A DNA stretch of 53,077 nt from Candidatus Poseidonia sp. GTDB taxonomy: Archaea > Thermoplasmatota > Poseidoniia > Poseidoniales > Poseidoniaceae. The notes beneath the pieces are model-generated. The model was given only the letters and a program-made list of their open reading frames with translations. It had not been told where the DNA came from and searched no databases. The DNA lies in the NCBI GenBank assembly GCA_030827745.1, contig JAURDW010000004.1, positions 1 to 53,077 of the forward strand, given 5' to 3'. Positions 1-53,077 of the stretch are shown one piece after another. Every line of letters starts with the position of its first letter. Positions within the stretch are counted from its first letter, which is position 1. The position numbers and the translations under genes are program-made.

Positions 1-705
1 TTCTCCCATTGAGATGAAGACATCGGTGTAAACCACGTGTGCGTCCCGGACTGCTTCAACGGGGTCGGTCGTTCGAACGACCCTGCTTCCGTTGGCCTCG
101 GCAAGAGCTTCGGTTCGCTCAACAACATCTGCAGCCGGCTCATACCCTTCCGGAACAGCATACCGGATATCAATGCCGAGCATGGCGCAAGCCAGCATCA
201 AATCGTGGAGGACGTTGTTTCCGTCGCCCACCCAAGCAACCGTCAGGTCATCAGTATCGCCGTGATGCTCCATGACGGTCATCAAGTCGGCAGCAGCTTG
301 GCAAGGGTGGTGTTTTGCTGAGAGTGCGTTGATCACGGGAACTTCAGCGTGTTCGGCCAGTGCCTCCACGTCTTCGTGGGCAAAGCATCGGTAGGTGATG
401 GCTCCCAAAAAGCGAGACAGAACTTGGGCGGTATCTCCAATGGATTCAGAGGTCCCGAGTTGGATGTCGTTTTTCAATAGGGTCAACGCACTTCCTCCAA
501 GTCGCTGGATGCCTACCTCAAACGATACTCGGGTTCGCGTTGAGGGCTTTTCGTAAATCGATCCGATGGCAAGCGTATCAAGGGGTAGAAAATTGAGCGC
601 CACTTCATCGCCTTGTTTCCACAACCGTTTGAACTCAATTGCCCACTTCAAAATGCCCTCAAAATCTTCCTGAACATCATCAATCGCAAGCAAATGGTTG
701 ACCAT
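1..705 (-). CDS. argF: Ornithine carbamoyltransferase (partial, C-terminus runs off the window start)
   Basis: Minus-strand translation from ATG at 705: MVNHLLAIDDVQEDFEGILKWAIEFKRLWK...YEKPSTRTRVSFEVGIQRLGGSALTLLKNDIQLG...DAVRDAHVVYTDVFISMGE. STRTR carbamoyl-phosphate motif and OTC core are present. Open at position 1. Confidence 0.93.
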   Translation of the reverse strand, partial: MVNHLLAIDDVQEDFEGILKWAIEFKRLWKQGDEVALNFLPLDTLAIGSIYEKPSTRTRVSFEVGIQRLGGSALTLLKNDIQLGTSESIGDTAQVLSRFLGAITYRCFAHEDVEALAEHAEVPVINALSAKHHPCQAAADLMTVMEHHGDTDDLTVAWVGDGNNVLHDLMLACAMLGIDIRYAVPEGYEPAADVVERTEALAEANGSRVVRTTDPVEAVRDAHVVYTDVFISMGE

Positions 706-744
706 GCCGGTACGATGATGAGGCGGCTTCTAAGCGTTGTGCGC

Positions 745-1563
745 TCAATTCTTCTCGTGCTCAATGTCAGCCGCAAAACCATCTCGAGCGTCGCTCATGC
801 CTCCAAACAATGCCTGTGCAAAGGTGAGGATGTCAGCGAGCCCTTCTTCCAGCTCTGAAGAGAGAGGTGTCAGCCCGGGCGCTTGGGAAAACTCTTGCAT
901 CATCCGAAGTTGGTTGATGGCAAACTCGGTTCGCTGCCCCCCAGCTTCGTCGTAAAGCGCCAGTTCAAGAATTTCAAGCCGCTCGGACCATTCCAAGATT
1001 TGCGCCAAGTCATCGGGGTCAAGTAAATCCGATTTTGAGAGGAAATTCTTGGTCGGGAGCCCGAGTCGGAACTCAACGATGGAGGAAAGGAGCATCTGAG
1101 ATACGAATCCTGAGGGCGACCTTGAGAGCATGGGGTCAAAGAGGTAGATAATGGCGGATTGTTCTCGGCCCAACGTCTCAATCAGGTGGTTGCTGGCTTC
1201 ACGGAAGGCGAACAATTCAACTTGACCCGGGGTGTCGACAATCATGATTTCTCCGGAGAGCGTATGGAGTTGGTCCGCCACTTGTCCTGCCTGAGCAGCG
1301 AGAAGGTCAGCAGCGAGGATTTGGGCGCCGTTGGGGCCCAAGTCGTATTCGTCCATCACTTCGGTGAGCGAAATCAAGTCACGAACGTCAAATTCTGCAT
1401 CGTAATGGACCCGTTCAGCACCGGGGTCAAGATTGACAGCGATGACTTCGGTTTCTAAAAATCGAGACCAGCGTTGAAACGCCGTCACCAAGGAAGATTT
1501 TCCCGCTCCAGCGGTGCCCACAACAAAGAGAACGGGAGGGGAACTGTTGTCCATGCCGACCAT
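745..1563 (-). CDS. GPN-loop GTPase
   Basis: P-loop GTAGAGKSS, NLDPGAE, DLGPNGA (GPN motif), DTPGQVELFAF. Confidence 0.92.
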   Translation of the reverse strand: MVGMDNSSPPVLFVVGTAGAGKSSLVTAFQRWSRFLETEVIAVNLDPGAERVHYDAEFDVRDLISLTEVMDEYDLGPNGAQILAADLLAAQAGQVADQLHTLSGEIMIVDTPGQVELFAFREASNHLIETLGREQSAIIYLFDPMLSRSPSGFVSQMLLSSIVEFRLGLPTKNFLSKSDLLDPDDLAQILEWSERLEILELALYDEAGGQRTEFAINQLRMMQEFSQAPGLTPLSSELEEGLADILTFAQALFGGMSDARDGFAADIEHEKN

Positions 1564-1717
1564 GGTGGGGCCTTTGGACGACCCTACATCAACCCTCCTT
1601 CTTTGAGGCCCCCATTCCGCCCCGAAACGTGTTTCCCAAAATCATCCGTGGAGAATGGTTATGTGCTCATCATGCGTCCAAGACCATGTCGCACCCGTGC
1701 GAAAGTGAGGAATTGAC

Positions 1718-4405
1718 ATGACCGACGAGAAACCCCCCATGCCACCTGGACTGCCACCAATGCCGCCCATGCCACCCGGTGAAGCCCCTCCGGCACCGCC
1801 CGGGCTTCCACCCATGCCTCCGATGCCTGACGCACCTCCCGCTCCACCCGAGGCCCCGCCCATGCCGCCCATGCCTGACGCACCTGCAGCCGACCCGCTG
1901 ATGGACCCGCTCGCAGCACCCCCGGCTCCGCCCGCTTCCGACATGCTCCTTGTTGACCCCCTTGCTGCTCCACCGGCACCGCCTGCCCCGGACATGCTTG
2001 TCGACCCGCTGGCGCCTGCACCTGCATCAGACCCTCCGCTCCCGGACCTTGCACCGTCGGATTTGACCGGCGTGCAAGCAGGGGCTACCATTCGGAGCCT
2101 ATCAGACGTTGAATCGGTGCTCGGAGACAAACTCGAAGGCACCCTCCACGAAATTGAAAGCACCACGCTGAACGCCGAAGGCGCCATCATCAAGCAGTCG
2201 GTGAAGGGGACCTTGACGGTGAACAATCCCTCTGCCGAAGACCGAATTTACGATATTGATGTGCTTCTGGACAACATTGACGCTACGGACATCGGTGGAG
2301 AGCACGTTTCCGTTGATGAACTTGAACCCTCAAAGAACCACACGATGGCGTACAAGGTCAACGGAAAGCAAATGATGACGCTGCGGGAACGACTTGACAC
2401 AAATCCTTCCCGCGACCAAGAGCGTTCCCTTTCCGTGGCCATCGGTGAAGATCCGGGTTCAATTTCCATGGAACTTGAGGTCGAAAACCTCTCGGACGTT
2501 GCTTTGCATGACGTGGTCGTCACGCGACCCATTCCAGAGGAGATGAACTTTGAGACTGCCGGCGGGGCCGACCTTGATGAGGGGACGCTCACATGGACCG
2601 TTGGTCGCCTCTCGGCCGGCGAGAAGCAAACCTTGTCGCTTGAAGGCACCGTCTCTGTTTCATCCACCAAGGCCATCAAGGCAGGGAAGGCGACTGCCAC
2701 CTATCAGGCGGACGCTACCCTGTCCAACATGAGTTTCCGAGAGCTGGACGCCTTCTGCCGAGGTTTCACGTACATGAAGGTCCGGGAAGACGAGCGCCCC
2801 GACAACTGGAAGTGTCAAGCCATCTTTGAAAACCGCTCTTCGTTCGCAGTGGACCTCACCAAACTTCAAGTTCGCATGAAAGGCTCCGAAGACTTGCTCT
2901 TTGACATCCATGACGTCGACCAAGATGTTTCTCCTAACGGGAAGTGGGAGTCTGATGAGCGGGTCGTGATGGCCCAATCTGAACCCGACTTCACCTACGA
3001 TTTGTCCTACACGGTGCTGCCACGGGCGGTTCAATCCACCGAGGGCAGCATGACGCTTGAGGAAAAGAAATTGGAAGTCCTCGAAGCCGATGTTGTCAAG
3101 AACTACTCAACCACCAGTCTGCGCTCCTACCGTTCCCAAAAATTGACGTCGACCATGACGCTAACCAACAAAGGTTCGGCCGTTATCAACCTCATGCGTA
3201 TCACCGATGACATCCCCGGCCTCTTCGAGGCACCGCTTGGTGAACAATTGACCATCAAATTGGATGGAAAAGCCATCGACGATGACCAATTCAAGGTAGA
3301 AATTTCCGAGGGCATCACGCTTGAGAAAGAACATCGCTCACCTGACGGCAGCGGTCACAGCATGACCCTCACCGTGGGCACGCGCGGCCCGCTCGGCTTG
3401 AAACCTGGAAAATCGATTGAAATCAGTTATCCGTTGACCGCCCCAGACCCCTCTCCAGGGAATGAGCGCGTGGATGCACCTGCACGAATTGAATTCAGTG
3501 CAGAGCGTTTTGGTCCAATTTGCTCCAAAGAACCAGAATCCGCTCCATCTCTGAAAGTTGTTCACAACCGTCGGAACTTCAGCGCGGGCAAACAAGCCAT
3601 CCCGTTGGGTGGGAAGGGGCGTTACGAAGTGCTGATCTTGTTTGAGAACAACGGGGACACGGCTCTGAGCGATCTTTACATCAACGATGTCCTTCCACCC
3701 CAGTTTGAAATCAAAGAATGGGAGATGAAGGGCGGAAATGGCAAGCGAGACGACGTCACCATGACTTCCGAAGAGGGAGAAGGTGGCCTTCACATCGTTT
3801 GGCATGTCCCGAAGGTAGAGAAAGGGGAGCGCCTCGAAGTTTCGTTTGATATCAAAGGAAGCGGTGTCGTTGACGCCGAAGCTTTGAACCGATTCCACGG
3901 CGTTCATTTCGGTGATGAGATTGAATCCGATGATCTCCCTTCCGTTGACGATGCACCTGTTGAGGAAGCAGAAGCGGTCGCTGATGACGCATCAGCAGCG
4001 AACGATGAGGTGGACTCCGAGGACGCAGGTCAAAGCATGAAATTCCGCGAGGACATGCTGCTCAAAGTGATGGAATCCGCAGGCATCGATGCATCCCACC
4101 GAGACGACTTCGTGACCTTTGCGGCCGACTACGACCACGACGACAACGGCTACCTCAAGAAGTCTGAACTTGAAGATGCAGCCGCAGCCTGGAATGCACG
4201 AGATGGCGCCAGCGACGCTGGAGAAGAAGATGCTGAGGCCGATGAAGCCTCAAACAGTGATGGCCAAGAAGAACCTGAGGGCGAACCCGATGCACCCACT
4301 GATGGAGCCGATGCTGCAGAGGAGAAGGCGTGCATGATCTGCTCGACCGCCAACGCTCACGACGCCGCCGTTTGCACTGCTTGTGGTTACACGTTTGAGT
4401 CCTGA
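1718..4405 (+). CDS. Large multidomain protein: Pro/Met-rich N-terminus, DUF11-like Ig-fold repeats, EF-hand, C-terminal zinc ribbon; function unknown
   Basis: 895 aa. N-terminus PPMPPGLPPMPPMPPGEAPPAPP...; DUF11-like segments (MELEVENLSDVALHDVVVTRPIPEEMNFE; VLILFENNGDTALSDLYINDVLPPQFEI); EF-hand loop DYDHDDNGYLKKSE; CMICSTANAHDAAVCTACGYTF. SD-like GTGAGG upstream of the ATG. Confidence 0.85.
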   Translation: MTDEKPPMPPGLPPMPPMPPGEAPPAPPGLPPMPPMPDAPPAPPEAPPMPPMPDAPAADPLMDPLAAPPAPPASDMLLVDPLAAPPAPPAPDMLVDPLAPAPASDPPLPDLAPSDLTGVQAGATIRSLSDVESVLGDKLEGTLHEIESTTLNAEGAIIKQSVKGTLTVNNPSAEDRIYDIDVLLDNIDATDIGGEHVSVDELEPSKNHTMAYKVNGKQMMTLRERLDTNPSRDQERSLSVAIGEDPGSISMELEVENLSDVALHDVVVTRPIPEEMNFETAGGADLDEGTLTWTVGRLSAGEKQTLSLEGTVSVSSTKAIKAGKATATYQADATLSNMSFRELDAFCRGFTYMKVREDERPDNWKCQAIFENRSSFAVDLTKLQVRMKGSEDLLFDIHDVDQDVSPNGKWESDERVVMAQSEPDFTYDLSYTVLPRAVQSTEGSMTLEEKKLEVLEADVVKNYSTTSLRSYRSQKLTSTMTLTNKGSAVINLMRITDDIPGLFEAPLGEQLTIKLDGKAIDDDQFKVEISEGITLEKEHRSPDGSGHSMTLTVGTRGPLGLKPGKSIEISYPLTAPDPSPGNERVDAPARIEFSAERFGPICSKEPESAPSLKVVHNRRNFSAGKQAIPLGGKGRYEVLILFENNGDTALSDLYINDVLPPQFEIKEWEMKGGNGKRDDVTMTSEEGEGGLHIVWHVPKVEKGERLEVSFDIKGSGVVDAEALNRFHGVHFGDEIESDDLPSVDDAPVEEAEAVADDASAANDEVDSEDAGQSMKFREDMLLKVMESAGIDASHRDDFVTFAADYDHDDNGYLKKSELEDAAAAWNARDGASDAGEEDAEADEASNSDGQEEPEGEPDAPTDGADAAEEKACMICSTANAHDAAVCTACGYTFES

Positions 4406-4444
4406 ACAGACATCGTTACCTTCGTTACTGACGGGGTGCCGAAG

Positions 4445-4864
4445 TTACTCTGGAAGGACCCATTGTGGCCATTCCTCTTGTTCGGGTGAACGGCTCACGA
4501 TGACCAAAACGGGGCGCTGCAGCGATGAGAGGACCTCTTCAAGAGGTCGAACCGTCGACGGAGGCATCATGCCATCCCGCAAATCCACCGCCAGCCAGGC
4601 GTGTGGATATTGAGACTCCCAAGCCTTGAGTTCAGCTTCGATGCCCGACGGAGGGACGCCTTGCCGGAGGCTTGCGATGAAACCCCAATTTACGGGGCAG
4701 GTCCGTTCGTTTTCTGTCCAAAGGAACACTTTGGGTTCAACGGGAAGACGAGCAATCTGCTCGAGGGCTTCCGTCTCCGTTGCGCAAACAGGTTGTCCGG
4801 GCATCGGCATGGGCAACGGGTACCGCCATGTGGTCGAGACCTCAAGCGGTTCTTTTCGTCGCAT
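4445..4864 (-). CDS. Hypothetical protein
   Basis: 139-aa ORF filling the gap between two plus-strand genes; no family recognised. Confidence 0.6.
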   Translation of the reverse strand: MRRKEPLEVSTTWRYPLPMPMPGQPVCATETEALEQIARLPVEPKVFLWTENERTCPVNWGFIASLRQGVPPSGIEAELKAWESQYPHAWLAVDLRDGMMPPSTVRPLEEVLSSLQRPVLVIVSRSPEQEEWPQWVLPE

Positions 4865-4931
4865 GTAGCCTTTCCAAGGGGTTGACTTGTTTGAACTTCA
4901 CGGCAGAAGGCATGACAAACCGAGGTGAGGA

Positions 4932-5879
4932 ATGCTAACCTTCATGCCCTACCTTCATTCCCTTTGGTCCATGGCTAACGGCTCATCGCCCCCACCGCCC
5001 CCGCCTCCAAACGGATCGATGGGCATGATGTTGCTGTTCATGATCATGATGACGTTCCTCATCATGACGCCCTCCATTCGGACGTCGCTGGGCAACACGG
5101 CCGACCCCCTCCTCTCGCCGGTGTTGCCCGAGGAGTCGTTTTTTGTCATCACCGTGATGATTCTCGGGATTTTCTCCATGACGTTGAACACGGTCATTCG
5201 GAATCTCTTCGTAGACCCCATGGATCAAGCCCACATCGGGCATCGCCAAGGTCAAGTTCGTCAAATGATGAACGAAGCCCGTCTTTCACGGGACCCCATT
5301 CTTCAAGAAAAGGCCATGACCCTTCAACAACAGATGATGCCTGAACAACTCGAAGTGCAAATGGGCGCCATGAAACCGATGATGTTCACGATGATATTCA
5401 TCATTGGGATTTTTGCCTGGCTAACAACGAAGGTTGAGACGTTCCGCGTGGACTACGTCTCTCTGCCGTGGGCGCCTGAATGGAATTTACTCGAGGGACG
5501 CTTCTTGTTTTTCCCCGCTTGGATCTGCTGTTATATTTGCATGAGTGCAGCCTACGGACGAGCATTGGACCGACACATCAAACTCGCCCGATACAAAACT
5601 CACCCCTTGGTGGTCTCCGGCGACTTGCTGAAGGAGCCTTTGTTGCATCTTGTGGCCACGAAACCCGCCGCAACATCCTCTCAGGCGAAGAAACGCCAAC
5701 AGCGTTCAAAGCGCAGCCAACAACGAAAGAAGGCGGCTCCCTCGAACAGCACTGAGGCACCTACGCCAACGGCTGCAACTGCAGGGGCGTTGGTTTGCCC
5801 GGAGTGTGACGGCGATGTCATTACCCACGACGGCCCGAGGACGAAACGGTGCAACATCTGTTTCCATGAATGGGTGTGA
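4932..5879 (+). CDS. DUF106 / EMC3-TMCO1-like membrane protein (Oxa1 superfamily) with C-terminal zinc ribbon
   Basis: TM segments, DPMDQAHIGHRQGQVRQMMNEARLSRDPILQEKAMTLQQQMMPEQLEVQMGAMKPMMFTMIFIIGIFAWL. C-terminal CPECDGDVITHDGPRTKRCNICFHEWV. Upstream of cmk-cbf5, as in other archaea. Start may be a downstream ATG (4944). Confidence 0.85.
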   Translation: MLTFMPYLHSLWSMANGSSPPPPPPPNGSMGMMLLFMIMMTFLIMTPSIRTSLGNTADPLLSPVLPEESFFVITVMILGIFSMTLNTVIRNLFVDPMDQAHIGHRQGQVRQMMNEARLSRDPILQEKAMTLQQQMMPEQLEVQMGAMKPMMFTMIFIIGIFAWLTTKVETFRVDYVSLPWAPEWNLLEGRFLFFPAWICCYICMSAAYGRALDRHIKLARYKTHPLVVSGDLLKEPLLHLVATKPAATSSQAKKRQQRSKRSQQRKKAAPSNSTEAPTPTAATAGALVCPECDGDVITHDGPRTKRCNICFHEWV

Positions 5880-5881
5880 AC

Positions 5882-6421
5882 ATGGTTCACATCACGGTTT
5901 CAGGGCATCCTGGAAGTGGAACAAGCACGCTTGTTCATGGACTGAAAGAGCGGTTTGGCTGGAAGGCACTGAACGGCGGCGATGTCTTTCGTCAAGAAGC
6001 CAAACGACGCGGCCTGAGTCTTGCAGATTTTGGAGAACTCTGCAAGCAGGAACTCGAGGTTGACCGCCAATTGGATGCGGCGTTGCAGGCGTGCATGGTC
6101 GAGGAAGGCGCTGCTGAAATCGTTGAATCCCGTCTTGCTGGTTGGTGGGCGTACAAGCTCAGCCTCCCCTGCGTTCGCCTGTGGTTGAACGTTACCGACG
6201 AAGAACGGGCCGCTCGGGTTGCCGGTAGGGAGGGCGTTTCTTTGGAGGATGCTCTTGATGCAAACAAGACAAGGTCAGCGGTTGATGCACAAAGGTTTGC
6301 GGCGCTGTACGGTCTTCAACCGGAGGACCCGGAGCCGTACACGCACGTGATTGACGCCACTTCGCTCAATGCAACTGAAATATTAGAGCAGGTCAGCCTC
6401 GTCTTGGAGGACCATGCATGA
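5882..6421 (+). CDS. cmk: Cytidylate kinase (archaeal type)
   Basis: MVHITVSGHPGSGTSTLVHGLKERFGWKALNGGDVFRQEAKRRGLSLADF. The ORF track start (5870) adds 4 aa overlapping the upstream gene. Confidence 0.9.
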   Translation: MVHITVSGHPGSGTSTLVHGLKERFGWKALNGGDVFRQEAKRRGLSLADFGELCKQELEVDRQLDAALQACMVEEGAAEIVESRLAGWWAYKLSLPCVRLWLNVTDEERAARVAGREGVSLEDALDANKTRSAVDAQRFAALYGLQPEDPEPYTHVIDATSLNATEILEQVSLVLEDHA

Positions 6422-7386
6422 CGGAGCACGTGTTGGACAATGCTGCACAGACCGACCCGGCGTTTGGTTGTGCACCAGACGACCGCTCCCTTGACCAATT
6501 GCTGGCTTCAGGCTTCATCTTGCTTGACAAGCCGGCGGGCCCGACCTCGCATCAATTGGCTGCTTGGGCCCGTGATTTGCTTGGCCTGGACCGTTTGGGC
6601 CACGGCGGTACGCTGGATCCGTTTGCGACCGGCGTGTTGCCGTTGATGGCGGGTCGATGCATGAAAATTACCAACAAAATTCTCAAGCATCGCAAATCCT
6701 ACATTGCAGTGTTCCGTTTCAAGACCGTTCCAGATGAGGAAGAGCTTGCCTCCACCATGGCTACCCTCAGCGGGCGCATCTACAACGTGCCACCCGAGGT
6801 GTCGGCCGTCAAGGTTCAAGTTCGAACCCGAACGGTCCATGCATTTGAGCACCTCGACCAAGACGGAAAGGACATGGTGGCTCGCATCACCTGCGATGCA
6901 GGGACCTACATTCGAACCATGGCCAGAGACATGGGTCTGATGCTCAACACTCCGGTTGAACTCAAAGAATTGCGCCGAGAAACATCAGGTCGCTTTGGCC
7001 TTGAGCATTGCGTCACCATGGACCAACTGGCCGATGCTGTTTGGCTCTGGAAAGAATGCGGTCAGGAAGATGCCCTCAAGGCCATGGTCCACCCGACTGA
7101 GAAACTGCTTGTCGATGCACCTCGTTGTCAAATCAAAGACAGCGCCGTCGCCGCTCTCGCACACGGCGCTCCCCTCCTCCGTCCAGGTCTGGTCACCATG
7201 CCGGATGGGGTCAAAAAAGGGAAAGAACTTCTCGTCACCTCCATGAAAGGCGAAGCCGTGGGCTATGTCAAACTCAAAGCTGACGCCCAAGACGTCATTG
7301 CGATGGTCGACGGTGAAGTCGCTCGCCCAAGCATGGTCCTGATGGATACCGAACTTTACCCTCGGCGCTGGCCAACAAAACCTTGA
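6418..7386 (+). CDS. cbf5: tRNA/rRNA pseudouridine synthase Cbf5/TruB family with C-terminal PUA-like region
   Basis: GFILLDKPAGPTSHQLAAWARDLLGLDRLGHGGTLDPFATGVLPLMAGRCMKI; GTYIRTMARDMG; C-terminal PUA-like region (APLLRPGLVTMPDGVKKGKELLVTSMKGEAVGYVKL). ATGA overlap with cmk. Confidence 0.95.
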   Translation: MTEHVLDNAAQTDPAFGCAPDDRSLDQLLASGFILLDKPAGPTSHQLAAWARDLLGLDRLGHGGTLDPFATGVLPLMAGRCMKITNKILKHRKSYIAVFRFKTVPDEEELASTMATLSGRIYNVPPEVSAVKVQVRTRTVHAFEHLDQDGKDMVARITCDAGTYIRTMARDMGLMLNTPVELKELRRETSGRFGLEHCVTMDQLADAVWLWKECGQEDALKAMVHPTEKLLVDAPRCQIKDSAVAALAHGAPLLRPGLVTMPDGVKKGKELLVTSMKGEAVGYVKLKADAQDVIAMVDGEVARPSMVLMDTELYPRRWPTKP

Positions 7387-7388
7387 AT

Positions 7389-7454
7389 TCAAGCTTCTAT
7401 GTATTCTTCGTAGATGTATTCGTCCGTTTCAATGCGGATTTTCAATTGAGACAT
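7389..7454 (-). CDS. Candidate micro-ORF, 21 aa (MSQLKIRIETDEYIYEEYIEA)
   Basis: Minus-strand ATG...TGA in the largest intergenic gap; purine-rich GGGAGTGG upstream; no database support. Confidence 0.3.
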   Translation of the reverse strand: MSQLKIRIETDEYIYEEYIEA

Positions 7455-7605
7455 GGTTCCCACTCCCGCTTTGTCAACCGAAGTTGAACGGCCCCCACGA
7501 CCTCAAAGCATTCTCTTCTGACACGGTCTGGTTATCAACTTTGAGGGCTGATTTGGCGTTATCCGACAACCGTGGAGGGAAACACCGTCCAACCTTCGGT
7601 AGGAC

Positions 7606-10044
7606 TTATTCAATTTTCTTGACCTTCGCAGGCATCACATACGCCAAAAGCGCAAGCAACCCAATGGACACGAAAACAAAACCAGCGCCAAGAACGCCGC
7701 TCGAGAGACCTTCATCCGAATTTGATGCCCCATTTTCAGGTGCTTTGTTAACGGCGACCAAAGACTCAATCTCGTTGTTTTCTTCATCACCTTCGGCAAT
7801 CTCTAGACCACGGTCAACCACAGCTCTGAACCGAATCACTTCAACATCGTTTGGAATCTGCCAGTCGCACGTCACGGATCGCAATTCACCCGGTTCAATG
7901 AGCGCAACCGTCTCCACGCCAATGAGTTGGTCGTTTGCTTCGCAGCGGACCGAGACCATGGTGGCGTCGGCTTGGCCACCGTTGCGAATCAACAAGCGCA
8001 TGGACACAACGTCGCCCTGGGTCAACTCATCGGCCCCTAAATCCATGGATTCAATGTAGAGGTCAGCCAGCGCCATGACTTCAAAGTCCACTTCTCGCTC
8101 CGAGCATCCCGTTTGGTCACAAACCGAGACCAGAACGGTATGGAAGCCGATGTTCGGGGGCGTGACGGTCAGCGAATTGCTGGTGAGGTCCACCACGGCC
8201 CACGAACGGTTGGTGGAGGCGGTCAATTGTGTGGAATCAATGTCAAACCAACTCATTTCGATCACAGATTGGACATCCCGTTCCACAGGGATGAGGGATT
8301 GGAATTCAGCGACAACGGGTGGGTCGTCCACGGCTTCAACCACCACCGAGAAGGAGTCTTCCCAAGCGTTGCCTGCATCATCAAGAACGGTCACGCCCAC
8401 GACGGCTTGGCCGCTGGCTTCGGGCAAAAGGCGGACCCGAACATCGCCTTCGGCGAGATCCACCTCAATCAGGTCGCTGTTGGTGTTTGTGAATTGAACC
8501 TGAAGCATCTCGTTTGACGTTCGGTCATCGGCACATCGGAGCAACAAGGGGAGGATGATACCGCCGTTGTCTTCCGTGAGCGTTTGGTCGCCGAGCGGTT
8601 CGCATACCGGGTCTTCGTTCCATTCAATGCCAAAGCCCCCAGATACGGTGATGGTGCTGAATTCGAGGGCGGTGGTGCTTTCCTCACCGCTTGAATCCCA
8701 AGTAAACCACGCACGAACGCTGACCTCCAACGAATCGCTTTCCGAGTTGAGATAAGCGCCAATGGGCCATTCATGAGCAAATGAACCAATTTCCATGGCT
8801 TCGTTTGAGACCACTTCCCCGTTGACGAACAAAAGCCAACGGGAATAATTTGCGTCGATGCCGTCGTTGTTTCCGAAGATTCGCCCGCTCAGGCGGAGCG
8901 AAGGGTCGTTGACATCAACCCAGACTCGGTCCACGCATGCGTCCAATACCGTCACCCGAAGTTGGTAGGCTGCCGCCTGGGGGAGGAGGGTGTTGGGAGT
9001 CATCGGTTGAAACTCGCCAACCGAAAGACCGTCTTGAGAGAGGGCGACTTCAATGGTGGTGTTCTCCACGTCTCCTTCGCTGGTTGTGAGGTGGACCCGC
9101 CCGAGTCCTTGTTCCGGGGGCGGTGTGAACAAGGGACTTGTCCACGTTCCAGAGGTGCCGTCCACAAGCGGTTTCAATCCACACTCGTCAAGGGCCATGT
9201 TGTTCGTGGTACCCGTTTCGATATCGAGGTCCATGACGGGCATGTCGTGACCGGTGAAGGTGGAACTTGCGTAGGCCACTTCGCCTCCGTACCAAGGCGT
9301 TTGTACCGTAATGTCGAGGCCAAGTGCATCCACGACAAGACGAGAATCATCAACCCCGCCCGCCGAAACATAGTCCAGTGTGAACACCAACTCCGCAAGG
9401 TCTGTCCAGGTCCACTCGACGAGCCCGGTGAGGTTGAGAGCGTAGGCGCTGTTGTTGATGTAATCGACGTTTCCTTGGGTGTGTGCAAACGTCTTCAGCA
9501 GGTCAAACCCATCGCTGTGTTCCACCGAAATTCGGACGGTGTCCTCTTGAAGGGCGTCGGGAATTTGGAACACTGCCCGCAGATGGACGGCGTACAGGGT
9601 GTAGGAGGTCAACCCGCTTGTGTCAAATCCTGTCAGTTGGATTTCCGGCCCCGTTGACCAGGTGGATGCACCGTCGGGAGCTCCGGTGGAGTAGTTTGAA
9701 TCGGTGGGGGACGAGGAAGACCAAACCGTGAGCGTGTCGAGGTGCAACGGTCGTTGATGGACCATGCTCAGGCGTTGGTCGGCGACCATGGTTTCCGTGT
9801 ATGTCGCCGCTTCTTGTGTGAACGAGGTCTCAGCACCGACCTGCCAGGCTCCCGCATCCTCAAGGGAACCCTGTGGAAAGATATCAACAACCGAGGTGCT
9901 ATGGACGCTTCGTCCATCTGCCGTTCCCGTGAAGGGTGTGCACGTCGTCAACAGCAAAAGAAGGACCAAACAAATGGCGGGTGCGCTGCTTCGCATAGAA
10001 GAAGGCACACCTCGGCACTTCTTGAAACAAAGGGTTTCACGCAT
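7606..10044 (-). CDS. Secreted/surface protein with CARDB-like domain and C-terminal TM anchor
   Basis: 812 aa. Signal-peptide-like MRSSAPAICLVLLLLLTTC (alternative start 9996); CARDB-like DLYIESMDLGADELTQGDVVSMRLLIRNGGQADATMVSVRC; C-terminal TM VLGAGFVFVSIGLLALLAYVMPAKVKKIE. Confidence 0.85.
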   Translation of the reverse strand: MRETLCFKKCRGVPSSMRSSAPAICLVLLLLLTTCTPFTGTADGRSVHSTSVVDIFPQGSLEDAGAWQVGAETSFTQEAATYTETMVADQRLSMVHQRPLHLDTLTVWSSSSPTDSNYSTGAPDGASTWSTGPEIQLTGFDTSGLTSYTLYAVHLRAVFQIPDALQEDTVRISVEHSDGFDLLKTFAHTQGNVDYINNSAYALNLTGLVEWTWTDLAELVFTLDYVSAGGVDDSRLVVDALGLDITVQTPWYGGEVAYASSTFTGHDMPVMDLDIETGTTNNMALDECGLKPLVDGTSGTWTSPLFTPPPEQGLGRVHLTTSEGDVENTTIEVALSQDGLSVGEFQPMTPNTLLPQAAAYQLRVTVLDACVDRVWVDVNDPSLRLSGRIFGNNDGIDANYSRWLLFVNGEVVSNEAMEIGSFAHEWPIGAYLNSESDSLEVSVRAWFTWDSSGEESTTALEFSTITVSGGFGIEWNEDPVCEPLGDQTLTEDNGGIILPLLLRCADDRTSNEMLQVQFTNTNSDLIEVDLAEGDVRVRLLPEASGQAVVGVTVLDDAGNAWEDSFSVVVEAVDDPPVVAEFQSLIPVERDVQSVIEMSWFDIDSTQLTASTNRSWAVVDLTSNSLTVTPPNIGFHTVLVSVCDQTGCSEREVDFEVMALADLYIESMDLGADELTQGDVVSMRLLIRNGGQADATMVSVRCEANDQLIGVETVALIEPGELRSVTCDWQIPNDVEVIRFRAVVDRGLEIAEGDEENNEIESLVAVNKAPENGASNSDEGLSSGVLGAGFVFVSIGLLALLAYVMPAKVKKIE

Positions 10045-10118
10045 AGCGTGATGATTTTACTTTCACCGATGGCGCATGATTGAAATACCAAGCCCATGAG
10101 GCGCTTCTACCTCTCATG

Positions 10119-10193
10119 GCTGTGGTGGTGTAGGGGTTAGCACGGCAGATTGTGGTTCTGCCAGCCCGGGTTCAATTCCCGGCCACGGCCCCA
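10119..10193 (+). tRNA. tRNA-His (GTG), CCA encoded; G-1 encoded at 10118
   Basis: Cloverleaf by eye: acceptor GCTGTGG/CCACGGC, anticodon arm GCAGA-TTGTGGT-TCTGC, T-arm CCGGG-TTCAATT-CCCGG, C73, then CCA. Confidence 0.94.
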
Positions 10194-10802
10194 TTACAAA
10201 TCGTCCTTGTCGATGAGGTGGCCCATCCGTTCACCCTTTGTTGTCAGATACATTCGGTTTTGTTCATTGACCCCAACAATCAGAGGACTTCGTTTGGCGA
10301 CCAATATACCATGGCGCTCCAATTGAGCCACCTTCTCAGGGTTGTTGGTCAGCAAATCGACGGCTGCAATGCCTAATTCATTCAGGATCTCACACGCCAC
10401 GGCGTAGTTTCGGCCGTCAGCAGGCAAGCCCAACATCAGGTTGGCATCCAAGGTATCGGCACCCTCATCCTGAAGATGGTAAGCTTGGATTTTGGCATGA
10501 AGGCCGATACCGCGGCCTTCTTGGCGCAGGTAGACCAAGACCCCCCAGCCTTTGTTGACGATGGCTTCCAAGGCGGCATGAAGTTGGGGGCCACAGTCGC
10601 ATCGTGTGCTTTGAAACACATCGCCTGTCAAGCATTCTGAATGAACACGAGCCAGCACGGGGTCGGGCCCTGTCATATCGCCGAGAATCAAGGCAACATG
10701 GTCCATGCCGGTGCTCGCTTCATGAAACACCTGTATTCGAAAATCACCGAAAGCGGTTGGAAGAAAGGCCTCGCTTGGCACTTCACTCGGCCTTCGGGTC
10801 AA
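10194..10802 (-). CDS. ribA: GTP cyclohydrolase II
   Basis: RVHSECLTGDVFQSTRCDCGPQLHAAL; YLRQEGRGIGLHAKIQAYHLQD; LLTNNPEKVAQLERHGI. Confidence 0.93.
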   Translation of the reverse strand: MTRRPSEVPSEAFLPTAFGDFRIQVFHEASTGMDHVALILGDMTGPDPVLARVHSECLTGDVFQSTRCDCGPQLHAALEAIVNKGWGVLVYLRQEGRGIGLHAKIQAYHLQDEGADTLDANLMLGLPADGRNYAVACEILNELGIAAVDLLTNNPEKVAQLERHGILVAKRSPLIVGVNEQNRMYLTTKGERMGHLIDKDDL

Positions 10803-11050
10803 ATCACCACCTCAATGACAAAGGCGAATTCTCCGTCCATTTCCCTCACATCGACCAGTCGGTGGGTGGTTCTGCCGAGCAGGAGTGGCATATCGTGCAG
10901 GGTTTCGGGGTCATCAGCGAGCACTTCCAGCACCGAACCTGCTGCCAGTTTTTCAAGGGCTTCCCGGGTTTTCGCTACGGGAACCGGGCAATGGAAGCCG
11001 AGCACATCGAGGCGATGCGTCACTTTGTTTGCCCCCGATTCGCTGGTCAT
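10799..11050 (-). CDS. TusA/SirA-like sulfur-carrier family protein
   Basis: From internal ATG at 11050: MTSESGANKVTHRLDVLGFHCPVPVAKTREALEKLAAGSVLEVLADDPETLHDMPLL (CPxP motif). Overlaps ribA by 4 nt. Confidence 0.8.
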   Translation of the reverse strand: MTSESGANKVTHRLDVLGFHCPVPVAKTREALEKLAAGSVLEVLADDPETLHDMPLLLGRTTHRLVDVREMDGEFAFVIEVVI

Positions 11051-11160
11051 GTTGCTTCCACAAGCATGGATGCTTTGAACGCATGCCTCCACTTTCCAAT
11101 CGATGACGGACGGCCGCGGGCGTCGCAACACCTTTTCAACAAGACACCCGTTCACCAACC

Positions 11161-12213
11161 ATGGCCCATGCAACAACCGCACGCCCCGAAGGGGACATGT
11201 CGTGGCGGGAAGTGGGTGAACTCGGCTTGCGTTACGGGCGAATTCCGTTGGCGCTGCTTTTGGTGGAGGCCTTCTATTGGTTTCTGACTTTACCCTCCGA
11301 TACCTTGGCGCCCATTCAAGTGACGGAGGCTTGGATTTGGAACGCGGTCACGAACCTCCTCTACGGCGAGGGTTCATCGGTTTTGAGCCACCACAACGGT
11401 TGGCTCACACGGATTGATCTTCAACATCCCGCCTTTCCGGGCCCGTTTGACAGCGTGGGCTTGTACGTCTCGGACGAATGCGCTGGCGTTCATGAAATGA
11501 TTTTCCTCTCCACCCTGATCATGATGACCGATGGCGTACCCCAACGCGACAAGCGAAAAGCCGTTCTGGTCATGTGTGGCTTGGTGTATGTCCTCAACCT
11601 TGCCCGGTTGGTGGTCTTTTACCCCATTGCCGTTGATTCCTGCCTCGGGACGCCGGATGTCCAGGCCTGTCTCACACCGATGTGGCAGTTTCACGAAGCG
11701 GTCTACACTTGGGGCTTTTTGGTGGTTCTCGTCGGCATGTGGTTGGCTTGGTTTGTGAAATTTGGAGGGCCAGCCCGGACACTTGCTGCCAGCAAAGAGG
11801 ACCCTTCACCTTGGCGCTTCCAACGACGCACTCGTTTTTCCCAACGCCATTGGGCATTTCTGGCAGCAGCGGGTGTGTTGTTTCTTCTTGCCATCGGTCA
11901 CGTTTCCACCAACCAAGAAGCCATGGATGCGCGTGACACCCTCGCGTTTTGTGAGTTTTCGCAAGAACTATCGTCAACATGCAGCGATGCCCAACTTCGT
12001 TGGGACGATGCGATTGGGTATGCTTGGTCGCTTTCAGCCCTCGGCATCGGGTTGTTGGTTGGTGCGATGGTTGTTGTTGAACGGCCCCTCGAAGACGGAA
12101 GTTGGCCGCAGGCGAAGAAAATGGAAGATGCGACTGTGGTTCAAGATACAAAGAAGCAACATCACATCAAGCGGAGCGGCTCATGGCGCTCCCGGGGTCG
12201 CGAGGAAGAGTAA
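11161..12213 (+). CDS. Exosortase/archaeosortase family membrane transpeptidase
   Basis: Multi-TM protein with the spaced motifs DECAGVHEMIFLSTL (C107), NLARLVVFYPIA (R149), FHEAVYTWGFLVVLVGMW (H178), matching the Cys/Arg/His pattern of exosortases and archaeosortases. Confidence 0.82.
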   Translation: MAHATTARPEGDMSWREVGELGLRYGRIPLALLLVEAFYWFLTLPSDTLAPIQVTEAWIWNAVTNLLYGEGSSVLSHHNGWLTRIDLQHPAFPGPFDSVGLYVSDECAGVHEMIFLSTLIMMTDGVPQRDKRKAVLVMCGLVYVLNLARLVVFYPIAVDSCLGTPDVQACLTPMWQFHEAVYTWGFLVVLVGMWLAWFVKFGGPARTLAASKEDPSPWRFQRRTRFSQRHWAFLAAAGVLFLLAIGHVSTNQEAMDARDTLAFCEFSQELSSTCSDAQLRWDDAIGYAWSLSALGIGLLVGAMVVVERPLEDGSWPQAKKMEDATVVQDTKKQHHIKRSGSWRSRGREEE

Positions 12214-12215
12214 CT

Positions 12216-13646
12216 TCACTCAACGATGTTGGCCGTCAAGGTGTGCCCGTCGTAGGTGCGCTTCTCAACGGCTTTCATGGCGGTGCTGATCTTGCTGCTG
12301 TGGAGGCTGACGACGGTGCTTTGTCCGTCAAACTGAATTTCGCCAATCGCGAGTTCGTTGCACTTGAGGTTTTCAAGGAACCATTTTGAGACTTTGTGGG
12401 CAGAGCCGGCTTGCTCGGGTGAGAGCGACAGACGGACTTTCACGTAACCGAACACATCGGCGGTTTCTCCGAAGTCTTCCTGCCGGCGAACTGGGTCCTT
12501 CTCAATACCGTCTGGGAGTTCAGGGGCTTCGGTGGGTTGGATGTCCAAGCCGTAGGTGGCCATGATGCGAGACAGTTGGGGGTCGTCGTCTCGAGAGACT
12601 AAACTCCAAGCCTCCCCTGTCCGTCCGATGCGTCCTGTTCGCCCGATTCGGTGAATGAAGGAATCCATATCGTTCGGGATGTCATAATTTACGACGAGGG
12701 TGATGCCGTCCACGTCAATTCCACGGGCGGCAACATCGGTGGCGATGATGGTCTTCACCTTTCCTTCCTTGAACGAATCGAGGATGCGCTCCCGTTGGTT
12801 TTGGCTCAAGTCGCCGTGAAGGCCAGCGACATCAAACCGATGTTTCGATAACCGTTCTACCGCCAAATCCACCATACGCTTTGTGTTGCAAAACACGATG
12901 GTCTGGTCTTCGTCCTCCATGCGAACGAGGAGGCGACCAAGGACCCAGAGTTTGTTGGCCCGACCGATACGGACGGAGTAGAGGTCAATGGGAGGGATGT
13001 CCAATGATTCTGCGTTGGTCAAGACGAAGTCGGGCTCGTGCATGAACTCATGAGCAGCGTCAATGATTTCTTGCGGGAAGGTCGCTGAAAAGAGCAGGGT
13101 TTGCTGGCGGGACGTCATGCGCTCAACCACCCACATGATGTCAGGGAAGAAACCCATATCGAGCATGCGGTCTGCTTCGTCCAAACAGAACAGGGTCGGG
13201 GACGAGAGGTCAATGTGTTGGCGTTCGGTCATGTCCATGACTCGGCCAGGGGTGCCGACGATGATGTCAACGCCGTCGCCGAGGGTTTTGGCTTGCTTTT
13301 CGAGGTCCGTGCCACCGTACACGGTTTGGATGGTGAGGCCTGTCTCGCCTTGGAGCATGTTCAACTCCTCAGCGACTTGGTTCGCCAATTCCCTTGTCGG
13401 GGCTAAAATCAACGCTTGGAGGCTGCCTGTAGGGCTGCAGCGCTCGAGAATAGGCAGGCCGAAGGCAGCGGTTTTGCCCGACCCCGTACGTGCTTGACCG
13501 ATGACGTCCGTGCCTTGGCGTGCAAGAGGGACGGTGTCGCGTTGAACCTGGGTCGCAAACTCCCAGCCGATCGCCTTCAAACCGTTTTGCAATCCCTCGG
13601 GAAGGTCCCATGCGTCAAATCGGGTTGTTGTGAACATTTTCATCAC
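12216..13646 (-). CDS. DEAD-box RNA helicase, possible DbpA-like RNA-binding C-terminus
   Basis: ARTGSGKTAAF, PTRELANQV, GTPGRVMD, DEAD, SAT, HRIGRTGRIGRTGEA; C-terminal about 80-aa fold-like segment. Confidence 0.95.
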   Translation of the reverse strand: MMKMFTTTRFDAWDLPEGLQNGLKAIGWEFATQVQRDTVPLARQGTDVIGQARTGSGKTAAFGLPILERCSPTGSLQALILAPTRELANQVAEELNMLQGETGLTIQTVYGGTDLEKQAKTLGDGVDIIVGTPGRVMDMTERQHIDLSSPTLFCLDEADRMLDMGFFPDIMWVVERMTSRQQTLLFSATFPQEIIDAAHEFMHEPDFVLTNAESLDIPPIDLYSVRIGRANKLWVLGRLLVRMEDEDQTIVFCNTKRMVDLAVERLSKHRFDVAGLHGDLSQNQRERILDSFKEGKVKTIIATDVAARGIDVDGITLVVNYDIPNDMDSFIHRIGRTGRIGRTGEAWSLVSRDDDPQLSRIMATYGLDIQPTEAPELPDGIEKDPVRRQEDFGETADVFGYVKVRLSLSPEQAGSAHKVSKWFLENLKCNELAIGEIQFDGQSTVVSLHSSKISTAMKAVEKRTYDGHTLTANIVE

Positions 13647-13703
13647 CGCTCGTCTCGGGGGTTCGTCGTCGGTCGCCGAGACGGGGCGACCTCCACTTCA
13701 GCA

Positions 13704-13958
13704 TCAGAGGTTCTCGCGGTCAGCGATTTCCTTCTGAAGTTCGCCCATCCAGTATCGTCGAGCATTTTCTCGGTTCAATGGACGGCGCATTTGTCGAACA
13801 TGCTCAAGGATGTACTGGCGGAATTTCAGGGCCTTGGTCCGGTTTTCTCCTTTTGGAGTCATCCCGTCCCAAAGGCGGTCGAATTGCAGCGCTTTGTCGT
13901 CAAAGTCACGGTCATCTTCCATTGGATACACCTCTTCAGCGCTTTGCCGACCTCCCAC
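13704..13958 (-). CDS. Small hypothetical charged protein
   Basis: 84-aa ORF (or 72 aa from MEDDRDF) between two minus-strand genes; no competing ORF with a recognisable domain. Confidence 0.6.
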   Translation of the reverse strand: MGGRQSAEEVYPMEDDRDFDDKALQFDRLWDGMTPKGENRTKALKFRQYILEHVRQMRRPLNRENARRYWMGELQKEIADRENL

Positions 13959-13994
13959 CTGTTCTTAACCATGTTGGACAGCATCCGCGAGGGT

Positions 13995-15410
13995 TCAGTC
14001 GTACGGTTCGTCGAAATCCCAGTCGTCAACGTCATCGTCGTCGTGGTAGCCCATGATTTCGTCTTGCGTCGGTCGTCGTTCCGTTAGACGGGGTTGCGAT
14101 GTTGGCGGTGTTGGTTCAGGAGGCGCATCGGTGGTTGCAGGCGATTCTCCTCGCCCTGCATCCAATCTTGGTGTACCCGTTGGGGGATTGAGTCCAACCG
14201 CTTTGCCTTGGGCAGTAAGGACTTCACGGTCCAGTTCAGGGATGGGCAAGGCAGGGGAGAGGGCAGCGTTCTTCTCAGCCTCGGTCCCTTCAAGCATAGC
14301 ATCGTAGCGATAATCCATCAAGGTTTGAACGAGTTTTTCGTCGGTCTCCGACTTCAAGAGGTCATCGACGAGACTCCGCAGCTCGTCCTCCGCCATCAGT
14401 TTTGGTAGCATGGCGATGCATGAACGACGCACGCGGATGTCGCTTGAACGGGCGCCGGCGATGATGAGATCGCGTGCACGACCATGACCACGGTTGAGTT
14501 TCTCGATCGTGCGAATCGCTGCGAGGCGGACATCCGCATCCTCGTCAACGATGGCTCGCTCGGCGAAGACGGTGCCCATGCGAACGTCTTGTTTGGCGAG
14601 ACGTGGAAGGGATTTGGCCACAGTTCGCCGCACTTGTGCGTCCTCGTCGCTCAATGCCCACGAAACCAAATCCCAAACGACGGAGGTTTTCCTTCCCACG
14701 ATGGTGTTGAGCATTTTCGCCGCTTTTCGCCGGATTTCAACATTCGACTCGAGAAATAACGAATCAATGTGGTCCGCAACCACATCTGGCCACGTCTTTG
14801 TCAAGGCTTCGAGTCCTTTCCAAGCGGCGTTTCGACGGTGCGTATCGGTGGACCTCAATTCATTGGCCAGGGAAGAGCGAACGCCTGATGGGAATGTAGG
14901 GGCTGCTCGAGCCAACGCCTCGCTGGCAGCCTTTTGAACGCCCAAATCTTCGTCATCGAGAAGGACCGAAAGCCAATCAAACAACTCGTCAGACCGACGA
15001 ACGGCGAACTCAGGAAGCACGTTGAGGGCGGCGATGCGAATTTCGGGTGCTGGGTCCTGAAGGGCACGCAAAAGCAAGCCATGAGCGGGGTGAATCATGC
15101 CCTTCGTGACTTGGCTTAATGCTCGAACGCCGTCTTTCCTCGTGAGCACATGCTCGTTGCCGTTCCAGCGAACAGTTCTCGATGGAAGACTGCCATCGGC
15201 AAGCGACATCACATCGGCAGGGATGAGTGCAGACCAGCGCCCCTTGAGCGGCTCATAGTCAACATCCTGGTGGGTGGCTCCCTCCATTTTGATGGGTTTT
15301 CCCGTCCGAGGGTCCCGTGCGATGTATTTTCGTGCCATGGGGTGCTCTTTTGCCTGCAAACGACCATCCATCATGAAGGTTCGTTCGCTGAGTGTATTTG
15401 AGCGTTGCAT
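13995..15410 (-). CDS. HEAT-repeat protein
   Basis: Repeating helical units (LLRALQDPAPEIRIAALNVLPEFA; LLDDEDLGVQKAASEALARAAP; ALSDEDAQVRRTVAKSLPRLAK; IVDEDADVRLAAIRTIEKL). Start at 15410 or 15338 (MARKYIARDPRTGKP). Confidence 0.85.
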   Translation of the reverse strand: MQRSNTLSERTFMMDGRLQAKEHPMARKYIARDPRTGKPIKMEGATHQDVDYEPLKGRWSALIPADVMSLADGSLPSRTVRWNGNEHVLTRKDGVRALSQVTKGMIHPAHGLLLRALQDPAPEIRIAALNVLPEFAVRRSDELFDWLSVLLDDEDLGVQKAASEALARAAPTFPSGVRSSLANELRSTDTHRRNAAWKGLEALTKTWPDVVADHIDSLFLESNVEIRRKAAKMLNTIVGRKTSVVWDLVSWALSDEDAQVRRTVAKSLPRLAKQDVRMGTVFAERAIVDEDADVRLAAIRTIEKLNRGHGRARDLIIAGARSSDIRVRRSCIAMLPKLMAEDELRSLVDDLLKSETDEKLVQTLMDYRYDAMLEGTEAEKNAALSPALPIPELDREVLTAQGKAVGLNPPTGTPRLDAGRGESPATTDAPPEPTPPTSQPRLTERRPTQDEIMGYHDDDDVDDWDFDEPYD

Positions 15411-15442
15411 CTTTTGGAGGCTCTCTGGGGCGTGGGCGGTGG

Positions 15443-18400
15443 TTAGCCTTGATACGGAATCCAAGCCTCGTTGCTTCCCGCAAGCCTGTACCAATGACCG
15501 TCTTGGTTGGAGTACCACTCATACCCAGATTCATCAACCGAGGTCGCTGGAGTCTCAGGTGAAGGTCCGGTTGCAGGTGTTGCCTCGTCTGTTTCATTTG
15601 CTTCGTCGAGGCCGCTTCCTTCACCGAACGGCGTCGTGGCAACAACCGAAATACCAAGTTGGTCGGCTCCCACCTCCAAGGGATCCGAGGAGGCCTCAAA
15701 AGCGTCGTTCTTGGTCAGGTTTCCTGCAGAGTCTTCTTTTCTATAGAAGAGAAGGGTGCCGATGGCCAAGCCGACGATGAGAGCACCGGCCACAGCGGGC
15801 ACGACGATGCTTCGCTCTTCACTGGTCACACTTTCTTCATCGGTTGAGCCCACGGATTGAGGTGGTGTGCGCTCGATGTTCACTTCACCCATTTCGAGGA
15901 CACGTTGGAGGCCAGCCTCGTTTTCAACCACGAGCGTCCATGGGTGCGTCCGATTCAAGGCCTCCTCACCAGCAAGGAGCGTCAACACGACTTCGCTCGT
16001 TCCGTTTGGAGGAACGACGGCCCCGCTGGTGGAGAGGTTCTCGTCGGTTTCAATGACCAGACGAGCGGTCGCGGGGACCAGTCCCCCGTTGTTTACTGTA
16101 CAGCGAAGAAGTGTTTGGCTTTCGAGGGAGGTTTGGTTCATCAAATTGAGGATGCAGGTGTGGTCCACTTCCAGCGCATAGGCCTCGGTGAAATCCAACA
16201 CGACCGACCAAGAAGCGCAGTGTTCGGTGTCGGTTGCATCGCACAAGCGTGCCTCAAAGGTGCTCTCGACCGAGATGAGGTCGCTCATCTCTGTGGTGAA
16301 GTTGATTTGGCCGTCGGATTGTGTCACACTCGACGACCAGTTGCTGTTGGTTTGGTTCAACGTGAGCGTGAACGAACCGGAACGCGTTTCGACACTTCCT
16401 AACGCCTTGACCGTATTTTTGCCATCAAGAAGGACCGTGGTGTTGTGGACCAACCACGGCTTGAGGACTTCAAATTCGGAGACAGGGGGGGCACTCGTAA
16501 CGAGTGCATTCCCAACATCGTCGGTCAGATGAACCACCACTGTGTAGTTGCCAGAGCCCCATGCTTCGGTCGCAAACAGGACCGTGGCCTGAGTTGCTGG
16601 TGTGGGGAGAATCGATTTGTTCATGACTTCGGCGCCGTCATAGACCACAGCAACGCTCCCTTGGAAGGATTCTTGCGCCTCCCCGGTCCATGTGAGGGTC
16701 ACTTCAAACGGTTCTCCTTGCTCAATGCTCGTGTTGTGAAGCATGCTCACCAACGTCGGTCCGCTTCGGTCAACGAGGCGAAGAAGGTAATCGTCACCGT
16801 CCTGGAGTCCGTCGGCATCCGTTCCAAAAAGACCGGAGAGTTCGCTCATGCTGATCTCAATGCTCCAATCCCCGAGGTCGGCTCGTTGGGGCAACCAGAT
16901 GTTCGTGTAAGCACGTTCCTCAGGATTCCAAATCAAGGGCAGCAGCATGGGCTGAAGCATGCCCTCCTGCGTGAGAGCAGCCGTTACGGAGAGGGTTTCT
17001 CGTTGGTGTACATCGGTGACGTGCAACGTGAAATTGGCGCTTTCAACGGCCCACACATCTCGTCCCTCTTCCGTACCGATGGAAGGGCTACCGGTCATGG
17101 TGAGGGTGTGCACCTCAGGTGCAACAGGATGAACCGTCAAGTTGTAGGTTGGGCGAGGAAGCAATTCGTTCCCGTTCGCATCAACCACTCGGAAGGTCAT
17201 GAAGAGTTCATGCGTGAGGTCGACTTCCAAGCCGTCCGTGCTGAGGTACAGGTAATATCCCTCAAGCGCGTTGTGGTAGGCCAAGGTCTGCGCCATGCTG
17301 AAACCCAATCCCGGCTCCCAATCCAAACCGAGGTATTCCACGGTGAGGTCATCTTCCCCAGCATCGTCGAAGAGAATCATGCTAAAGGTCTCGTTTACCC
17401 TGAGGTCAGGAGAGGATTCGATGCCTTTTCGGTGTTGGATATCGGCCACCTGTGGAGAAAACGCATCCTCCCACGCAAAGGAGGGGTTGGTGAGGGTGAA
17501 GGTAAATCCTGGCGAGCCAGGGGGTTGCGTTGAACCAACGAGGCTGAAGCGGTGCGATGTCGCCGGGCCAAAACACGTTGGGTCGGTAAATGCGTAGAAA
17601 CTGCCGCACTCTGCAAGAATCACGGTGTTCATCGCTTGGGTCAAATCAACGACGATGTCGAGCGTCCAAGGAACATGGAAGTGTCCAAACCAGACGTCGG
17701 TTTGTGCGCTCATATCAATCTCGACCGTGTAGGTCTCCCAAGCCAAACCGTTGGCATCGGTCCACGAAGCGCTGCTGCTCTGCCCGTTGAGGACCGATGC
17801 AGGCAGGGCGAGGTCCATACCGCCAGCGCTGTGGTTGGCCGCTGCGCTGCTCACCGTTGCACCGTTCATCCTTGCGCTGACGAAGGAGGGAGTGTTCCCG
17901 CTCGTTGCCGTTGGCCATTGCATCCAAACACGAAGTTCATCAGCGACGGTCGCTCCTGCTGGGAGGTCAAAGGAAAACTGAGGTTGGCTTGAGGTGCCCG
18001 TTGCGTTGACCGTTTGGGTGGACCCCACAGCGATGGAGGAAAGATCGGGCCCAATCCGTTGACCATCGTAGCGGAATTCGCTGGATGACAGGGTGGTCCA
18101 CGAGGTGTGTTCGACCGTCAGGCTGGTCAAGGTTGGGCTTGCGCTCCCGGTTCTGCTAAACGCATAGGAGAATTGGATCCAACGGTGGCGTTCGACCGTT
18201 TCACCGGAGAGCGATAACGGTGACCATGAGGTCCACTCGTCCCAGGTGAGGGAGCTTCCGTTGAGGCTGGTTCGGTAAAGAACGGTGAGGGATGCGTCGG
18301 CGGGAACAGCAGCGTTGTGGGTGATGAATGCCGGGGAAGGGCTGGCCGTTTGGCTTTGCAAAGGTTGCGTGATGAAACTGCCGTTGTTGGCCGTGACGTT

Positions 18401-19654
18401 GCTGTTCGAAACGTATCCGCTCCATGTCGTGGTCGTCACGACCCCGTTTGATCCTGCGGTTCCGTCAACGCCATCAACGCCGGTTCCGTACTTCATCCCC
18501 TTGGTACCCCCTCCGCCACCAAGTGCGGCCACGGTCCCTGAATTGGTGTAGCCGTTGGTTTGCGTTTTGATCACGATTCGGCCACCGCCACCACCGCCTC
18601 CACCGTCGCCGCCGTCATACATGCCAAAGCCGGGGCCGTTTTGAGCCCCGTTTGCCCCGTCACCACCGTCGCCACCATCGGCTTTGATTTGGCCACCGTT
18701 GCCGACGGCCACGCTGTTGGCGTGAATGGCGATGGAACCACCCGAGCCTCCGCCACCACCCGAGCCACCGGCTCCGGTTCCGGACGATGCCTGACTGCCG
18801 GCGTCGCCGTCCCCACCATGGGCTTGGAGCGAACCGTTGACGAAGACTTGATTGGCGAAAATCTGAACATAGCCACCTCCGGAACCCCCGTTGGCGGTTG
18901 AATGGTAGCTGCTGGTCACCGAGCCGCCCTGACTACCCCGTTCGCTTCCGTTTCCGTAGGTCGCTCCTCCTGAGCCACCTGAAGTTCCGCCACCGGCCCC
19001 GCCGGTTCCACCGTGCCCTGCACCTCCGGCCCCGTCACTTCGGCCGTTGGATGCAGCGGTGGTGCTGCCTCCTGCTCCGGTTCCACCCGTTGTCATGTCG
19101 TTGGCCTCAATGGAGGTGCCTTGCTCAATCCGGAGGGTGTTGACGTACAAGGTCAGATCGCCGGTCGCCACGATGCGGCCGCATGATGCGATGCCGCACA
19201 GCAGTTCCAAGGTGTCGTAAGCATGGGTGCCTGCGAGGTTGGTGGTGCTCAGAACGGTGCTTGAGTTCGTCCCTGCTTGAGGCGGCCCCGCAACGGAAGA
19301 GGTCAATTGGATGGTTGTTCCGTCGTTCACCGTGTCGTTGAGGGTCCCTGTGAGGGACCCAGATGCCACAGAAAACACCGTGTTTTGGGTGATTTCTGAG
19401 CCTTCAAGCTTGAGCGAAACCGACCCGTCGGTCATGTTGTGGCCATAGGTCACGGGTACAGTTGCAGCGATGGTGGTTCCGACGAGACCGGCGATTTCAC
19501 CGCTCCCGTCGGTGAAGGTTTGCTGGGAGGCGGTCCCCACAGGTTGCGCAGTGCCAGAGAGCGAGGTTGAAGCGTCGGCCCAACCAAGACTGGAAATGCC
19601 GCTAATAAGCATCAAGGCCACGAAGGACCAAGCAACTCCACGGGAAGGTTCCAT
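15443..19654 (-). CDS. Giant cell-surface protein: signal peptide, Gly-rich putative beta-helix region, Ig-like domains, TM and cytosolic W/Y-rich tail
   Basis: 1403 aa. N-terminal SVP-like hydrophobic leader (WSFVALMLISGISSLGWADA); Gly-rich repeats; TM IVVPAVAGALIVGLAIGTLLFYRK; tail YEWYSNQDGHWYRLAGSNEAWIPYQG. Confidence 0.88.
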   Translation of the reverse strand: MEPSRGVAWSFVALMLISGISSLGWADASTSLSGTAQPVGTASQQTFTDGSGEIAGLVGTTIAATVPVTYGHNMTDGSVSLKLEGSEITQNTVFSVASGSLTGTLNDTVNDGTTIQLTSSVAGPPQAGTNSSTVLSTTNLAGTHAYDTLELLCGIASCGRIVATGDLTLYVNTLRIEQGTSIEANDMTTGGTGAGGSTTAASNGRSDGAGGAGHGGTGGAGGGTSGGSGGATYGNGSERGSQGGSVTSSYHSTANGGSGGGYVQIFANQVFVNGSLQAHGGDGDAGSQASSGTGAGGSGGGGGSGGSIAIHANSVAVGNGGQIKADGGDGGDGANGAQNGPGFGMYDGGDGGGGGGGGRIVIKTQTNGYTNSGTVAALGGGGGTKGMKYGTGVDGVDGTAGSNGVVTTTTWSGYVSNSNVTANNGSFITQPLQSQTASPSPAFITHNAAVPADASLTVLYRTSLNGSSLTWDEWTSWSPLSLSGETVERHRWIQFSYAFSRTGSASPTLTSLTVEHTSWTTLSSSEFRYDGQRIGPDLSSIAVGSTQTVNATGTSSQPQFSFDLPAGATVADELRVWMQWPTATSGNTPSFVSARMNGATVSSAAANHSAGGMDLALPASVLNGQSSSASWTDANGLAWETYTVEIDMSAQTDVWFGHFHVPWTLDIVVDLTQAMNTVILAECGSFYAFTDPTCFGPATSHRFSLVGSTQPPGSPGFTFTLTNPSFAWEDAFSPQVADIQHRKGIESSPDLRVNETFSMILFDDAGEDDLTVEYLGLDWEPGLGFSMAQTLAYHNALEGYYLYLSTDGLEVDLTHELFMTFRVVDANGNELLPRPTYNLTVHPVAPEVHTLTMTGSPSIGTEEGRDVWAVESANFTLHVTDVHQRETLSVTAALTQEGMLQPMLLPLIWNPEERAYTNIWLPQRADLGDWSIEISMSELSGLFGTDADGLQDGDDYLLRLVDRSGPTLVSMLHNTSIEQGEPFEVTLTWTGEAQESFQGSVAVVYDGAEVMNKSILPTPATQATVLFATEAWGSGNYTVVVHLTDDVGNALVTSAPPVSEFEVLKPWLVHNTTVLLDGKNTVKALGSVETRSGSFTLTLNQTNSNWSSSVTQSDGQINFTTEMSDLISVESTFEARLCDATDTEHCASWSVVLDFTEAYALEVDHTCILNLMNQTSLESQTLLRCTVNNGGLVPATARLVIETDENLSTSGAVVPPNGTSEVVLTLLAGEEALNRTHPWTLVVENEAGLQRVLEMGEVNIERTPPQSVGSTDEESVTSEERSIVVPAVAGALIVGLAIGTLLFYRKEDSAGNLTKNDAFEASSDPLEVGADQLGISVVATTPFGEGSGLDEANETDEATPATGPSPETPATSVDESGYEWYSNQDGHWYRLAGSNEAWIPYQG
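18480..19170 (-). repeat. Protein-level Gly-rich degenerate repeats within the giant surface protein
   Basis: Repeating units LTLYVNTLRIEQGTSIEAND / YVQIFANQVFVNGSLQAHGGDG / SIAIHANSVAVGNGGQIKADGGDG / RIVIKTQTNGYTNSGTVAALGGGGG separated by poly-Gly/Ser linkers. Confidence 0.8.
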
Positions 19655-19763
19655 GGATTGAGCCTTCAGCGTTGGTTTATGAAGCCTCCTTCAAGGCATG
19701 CCGCTTCAAAGGGTGGGTGAAGAAAAGAAAAACGATTTAGGGCGCGGGGGCATCGTCCAAAGC

Positions 19764-20036
19764 ATGACCGATGAATGGGACCTCTCCGAAGCCATGGCCA
19801 AACTTAGCGAAGCCCTGCACGAAAAAGACATGTCAGTGGACCAGTTGTTCAACGATTTTGACGCCGATAGCGACGGTACCATCAACGGACCCGAACTTCA
19901 CAACGGCATCAAAGACATGGTGGGGGATGTGCTTTCCCCGGGTCAAATTTCTCAAATCATCAAGGCCTTTGACGTGAACGACGACAACCGGATAGACGTT
20001 GGCGAGTTGCGAACGGCCTTGGGCGAAGAAGAGTAA
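19764..20036 (+). CDS. Small two-EF-hand calcium-binding protein
   Basis: MTDEWDLSEAMAKLSEALHEKDMSVDQLFNDFDADSDGTINGPELHNGIKDMVGDVLSPGQISQIIKAFDVNDDNRIDVGELRTALGEEE: two canonical 12-residue loops. Confidence 0.85.
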   Translation: MTDEWDLSEAMAKLSEALHEKDMSVDQLFNDFDADSDGTINGPELHNGIKDMVGDVLSPGQISQIIKAFDVNDDNRIDVGELRTALGEEE

Positions 20037-20049
20037 GAGTCGATGCACC

Positions 20050-20256
20050 TTGTCCTTCCGAGTCTGCATCAACTGTCACGGCATTCGTGTCTACCCCTAC
20101 ATGGGTTTCATGGTGGGTCAGCGGTTCCAATGCCAGGACTGTCAAGAATTGATGGTCATTCCCCTTGAGTTTGAACGGCAAGAGGACTACGAAACCTATC
20201 TTGTTGCGATGAAAGGCGGCGCAGAGCACGAACCCAAGGACGCCGAGGAAGAATAA
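20050..20256 (+). CDS. Small zinc-ribbon protein (TTG start inferred)
   Basis: SFRVCINCHGIRVYPYMGFMVGQRFQCQDCQELMVIPLEF: paired CxxC. Frame lies directly downstream of the EF-hand gene. Confidence 0.65.
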   Translation: MSFRVCINCHGIRVYPYMGFMVGQRFQCQDCQELMVIPLEFERQEDYETYLVAMKGGAEHEPKDAEEE

Positions 20257-20301
20257 CAGGTCTGCGCTAAAACTCAAAAGCCACCGGTCCGACGGAACAC
20301 C

Positions 20302-21504
20302 ATGGCGAAGGTGGACATCGCGAACCCAAGCGAAGAGCACACGATGCTTCGAGAAATGGTCCGGGAATGGACGCAAGAGCATGTGGAGCCGCAAGCCCAC
20401 GAGCATGACCGCGATGAGAAATTCAACCTTGAACTGCTCCGGAGCATGGGGGAGTTGGGCCTGCTCGGCATCAGTGCGCCCGAAGCCTACGGTGGTGCTG
20501 GGCTGGACGCCGTTGCTTGCACCATTGTTCATGAGGAATTGTCCGCTTCTGACCCGGGGTTCGCGCTTGCTTACTTAGCGCACTCCATGTTGTTTGTGAA
20601 CAACTTGGCCTACAACGGAACCGAGGAGCAAAAAGCTCGCATCCTCCCCAAAGTTTGCTCTGGCGAGTGGATTGGCGCCATGGCCATGTCCGAGCCCGAT
20701 GCCGGCACGGATGTCCTCGGACTGAGCACGAGTGCTGTTCAACAAGCGGACGGCACCTGGCTTCTGAACGGACGAAAAATGTGGATCACGAACGGCTGCA
20801 TTGACGAAGACGGAACGCCTGCCGATGTGGTTTGGGTGTACGCCAGGACCGGCGAGGACGAACGGGGGCGCGTCCAAATGTCCACCTTCCTCGTTGAAGC
20901 CGGCATGCCCGGATACAGCGTAGGCCAGAAAATCTACGATAAAACCGGCATGCGTGCCTCAAACACGGCCGAACTGGTTTTTGACGACTGCGTCGTACCC
21001 GCTGCAAACCTTGTGGGTGATGTCGGCCAGTCCCTGCTTCACATGATGGGCAACCTTGAACTCGAGCGCTTGACGCTGGCAGCGATGGCTTTGGGCATTG
21101 GACGCCGCGCCCTCGACGAAATGAACCGGTACGCAACCGAGCGCACTGCCTTCGATTCCCCCATCCGAGATTTCGGACAGATTCAGCGTTACATTGGGGA
21201 AAGCTGGGCCAAATACCGTGCCATGCGGGCCTACATCTACGACACCGCCAACAACCTCACCATCGGCACGTCGGGTCAACGATTGGATTCCGACGGTGTC
21301 AAACTTTTCGCCACCACCGCCGCTAAAGAAATCGCAGACGCTGCCATGCAGGTCATGGGTGGATACGGGTACGTGGGTGAATACCACGTGGAACGCCTCT
21401 GGCGCGATGCCAAGTTGCTTGAAATCGGAGGGGGCACCCTTGAATCGCATCAAAAGAACATCACGAGGGACCTGTTCAAGGACGGAGACGCCATCAATCG
21501 ATGA
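20302..21504 (+). CDS. Acyl-CoA dehydrogenase
   Basis: AMSEPDAGTDVLGLSTSAVQQADGTWLLNGRKMWITNG; QVMGGYGYVGEYHVERLWRDAKLLEIGGGTLESHQ. Confidence 0.96.
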   Translation: MAKVDIANPSEEHTMLREMVREWTQEHVEPQAHEHDRDEKFNLELLRSMGELGLLGISAPEAYGGAGLDAVACTIVHEELSASDPGFALAYLAHSMLFVNNLAYNGTEEQKARILPKVCSGEWIGAMAMSEPDAGTDVLGLSTSAVQQADGTWLLNGRKMWITNGCIDEDGTPADVVWVYARTGEDERGRVQMSTFLVEAGMPGYSVGQKIYDKTGMRASNTAELVFDDCVVPAANLVGDVGQSLLHMMGNLELERLTLAAMALGIGRRALDEMNRYATERTAFDSPIRDFGQIQRYIGESWAKYRAMRAYIYDTANNLTIGTSGQRLDSDGVKLFATTAAKEIADAAMQVMGGYGYVGEYHVERLWRDAKLLEIGGGTLESHQKNITRDLFKDGDAINR

Positions 21505-22423
21505 GTTCCATCTTTTCTTGAGGCCGAAGCATGTTGCGGGTGCTCCGCCATGCGTTGGCCACCAAGCTTGACGAAACCAAAACCGCCACGGCGATGGCTG
21601 TTCCCCATGTCCAAACGCTCGACATCGTCGAAATCGTATCGTCGGTCAACAACAACGCCATCATGGTCGTGATGCCAACGGCGAGACCCGTTTGGATGAG
21701 CATTGGAGTGGAGACTCGGAAAATGGGTGCTGAACGCCCAAGTTGGCGCAGGACAAACATGACCCAAGAGCCCGCACCGATGCCCCACACTGGAATTTCT
21801 GCAGGATAGGTTTCAAACACCATCCACGCGTTTGAGGTGATGTAGCGGTCCATGCCCGTCAACAACACGACCCAAACCAAGGAGGCGCCCAAGAGGCTGA
21901 GCGCCGAGGTCATGCCTTGAGATGTAGCGGGCTGGGTCCCGTTGGAGGAGGCGGAGGCTTCGGTTTCTTCGGTCAGCTTGGCGCGTTCTTCCATCGCCAA
22001 CGCACGGTAGGTGCCTTCGAGTTTGTCAATGCGCTTTGAGAGCGAATGCATGTGCTCCACGAGGTCCACGAGAATGTTGTGTTCCTCTTCCATCAGGGCC
22101 ATACGCTCTTCCTCGAACTCGGGAAGGGTCACCATGGCGGGCACGGGGTCGATGATGCCCTCTGCTTTGAGTTCGGCTTGCGTCGCTTCAATTTTCTGCG
22201 TCAACCGCTCGTCCTTTTGCTCTCGCTTGGCCTCCACAGCATTGGCGACGGCTTCGTTCGTCTTGGTCACGGCCTCCTTGCCCGCATCGGCCATTTTGGT
22301 CACAGCCCCCCTCGTGGCCGTGGCCGCTTGTTTGGACAAGTCAGCGATCTTTGAGCCCGTTTGGCTCAAGCGTTCTGCCAGTGTAGGCTTCTTAGAATCT
22401 TCACCTTCTTCCGTGGTATTCAT
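21494..22423 (-). CDS. Membrane protein with amphipathic/coiled-coil N-terminus
   Basis: MNTTEEGEDSKKPTLAERLSQTGSKIADLSKQAATATRGAVTKMADAGKEAVTKTNEAVANAVEAKREQ... followed by 4 TM-like segments. Start 22423 avoids overlap with the upstream 72-aa ORF. Confidence 0.75.
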   Translation of the reverse strand: MNTTEEGEDSKKPTLAERLSQTGSKIADLSKQAATATRGAVTKMADAGKEAVTKTNEAVANAVEAKREQKDERLTQKIEATQAELKAEGIIDPVPAMVTLPEFEEERMALMEEEHNILVDLVEHMHSLSKRIDKLEGTYRALAMEERAKLTEETEASASSNGTQPATSQGMTSALSLLGASLVWVVLLTGMDRYITSNAWMVFETYPAEIPVWGIGAGSWVMFVLRQLGRSAPIFRVSTPMLIQTGLAVGITTMMALLLTDDTISTMSSVWTWGTAIAVAVLVSSSLVANAWRSTRNMLRPQEKMELID

Positions 22424-22436
22424 ATTCGCCTCCTCG

Positions 22437-22655
22437 TCACTCTTCTTCTTCATGAGGAGTTGAGGTTTTGCTTTCCTCGTCAACAAATGTTATGTCTTCT
22501 GTTAGAATAGAGAACACCACGAAAACGGCAGCGGGGAAGGTTAGGAATCCCAACAATGGAAAGATGAACGTGAATCCAGTCATCAATCCAATAGAGGTTG
22601 CAAATAAAGGGATTGGGACATACTTGTCATCGTATTCCAACAACGATAACCGCAC
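22437..22655 (-). CDS. Small membrane protein (72 aa)
   Basis: MRLSLLEYDDKYVPIPLFATSIGLMTGFTFIFPLLGFLTFPAAVFVVFSILTEDITFVDEESKTSTPHEEEE; two TM-like stretches. Confidence 0.6.
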   Translation of the reverse strand: MRLSLLEYDDKYVPIPLFATSIGLMTGFTFIFPLLGFLTFPAAVFVVFSILTEDITFVDEESKTSTPHEEEE

Positions 22656-22697
22656 TATTTTGCGCGGGCGTATGCTGGTCAGTCCCTGACCACGTTG

Positions 22698-23138
22698 CTA
22701 ATTGTCTTCTTTCTGTTGTGGAATTTTCTCTGCAATTTGTTCGATTATGACTTGCGCAGCAGGAGTTGTTTTCATAGGCTCCATGTTTCGTTTCGCATCC
22801 GCCTCCAATTTCTTAGACGCAATCTCGAGCCATTTTGTACGCATGATCTCATATTCTTTCATTTGGATTTCGTACAGATTTTCAGCCTTCGATTTTGCCG
22901 TCAGTTCAAGTCGTATAACAAGAAGCCAAAGAAGTCCCGTAGCACCTATGAAAAAATATTTGATGAATGAATATTCGGTTTCCGCTTCAATGTCAAAAAA
23001 GCTCCAGCGAATTAGAATTCCAAACAACAAGGCACTGCAGCCGAGAGCCAATGTTGTCACGAGTAATTCAGTAGTATCTCTTCCAATTCTTCTCCGCATT
23101 TTTGGAAGCTCAGGGGCTCTGTCAAATGTTTTGGGCAT
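22698..23138 (-). CDS. Membrane protein with two TM segments and a cytoplasmic helical tail
   Basis: TM segments LLVTTLALGCSALLFGILI and FIKYFFIGATGLLWLLVIRLEL; charged helical C-terminus. Confidence 0.65.
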   Translation of the reverse strand: MPKTFDRAPELPKMRRRIGRDTTELLVTTLALGCSALLFGILIRWSFFDIEAETEYSFIKYFFIGATGLLWLLVIRLELTAKSKAENLYEIQMKEYEIMRTKWLEIASKKLEADAKRNMEPMKTTPAAQVIIEQIAEKIPQQKEDN

Positions 23139-23159
23139 AGTTTAACTAATAGCAAACCG

Positions 23160-23168
23160 CATTTAATG
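23160..23168 (-). promoter_or_regulatory. Candidate archaeal TATA box for the 146-aa membrane protein, compatible with a leaderless transcript
   Basis: Minus strand reads CCATTAAAT about 24-30 nt upstream of the ATG at 23138. Confidence 0.35.
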
Positions 23169-23171
23169 GTT

Positions 23172-23789
23172 TCAGTACTCAACTGGAACCGGGTCCAAGA
23201 TGCGCCAAAGATACCACGCCGCTGCCGTACGGTAGGGTCGCCAGCGTTCGGCAATGAGGCCAACCGCTTCCTTGGTCTCCGCTTCGGGCACCAAGCGTTG
23301 CGTGCCTCGAATGAGCCCGATGTCTCCAAGACTGAACACGTCCGGTCGAAGGAAGTGGAACATCATCAGCATTTCCGCAGTCCATGGCCCAATGCCTCGA
23401 AATTTCACCAGGTGCTTCATGATGGCTTCGTCGTTCATGTCGTCCCAGGGTTGGTTGAGCAAATCCTCTGCCTGTTCGGCCAGCCCATGGATGTAACTGG
23501 CCTTTGGTCGAGTGACGCCGCACGCAGCGATGCTCGGTTGGTCGGTCTTCAGCACCGCCTCCGGGGTGACCTCGCCAAGGTGTTCAACGAGTCGTCCCCA
23601 AATGGCGTCGGCGGCAAGCACCGATATTTGTTGCCCAACGATGGAGCGAACGAGCGTTTGGAAGAGGTCGTCCCGGCTGGTGATGCCCTCTGGCCCGTGC
23701 TGGCGTACAACAGGGCCCAGAAGTTCATCATCGAGCAAGAAGGCGTGGGCGTCTTCCCACCAGGCAGGTGCACGACCGCTCATGGACAT
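23172..23789 (-). CDS. DNA-3-methyladenine glycosylase II-like (AlkA, HhH-GPD)
   Basis: LVRSIVGQQISVLAADAIWGRL; VKFRGIGPWTAEMLMMFHFLRPDVFSLGDIGLIRG (HhH-GPD with catalytic D). Confidence 0.92.
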   Translation of the reverse strand: MSMSGRAPAWWEDAHAFLLDDELLGPVVRQHGPEGITSRDDLFQTLVRSIVGQQISVLAADAIWGRLVEHLGEVTPEAVLKTDQPSIAACGVTRPKASYIHGLAEQAEDLLNQPWDDMNDEAIMKHLVKFRGIGPWTAEMLMMFHFLRPDVFSLGDIGLIRGTQRLVPEAETKEAVGLIAERWRPYRTAAAWYLWRILDPVPVEY

Positions 23790-23833
23790 AGGAAAAGAGG
23801 TGAGGTTTTGAACACGCGCTTCAACCCAGCACC

Positions 23834-24298
23834 ATGCGAGACGATTTGCTTTCCCTCCTCCGGCTCAAGGACATTCTCCGTCAGGGTTGGGTCAACGCGG
23901 GGGTGCCGTCCCCCGAATCCGTCGCCGCCCATTCGTGGGGCATGGCCGTTCTTGCGCTCAAACTGTGTCCCGAAGACCTCGATCTGGTGCAGGTGCTGAA
24001 ACTCTGTCTGGTGCACGACGTGCCTGAAATCATCGTTGGCGACTTGACGCCAGAAGACGATGTCTCTACAAAATCAACCGACGAACGTGCGGCGATGGAG
24101 GTGCTTGCTCCCGATTGGGTGCCGCTGTTTGAGGAATACGAAAACCAAACTTCGCCAGAAGCGGTTTTTGTCAAATCCCTTGACAAATTGGACATGGCGT
24201 TGCAGGCTCAAGTCTACATGCGCCAAAACGACCTTGACCTCCACCAGTTCCTTGACAGTGCACGAAAAACGCTCGGAGACCACGAACTGCTTCGCTGA
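23834..24298 (+). CDS. HD-domain hydrolase (YfbR/HDDC2-like 5'-nucleotidase)
   Basis: SVAAHSWGMAVLALKL...LVHDVPEIIVGDLTPED: H...HD pattern. Confidence 0.85.
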   Translation: MRDDLLSLLRLKDILRQGWVNAGVPSPESVAAHSWGMAVLALKLCPEDLDLVQVLKLCLVHDVPEIIVGDLTPEDDVSTKSTDERAAMEVLAPDWVPLFEEYENQTSPEAVFVKSLDKLDMALQAQVYMRQNDLDLHQFLDSARKTLGDHELLR

Positions 24299-24348
24299 AG
24301 TCAAAGCCGACAAAAACAAAAAGCGGCACCGCTCCGCTTGGCTTACAC

Positions 24349-24421
24349 AGCCCGATAGTGTAGGGGTCCATCATGGCGGGTTTTGGTCCCGCCGACCTCG
24401 GTTCGAATCCGAGTCGGGCTA
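24349..24421 (+). tRNA. tRNA-Gln (TTG), CCA not encoded
   Basis: Acceptor AGCCCGA/TCGGGCT, anticodon arm GCGGG-TTTTGGT-CCCGC, T-arm CTCGG-TTCGAAT-CCGAG, A73. Confidence 0.93.
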
Positions 24422-24486
24422 CTTTCACGATGTCCAATTGGGAACCCCTATGAAGTCCCGACTTCTCGACGAGGATAAGTGAGAAC

Positions 24487-25332
24487 ATGATTCAGAAGAT
24501 TGGCGTGATTGGCGCAGGACAAATGGGCAACGGCATCGCACAGGTTGCTGCCTGTGCGGGTTATGATGTTGTTATGATCGACATCAAGGACGAATACGTC
24601 GAAAAAGGCCTTGGAACCATTCAATTCTCGCTTGGCAAGCTTGTCTCCAAGGAGCGTATGTCGCAAGACGATGCCGACGCTGCCCTTGCCCGCATTGCAA
24701 CGGGCACGGACCGAAGCCTGTGCGCAGATTGCGACCTCGTGGTGGAAGCCGTACCCGAGATTCTCTCGCTCAAACAAGAGATTTTCTCCGAACTCGACGG
24801 GCTATGCAAACCAGAAACCATCCTTGCATCGAACACCTCCTCCATTTCCATCACGACGATTGCCGCCTCCACGAAGCGACCCGAGAAGGTCATCGGCATG
24901 CATTTCATGAACCCCGTTCCCATCATGAAACTCGTTGAAATTATCAACGGTGGCGAGACCAGCGAGGCGACAAACATCGCCGTGGTTAAAGCAGCCGAGA
25001 TGATGGGCAAGACCGCACTTTCGTGCAACGATGCCCCTGGCTTTGTCTCGAACCGCATCCTCTGCCCGATGATCAACGAGGCCATTCTCACGCTCCAAGA
25101 AGGCGTGGCCGAGCCCGAGGCCATCGACGGCATCATGAAACTGGGCATGAACCACCCCATCGGCCCGCTGGCGCTCTCCGATTTGATCGGCAACGATACC
25201 GTGCTCCACATCATGAACGTCCTCCATGAAGGCTTCGGAACGGAGAAGTACGCACCTGCTCCTCTGCTGGTTCAGATGGTCGAGGAAGGCAAACTCGGTC
25301 GAAAGTCCGGCGAAGGCTTCTACACCTACTGA
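24487..25332 (+). CDS. 3-hydroxybutyryl-CoA (3-hydroxyacyl-CoA) dehydrogenase
   Basis: [70 protein letters not shown]. Confidence 0.96.
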
Positions 25333-25341
25333 GGTGGAAGT

Positions 25342-26097
25342 GTGGCTCAACTTGAAGGTCAAACCTATCTGGTAACGGGGGCTTCCCGCGGCATCGGAAA
25401 AGCCCTCTCGCTCAAACTTGCATCCGAAGGTGCAAGCGTCGTTCTGCTGGCACGGCAGAGCGCCGACCTTGAGGCTGCAGCATCTGAGGTGCAATCCCTT
25501 TCACCTCATTCGTACGCTCTGGCATGCGATTTGAGCGAAAGCGCATCCGTTGAACAAGCTGCAGCATCGGTTTGTGACAACCACGAAGCCGTCCACGGCC
25601 TTGTTCACAATGCCGGCGACATCCACCCCATCAAGTCCCTGCTCGCTGCGGACCCATCGCAGTGGCGACGCTCCCTCGCCGTCAACATCGTGGGTGTGCA
25701 GCACCTCACGCAAGCCTTAGCAAGCGTCATCACAAACGGGCACCGAGTCCGGATCACCACGATTTCCAGCGGTGCAGCCTTGCGCCCGCTACCGTCCTGG
25801 TCGGCTTACTGCACCGCCAAGGCGGCGCTTGACATGTGGACTCGCTGCATGGCGTTGGAAGGGGCTGAACACGGCATCAGCGCTGTTTCGGTTGCTCCGG
25901 GAATTGTCGATACGGGCATGCAAGACGCTATCCGGTCAGCATCCGAGGATGATTTTCCCCTTCGCAACACCTTCGTTGGCTACAAAGAGGACGGCCAATT
26001 GACTCATGCTGGCGATGTCGCAGACCAACTTTTTCAGCTCGTCACCGAACACACCATGAACGAATCAGGTCAGCGTTTTGACGTTCGGGATTTGTGA
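25342..26097 (+). CDS. Short-chain dehydrogenase/reductase
   Basis: TYLVTGASRGIGKALSLKLASEGASVVLLAR; VHNAG; SAYCTAKAALDMWTRCMALE. Start may be the nearby GTG/TTG. Confidence 0.94.
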   Translation: MAQLEGQTYLVTGASRGIGKALSLKLASEGASVVLLARQSADLEAAASEVQSLSPHSYALACDLSESASVEQAAASVCDNHEAVHGLVHNAGDIHPIKSLLAADPSQWRRSLAVNIVGVQHLTQALASVITNGHRVRITTISSGAALRPLPSWSAYCTAKAALDMWTRCMALEGAEHGISAVSVAPGIVDTGMQDAIRSASEDDFPLRNTFVGYKEDGQLTHAGDVADQLFQLVTEHTMNESGQRFDVRDL

Positions 26098-26162
26098 TCT
26101 CCAAGCCTCAATCGCCCGAAGTGTGATAAGCCAACACTTTGAGGCGTTGGTGAGGGAGAACC

Positions 26163-26549
26163 ATGCCAGGCACCGACCGTGTAGAAATTCGAACTTTGAA
26201 AGTTGGACGATTTTGTGTTGTTGAAGACGAGGCCTACAAAATTTTGAGCATCTCAAAATCGAAGCCAGGAAAACACGGCTCCGCCAAAGCTCGCCTTGAA
26301 CTCATCAACATTTTCAGCGACAAGAAAATCTCGCACGTCGGCACGGTAACCGACAGCATCAACGTCCCCATGATCGAAAAGGGAACAGCCATGGTGACCC
26401 ACATTGAGGGCAACGAGGTTCACGCCATGAACATGCGCGATCACTCGATGATGATTCTCCCCATGGAGGCTGAGTTGAACATCGAAGCCGGCAAGGAGAT
26501 CATGTGGATGGAAGCGCTTGGTCGGTACAAGATTATTCGCGACCATTGA
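26163..26549 (+). CDS. eif5a: Translation initiation factor aIF5A
   Basis: KVGRFCVVEDEAYKILSISKSKPGKHGSAKARLELINIF (hypusination loop KPGKHGSAK). Confidence 0.96.
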   Translation: MPGTDRVEIRTLKVGRFCVVEDEAYKILSISKSKPGKHGSAKARLELINIFSDKKISHVGTVTDSINVPMIEKGTAMVTHIEGNEVHAMNMRDHSMMILPMEAELNIEAGKEIMWMEALGRYKIIRDH

Positions 26550-26618
26550 TGGTGGCACCCCCATCGCACCGTTTCGCCTCGCTTCTCCCGGTGTGGCGGG
26601 TATGTCTTCATAAGGCGA

Positions 26619-28421
26619 GTGAGCACTCCCTGCGTCATGGAAGCCGCTGAAGTTGAACAGAGCAAAGACCTACGCGTTCGGGGGTACTGCGCTTACGATT
26701 GGGGAAAAAGTGCGTTTGAAACCTCCGTTACCACCGCCATTTTTCCTGCATGGTTTGCTTATTTGTTCGCCGAGGCGAACGGTATCTCAGGAGAATTCCT
26801 CGGTCGAGAATGGACCGCCGATGCGACCTTTTCCTTTGCCGTGATGGTTGGTGCCCTCCTCGTTGCCATTTGTGCACCTTCGCTCGGCGTGATTGCTGAC
26901 AGAAGAATGATCAAAATTTGGTGGCTCAGAATCCTCACCCTGGTGGGCTCCATCTCGTGTATCTTGCTCGCCCTTTCCCCTTACCTCGGCGTTACCTTCG
27001 GATGGATTTGGGCCATGGTGATGTTCATGCTGGCCAACGTTGGGCTCAACGGTGCTGGTGTGTTTTACAACGCTCTTCTGCCTCATATGGGCGACGAATC
27101 TGAAATGGATTCCATTTCAAACAAAGCCTTTGCAGCCGGCTACCTCGGCGGTGGGCTTCTTCTCGTCGTTCACCTTGGCATGGTGTTAACGCTCGAGGGG
27201 ACATGGGTCATTCCGTTTGCCATGGCCACATCGGGTTTGTGGTGGCTCGGTTTTGCCCAAATGACCTTCAAGATGGTTCCTGAGCCTCACATCGAGAACG
27301 AAATGGACCCCATGGGGATTGTGCCTTCCACGAAAATGGCACTCGGTGAGGTCAAAGCAACGCTCACTGACATCAAAAGTTTTCGAACGTTGTTCCTTTA
27401 CATGGTGGCCTACTTTTGTTTCATCGACGGCATCAACTCCGTGACCGCTCTTGCCGGTGTCTTCGGCATTGTCGTGCTCGGCTTGACGACCACAGGACTG
27501 ATTCTCACCATCCTCATCATTCAATTCGTTGCCGCCCCTGCCGCCATTGGTTTCACCAAACTCGCCGAAAAGTGGGGGACCAAAAAAGCGCTGCAATTCT
27601 CGCTGGTCTGCTGGTGCTTTGTCATCGTCGGCGCCCTCTCCTTCGCCCCCCTCGAACTTGAGAACCACGACGAGTACGACATTCAGTACTCATGGGATGA
27701 AGAACAAATGACCTACATCGTGACGGCCCGTGAAGGTGTGAACAACCTTGCCGCCCTGCCGGGGGACACTGAGCAGGATTGGGCGAAAGAGAACATGGAC
27801 CTGCTCCCCGTGCAAAAAAACGAAGCCTACAAGCAAGGGTTTGCCGTTGCCTGGGCGTTCGATGACGATGGAAAAGCCATTGGGAGATCCGTGAATCTCT
27901 CCAACGAAACCCTCGCTTCGCTTTCCGAATCCATGTTGGAATCTCGGTTTTCCTACAGCGTTCAGGGCGGGTCCTTGGACAGCATCATCGGTCTTGGTGA
28001 GAATCACCCCACCAGCCTAGGTGACGGAAAATTGGATTTTATTCCGATGACGGCCCGGGACTTGGTGTGGGGTCCGTTGCAGATGTCGGTTTTCTTCCAA
28101 TTCTTGCTCCTCGGCGTCTTTGGAGGGGCCCTTCTCGGTGGCTCTCAAGGACTTGCCCGCTCCATGTTCGGTCAAATGGTTCCAGAAACACGTTCTGCTG
28201 AATTCTTTGGCTTCTTTGGCTTCTTTGGGAAGGTTGCCGCTCTCCTTGGCCCGTTGATTTACTCGGTCATGACCGTTTGGTTTGATTCCCGAGTGGGAAT
28301 TTTTGCCATCTCGTTGCTCATTGTTGCGGGGGCGATCTTGTTGCGAAAGGTCGATGTCGACGACGGCATCGCTGTCGCACGTGCTGAAGATGCCCGCAAC
28401 CGCGCCGTTGAAACTGCTTAA
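26619..28421 (+). CDS. Atg22/UMF1-like MFS transporter with a large soluble insertion
   Basis: RGYCAYDWGKSAFETSVTTAIFPAWFAYLF (Atg22-like N-terminus); multiple TM segments; C-terminal SMFGQMVPETRSAEFFGFFGFFGKVAALLGPL. Confidence 0.88.
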   Translation: MSTPCVMEAAEVEQSKDLRVRGYCAYDWGKSAFETSVTTAIFPAWFAYLFAEANGISGEFLGREWTADATFSFAVMVGALLVAICAPSLGVIADRRMIKIWWLRILTLVGSISCILLALSPYLGVTFGWIWAMVMFMLANVGLNGAGVFYNALLPHMGDESEMDSISNKAFAAGYLGGGLLLVVHLGMVLTLEGTWVIPFAMATSGLWWLGFAQMTFKMVPEPHIENEMDPMGIVPSTKMALGEVKATLTDIKSFRTLFLYMVAYFCFIDGINSVTALAGVFGIVVLGLTTTGLILTILIIQFVAAPAAIGFTKLAEKWGTKKALQFSLVCWCFVIVGALSFAPLELENHDEYDIQYSWDEEQMTYIVTAREGVNNLAALPGDTEQDWAKENMDLLPVQKNEAYKQGFAVAWAFDDDGKAIGRSVNLSNETLASLSESMLESRFSYSVQGGSLDSIIGLGENHPTSLGDGKLDFIPMTARDLVWGPLQMSVFFQFLLLGVFGGALLGGSQGLARSMFGQMVPETRSAEFFGFFGFFGKVAALLGPLIYSVMTVWFDSRVGIFAISLLIVAGAILLRKVDVDDGIAVARAEDARNRAVETA

Positions 28422-28502
28422 GTCCGCCTCGTGAACGAGCCGAATCATCGCAACGGTCATGAAGTGCCGCTTCAACCCCCAAACAGACGCTGACGCGTCG
28501 CG

Positions 28503-30893
28503 GTGGTTGAAATGGCGAACAGTCCTGACTCCAATGAGAAAACCGTGACGAAATCGGCTTACCGTCAGCCCGTAACTCCCGAGGGCCTCAAGGCCATTGA
28601 AGCCGGGACGTTGACCTGGCTCGACGACGAGATGTACAACAACCTCAACACGGGGGTTTTGGAGCAGTATTTGGAGGAGAAGAACCTCAACGAATCCTTT
28701 GAGGTGTCGCATTGGAACACTCCCAAGGTGCTCATCGGGATTGGAATCGGAGCTGTTTTTTCCGGTGTCACCGCTTACATCGGTCTCAAACTCGGTTTGG
28801 CCATATCTGCCGCCTGGTACATTGCTTACCTTTTGGGAATGGCGTTGAAGTGGTCACCCTCTGAAGTGAACATCGCCACTTCGGCGACGACCGGTGCAAC
28901 CCACGCCTCCACCGGTTTCATCTTCACCTTCCCAGCTATTTTCCTTCTGGCCAGCCAACCTGCCTATGCTCTGGCGGACGGTCCGTTGGTCACGTTGGAA
29001 GACGGGGAAGCGTTCACGCTCGCCTTCATCGGCATCGTGGCCTCCATGTTCGCTGGATTTTTGGGCGTGATGTACTTCATCATCTTCCGAAGGGTTTGGC
29101 TGGTGGAGGACCCCCTCCCGCTCCCTGGATTTGAAGCAACGCTGAAGATGCTTGACATCTCTTCCGATGTCAGCACCGGTGCGGTGGAACACGCCCGAGA
29201 TTCGTTGAAGACCATCGGTGTATGGACGGTGTTGACCATGGTTGGTTTGTTCCTTGTTGAATACCCGCTGATTTGGTTGAACGACCGAAAAATCGCCCTT
29301 CTTGATTACATCGCAGAAACCGTACATTACGGCGACATCGGCCTTGCGAGTTTCTACTCACAAGGAAAAATTCACCAACCCTCTGGAACTGTTGACGGTA
29401 TTTCACTGAAACAAACACATTGGTCTGAAGAGTCCGCTTGGAACCCCTTTGCCTACACCTACGTCGGGGTGGCATTGACACCTTCGATGTTCGCGATTGG
29501 TTGGTTCATGAAAACTCGAGTTGCTTTTTTGGTCAACCTCGGGACCATCGTGGGCTGGTTCTTCCTCGTCCCTCTGGCGGTCTTCATGAACGTCCCCATC
29601 TACGATGCAACGCAGCAAGCTAACATTCCCATCCAAGATTATGCCAGCGGTGGGTCCGCCCCGTTGCAGATGATCGCCTTCGCCAAGACCATCCGGACGA
29701 TTGCTATCGGTGCCATCGTCGGGGGCGGGATGTTCGGTTTGGCCAAGATGTGGCGAACCTTCGCCAACATTTTCTCCGATATTGGCTCGGCCTTCAAGGG
29801 CGACGGCAGCCAAGAATACATGGAAGGAAAAGGGTGGTATGAATGGCCACTCAAGCACATCCCCATCTTCATGGGCGTGACCTTCTTCGCCATGATTCTC
29901 ATTTTCAGCATCGGTGGGTTCTCACCTCTCGCTGCGTTGGTCTTCGCCCTTGTGTTGATTCTCACGACGTTTATGCTTGGGGCCATCGCTGTTCGGGTGA
30001 TGGGTGAAACCGGTATTGAACCCGTATCTGGGACCTCCTTCATCGTCCTGCTTATGCTCCTCGGGGTGTTCCTCAACGCCCAAGAACTCCTTGACCTCTC
30101 CACCCAAGATGCTGTTTTGCTCGGTTTGGTTGGAACAACCGTCTTTGGTTCTGCCATCTCGATGTCGGGAACTGTGATTGGCGATTACAAAAACAGCCTT
30201 TACATCGGCAACCGCCCCTATCACATCTCCAAGGGCAACATCATGGGGGTCGTCCCCGGCGCCATCATCGGCGCCGGTGTCGCCATCTTCCTCTCCATTC
30301 AACTCGCAGAGGGCCGGATTCAACTTATCGCTCCCCAGGCCAACGCCTTTGCCACGTTTTCCGTGATTTTTGCCGAGGGGCAAGGCGACCTGACGTTGCT
30401 CGCTTTGGGCTTCCTCTTGGGCATGTTCGTTGAATGGGCTACCGGTATGGGCACCTCCTTTGGCTTGGGGATGTACCTGGATGTTCCACACACCCTTCCC
30501 ATGCTCATTGGCGGCGTTGCCCGAGATCGCTGGGAAGACAAGAAGTTGCAACCTCGTATTGACGCACTGAAGGAAAGCGAAGGGACGACGGTGGCGGAAA
30601 AACAACGAGCGCTTATCCTGCTCAGCACCTTCATGGTCGCCGCAGGCTTGCTCACTGGCGAGGCGTTCTTTGGCACCGAATCGAGCATCTTATCGTTCAT
30701 TGATTCAATTTGGTACGACGACACGGGTGCAGGTCGTACCGTGATGGGCGTTGAAAACTTCCCTGATTCAAAGGCATGGTACGGCATTCGCATGGCGGGG
30801 CTGATTTTCATCAACGTCGCCGTCGGTGGTGCCATTTACTACCTCTTCAAGCGGGCCGGCGTGATTGGCGGTGAAGCCTCCACCAAGGCTTGA
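28503..30893 (+). CDS. OPT family oligopeptide transporter
   Basis: 796 aa, many TM segments; GVTAYIGLKLGLAISAAWYIAYLLGMALK; VMGETGIEPVSGTSFIVLLMLLGVF; GTVIGDYKNSLYIGNRPYHISKGNIMGVVPGAIIGAGVA. Confidence 0.9.
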   Translation: MVEMANSPDSNEKTVTKSAYRQPVTPEGLKAIEAGTLTWLDDEMYNNLNTGVLEQYLEEKNLNESFEVSHWNTPKVLIGIGIGAVFSGVTAYIGLKLGLAISAAWYIAYLLGMALKWSPSEVNIATSATTGATHASTGFIFTFPAIFLLASQPAYALADGPLVTLEDGEAFTLAFIGIVASMFAGFLGVMYFIIFRRVWLVEDPLPLPGFEATLKMLDISSDVSTGAVEHARDSLKTIGVWTVLTMVGLFLVEYPLIWLNDRKIALLDYIAETVHYGDIGLASFYSQGKIHQPSGTVDGISLKQTHWSEESAWNPFAYTYVGVALTPSMFAIGWFMKTRVAFLVNLGTIVGWFFLVPLAVFMNVPIYDATQQANIPIQDYASGGSAPLQMIAFAKTIRTIAIGAIVGGGMFGLAKMWRTFANIFSDIGSAFKGDGSQEYMEGKGWYEWPLKHIPIFMGVTFFAMILIFSIGGFSPLAALVFALVLILTTFMLGAIAVRVMGETGIEPVSGTSFIVLLMLLGVFLNAQELLDLSTQDAVLLGLVGTTVFGSAISMSGTVIGDYKNSLYIGNRPYHISKGNIMGVVPGAIIGAGVAIFLSIQLAEGRIQLIAPQANAFATFSVIFAEGQGDLTLLALGFLLGMFVEWATGMGTSFGLGMYLDVPHTLPMLIGGVARDRWEDKKLQPRIDALKESEGTTVAEKQRALILLSTFMVAAGLLTGEAFFGTESSILSFIDSIWYDDTGAGRTVMGVENFPDSKAWYGIRMAGLIFINVAVGGAIYYLFKRAGVIGGEASTKA

Positions 30894-31885
30894 GCGTGGC
30901 ACGAATGACGTCTGCCCCTCCACCACGATGGGTTTGGGGTTTGCTTGCGGCGGCCGTTTTGGGTGTTTCCAGCGCTGGGGCACTGTTTCAGCACGTTGAC
31001 TCTGTGCCTCCATTGTTGCGGGCATCGTGGCGTTTACAATTGACCTCGCTTGTCCTCTTGCCGTTTTTTCTTCGCCAATGGTCCACCACGGACGAAGCCA
31101 CGAAGCACGGCTATTTCGAACGACGAACTTGGGGCTTGCTCTTAGCCAGCGGCCTCGCTCTTGCAGCTCATTTCGGGACATGGGTCGCCAGCCTTGACCT
31201 CACGACGCTGACGCACTCGTTGCTCTTCGTGACAGCCCATCCGCTTGTGATTGTCGTGGGCATGGCGTTTTTTGCACCCCTCGTCGCCCGTGTACGTTCA
31301 CCGCATCGTTTGGAAGCCATCGGTGCGCTCGTTTGCTTCGCAGGCGCAGGCATGACGTTGCTGGATGCGGGCTCGGCCCAAGGAGACCAGAACGTCACGC
31401 TCCTCGGTGACGCCTTGGCCTTTAGCGGAGCGGTTTTTGTGGTCGGTTACATTGTGGTGGGACGGGTTCTTCGTACTTGGATGCCCATCTTTCTCTACGC
31501 CTTTCCCGTGACGCTCATCGCTTCCGTCGTGTTGATTCCCGCATCGGTGGTGATGGAACCCGAATTCGCTGGTTTCGGGGCCTTTGGATGGACCGAACCG
31601 ATGTACTTTGGTTGGTTTCTTTTGTTGGCTTGCGTGGCGGGTTTGCTCGGCCATACCGGCCTCAACACCTGTTTGCGTTACATCTCTCCCCTCGTGGTTT
31701 CCGTTGCGGTGACCCTCGAACCTCTGCTTGGGTCGCTCATTGGATGGTTCTTCTTTGATGCTGGAGTACCCGGTGCGTGGACTTGGGCAGGGGGAGCCGT
31801 CTTGATGGCGGGGCTCATCACGGTGGTGGTGGCTTCGGAACGGACGGCGTTAATCGAAGCGAACAATGAAAGCACAACGGCTTGA
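30890..31885 (+). CDS. EamA/DMT-family transporter
   Basis: About 10 TM segments; LRASWRLQLTSLVLLPFFL; FGTWVASLDLTTLTHSLLFVTAHPLVIVVG; ISPLVVSVAVTLEPLLGSLIGWFFF. Confidence 0.9.
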   Translation: MSVARMTSAPPPRWVWGLLAAAVLGVSSAGALFQHVDSVPPLLRASWRLQLTSLVLLPFFLRQWSTTDEATKHGYFERRTWGLLLASGLALAAHFGTWVASLDLTTLTHSLLFVTAHPLVIVVGMAFFAPLVARVRSPHRLEAIGALVCFAGAGMTLLDAGSAQGDQNVTLLGDALAFSGAVFVVGYIVVGRVLRTWMPIFLYAFPVTLIASVVLIPASVVMEPEFAGFGAFGWTEPMYFGWFLLLACVAGLLGHTGLNTCLRYISPLVVSVAVTLEPLLGSLIGWFFFDAGVPGAWTWAGGAVLMAGLITVVVASERTALIEANNESTTA

Positions 31886-31903
31886 GCCCGTATCGGTGAA
31901 CCC

Positions 31904-32890
31904 ATGACGAAGCGACGTGGATGGCTGCTCCTGACCAACGATGACGGCATTGAAGCCGTTGGTTTTCGCTTGCTGGTACAAGCTTTGCACAAAGCAGGGT
32001 TTCCGTTGGCAGTGCTTGCACCGAGTTCGAACCACTCCGCAACCGGAATGCGTATCAATCTGATGAAACCCATGACGTTTCGTTCCCGCGTGGACTTGGT
32101 AAACGATTGGGGACTTGACCCACATGCTTGCCCCGTTCACCTTTACGAATTGGACGGCACGCCTTGCGACACGATGATCGTCGCTCTTGATGGAGGATTG
32201 CAACGCTTGGTCCCGGGCGCGGTCCCCCAAATGGTCGTCTCGGGGATCAATCTCGGCCCCAACCTTTCGCAAGACGCCTACCACAGCGGGACCATGGGGG
32301 CGGCTCGCGAGGCCGGCCTGTACGGTGTTCCCGCATTGGCGTCCTCGTTCACGATGTTTGACCCTGAAGGCATGGAAACTGCCGTTGATGCAACGGTGAA
32401 AGCGGTCGAGATGATTTGCAAGCGATTACCTGCGGTTGCAGCCAACCTTGGTCGACCTCACGGCAAGATGGATACGGGATACTTCACGGCGTGGCCAACC
32501 CCCAACAACGATGCCCAGTGGCTCAAAAACCCGGAACAAGCCCTCTTTGAGGCGTTCTCAAACGGGGACCTCATGCTGAACCTCAACACGCCCCCTCATT
32601 GGAACGGTGCTTGGGCCTGCACCCGCCTTGGTGTGCGGTGGTACCGCAACGCCGTGCGGTTTGAAGGGGTTGGCGAATCGGAAACGGCCACCTTTACCAT
32701 CGGGGCTGCATCCGTCGACCATTCACCCGTCCTTTTGGGCGATTGCGATGCAGTCGAAGAAGGAAAAGCGAGCCTCTCCCCGCTTTCGGTTTGGCCTCAA
32801 AGTCATCCCTTCGCTCTTGACGAAGATTTGTTGGCTCACGGCTTGGAACACACGGTGGATGGATGGCCTGCATGGCTCATCCAAGGTTGA
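31904..32890 (+). CDS. surE: 5'/3'-nucleotidase SurE
   Basis: LLLTNDDGIEAVGFRLLVQAL; APSSNHSATGMRINL; VSGINLGPNLSQDAYHSGTMGAAREA. Confidence 0.95.
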   Translation: MTKRRGWLLLTNDDGIEAVGFRLLVQALHKAGFPLAVLAPSSNHSATGMRINLMKPMTFRSRVDLVNDWGLDPHACPVHLYELDGTPCDTMIVALDGGLQRLVPGAVPQMVVSGINLGPNLSQDAYHSGTMGAAREAGLYGVPALASSFTMFDPEGMETAVDATVKAVEMICKRLPAVAANLGRPHGKMDTGYFTAWPTPNNDAQWLKNPEQALFEAFSNGDLMLNLNTPPHWNGAWACTRLGVRWYRNAVRFEGVGESETATFTIGAASVDHSPVLLGDCDAVEEGKASLSPLSVWPQSHPFALDEDLLAHGLEHTVDGWPAWLIQG

Positions 32891-33500
32891 GTTCAACCCC
32901 TTCGTCGAGAAGAAAGTGAACCACGCCAACGGCCATGTGGCCTTGGAGCCAAAGGTGACCAAGCGACCGTTTGAGGCCAACCTCAGCAAACGTGGGCTCC
33001 AAAGGCAGGTCATCGCTGAGAACAAAGGTGAGGTCAAAATCGTGGGGTGAACCGTTGGTGGGCAGAATCGCCTTGTCCGACCATAGACGAGGTGCATCGG
33101 CATCCAGCACGACCGTCGTGGTGCCGGACCATTCGCGAAGCGTGGTGCTTAGGTCGCCCCCGCTGTGACTCAACCCTGGCGACACCTCGTCCCAGCGCCC
33201 AATAGGTGGTAGGTGAAGGGCGGTGATTTTTCCGATGGTGCCTGCTATAGAGCGCTCTTCTGCGTGGATTCCTCTCAGCGAAGCGCCGTCAAATTGTATT
33301 CTGCGTGGCGGGCCGGGCCCTCCCATCAAATGCAAGACCACGATGGTATCGTTTCGCAAACCATGGCTCGTCAGCAGCCCGGCCATGGTGGCCCGAATGA
33401 GAACGTCCATGCGTCCTGCGCCGCCCGCCAAGTCGTTGAGAGGAAGTTTGCCTTTTGCCATGGCCCGATGGCCGACGACGGCAAAACGGCGCATTTTCAC
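32877..33500 (-). CDS. trmY: tRNA (pseudouridine54-N1)-methyltransferase
   Basis: MRRFAVVGHRAMAKGKLPLNDLAGGAGRMDVLIRATMAGLLTSHGLRNDTIVVLHLMGGPGPPRRIQFDGASLRGIHAEERS: TrmY/DUF358. Confidence 0.92.
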   Translation of the reverse strand: MKMRRFAVVGHRAMAKGKLPLNDLAGGAGRMDVLIRATMAGLLTSHGLRNDTIVVLHLMGGPGPPRRIQFDGASLRGIHAEERSIAGTIGKITALHLPPIGRWDEVSPGLSHSGGDLSTTLREWSGTTTVVLDADAPRLWSDKAILPTNGSPHDFDLTFVLSDDLPLEPTFAEVGLKRSLGHLWLQGHMAVGVVHFLLDEGVELNLG

Positions 33501-34699
33501 ACCTCCGGTCCTCGTTCAACCAAGGTTTGAACGGCCACGCAAAGGTCGTCTTCGGTCTCCAAGACGAAGTGAGCGCCTTGCTGGTCGACCAAATATCCGC
33601 GAGGTTTGTCAGTTCGGTTCAGGTCTTCAAGCCGATTGGCCACCACGGCGGTCATGCCCGCCCGTTGAATTTGAGCGACGGCTCGATGGATCAAGTCCGC
33701 CTGCTTGATGCCCGATTCGAGTTTGAAACCGATGCGAACGGCTCCTTTGCAAGCGTTTTGGAGTTCAACGATGTGCTTTGGACTTTCCACCAAAGGGACC
33801 GTGAGGGGCCCTTGTTCGCTTGCAAGCTTGCCCTCTGCCGGTTTTTCAACAACGTAATCCAGCACCGCAGCGGCGTGAATCCACGCATCGATGGCGTCGT
33901 TGGCCAAGGCCTTGCATTCGCTCAACATCCTTTCGGGGGTTGGTGTGTGCAAGACGAGTGGAAGCCATACGGGTGGAAGTGCAGAGGTGATGCCAGCGAC
34001 ACAGGTGACGTCATGGCCGTGCTTGTACAGATGCGTTGCAAGGCGCCACCCGGTGGCTCCTGAACTGGTGTTCTGAACATGTCGAATATCGTCAATTGAA
34101 GAGCGCGTGGCTCCGAGGGTGACCACGACAGAGCGGCGCTTCGCCAAAGAGGCGTTCACGGCGTGGGCGAATCGGGCCACGATTTCCTCGGTTGTGGGTG
34201 TCTTTCGTTTCCCTTCTTCAAGGGGCCCCCAATGCACCGAAGCCCCCGATTTTTGGAGAGATTCAACGATGTCATCGGTGACCGGGTCCGAGGCCAAGTC
34301 TTCGTGCATGCTCGGCACAAACATTGCGGTGGTGCCTCGAGAACGGGCGACGGAGAGGGCCATCATCAGGGGGCCGTGTTGGAGGCCGTGGAGGTGGCTC
34401 GCCATGACGTCACGCGTGGCTGGGGCAACCAAGACTCCATCTGCTCGGTTCAAGGCGTTCAAGTCGCCGTCCCAGTCGGTGATGACCTCGGCTTGGGAGG
34501 CCCACCGCACAGCGAGGGGTGTGATGATGCGCTGGGCAGAGGGCGTCATGATCACCGTGAGTTCTGCGCCTTCTCGCCGCAGTGCGCGAGCAAGGCGAAC
34601 GGTTTCGACCGCAGCAATACCACCGGTGACGCCCAACACCACGGCCTTTCCTTCCAGGGCCGAACCTGTCCGGACGACATCGGTGTCGCGAAGCGCCAT
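33497..34699 (-). CDS. coaBC: Phosphopantothenoylcysteine decarboxylase / phosphopantothenate-cysteine ligase
   Basis: KAVVLGVTGGIAAVETVRLARALRREGAELTVIMTPSA; LVAPATRDVMA; VVTLGATRSSIDDIRHVQNTSSGATGWRLA; IHAAAVLDYVVE. Start moved from 34837 to ATG at 34699. Confidence 0.92.
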   Translation of the reverse strand: MALRDTDVVRTGSALEGKAVVLGVTGGIAAVETVRLARALRREGAELTVIMTPSAQRIITPLAVRWASQAEVITDWDGDLNALNRADGVLVAPATRDVMASHLHGLQHGPLMMALSVARSRGTTAMFVPSMHEDLASDPVTDDIVESLQKSGASVHWGPLEEGKRKTPTTEEIVARFAHAVNASLAKRRSVVVTLGATRSSIDDIRHVQNTSSGATGWRLATHLYKHGHDVTCVAGITSALPPVWLPLVLHTPTPERMLSECKALANDAIDAWIHAAAVLDYVVEKPAEGKLASEQGPLTVPLVESPKHIVELQNACKGAVRIGFKLESGIKQADLIHRAVAQIQRAGMTAVVANRLEDLNRTDKPRGYLVDQQGAHFVLETEDDLCVAVQTLVERGPEV

Positions 34700-34758
34700 G
34701 CATCGCCCACGCGCCTTTCTGTCAAGACATCTTCGCTTCTCCCTTGCAGGGAAGACCA

Positions 34759-35433
34759 ATGGTTCAAAAGCGAGGCCCCGTAGCCAAAACCGTGTCTCAA
34801 GGCCGAGCAGAAGAGATGGTGATGGCGGGTTCGGCACCCTCCGCCTCTTACGCCGGTGACCCCATCGCTCACGTTCATCGAGGAACCGGTTTTGTTGTGC
34901 TCGTGGATGCGGGTATCGTCGTTTATCTCACCTACACCACCTTGGGTGCGCTTGGGTTCTTCCCATCTTCAGCCGCCGCCAACGGGTTTCTCGTCGTCGC
35001 CTTGGTCTTGGCTTATTCGGTGTATGCTGGCTATCGAAGCCGTCGCTCATGGGCGTATTGGCCCGCTGTTGGGGTTTTGTTTGCGGCCAGCATCATGTTT
35101 GCCTTTCTTGCCTTCCTTAACCTGCTTCAATCCCTCATGTCGGGGGAATTCATCCTTTTGGTGTTCACTTTCTTGATGGGGTGGGCCGCCTTAGGTTCGG
35201 GCCGCCGTGCTGTTTTCCATTGGCACCCTGTGTACCGGTCTGGCTATCACAACACGAATCCGCTGACAACGTTTGACCTCCAAGACGGTGAAATGTTGGC
35301 GGCCTGCCCCTCTTGCCTTGCGGTTTTGGCCATTCGTCCGGCGATGTTGGGTCAGGCCGACAAATGCCCGCACTGCGGCAACGGTTTGGTGAGTAAAGAA
35401 CTCCTTGCCCGCCACGGCGGGGAAGAAGAATGA
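34759..35433 (+). CDS. Membrane protein with C-terminal zinc ribbon
   Basis: 4-5 TM-like segments then CPSCLAVLAIRPAMLGQADKCPHCGNG. Confidence 0.75.
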   Translation: MVQKRGPVAKTVSQGRAEEMVMAGSAPSASYAGDPIAHVHRGTGFVVLVDAGIVVYLTYTTLGALGFFPSSAAANGFLVVALVLAYSVYAGYRSRRSWAYWPAVGVLFAASIMFAFLAFLNLLQSLMSGEFILLVFTFLMGWAALGSGRRAVFHWHPVYRSGYHNTNPLTTFDLQDGEMLAACPSCLAVLAIRPAMLGQADKCPHCGNGLVSKELLARHGGEEE

Positions 35434-35507
35434 CCGTTCGGCCTTGATTCCCACCAAAGGAGGCTTCTTGAAGGGAAGCGGTTACGCACCATCATCGGAG
35501 GCTTCGC

Positions 35508-36122
35508 ATGTCATCCATCCAAGACCGACTTCAACAACTGTTGGACGGCGATCTTGACCCTTCCGAAATCGCTGACGACCCGACTTTGGTGAGTTTGGCC
35601 GACCGTCTTTATGGCATCAAAATCGCAGCGGTGCAACCTGTCAAGCCCCGAGACGCTCTTTCCTCGACCCCCGAGGGCGCTCCCGTCACGGAAGTCGCAC
35701 CGCCAACCAACATGCTCGTCGAGGTGATCGAACCGGTTGCCCAAGCTGCACCCGCCGTTCCACTTCCGAGCATGCCCGAACCATCGCTTGACCTTCCACC
35801 GTTGCCCACGAAGAAAGCGAACCCCTTGCGCTGGGTAGCCGCTGGGGGCTTGCTCGCAGTGGTTCTCAACGTGTTTGGGGCGTTCTCCTCGCTGTTTGAG
35901 GGGACCTGCCAGACCGGTGTCGGGGCGTGCCGCGGGCCGGAACAGACCCGAATCAACCTCATGGATGTCCTGAAAATTGGTGAGTCGGACGGCTGGTCGT
36001 ACTCGGTGCTTTCGGAGAGCATGAGCGGGTTGGGCGGCACCGCAGGCGGCATTGGCATTCCCGACTTGGTGGCTTTCGTTGGTCTCTTGTTCGGCTTCTT
36101 GTTGCTCAGCAAACGGAAGTGA
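35508..36122 (+). CDS. Membrane protein: acidic/Pro-rich cytosolic N-terminus, two TM segments
   Basis: PLRWVAAGGLLAVVLNVFGAFSSLF and IPDLVAFVGLLFGFLLLSKRK TM segments; Cys pair in the intervening loop. Confidence 0.75.
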   Translation: MSSIQDRLQQLLDGDLDPSEIADDPTLVSLADRLYGIKIAAVQPVKPRDALSSTPEGAPVTEVAPPTNMLVEVIEPVAQAAPAVPLPSMPEPSLDLPPLPTKKANPLRWVAAGGLLAVVLNVFGAFSSLFEGTCQTGVGACRGPEQTRINLMDVLKIGESDGWSYSVLSESMSGLGGTAGGIGIPDLVAFVGLLFGFLLLSKRK

Positions 36123-36128
36123 TGGCCT

Positions 36129-36407
36129 GTGGCACCCGATGGCGTTCTTTCCGAAGCCATCGCCTACATCGGCATGATGAGCATCTTGGTCGCTTTTTTG
36201 TTGGAGACCCGAAACGTGCTGCACAGCAAACAGCGGCTGTATTTGCTCATGATGGCGTTTGGTTCGGGGCTCTTGGGTGTTCGCGCCTACCTCATCGAGG
36301 AATGGGCGTTTTTGATTCTCGAAATCGTTTGGTGCCTCGCTGCTGTGGTCGCCTTGTCCGCTGTGGCGAACCCAGCGCTTCCCACCGAGGATGAAGCGTC
36401 ATCTTGA
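36129..36407 (+). CDS. Small membrane protein (3 TM-like)
   Basis: 92 aa: EAIAYIGMMSILVAFLLETRNVLHSKQRLYLLMMAFGSGLLGVRAYLIEEWAFLILEIVWCLAAVVALSAV; overlaps proS start. Confidence 0.7.
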   Translation: MAPDGVLSEAIAYIGMMSILVAFLLETRNVLHSKQRLYLLMMAFGSGLLGVRAYLIEEWAFLILEIVWCLAAVVALSAVANPALPTEDEASS

Positions 36408-37956
36408 TGAAACGGAAGTCCGCCCCAAAGCCATGGGCCACGGGAAAGCGAAGCGAGGGATTCCATCAAAATCCGAGAACTTCAACGAGTGGTACCCCTT
36501 CATGGTCGAGGCGGCCGAACTCGTTGACAAACGCTATCCCATCAAGGGAATGGACGTCTGGCGACCCTACGGTTGGAAGACGATGAAACTCATCGATGCG
36601 CTCACTCACGCCGAAATGGAACGCACCCACCACGAAGAAGTGAACTTCCCCCTACTTATTCCTGAAACGCTTTTGGAAAAAGAAAATGCCCTCGTCGCAC
36701 GCCTCAAGCGAGCCCGTGAAGAAGGCGTCGACCCCGACGACCTTCGTGATGAAGACGAAGAGGGCGGTTTCAAGAAAGAAGTCTACTGGGTCAAGCACGC
36801 TGGCGAGAACGACCTCGACATTCCGATGTTCCTTCGCCCCACCTCCGAGACGGCAATGTACACCATGTTCCCGTTGTGGATTCGTTCGCACAAGGACCTC
36901 CCGCTGAAGATTTACCAAATGGTCAACACCTTCCGCTACGAAACCAAACAAACCCGCTCGTTCATCCGTGTGCGTGAAATTCACTTCTTTGAGGCGCACA
37001 CGGCCCATGCCGATGAGGCGGATGCCAGTCGTCAAATTGAGGAAGACTTGGAAATTGTCGACCGCATCATGCACGACCTTTGCCTCCCTATCATCAAGGC
37101 CAAGCGCCCGGTTTGGGACACCTTCCCCGGCGCCTGGTACACCATCGGTATTGATGCCGTTATGCCCAACGGTCGAACCCTTCAAGTGGCTTCCTGCCAC
37201 CACTATCGAGACCAGTGGGCCAAGGCCTTTGACGTCACTTATGAAGACCTCAACGCCCAACAAACCCACTGCCACCAGACCACGTACGGCATGTCGGAAC
37301 GCCTGCTTGGTGCGGTGGTTGGCATGCACGGCGATGAAAGCGGCCTCATCATGCCGCCCAAGATTGCACCGTTCCAGGTCGTCATTTGCCCGATGATTCG
37401 CAAAAACCTCGAAGTCGACACCGTCGCCGTGGCGCATGAGGTCAGTGAGCAACTCCGTGCACGAGGCTTGCGGGTCAAGGTGGACGACCGCGACCTCCAC
37501 CCGGGACAGAAGTACTACGATTGGGAAATCAAAGGGGTTCCGCTGCGCCTTGACATTGGTCCACGCGACATCGCTCAGGGCACGGCCTTCGCAGCTCGCC
37601 GTACCGGCGGTAAGGAGCCGCTTGCCTTGGACAACATCGTCGAGGAATGCTACCGTGTGCTGGATGAGATCGGTGAGGAATTGCGCCGCCGCTCCAAGGC
37701 GCACATGGGCGACGTGATCCAACCCTTGCCGCCCATGGTTCACGAGAACGGGGTATGGCGCTTGGACGGTGAGGTCAAGGACGGTCACATTTACGAACTG
37801 GCGTTCAACGGTTCCGACGCTCATGCCGAGGCTATAGAGCGGGCCACAGGAATGTCGTTCTTGGGTGACGCCACCGATCCGTACGAGAGCGAGCGGCCCT
37901 GTCACATGACCGGTGAGCCTACCAACCGCAGGGTCTTGCTCGCCAAATCTTACTGA
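36391..37956 (+). CDS. proS: Prolyl-tRNA synthetase (archaeal/eukaryotic type)
   Basis: RPTSETAMYTMFPLWIRSHKDLPLKIYQMVNTFRYETKQTRSFIRVREIHFFEAHTAHA; C-terminus ends KSY. Confidence 0.96.
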   Translation: MKRHLDETEVRPKAMGHGKAKRGIPSKSENFNEWYPFMVEAAELVDKRYPIKGMDVWRPYGWKTMKLIDALTHAEMERTHHEEVNFPLLIPETLLEKENALVARLKRAREEGVDPDDLRDEDEEGGFKKEVYWVKHAGENDLDIPMFLRPTSETAMYTMFPLWIRSHKDLPLKIYQMVNTFRYETKQTRSFIRVREIHFFEAHTAHADEADASRQIEEDLEIVDRIMHDLCLPIIKAKRPVWDTFPGAWYTIGIDAVMPNGRTLQVASCHHYRDQWAKAFDVTYEDLNAQQTHCHQTTYGMSERLLGAVVGMHGDESGLIMPPKIAPFQVVICPMIRKNLEVDTVAVAHEVSEQLRARGLRVKVDDRDLHPGQKYYDWEIKGVPLRLDIGPRDIAQGTAFAARRTGGKEPLALDNIVEECYRVLDEIGEELRRRSKAHMGDVIQPLPPMVHENGVWRLDGEVKDGHIYELAFNGSDAHAEAIERATGMSFLGDATDPYESERPCHMTGEPTNRRVLLAKSY

Positions 37957-38228
37957 GCGTTTTCAGCAACCAAAACTGCACCGCAATTCATGCAATGCTT
38001 TCCTTGTGAGGGAGTCAATTCGCCGCATTGGCCGCATAGCACGTAGGCGTGCAATTCGAGCACCGCCTTTTGTTTGACCATCACCCAGGCGACCCACGCA
38101 TAGGCCACGGTCAGGAGGAGGAACAGTCCAACGACGGCACCTGTTCCGAGGTCAAGAAATTGGACGCCGAGCGCGAAGGCGAGGAACACGCAGGCCGTGA
38201 AGACGTAAACGGGCCATTCGAGTCGCAT
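37950..38228 (-). CDS. Small membrane protein with C-terminal zinc ribbon
   Basis: 2 TM-like segments, then CGQCGELTPSQGKHCMNCGAVL. Confidence 0.75.
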   Translation of the reverse strand: MRLEWPVYVFTACVFLAFALGVQFLDLGTGAVVGLFLLLTVAYAWVAWVMVKQKAVLELHAYVLCGQCGELTPSQGKHCMNCGAVLVAENAQ

Positions 38229-38243
38229 GTATGCAGACCTCCC

Positions 38244-39614
38244 TCACATGCCGAAGGAGGACGGGTCCATGTCCATCTCGCCGTCCTTCATCATCTTCCG
38301 CATCTGCTTGTTCAGTTTGCGATTGCCGCCCATGCCCTTCATCATCTTGCGTGAGCGGTTCCACTGACCGATGAGTTCGCGCACGTCCTTTTCACGTACG
38401 CCTGAACCTCTGGCGATTCGTTTGATGCGGTCGGCTTTGATCTTGGCAGGCTCGTTTTTCTCCCACGCCGTCATGGAGTCCATGATGGTCCTGTAACGGT
38501 CAAGGTTTGCCTGCATGGCCTCTTTTTGCCCTTTCGACATGGCACCCATGCCACCGAGCATGCTGCCGGGTAAGAACGACATCAGCTTGTCGATGGTGCC
38601 AACCTTGGACATCATTTCCATTTGTTTGTACATGTCGTTGAGCGTAAAGCGCCCGCTCATCAGGCGTTGCGTGAGGCGCATGGCTTCTTCTTCGTCCATG
38701 TCTTCGGGTGCCAGGTCGATGAGTCCCTGAATGTCCCCCATACCGAGGAGTCGAGAGATAAATCGGTCCGATTCGAACTTCTCGAGGTCCTGAATGCGTT
38801 CCCCGACACCGATGTGGACGATGGGTGCACCGGTGGTGGCGACGGCCGAAAGCGCTCCGCCGCCTCGTGCTGTTCCGTCAAGTTTGGTGATGACGATGCC
38901 CGTGACGCCGGCCAAGGAGTGGAACGAGGCCGCAACAGGGCCGGCGGCTTGGCCAACTTGGGCGTCAATGACCAACCAGCGGTCGGTGGCACGCGTGAGT
39001 CCAGCGATGTTCTCCAACTCTTCAACGAGTTCTTCATCGAGTTGATGTCGCCCGGCGGTGTCTACGATCACGAGGTCTGCGGATGCGCAGGCAGCCAAGC
39101 CGTTTCGAACGATGGTGACGGCGTCTTTGGTTTCGGGTTCGCCGTAAACCTGGACCGTTGTTTCTTCAAGGAGTTGTGAAAGTTGTGCGTACGCTCCTGG
39201 TCGGTGGACGTCGGCTTCAATAACAGCAACTCGGAGGCCGTGTTTCCGGCGATACCATTCGGCGAGTTTCGCCGTTGTGGTTGTTTTTCCTTGCCCGTAC
39301 AAGCCAACCAAAAGCAGGGTGGCGCCACGCGGTTGGAAATCCGTTGGCGGCCCCAAAATTCGGACAAGCTCCGTGTACAGGATGTTCATGGCGTGGGTTT
39401 GCAGGTTGATGCCTGGGCGAGGTTCCTCCTCTCGCATTCTGGATTCAAGCCGGTCCACGATGTCCTTGGTTTGCCGGATGTTGAAGTCCGCTTCTTGAAG
39501 GGCACGACGAAGGCTACGGGTCATTTCACGAAGTTCTTCTTCGTCCAATTTGCGTTTGTTCTTGAGCAGGCCAAGCGAGCGAAAGATTCCTCGCGATAAC
39601 CCTTCAAGAGCCAT
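38244..39614 (-). CDS. srp54: Signal recognition particle GTPase SRP54
   Basis: [71 protein letters not shown]; Met-rich M domain. Confidence 0.97.
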
Positions 39615-39652
39615 GAGGGGGCGTCAAGGTTGACCCATTTCAAACCATGCCT

Positions 39653-40912
39653 TCACGGGTATGCTTCCTTCGGAACCAGCAACGAAAGGACGTCGCCTTC
39701 CAACGAAGCCTGAACCTGACTGGCTTTGACATGGGAGGTGGTTGGAATGCCTTGTTCCCTTCCATTGACGCCGACGTACAAGGTGCCTTCTTCGCTTCGC
39801 AAGGAGAGGTCGCTGCGGTCGAGTCCGGGGAAATGAAGGTGGATTCGCTCCCCTTCTTCGCTCATTTCACACACCATGCCTCGATGGATGCGGTGGTGGA
39901 GGACTTCCCCCACGGCATGGGGGCCGATGGTGTCTGGCAAGGGATTCACTTCACCGTAGAGAATGGCACCAATGTTGCGAAGGGCATCAACTCCAACAAT
40001 TTCCTGGTCCGCCAAGTCAAGGCGACCCACATGAACTCCTCCAAGCGCCGTCTCCAATTCTTCAATGCGTTCCAACTCCTGGTCGCGTCGTTGCCGTAGA
40101 AACGGATGGTCAAACTCTGGGGTTACGCGGTTGACAAGGCAACCTCCAATCGGGAGGTTGTATTCCTTGAGTGAGGTGTGGGCTCGCAGGGTTTCGTTCA
40201 CGCCCATGCGTTCGGGGATGGTGACGAGGGTGAACGCTGAAGTTTCAGGGTCGCTGAGCACCCGCCTCACATGAAGAACACGGCGCCGGAAGCGTTCAAG
40301 TTCCTCTTTCATGGCGTCGCTTTCTTTTCGTCCAAAGAGCATGGAGCGGAGTCCACCCGATACACGCATCATACGAAGCAACCTTCCCGACCATGCCTCA
40401 ATGAGTTCGGGGAGTGAAAGAAAGCGAAGCGTGTGGCCGGTGGGGGCCGTATCAAACACCACCACGTCCCACGTTGGGTTTTCCATGTGTTTCAGCAATT
40501 CATCAAAGGCCAACGCTTCATCCAAACCGGGAAGGACCATATCCGCCGTCTTGATGTCTGAGCGCAAATCGTCCATCTCCTCCTTTGCCGATGGGTCCAA
40601 CATCATGCCGAGGCCACTCAAGCCCCCCAAGCCCCCCGAACCCATGCTGTTCATGGCTTCACCGACCTTTGGAAGAAGATTGGACAATTTTGCTTCGGGG
40701 TCCATCTCGAGACCAAAGAGGCCCGGGACACCCTCCACCTCGGTGGGCTCTGGTCCGAGGAGAACATTCAGGGAATCGGAGGTTGAATGAGCAGGGTCGC
40801 TTGAGACAAGAAGAACGCGGAGGCCAGAATCGGCCAACCAAACGGCCGTTGCACACGATGTTGTGGTTTTACCAACGCCACCCTTCCCTCCGAACAGCAA
40901 GAGCCGTGCCAT
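39653..40912 (-). CDS. ArsA/Get3-family ATPase with C-terminal HSP20-like domain
   Basis: LFGGKGGVGKTTTSCATAVWLADSGLRVLLVSSDPAHSTSDSL; VVFDTAPTGHTLRFLSLPELI; C-terminal GERIHLHFPGLDRSDLSLRSEEGTLYVGVNGREQGIPT...GDVLSLLVPKEAYP. Confidence 0.92.
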   Translation of the reverse strand: MARLLLFGGKGGVGKTTTSCATAVWLADSGLRVLLVSSDPAHSTSDSLNVLLGPEPTEVEGVPGLFGLEMDPEAKLSNLLPKVGEAMNSMGSGGLGGLSGLGMMLDPSAKEEMDDLRSDIKTADMVLPGLDEALAFDELLKHMENPTWDVVVFDTAPTGHTLRFLSLPELIEAWSGRLLRMMRVSGGLRSMLFGRKESDAMKEELERFRRRVLHVRRVLSDPETSAFTLVTIPERMGVNETLRAHTSLKEYNLPIGGCLVNRVTPEFDHPFLRQRRDQELERIEELETALGGVHVGRLDLADQEIVGVDALRNIGAILYGEVNPLPDTIGPHAVGEVLHHRIHRGMVCEMSEEGERIHLHFPGLDRSDLSLRSEEGTLYVGVNGREQGIPTTSHVKASQVQASLEGDVLSLLVPKEAYP

Positions 40913-41001
40913 GAACCGCCCAACCCGCCGAGGCGTTTGAATGACACCCTCGGAGGTTTTCCGGCCAAGAGTTTCTTGAAGGGAGGCGCGCAGGCACGTT
41001 C

Positions 41002-41793
41002 ATGGTTTCAGAACTCGTGCTGTTTCAGCTCTCGAGTTTCTGTGCCCTCATCGGCATGACGCTGGGTTGGCGTGGTGTGATGACGAAATTTGCGGGATTC
41101 TACGACCTTCCGACGGCTTGGAACCAAGTCTTTTGGGGCATCGTCCTTGGCGGGGTCTATGCAGTCATGGCGGACGGCTTGTTGTTCCGCCCGTACTACA
41201 CGACCGTCATCAGCAGCGACAGCGTGTACACCGGTTTGAACATCATTTCATTGATGATCGTGGCGTTGTTCGCTTCTGTCTTCGCCCACCTTCTCCTTCG
41301 GCGCGCTCGTGTTCGTCGTGGCGGTTCGCAACCGACGAGCGGTTGGGCGCTTGGCTTGGCCGTGGGCGGCATGGTGGCGATGGTTCTCATGTTCAGAATG
41401 TTTGAGTTCGAAGACATTTTTTCCGTCGCCGGGCTTGCGAACATCGCCCTCGTATCGGTGGTTACCCCAAGAGCCGAAGCCCTCATCACGGCTCGCCACG
41501 GTTACATGATGCTGCAAGGCCGTCGTTGGGGCGCTGTCCTTCGGTCGGCCTTTTGGCGAGCATCGCTGCTCGTCGCCCTTTATTTCGTGGTGTTCCAACC
41601 TCTTGGCTGGGTCTTCATTCTCCCGTTTTTGTTTTTGTCGTCGCCCTCGGCTGAAACATGGATTTGGGAATCTGTGCCGAAGGAAGGGCGTCGTCGTCTT
41701 CGCCGTTTGTGGGCAGAACAAGCACGTTCGAAGCAGGCTGCAAACAGCCCATCGGTCAGCATGCCAGCACATCTGCCCGGAGAAGAAGAGTAA
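41002..41793 (+). CDS. Polytopic membrane protein of unknown function
   Basis: 263 aa with about 6 hydrophobic segments; no family recognised. Confidence 0.75.
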   Translation: MVSELVLFQLSSFCALIGMTLGWRGVMTKFAGFYDLPTAWNQVFWGIVLGGVYAVMADGLLFRPYYTTVISSDSVYTGLNIISLMIVALFASVFAHLLLRRARVRRGGSQPTSGWALGLAVGGMVAMVLMFRMFEFEDIFSVAGLANIALVSVVTPRAEALITARHGYMMLQGRRWGAVLRSAFWRASLLVALYFVVFQPLGWVFILPFLFLSSPSAETWIWESVPKEGRRRLRRLWAEQARSKQAANSPSVSMPAHLPGEEE

Positions 41794-41906
41794 GTTTTCT
41801 CTTGCTTGACGCCTTGGTCTCGATTTGAGAGGTTAATTCGAGCAAAAACAGGACGAATCCTTGCCGGGTTTACTTGAGGAATCGTTATACGACGCCAGCC
41901 GAGCCA

Positions 41907-43502
41907 AAGACCATGGGTGCTTGCCCGTATTGCCGCAGCACGGCGTTGCCGAGCGATACGATTTGTTATTCCTGCGGGCGCGTTTTGCCGCAAGGCGACC
42001 GCTCCAGTTACCGCATGGAGCAGCAGTTCAGCATGAAGGGGGATCGTTCAACCGCTTACAAGATGGCTCAAAAGCCATCCGAGCGAGGCGTTGTTCAAAC
42101 CCACACCGGCCGTCAACGCAACATTATGAAACGGAGGAAAAACCGATTTCGAAGTGTGGTCATGTTGGGATTGGTGGCCTTTGTGATGCTCTCGCCCCAA
42201 GCTCAGGAGGCCATCTTCGGAGAGTTTGGAGGGGTTGAAGAATTCCTGCAATCCCAACTTGCTCCCTACCATGTCTACCCGAACGAAGCCACGTACACGC
42301 TCGCCAAAAATGCGGATGTTTCCATGTCGGGCGTTGGCGGTACGGGCGTCGTCACGGAGTCCATTCTCATTCCACCCGTGATGCGATCGTCGTTGACTTC
42401 ATCGTCCCAGTTCACCCTCAATGATGGCGGTGACTCAACGCCAGCAGCCGTGCTTCAAGAAACGCTTGAGCTCGGGCTTGTTGTTGATGGGCAAGCCATC
42501 AACGTGCCCATCGATGGGTTGCCAAACAAGGCGTACAGCGACCGCATCATGACAAACAGCGGACACGAAGTGTGGTGGCCGGCTGTGGGGACAGGACAAG
42601 AGGATTGTTCGGTTGCAAAATGCATCAAGGTTCGTGTGAACATGAATTCTGGGGATTCCGTTCGTTATTCGTTTCAAATTAAGGTGAAATCCACCTCCTA
42701 TTCTTGGTGGGACGACGGACGTGTTGATGCTCGTGTTGCGGGTAAATCATCCGGCATCAACGTGGAGAATTCCGGAACCTTTGCTGACCTTGCACAACGC
42801 GGAAACGGCGTCCGCCAAAGCGAATTTGGGGGGACCCAATGGTACTACCGCGACTCGGTTGGCAACCACGCCATCGATGCCCAAGATGCCTTGGTGATGA
42901 GCACGGCCGACACCATCGCTTCAAGCCTTCCCGAAGGGTCTTCAAGCAATGCCTATGCCTTTGCCAGGGCGACTTTTGACTACCTTCACGCCTACGTCTC
43001 CTATGACCGAGAGGCCCCAACGACAGCCCGCTCAGGCCCCCAATGCCTCGCCGCTCAAACAGGAGATTGCGACGAGCAAACGAACGCGTTCTTCAGCATC
43101 ATGCGGACGAGAGGCGTACCCGGTTGGTATGCTTTTGGCGTCCTTGGAGACCCGTTTTACTCCAACGAAGGCTGGGAGGCTCACGCTTGGGGCTACATCC
43201 AACTCCCCATGAACGACGCTTGGTGCAACGAGCGAAACATTGCGCTTCAGAGTTGTTTCGTTGAAGGCCAAGTCGATGTGGTGAACAACAAATGGTTGTT
43301 GTCAACTCCAACAGCTTACATCGATTGGGTGGAGGAGGCTGACCCCTCCGGTACCCTCGCCTACGAATACTATCACCCCGTCCGGAGCATCACCTACGAT
43401 TCTGGCAGTATCGAGCGTCAACGCAGTTTCGAAACCTTGGGCGACGTCGTCTTTTCCGGTGGCACGTACAAGGTCAAAATGTATCCTGAATCGTTCAGTT
43501 GA
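41907..43502 (+). CDS. Transglutaminase-like domain protein with N-terminal zinc ribbon and single TM
   Basis: ACPYCRSTALPSDTICYSCGRVLP; TM VVMLGLVAFVMLSPQAQ; QTGDCDEQTNAFFSIMRTRGVPGWYAFGVLG...WEAHAWGYIQLP (Cys/His transglutaminase core). ORF track start 41874; ATG at 41913 (MGACPYC) is also plausible. Confidence 0.8.
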   Translation, partial: KTMGACPYCRSTALPSDTICYSCGRVLPQGDRSSYRMEQQFSMKGDRSTAYKMAQKPSERGVVQTHTGRQRNIMKRRKNRFRSVVMLGLVAFVMLSPQAQEAIFGEFGGVEEFLQSQLAPYHVYPNEATYTLAKNADVSMSGVGGTGVVTESILIPPVMRSSLTSSSQFTLNDGGDSTPAAVLQETLELGLVVDGQAINVPIDGLPNKAYSDRIMTNSGHEVWWPAVGTGQEDCSVAKCIKVRVNMNSGDSVRYSFQIKVKSTSYSWWDDGRVDARVAGKSSGINVENSGTFADLAQRGNGVRQSEFGGTQWYYRDSVGNHAIDAQDALVMSTADTIASSLPEGSSSNAYAFARATFDYLHAYVSYDREAPTTARSGPQCLAAQTGDCDEQTNAFFSIMRTRGVPGWYAFGVLGDPFYSNEGWEAHAWGYIQLPMNDAWCNERNIALQSCFVEGQVDVVNNKWLLSTPTAYIDWVEEADPSGTLAYEYYHPVRSITYDSGSIERQRSFETLGDVVFSGGTYKVKMYPESFS

Positions 43503-43511
43503 GGTGAAACC

Positions 43512-44924
43512 ATGCGCATCATTATTGGAGGAGCAGGTCGCGTTGGAATCGCTCTTGCGAAGTCCCTTGTCAACGAACGCTACGACATTGTGGTCATCGA
43601 CAACGACTCGCGTGCCGTTGCGAATGCGCAAGCACTCGACTGTCTGGTCATTCACGGCAGCATCACCTCTCGCCAAAAGTTGCTCGAGGCAGGTGTTGGG
43701 AACGCAGAGGTCTTCGTTGCGGCCACGCCGTCTGACGAAGCCAACCTGATCGCTTGTGCCATTGCAGAACATGCGCATTCGCAAGAAGGCCGAAAGACCA
43801 ACCTCACCTCGATTTGCCGCCTTCGGGACACCAACTACATCAACGAGTACAAAGAAGGTCACCTGACCACTTGGGCCAACATCGACCACGTCGTCAATCC
43901 CTTGCGCGGCGCCATCGGACGCTTGAACGCCGGCCTTCGCTCCACCGACCTTGAAGAAGTGGTGAATTTTGACGACGATGCTTACGTGCTGGAGTTTGAT
44001 GTTGGCGAAACGGCCCGAAACTTGGTGGGCCGGCCCCTTGGTGAAGTTAGAGAGGATTTCGTCCATGGGCTGCCAAACATCGTCGGTGTCAAACGAACAG
44101 GTCAGAAAAGTTTCATTCCCAACGACGAAAGCGTGCTTGAAATCGGGGACCGAATCGCTGTTGCGGTGGTAGGCCTCGACAATTTTAATCCGGCCCTCAT
44201 CACCTTTGGGCACGAAGTCACCTTTTTCCCCGATCATCCCAAGGTGGTCATTGTTGGTGCTTCCTCAAACGGAACCAAGTTGGCGGAGGATTGGTTGGAT
44301 CACGATGCGAAGGTGACCGTGCTTGAGCGAGACTTGAACCGAGCAAACGAACTCTCGGGGTCCGAAATTGGTGGCCACCCCAACCTCGATGTGATTCACG
44401 GGGACCACTTGGACCGAGAAATCTTGGGAGAGATTTCGATTGAAACCTTTGATGTTGCCTTGAGTGCCCTCGATGATGACCATGCCAACATTGCGGCGGT
44501 GCTTTTGCTCTCCGACCTCGGCGTGCCGCACACGGGGTTGATGTTGAACGATGCCGACTTGGTGAAGGTCACCCAAAGAATGGGAATTTCATTTGCTGTT
44601 GACCGTCATCGTGTTGCTGTGAGCAATATTTTGACGCACATCTATCGAAGCACAACCGGTCATTTTTCCTTGCTTGCTGAGATTCCAAATGTGGTCGGCA
44701 TCACGCTTGAGGTCACCGAAAAAGCAAAATTTGCTGGAAAGAAAGTCGGTGAAGCAAACTTCCCCGATTGGCTTCGCCCTGCTTTCATCAAACGCCAGAA
44801 CCTTTCCGGTTCGTGGAGTTCCTTGGAGCCTCTGGCGGACGAACTCCTGCTGGAAAACGACCGGGTCGTCGTCTTTTGCCTCAAAGACAGGGTTTCTGAA
44901 GCGCAAAAGAGGTTCAAGGTGTGA
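43512..44924 (+). CDS. trkA: Trk potassium transporter regulatory subunit TrkA (duplicated RCK/TrkA-N)
   Basis: MRIIIGGAGRVGIALAKSLVNERYDIVVIDND; second Rossmann unit KVVIVGASSNGTKLAEDWLDHDAKVTVLERD. Confidence 0.94.
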   Translation: MRIIIGGAGRVGIALAKSLVNERYDIVVIDNDSRAVANAQALDCLVIHGSITSRQKLLEAGVGNAEVFVAATPSDEANLIACAIAEHAHSQEGRKTNLTSICRLRDTNYINEYKEGHLTTWANIDHVVNPLRGAIGRLNAGLRSTDLEEVVNFDDDAYVLEFDVGETARNLVGRPLGEVREDFVHGLPNIVGVKRTGQKSFIPNDESVLEIGDRIAVAVVGLDNFNPALITFGHEVTFFPDHPKVVIVGASSNGTKLAEDWLDHDAKVTVLERDLNRANELSGSEIGGHPNLDVIHGDHLDREILGEISIETFDVALSALDDDHANIAAVLLLSDLGVPHTGLMLNDADLVKVTQRMGISFAVDRHRVAVSNILTHIYRSTTGHFSLLAEIPNVVGITLEVTEKAKFAGKKVGEANFPDWLRPAFIKRQNLSGSWSSLEPLADELLLENDRVVVFCLKDRVSEAQKRFKV

Positions 44925-46573
44925 CCATGCGTTACGATGTTCTCAACCTTATTTTGGGCTGGACTCTCCTTGCCCTCACGGCCCCCCTTGTTCTCTGTTT
45001 TCTCATCTCGTGGAACCTCGATGGTTTCGAACTCGCCCTCCGAGCCTTTCTTCCAGCTGTGGTTATGAGTTTGGGATTGGGAGGCGTCATGTTGGCCTTT
45101 TTCACACGCACCAACTCGGCAGAGCGTTTGCGTGACTTGGAAGCCTTCGTCGGCGTGGGTCTGGTTTGGCCGGTGACGGTGTTTATTGGAGCCATGCCGT
45201 ACTGGTTTGGTGGAGTTTTTGTCGGGCCGTTTACCGATGGTGCTTACTTCATGGACATCGCTCGGGGTTTCGTCAATTCATGGTTTGAATCGATGTCCGG
45301 ATTCACGACCACAGGGGCCACGGTGATCTCGCATTCCATGAGTCCAAATTGTATTCCTGGAACTACACCCGACTGCATCTATGCCCAACCGAGAGGATTG
45401 CTGATTTGGCGTTCCCTTACGCAATGGTTTGGTGGCATGGGAATCATCATGCTCGGCATGATGATTTTGAGTCGCGTCATTGGTGGCGGTATGGCGCTGG
45501 CCCGAGCAGAACTCACCGGTCCTTCCCTCTCTCGCCTTCGCCCAAAGTTGAAACAAACTGCATTGGCTCTTTGGGGGCTTTACGTCGTTCTCACACTGAT
45601 GGAGTTTCTCCTTCTGTATTTGACCGGAGCCATGGACCTCTTTGATTCCATCAACCATGCGTTAACCACGATGCCGTCGGGCGGCTACTCAACCCGAGAC
45701 AACAGCATTGGCTACTACGATTCTGCCTTGGTTGAATCCATCATCGTGGTGTTTATGTTTTTGGCCGGAGTCAATTTTGCCCTGCTCTGGTTTGTGCGTG
45801 GAGGAGAATTTCGTCGGGCGTTTAAGGATGAAGAATTTCGCCTTTACCTCGCTTACATGATCATCGCAATTCTCGCTTTGAAAGTGGCCTTGTTCACCTC
45901 GGGGGTTGGCCTGACGACCGGAATTCGAGAGAGTGTTTTCCAGGCGGTCTCCTTCGGAACGTCCACCGGCTACACCTCAACGAATTACATGGACGAATCA
46001 TGGCCGTTGGTGGCTCACCTCATTCTTTTCATTCTCATGGTGGTTGGTGCCAGTGCGGGTTCAACCGCAGGTGGCCTCAAACTCTTGCGGGTGAACATCG
46101 CCTTCAAAATCGCCATGCGAGAACTCGCTCGCATCGCTCAGCCTCGTAGGGTTCAACAAATTCGGATGAACGGTGAGGTGGTTGAGGACAAACAACTTGG
46201 ATTGATCGTTGGTATGCTTTTCGTATGGGTGGGTTTGTTTTTCTTTTCCAGTGTCATCCTTGCTGTCTTCATGCCAAATGAGTCGTTTGAAAGCGTCACC
46301 ATGGTGGTGGCTTCTTCGCTTGGAAACACCGGACCAACACTCGGCGATTATGGTCCTGAAGAGACATGGGCGACGATGAACTCCGGAGCGTTGTTCATCA
46401 CGTCCATCCTGATGTGGTTCGGCCGACTTGAATTGCTCACGGCGATCATTTTACTCCACCCCCACAACTGGCGCCGGGAAGAAAAATCCGACGGTGAACG
46501 CCAAGGCATGGCTGTTGTCAAGCGGATGCTCGACCGAGAGGATGAGCAAAGCGGTCAAAACAAGGTCGTTTGA
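44921..46573 (+). CDS. trkH: TrkH-family potassium transporter
   Basis: WFESMSGFTTTGATVI; SLTQWFGGMGIIMLGMMIL; NHALTTMPSGGYSTRDNSIGYY; AGSTAGGLKLLRV. GTG at 44921 (or ATG 44927) overlaps trkA stop. Confidence 0.96.
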   Translation: MTMRYDVLNLILGWTLLALTAPLVLCFLISWNLDGFELALRAFLPAVVMSLGLGGVMLAFFTRTNSAERLRDLEAFVGVGLVWPVTVFIGAMPYWFGGVFVGPFTDGAYFMDIARGFVNSWFESMSGFTTTGATVISHSMSPNCIPGTTPDCIYAQPRGLLIWRSLTQWFGGMGIIMLGMMILSRVIGGGMALARAELTGPSLSRLRPKLKQTALALWGLYVVLTLMEFLLLYLTGAMDLFDSINHALTTMPSGGYSTRDNSIGYYDSALVESIIVVFMFLAGVNFALLWFVRGGEFRRAFKDEEFRLYLAYMIIAILALKVALFTSGVGLTTGIRESVFQAVSFGTSTGYTSTNYMDESWPLVAHLILFILMVVGASAGSTAGGLKLLRVNIAFKIAMRELARIAQPRRVQQIRMNGEVVEDKQLGLIVGMLFVWVGLFFFSSVILAVFMPNESFESVTMVVASSLGNTGPTLGDYGPEETWATMNSGALFITSILMWFGRLELLTAIILLHPHNWRREEKSDGERQGMAVVKRMLDREDEQSGQNKVV

Positions 46574-48135
46574 CCTGCGGGAGGCCCGTCCTCGCTTTCT
46601 TCCTTCGGCACCGCCGTTGACACCCCTTCGGGCTGAACCTCCTCGGGGAGGGTTTCTGCGACAACGTCCGTCGCTTTCGAATCGGCTTCATGGAGGAGCA
46701 GCGCAGCCTCGTACGCCGCCATCAACTCTTTTGAGGAGCGTCTTGACCTCGCCATGCCCGTGAGGGAGAGGTGCTCCTCTGCAGAGAGGCCCAGTCCGAT
46801 GGACGCCGTGAAATTCTCTGGGTCGCCCAAGGGCGAATCCGGTTGGAGCAGCGTAAGCAACGGTTGAAGAAAATCTGCTCGGGTAGACGCTTGGTTGGTT
46901 GAACAGAACTCCGAGAGTTTTCCAAGGACACTGGAACGGCTTACTGAGCCGCTTCTTCGGAGAAAATGGGGGTAATTGGGGTACAACTTTCCCTTGAGAG
47001 GAACTTTATTTGCCACGGAGGCAGAAAGAGCGGTGAGGTGTTGCGTCCAATAGGTGGAACGATGCGCTTGATTGATGAAGCGTCCCATGAAGTTCCGGTC
47101 AGCTTGCGCCAGCGAACGGCTTCCCCTTCGTATACTTGGTCCATCGGTGAACAAAGAAGCGTTGTTCCAGTGAACCCAGGCAAGAAAATCTTGCGGCTCC
47201 TTGTCAATCGTTCGGATCAAGGAAGAAGCATCGTTTGATGAGCGCATTCTATAGAGGTTCTCAAGACCCGGAAAAATCTCTACGGTGACGTCGCGTTGAC
47301 TGGCTTCAACGTGGCTCAAGACCGTTGCTTTCTGAAGGCTCTGGCCGTGAAGGCCAGCGGTCATGACCTGCAGGTCGCGCACCAAAGCTCGCAAGTCACC
47401 GTGGTTGGTGGAGGCCAAGGCGTCGACAGCGTCATCGTCAAATTCGATGTTTTCCTCTCGGAGGACTCGGCGTGCAATGCGCCGAAGCGCTTCTTCATTG
47501 GCCCGAACGAAGTTGATTTTGAGAACGTGCTTGCTGAATCGGTCCCTTGTGGTGCGCCACGATGAATTCCTCCCCCACAAGCCCATTTCGTCGTTGCAAG
47601 CCAGCACCACAGGTTGTTTCGTTTGCTCGAGCAGGCGCAGCAATTCGGCTTTTCCGCCGGAGTCGCCCGACAGGGTTGCATTCGGCCCTTCCTCTCCTGC
47701 CATAGCCCGTTGGATGCGGTCTTGGCTCACTTTCCGAAGCCCCCCGCTCAGATGGTCAACCTCGTCCAGCAAGACCAGCGTTCGGGAGGCTGGTGCGTTG
47801 GGGTCGTGGAACAACGAACGATGAATCGCCCCGCTGGTCGCTGCTTTTCGAATGGCAGCAGCGTTTCGGTCGTCGCTGGCGTTCAATTCAACGACATTCC
47901 AACCCATGTCTTCCGCAATCGCTCTCGCCACCGTGGTTTTTCCCACTCCAGGTGGGCCCACCAAGAGGATGGCTTTCTTCTTGGGCGCACCGTTCTGCCA
48001 CTCATCAAGCCAAGCCCGGATTTTTCTTCGTTGAACGTCGTTCCCTTCCAACAACTGTTCTGAGCGGGGGCGGTGCCGCTCGGTCCAATCGCTGGGTTGT
48101 TGCATCGTCAGCAAATCCGCTGGAGGGTTCTTCAA
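46555..48135 (-). CDS. rfcL: Replication factor C large subunit
   Basis: DWTERHRPRSEQLLEGN; LLVGPPGVGKTTVARAIAEDMGWNVVELNASDDRNAAAI; LLDEVDHL; C-terminal PIP-like QTTLF. Confidence 0.95.
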   Translation of the reverse strand: MKNPPADLLTMQQPSDWTERHRPRSEQLLEGNDVQRRKIRAWLDEWQNGAPKKKAILLVGPPGVGKTTVARAIAEDMGWNVVELNASDDRNAAAIRKAATSGAIHRSLFHDPNAPASRTLVLLDEVDHLSGGLRKVSQDRIQRAMAGEEGPNATLSGDSGGKAELLRLLEQTKQPVVLACNDEMGLWGRNSSWRTTRDRFSKHVLKINFVRANEEALRRIARRVLREENIEFDDDAVDALASTNHGDLRALVRDLQVMTAGLHGQSLQKATVLSHVEASQRDVTVEIFPGLENLYRMRSSNDASSLIRTIDKEPQDFLAWVHWNNASLFTDGPSIRRGSRSLAQADRNFMGRFINQAHRSTYWTQHLTALSASVANKVPLKGKLYPNYPHFLRRSGSVSRSSVLGKLSEFCSTNQASTRADFLQPLLTLLQPDSPLGDPENFTASIGLGLSAEEHLSLTGMARSRRSSKELMAAYEAALLLHEADSKATDVVAETLPEEVQPEGVSTAVPKEESEDGPPAGQTTLF

Positions 48136-48181
48136 CCTTCACCCAGGGTTGGCTTGGTTGAGCCGTTCATGGTCGGTTTCA

Positions 48182-49846
48182 TCAAAGGCTGTCCATGGGA
48201 ACGCGCACCTGTTCGCCAGTGTCACGCTCACGCAGCGTCACGGTGCCGTCTTGAAGCGTTTGATGATCGACCGTGATGCATTGAGGGACGCCGATTTCGT
48301 CGGCTCGGGCATAGCGTCGGCCGATGGACCCGCTCCCGTCGTACATCGATACCGTGCCGGGCCTTCCGCACAACCGCTGGTGAATCTTGGCGGCGGCATC
48401 GTCCATACCTTCTTTCTCAAAGAGCGGAAAAACAGCGATGTCTACCGGTGCAACCGCTGGTGCAAGTTGCATGACGGTGTACGCTTCTCCGTTCTTTTCT
48501 TGTTCGGCGTAGGCGTGATCAAGTACATGCCAAATGATGCGGTCAATACCAAATGCAGGCTCAACGACATGGGGGATGTACCATTCGCCTGTTTCCTTGA
48601 GGGTTCGTTGATTGGGTTTGACGTGCTCGGGCTCGATCACCACGGTCTCCCCGTTTTCGAGGGCGACAGTAGCGGGGAACGTCGTGGATTTTGGAAGCCC
48701 TTCGACGGTGGCCTTTACTTGCCCGGCCAGGGCCTTGAAGGCAGGTCCTGCGGTTGCACCGTCAATGGTCCAAGCGTCAACAAGGGTGGTGCGGGGTTCG
48801 TCAAACTCACGTCGAGCACGCAGGCTCTTCCCTGTGGCCTTTTCATGGCTCTCGAGGTCGTAACATCCTCGGTGAGCAATCCCGACGCACTCAATCCATC
48901 CAAAACTCCCTTCAATTTCGGCATCCCAGCAATCCATGGCATAGTGGGCCATCTCGTCGCTTTCATGCTGGCGGAATCGGACACGATTCATGTCAATGCC
49001 AACCTTCGCCAAAAAATCGTAGGTGATGCCCATGAATCGAGCGACGGTGGCATGGCGTATCACGCCTTGTTGACATGCAACCTCCAACGTCATTTCAACG
49101 GGTTTCTTACCATCTGGAACGAGGGCAAAGGAAACGGTGTCCCACGCAGAAAGGTCGTCATCTGCGGGTGATTCAGGGTCGATGAAATACTCCAATTCGG
49201 CCATGTTGAATTCCCGTAGGCGGATCATCCCCTGCCGAGGCGCAATTTCGTTTCTGTATCCTTTTCCTACCTGCATGGCGCCGAAGGGCAGGCGCTCTCG
49301 GAAATGACGGTAAAGAGCGTTGAACGACGTGAACATCCCCTGTGCTGTTTCGGGTCGAAGAAAACCCGGCCGGCCCGACGCTCCCGCCCCAATGGTGGTG
49401 TTGAACATCAAGTTCTGAGCCAGAATTTCGCTCCAGTCGGTCATTCCGCATGCTGGACAGGGCGGTTTTTCAGCCTCCAGCAGGCTTTGAAGTTCATCAC
49501 GTTTGAGCGCATCGGGATTGGGGTGATGGGCTTCAAGAAGCGAATCCGCCCGACTTGCCTCTTGACACGAGCCGCATTGTGTCATGAAATCGGAAAATTC
49601 GCCTACATGGCCACTCGCTTCCAATACGGCATAGGGCGTTACGGTCGGGCACGACAGTTCGACCACGTTTCCCAAACCAAGCCAATGGTCGATCCATGCT
49701 TGGTTGATTTTTGACCGCATGCGGCCCCCAACAGGGCCAAAATCATACAGTCCCTTCGAACCACCGTGGATTTCAAACGCCGGCAGCAGGAAACCCCGTC
49801 GCTTGAGCATGCCGTTTAGGCGTTCGAGTCGTTGTTCGTCCACCAC
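48182..49846 (-). CDS. glyS: Glycyl-tRNA synthetase (archaeal/eukaryotic type)
   Basis: LKRRGFLLPAFEIHGGSKGLYDFGPVGGRMRSKINQAWIDHW; RPETAQGMFTSFNALYRHFRERLPFGAMQVGKGYRNEIAPRQGMIRLREFNMAELEYFIDP. Confidence 0.97.
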   Translation of the reverse strand: MVDEQRLERLNGMLKRRGFLLPAFEIHGGSKGLYDFGPVGGRMRSKINQAWIDHWLGLGNVVELSCPTVTPYAVLEASGHVGEFSDFMTQCGSCQEASRADSLLEAHHPNPDALKRDELQSLLEAEKPPCPACGMTDWSEILAQNLMFNTTIGAGASGRPGFLRPETAQGMFTSFNALYRHFRERLPFGAMQVGKGYRNEIAPRQGMIRLREFNMAELEYFIDPESPADDDLSAWDTVSFALVPDGKKPVEMTLEVACQQGVIRHATVARFMGITYDFLAKVGIDMNRVRFRQHESDEMAHYAMDCWDAEIEGSFGWIECVGIAHRGCYDLESHEKATGKSLRARREFDEPRTTLVDAWTIDGATAGPAFKALAGQVKATVEGLPKSTTFPATVALENGETVVIEPEHVKPNQRTLKETGEWYIPHVVEPAFGIDRIIWHVLDHAYAEQEKNGEAYTVMQLAPAVAPVDIAVFPLFEKEGMDDAAAKIHQRLCGRPGTVSMYDGSGSIGRRYARADEIGVPQCITVDHQTLQDGTVTLRERDTGEQVRVPMDSL

Positions 49847-49964
49847 CGTCGTCGCCTCTATACCTCGCTAGGATGAGGCCTCTAAGAACTTCACCGATTT
49901 TGCCGGTCTGAAGTTGTCCTTTGAAGAGACACATCATTAAATCACGGCGCAGCAAGTCCCCACC

Positions 49965-50279
49965 ATGGGGCAATCCATGGTCGCCATTGTCCAAGAAGAC
50001 TGCACTGGGTGCGACCTTTGCATCTATCACTGCCCATTTGAGGCGTTGCTTCCGTTGGCTGTGAATCCAATCGGGCGTAAACATGCAAAACGACCGGTGG
50101 TGGTTGAGGAGAATCGCTGTGTCGGCTGTCTTTCCTGCATTGGGTCCTGCCCGACCGATGCCCTCCATGAGGTCGCTGTACCTCCAATCACGTTGTCTTC
50201 CCCGCTTTTACAGACAAACGAACCGCAACAAACGGTTCCTGTTCTTCGTTGGAAAAAACGGGCCACGCGATGGGCATGA
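49965..50279 (+). CDS. 2x[4Fe-4S] ferredoxin-like protein
   Basis: CTGCDLCIYHCPFEAL and CVGCLSCIGSCPTDAL. Confidence 0.9.
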   Translation: MGQSMVAIVQEDCTGCDLCIYHCPFEALLPLAVNPIGRKHAKRPVVVEENRCVGCLSCIGSCPTDALHEVAVPPITLSSPLLQTNEPQQTVPVLRWKKRATRWA

Positions 50280-50303
50280 TGTTTTTCCTAAAAAGCGGAA
50301 TGC

Positions 50304-50311
50304 TTAATAAA
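50304..50311 (+). promoter_or_regulatory. Candidate TATA box for the helicase gene
   Basis: TTAATAAA about 30 nt upstream of GTG 50341, in a locally AT-rich stretch (GCTTAATAAATC). Confidence 0.4.
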
Positions 50312-50340
50312 TCGGTATTCCGCCTCCGCTACATTAGGGC

Positions 50341-53077
50341 GTGACAAAAGCAATGGCTAAGATTGAGTACTTGGATTCCCCCCTCGAATCCGAAGCTTTG
50401 TTTGAGCGATTGTGCCCTCCCGTGAGGCATTGGTTTCGCGATAAGTTTCCCGATTTTACGCGGCCGCAAAAACTCGCCATTCCCGCCATCATGGAGCAGA
50501 AACACCTGCTGCTCTGTTCTCCGACGGGCTCGGGGAAAACCCTCACGGCTTTTTTGAGCGTCATCGATCAACTGGTTCGCCTCGCTCTGGATAAAAAATT
50601 GGAAAAGAAGGTGTACGCTGTTTACATCTCGCCGATCAAAGCCCTCGCGAACGACATCCAGCGGAACCTCATCGGTCCGCTTGAAGAAATAAAAGCCGAT
50701 TATCTTCCCGACCGAGCACAAGAGATCCGCGTTGGCTTGCGAACGGGTGATACTTCGCAATCCGACCGACAAAAGATGTTACGAAACCCTCCGCACATTC
50801 TGATTACAACCCCTGAAAGTCTCGCCATCGCCATCACATCGCCCCGGTTTCAACCTATTGTAAGCGAGGTGGAGTACATGATTATCGACGAGTTGCACTC
50901 GATGGTCCCGACAAAGCGTGGCGTTCATTTATCGCTCACGCTTTCCTTGCTTGATTCGCTGTTGAAAAATCCCGTGCAACGCATCGGTATTTCTGCCACG
51001 ATGGAGCCCTTGGAAACGGTGGCCGAATACCTCGTCAGCAGCGATGACCGTGAGGCACGGGGGCAAAGCAGCAACGTATCCATCGCAAAAATATCCGGTT
51101 CAAGAGAACTTGACTTGGACATTCTCATCACTCATCCGAAATTCAGCGACCTACCGGTGCTGAAAATCCTTGAATACAACATCGAAGCGATTGCTGACCT
51201 CATCAGCGCACACACCACCACCTTGGTCTTCGCCAACACACGGAAAATGACCGAAACCATCGTCCAGAAACTCAGGCCGTTCCTCGGCGATTTGGTTGCT
51301 GGGCATCACGGTTCAATGGACAAAAACATCCGACTGGACGTGGAGAAGAAACTCAAGCACGGCCACCTGCGTGCTGTCGTGACCTCATCCTCCTTGGAAA
51401 TGGGGATTGACATCGGTTCGGTGGATTTGGTGCTTCAAGTTGGCAGCCCGGGAGACATCGCCACCGCCCTTCAGCGCATTGGCCGAGCCGGTCACCATGT
51501 CGGTGGTATCCCAAGGGCTCGGTTCTTACCGCAAAGTGTGGACGACCTCTTGGAATTGGCTGCCTTGCAAGCCGCCATACAAACCGGCGATATGGACCGG
51601 TTGGACTTCCCGCAAAACTGCCTGGACGTTGTCGCTCAATTCATCATCGGACTTGTCATCATCAACGAACTTGACATCGACGAAGCTTACGAAATCATCG
51701 TCAATTCATGGTCCTACCGAAACTTCGCCTATGACGATTTCATCGAGGTGTTGGACATGCTCGAAGAAGAGCGCCGTGTTTGGGTGGATTGGGAAGAAAA
51801 CATCTTTGGAAAGCGCGGCTATTCAAGAATGATTTACTACACAAATATCGGCACCATTGCGCCGGACAATTCCTACCTTGTGTTCAACGCAGAGGGCTCT
51901 ATTCTCGGTAAACTTTCAGGATCTTTCGTCTCCAATCTTCGAACCGGGGATGTCATTCTGCTCGGTGGGTCCACCTACAGGGTCACCAACATTCAGGGGA
52001 CCCGTGTGAACGTGACGAGCGTCACGGGTCACCGCCCCACCATTCCATCCTGGTCGGGAGAGGCAAGGAGCCGAAGCAGGGAACTGTCCCAAGCCCTTCA
52101 AGACTTGATTGGGCACTGCATGGTGTCCTTGCGACGGGAGGTCGACCCTCGGGTTCTTCTGCGTGATGTTTACGGTCTTTCAAACGAGGTCGCCAACGCC
52201 ATTGCACGTCACCTTGAGGAGCATTCACTCGATTCATTCCAGGTGCCCGACCCTCAACGAATCTTGGTCGAACAGGTCGTGAGCGGCTCCTTCCCAACCT
52301 ACATGATCACCACATGCCGTGGCCGGGGTTTCAACACCGCTCTTGGGTATTTCATGGCGGGTCTTGCGGAAGCGAACAGCATCAACGTCATCGAGATGTC
52401 GTTTGACGAAAACGGCCTGCTGCTCAAGACCTCCCAAGAGGTCGACCCGGCTTCCATGTACACGGCGTTCCGTGAAAACAACCACATCGATGTGATTGAG
52501 CGCTACATCATCAACACGCAGATTTTTGCGAAGCGTTTCCGTGAAGTTTCGGGTCGTTCACTCATCATCCCAAAGCGGATGGGGGCTGAGGAAATCAGCC
52601 CACAACAATTCCAACAGCGAGCCGAAGCCCTGCTGCAGAAACATCGAAGCATGGATGGCAGCCTGCTGATGAGGGAAGCGAAAAATGAGATTCTGTTCGG
52701 CGACATTGACCTTATCGGTCTCGAGCAATTCCTTGAGGCCTGCAGTTCGGGTGCTGCGCGCATTGTTCACACCAAAGTGGTCGTTCCATCAAGACTGGGC
52801 ATGTCCCTGTTCATGTCGGCCTTTGAAGACCTGATGTCGATGAAAACTCGGGCCTTTTTGGTCAAGGACATCGACCCTTCAATTCTCCAGCGTCTTCTGG
52901 GAACGCGGTCGCTTGCCACGGAACTTTCCTCCGAACAACTGACGTCGTACTACCTTGGAAAAGCCCCCGTTCCAACCAACGCACGAGAACTCCATCGGTT
53001 GATGAGTCACGGGGGCGGTTTGGACCGTCAATTCAACAATCCGTTGTACCGGGAGAAATTGAATGAGGTCCCTCTTG
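50341..53077 (+). CDS. lhr: Lhr-like (large helicase-related) DEAD/DEAH helicase, C-terminus off window
   Basis: GTG 50341 or ATG 50353: MAKIEYLDSPLESEALFERLCPPVRHWFRDKFPDFTRPQKLAIPAIMEQKHLLLCSPTGSGKTLTAFLSVID...YISPIKALANDIQRNL...ITTPESLAI...IIDELHSM...SATMEP...HHGSMDKNIRLDVEKKLKHGHLRAVVTSSSLEMGIDIGSVDLVLQVGSPGDIATALQRIGRAGHHVGG. Absent from the ORF track because it has no stop in the window. Confidence 0.94.
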   Translation, partial: MTKAMAKIEYLDSPLESEALFERLCPPVRHWFRDKFPDFTRPQKLAIPAIMEQKHLLLCSPTGSGKTLTAFLSVIDQLVRLALDKKLEKKVYAVYISPIKALANDIQRNLIGPLEEIKADYLPDRAQEIRVGLRTGDTSQSDRQKMLRNPPHILITTPESLAIAITSPRFQPIVSEVEYMIIDELHSMVPTKRGVHLSLTLSLLDSLLKNPVQRIGISATMEPLETVAEYLVSSDDREARGQSSNVSIAKISGSRELDLDILITHPKFSDLPVLKILEYNIEAIADLISAHTTTLVFANTRKMTETIVQKLRPFLGDLVAGHHGSMDKNIRLDVEKKLKHGHLRAVVTSSSLEMGIDIGSVDLVLQVGSPGDIATALQRIGRAGHHVGGIPRARFLPQSVDDLLELAALQAAIQTGDMDRLDFPQNCLDVVAQFIIGLVIINELDIDEAYEIIVNSWSYRNFAYDDFIEVLDMLEEERRVWVDWEENIFGKRGYSRMIYYTNIGTIAPDNSYLVFNAEGSILGKLSGSFVSNLRTGDVILLGGSTYRVTNIQGTRVNVTSVTGHRPTIPSWSGEARSRSRELSQALQDLIGHCMVSLRREVDPRVLLRDVYGLSNEVANAIARHLEEHSLDSFQVPDPQRILVEQVVSGSFPTYMITTCRGRGFNTALGYFMAGLAEANSINVIEMSFDENGLLLKTSQEVDPASMYTAFRENNHIDVIERYIINTQIFAKRFREVSGRSLIIPKRMGAEEISPQQFQQRAEALLQKHRSMDGSLLMREAKNEILFGDIDLIGLEQFLEACSSGAARIVHTKVVVPSRLGMSLFMSAFEDLMSMKTRAFLVKDIDPSILQRLLGTRSLATELSSEQLTSYYLGKAPVPTNARELHRLMSHGGGLDRQFNNPLYREKLNEVPL

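Follow-up and report, generated by a model that had tools for sequence, protein, structure and literature searches.

The stretch of DNA analysed here (the window, 53,077 nucleotides from Candidatus Poseidonia sp.) contains an ORF for an 895-aa protein in which DUF11 domains, common in surface proteins, are combined with an EF-hand and a zinc ribbon. This locus raises the question of whether the protein is an intracellular scaffold or is exported by an unrecognised route, both of which had been proposed in the earlier note, and of what its beta-sandwich domains resemble. The ORF and its parts are as follows.

1718..4405, plus strand: the whole ORF from its ATG start, encoding the 895-aa protein, a candidate cytosolic scaffold with DUF11 domains and a module resembling the mu-homology domain (MHD) of AP-complex mu subunits and delta-COP.
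1718..2062, plus strand: Pro/Met-rich head, residues 1-115, with imperfect repeats, presumably disordered.
2129..2422, plus strand: N-terminal part of the MHD-like module, residues 138-235 (AlphaFold DSSP, hhalign register).
2456..2725, plus strand: DUF11-type Ig domain, residues 247-336 (Pfam DUF11 at 249-337, E 4.9e-13).
2726..2800, plus strand: strand after the first DUF11 domain, residues 337-361, SNMSFRELDAFC... (hhalign).
2798..3076, plus strand: third Ig-like domain, residues 361-453, NWKCQAIFENRSSFAV... (AlphaFold strands, conservation in Thermoplasmatota).
3077..3547, plus strand: second DUF11-like domain, with an insert, residues 454-610 (matches the other DUF11 domains by profile).
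3548..3892, plus strand: third DUF11-like domain, residues 611-725 (P 1.3e-9 against the first DUF11 domain by profile comparison).
3938..4330, plus strand: acidic linker carrying the EF-hand, residues 741-871 (net charge -35 over 741-868).
4133..4168, plus strand: predicted EF-hand calcium loop, residues 806-817, DHDDNGYLKKSE, in Poseidoniaceae only.
4331..4384, plus strand: C-terminal zinc ribbon, CxxC-x10-CxxC, residues 872-889, conserved in almost all Poseidoniales.

The Pro/Met-rich segment (42% Pro, 10% Met), which the earlier note had placed at the tail, is an N-terminal head; its length differs by species, and its start, MTDE or MSEE, is conserved. The repeats described there as DUF11-like were recovered by Pfam in two stretches (E 4.9e-13), and profile comparison showed that the three DUF11 domains of the protein are mutually related. 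The zinc ribbon has the expected two CxxC knuckles (C872-x2-C875-x10-C886-x2-C889) and is retained in nearly all members whose 3' end lies on the contig; it falls below the Pfam cut-off, with an exact and conserved ligand pattern. The EF-hand, also below the cut-off (E 0.33), fits the canonical 12-residue DxDxDGxxxxxE-type loop and is conserved in most Poseidoniaceae; both motifs had been read correctly. The EF-hand loop is missing from the entire sister family and from distant relatives, which retain the core, and this suggests that Ca2+ does not belong to the core function; hence the scaffold part of the proposed Ca2+-responsive scaffold stands, while Ca2+ as its defining property is weakened. 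The EF-hand tail module (residues ~753-830) was also found in giant Poseidoniales ORFs of 1800-2850 aa (G054:C18:3110-3322, G038:C28:9736-9888, G050:C19:12796-12966 and others), and is probably a mobile module.

The fold of the core was analysed by structure prediction. Residues ~138-361 have a well-supported MHD-like fold in these models, which was not noticed in the earlier note. Two readings of this likeness have to be weighed, common descent with MHDs and convergence; according to the latter, the protein would be a multi-Ig scaffold of the cytosol that goes back to DUF11 repeats of the adhesin type, and its resemblance to MHDs would have no evolutionary or functional meaning. The AlphaFold model of the 650-residue core (pLDDT 87) was compared with known structures by Foldseek. 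The top ranks were taken by long integrin chains (integrin alpha), generic sandwich strings, which favours convergence, and the single-domain matches among the top 50 were mostly MHDs of AP-2 mu, AP-3, AP-4 and delta-COP (TM by target up to 0.66, E ~1e-8). As an independent test, the matching 240 residues of a relative that is 23% identical (L101) were folded as a single domain (pLDDT 84, pTM 0.75) and compared with 350,542 PDB chains. The best 50 matches were all MHD proteins (AP-1, AP-2, AP-4, delta-COP; E 3e-9 to 6e-7, TM by query 0.60-0.67), which argues against convergence; the delta-COP MHD 4o8q gave TM 0.66/0.66 at an rmsd of 3.7. The two beta-sandwich subdomains of this model, and likewise those of the core model of the 895-aa protein, superpose jointly on known MHDs, and the predicted strand count and order are compatible with a subdomain B that interrupts subdomain A. 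A comparison with viral models, in which a Tupanvirus DUF11 protein came first, returned multi-Ig strings and was uninformative.

By hhalign and AlphaFold DSSP, the six strands of residues 138-235, the first of which form a long hairpin, match strands 1-6 of MHD subdomain A; by hhalign, residues 247-336 correspond to subdomain B (MHD 131-249), and the SNMSFRELDAFC... strand (337-361) aligns to MHD strand 15 (SGLKVRYLKV). A duplication of the entire module within the 895-aa protein was not found; the DUF11 part alone recurs, and the kinship of the three DUF11 domains is another point in favour of convergence.

The sequence comparison was made with a profile of five MHD sequences, each confirmed against PDB chains. 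The Thermoplasmatota-wide profile of the MHD-like region aligned to it with a score of 40.1 (P 4.5e-5), compared with a mean of 13.2 (sd 2.2, maximum 20.6) in 300 column shuffles and at most 21.2 for eleven control protein families from the same genomes. The alignment is colinear (10-219 to 17-248) and covers both subdomains with the strand that follows, which also speaks against convergence; single MHD sequences align in the same register, as does the N-terminal half alone, though only at P 0.013. When each MHD was left out in turn, P stayed at or below 2.3e-4. With delta-COP omitted, only the subdomain B part aligned and the N-terminal half dropped out of the local alignment, which is the main weakness of the sequence case. 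The conserved residues aligned with mu2 include E145/E179, G155/G189, G164/G198, P273/P327, W293/W353 and S336/S397; the permutation test for residues conserved in both families gives no measure of significance, since columns of this sort are favoured by the alignment itself and the test is thus circular.

Generic DUF11 domains bear on the same choice. Thirty six of them, taken from arrays L114-L124, matched the MHD profile weakly (score 23.0, P 0.008) over subdomain B only, so part of the signal could come from the beta-sandwich pattern that DUF11 and subdomain B have in common, as convergence would have it; what our family adds to this signal is the N-terminal half together with the strand that follows the DUF11 domain. 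The N-terminal half is not where the generic arrays match best, which counts against convergence. To judge from these profiles, the weak likeness of generic DUF11 domains to subdomain B may itself reflect an ancient relation. The Pfam MHD model PF00928 (gathering cut-off 31.6 bits) had no match at gathering score among the 895-aa protein and the relatives searched, which again favours convergence: the best score was 19.2 bits, in the relative L065, and the 895-aa protein scored 15-16 bits. In two of the 59 relatives this curated, independent model ranked the orthologue as the genome-wide best match, below the cut-off, with an alignment spanning most of the model (13-194 or 26-225). A sequence search of PDB with the 895-aa protein or its profile gave no meaningful match. 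The adaptin ear (Alpha_adaptinC2) was considered as a nearer relative and rejected: it gave only scattered sub-cut-off Pfam matches on DUF11 domains and, in a search of the protein's own genome, none at this gene, and two approximate ear sequences did not match the domain profile. Overall, we consider convergence rather unlikely, though it is the strongest of the alternatives.

If the module is MHD-like, does the protein act as an adaptor subunit does? We take the Yxx-phi pocket of mu2 to consist of F174, D176, K203, W421 and R423. This pocket is not conserved in the 895-aa protein, where the aligned positions are E, T and N and the rest are unaligned, and the module is therefore not expected to bind Yxx-phi cargo; it would more likely have another site, for peptides or lipids. 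In contrast to AP mu, there is no N-terminal longin domain, its place being taken by the Pro/Met-rich head. Since these defining features were tested and not found, and PF00928 stays below its cut-off, the protein is not assigned to PF00928 or to the AP mu subunits. Neither an Arf-type GTPase nor Snf7/ESCRT-III was found in 21 related genomes, the Snf7 control itself matching only weakly, in Sulfolobus; the search of the genomes for the clathrin small chain and longin gave no match, with controls equally silent, and is uninformative. Vps4 and ESCRT-III were absent from the annotated neighbours of the gene and of its relatives. As Arf and Snf7 were not found, the vesicle machinery is not visible, and the data do not imply vesicle trafficking as known from eukaryotes.

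In eukaryotic coats (AP complexes, COPI) the cargo-binding MHD is a hallmark domain; in archaea it has, to our knowledge, been reported from the Asgard group only. The open literature, to which the search was confined, gave no account of MHD-like domains in other archaea. The 895-aa protein has in common with the MHDs of PF00928 (AP-1 to AP-4 mu, delta-COP) the predicted two-part beta fold, and differs from MHD proteins in its three further Ig-like domains and its archaeal, non-Asgard origin. Asgard archaea carry a mu C-terminal domain, separate from other AP domains (Eme et al. 2023, PMC10307638), and thus provide an archaeal parallel to our family; the Asgard AP-domain homologues are reported to be sparsely distributed, whereas our family is near-universal in Poseidoniales. 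Archaeal ESCRT loci encode Meth_adaptin and Halo_adaptin, adaptin-appendage-like Ig proteins (Makarova et al. 2024, PMC10936438). Like the 895-aa protein they are Ig-like, adaptin-related and euryarchaeal, and one has a zinc ribbon, but they match the appendage (ear) domain rather than the mu domain and adjoin Vps4/ESCRT-III genes, while Snf7 was not found in the 21 genomes examined here.

The gene neighbourhood was compared between Poseidoniales and other Thermoplasmatota. The neighbours in the window are:

745..1563, minus strand: GPN-type GTPase (PF03029), divergent from the 895-aa protein gene, adjacency kept in Poseidoniales.
4932..5879, plus strand: EMC3/TMCO1-like membrane insertase, downstream, followed by a cytidylate kinase-like gene and truB.

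The gene stands in a strongly conserved order in Poseidoniales, UbiA - OTC - GPN GTPase - 895-aa protein gene - EMC3 - cytidylate kinase-like - truB. The position beside a GPN GTPase, pointed out in the earlier note, is thus conserved within Poseidoniales and is absent in the other Thermoplasmatota relatives, where the gene (L096-L105) is flanked by RqcH/NFACT, in divergent orientation, and by a convergent signal-peptidase-I-like membrane gene, the latter named from sequence inspection and lacking a Pfam match. The conserved synteny with EMC3, GPN GTPase and truB in one group and the RqcH/NFACT and signal-peptidase-like neighbours in the other could mean that the protein is peripherally involved in protein biogenesis or quality control, with a link to membrane insertion, RNA polymerase or the ribosome. 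The two contexts have no gene in common and the neighbours are general housekeeping genes, so that the neighbourhood gives only a faint hint of such a role; we consider it improbable, and it is compatible with an adaptor. A conserved 139-aa ORF with no Pfam match (4448-4864, minus strand) lies between the 895-aa protein gene and EMC3 in ~11 Poseidoniaceae loci.

Whether the protein leaves the cell was assessed from its start and hydropathy. An in-frame TGA at 1706 rules out a longer start or an upstream leader. The highest 19-residue Kyte-Doolittle mean is 1.0, located at the zinc ribbon, compared with 2.1-2.4 in the nearby EMC3 and CARDB membrane proteins, which suggests that there is neither a transmembrane segment nor a hydrophobic leader, in agreement with the earlier note. 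Export signals were found neither in 48 Poseidoniales loci nor in the Thermoplasmatota relatives; their absence from every member suggests that the family is cytosolic, and supports the intracellular scaffold over the unrecognised export route, which no observation requires. An 812-aa exported protein (7606-10044, minus strand) with a leader, a CARDB domain and a C-terminal transmembrane segment is encoded in the same window, and its position next to truB is kept in most Poseidoniales loci. That the 895-aa protein is a surface adhesin with an unrecognised export route, as the usual occurrence of DUF11 domains in surface proteins might suggest, is very improbable, as leader, transmembrane segment and anchor are missing in every relative, the protein is acidic and has a cysteine zinc ribbon, and the leader and transmembrane segment of the CARDB protein show that the organism uses ordinary export signals. 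The 895-aa protein shares DUF11 domains (E 4.9e-13) with DUF11 (PF01345) archaeal surface proteins and differs from them in having no leader or anchor, and nothing comparable to the N-terminal half of its MHD-like module was seen in the DUF11 arrays tested.

The first search found a match in 54 of 59 related genomes, and in all 19 that are at least 90% complete; these counts include any match, and a few of the best matches cover the EF-hand tail module only. The core profile gave exactly one match per matching genome in both Poseidoniales families, and nearly every Poseidoniales genome sampled has the gene as a single copy. A contig end falls within or just after the Pro-rich repeat in 18 of 48 loci, and most missing cases are probably explained by incompleteness and such contig ends. 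The same breaks recur in MAG contigs of the Poseidoniaceae loci L001-L030, so automated annotations of the gene are likely often truncated. Full-core relatives outside Poseidoniales were found in three Thermoplasmatota families (f11, f28, f33; core profile E 7e-60 to 6e-91); they have ~660-680 aa where complete and lack the Pro head and the ribbon. Weaker matches elsewhere were ordinary DUF11 arrays. In the core, most genus members are ~79-92% identical to the protein, most sister-family members 36-49% and the relatives from the other Thermoplasmatota families ~22-25%, which points to clear selection on the protein. The head and the ribbon are Poseidoniales features, the head being lost in one genus (g7), and the EF-hand is an addition of Poseidoniaceae; since relatives keep the core without them, the core is the invariant part.

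Together, these observations make it reasonably probable that the protein, encoded once per Poseidoniales genome, works in the cytosol as a multivalent adaptor or scaffold with an MHD-like module as its basis. Its core would consist of beta-sandwich domains strung rigidly together. Of these, the first two would make up the MHD-like module, a hairpin-led sandwich and then a DUF11-type domain at the place of subdomain B; the following strand would be the one that in MHDs returns to subdomain A, and after it would come the third Ig-like domain and the other two DUF11 domains. The MHD-like and Ig modules may bind partner proteins or attach to the membrane on its cytoplasmic side, with the presumably disordered, Pro-rich head and the acidic tail extending outward and the C-terminal zinc ribbon binding one more partner; in Poseidoniaceae the added EF-hand would provide a Ca2+-binding tail, as predicted from its loop. 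Common descent with MHDs, the adaptor function and the identity of the partners are what we infer.

That Thermoplasmatota, a non-Asgard group, have in this module a true cytosolic homologue of the MHD is possible, and we propose it tentatively. In that case a DUF11-type Ig domain and a hairpin-led sandwich may have been joined in archaea to give the MHD, at a time that predates coats and clathrin adaptors. If abundant marine archaea have an MHD-like domain in a conserved protein of their cytosol, the origin of the domain would move beyond Asgard archaea, and the compact core-only relatives of ~660 aa would allow one to ask what the MHD did before vesicle trafficking.
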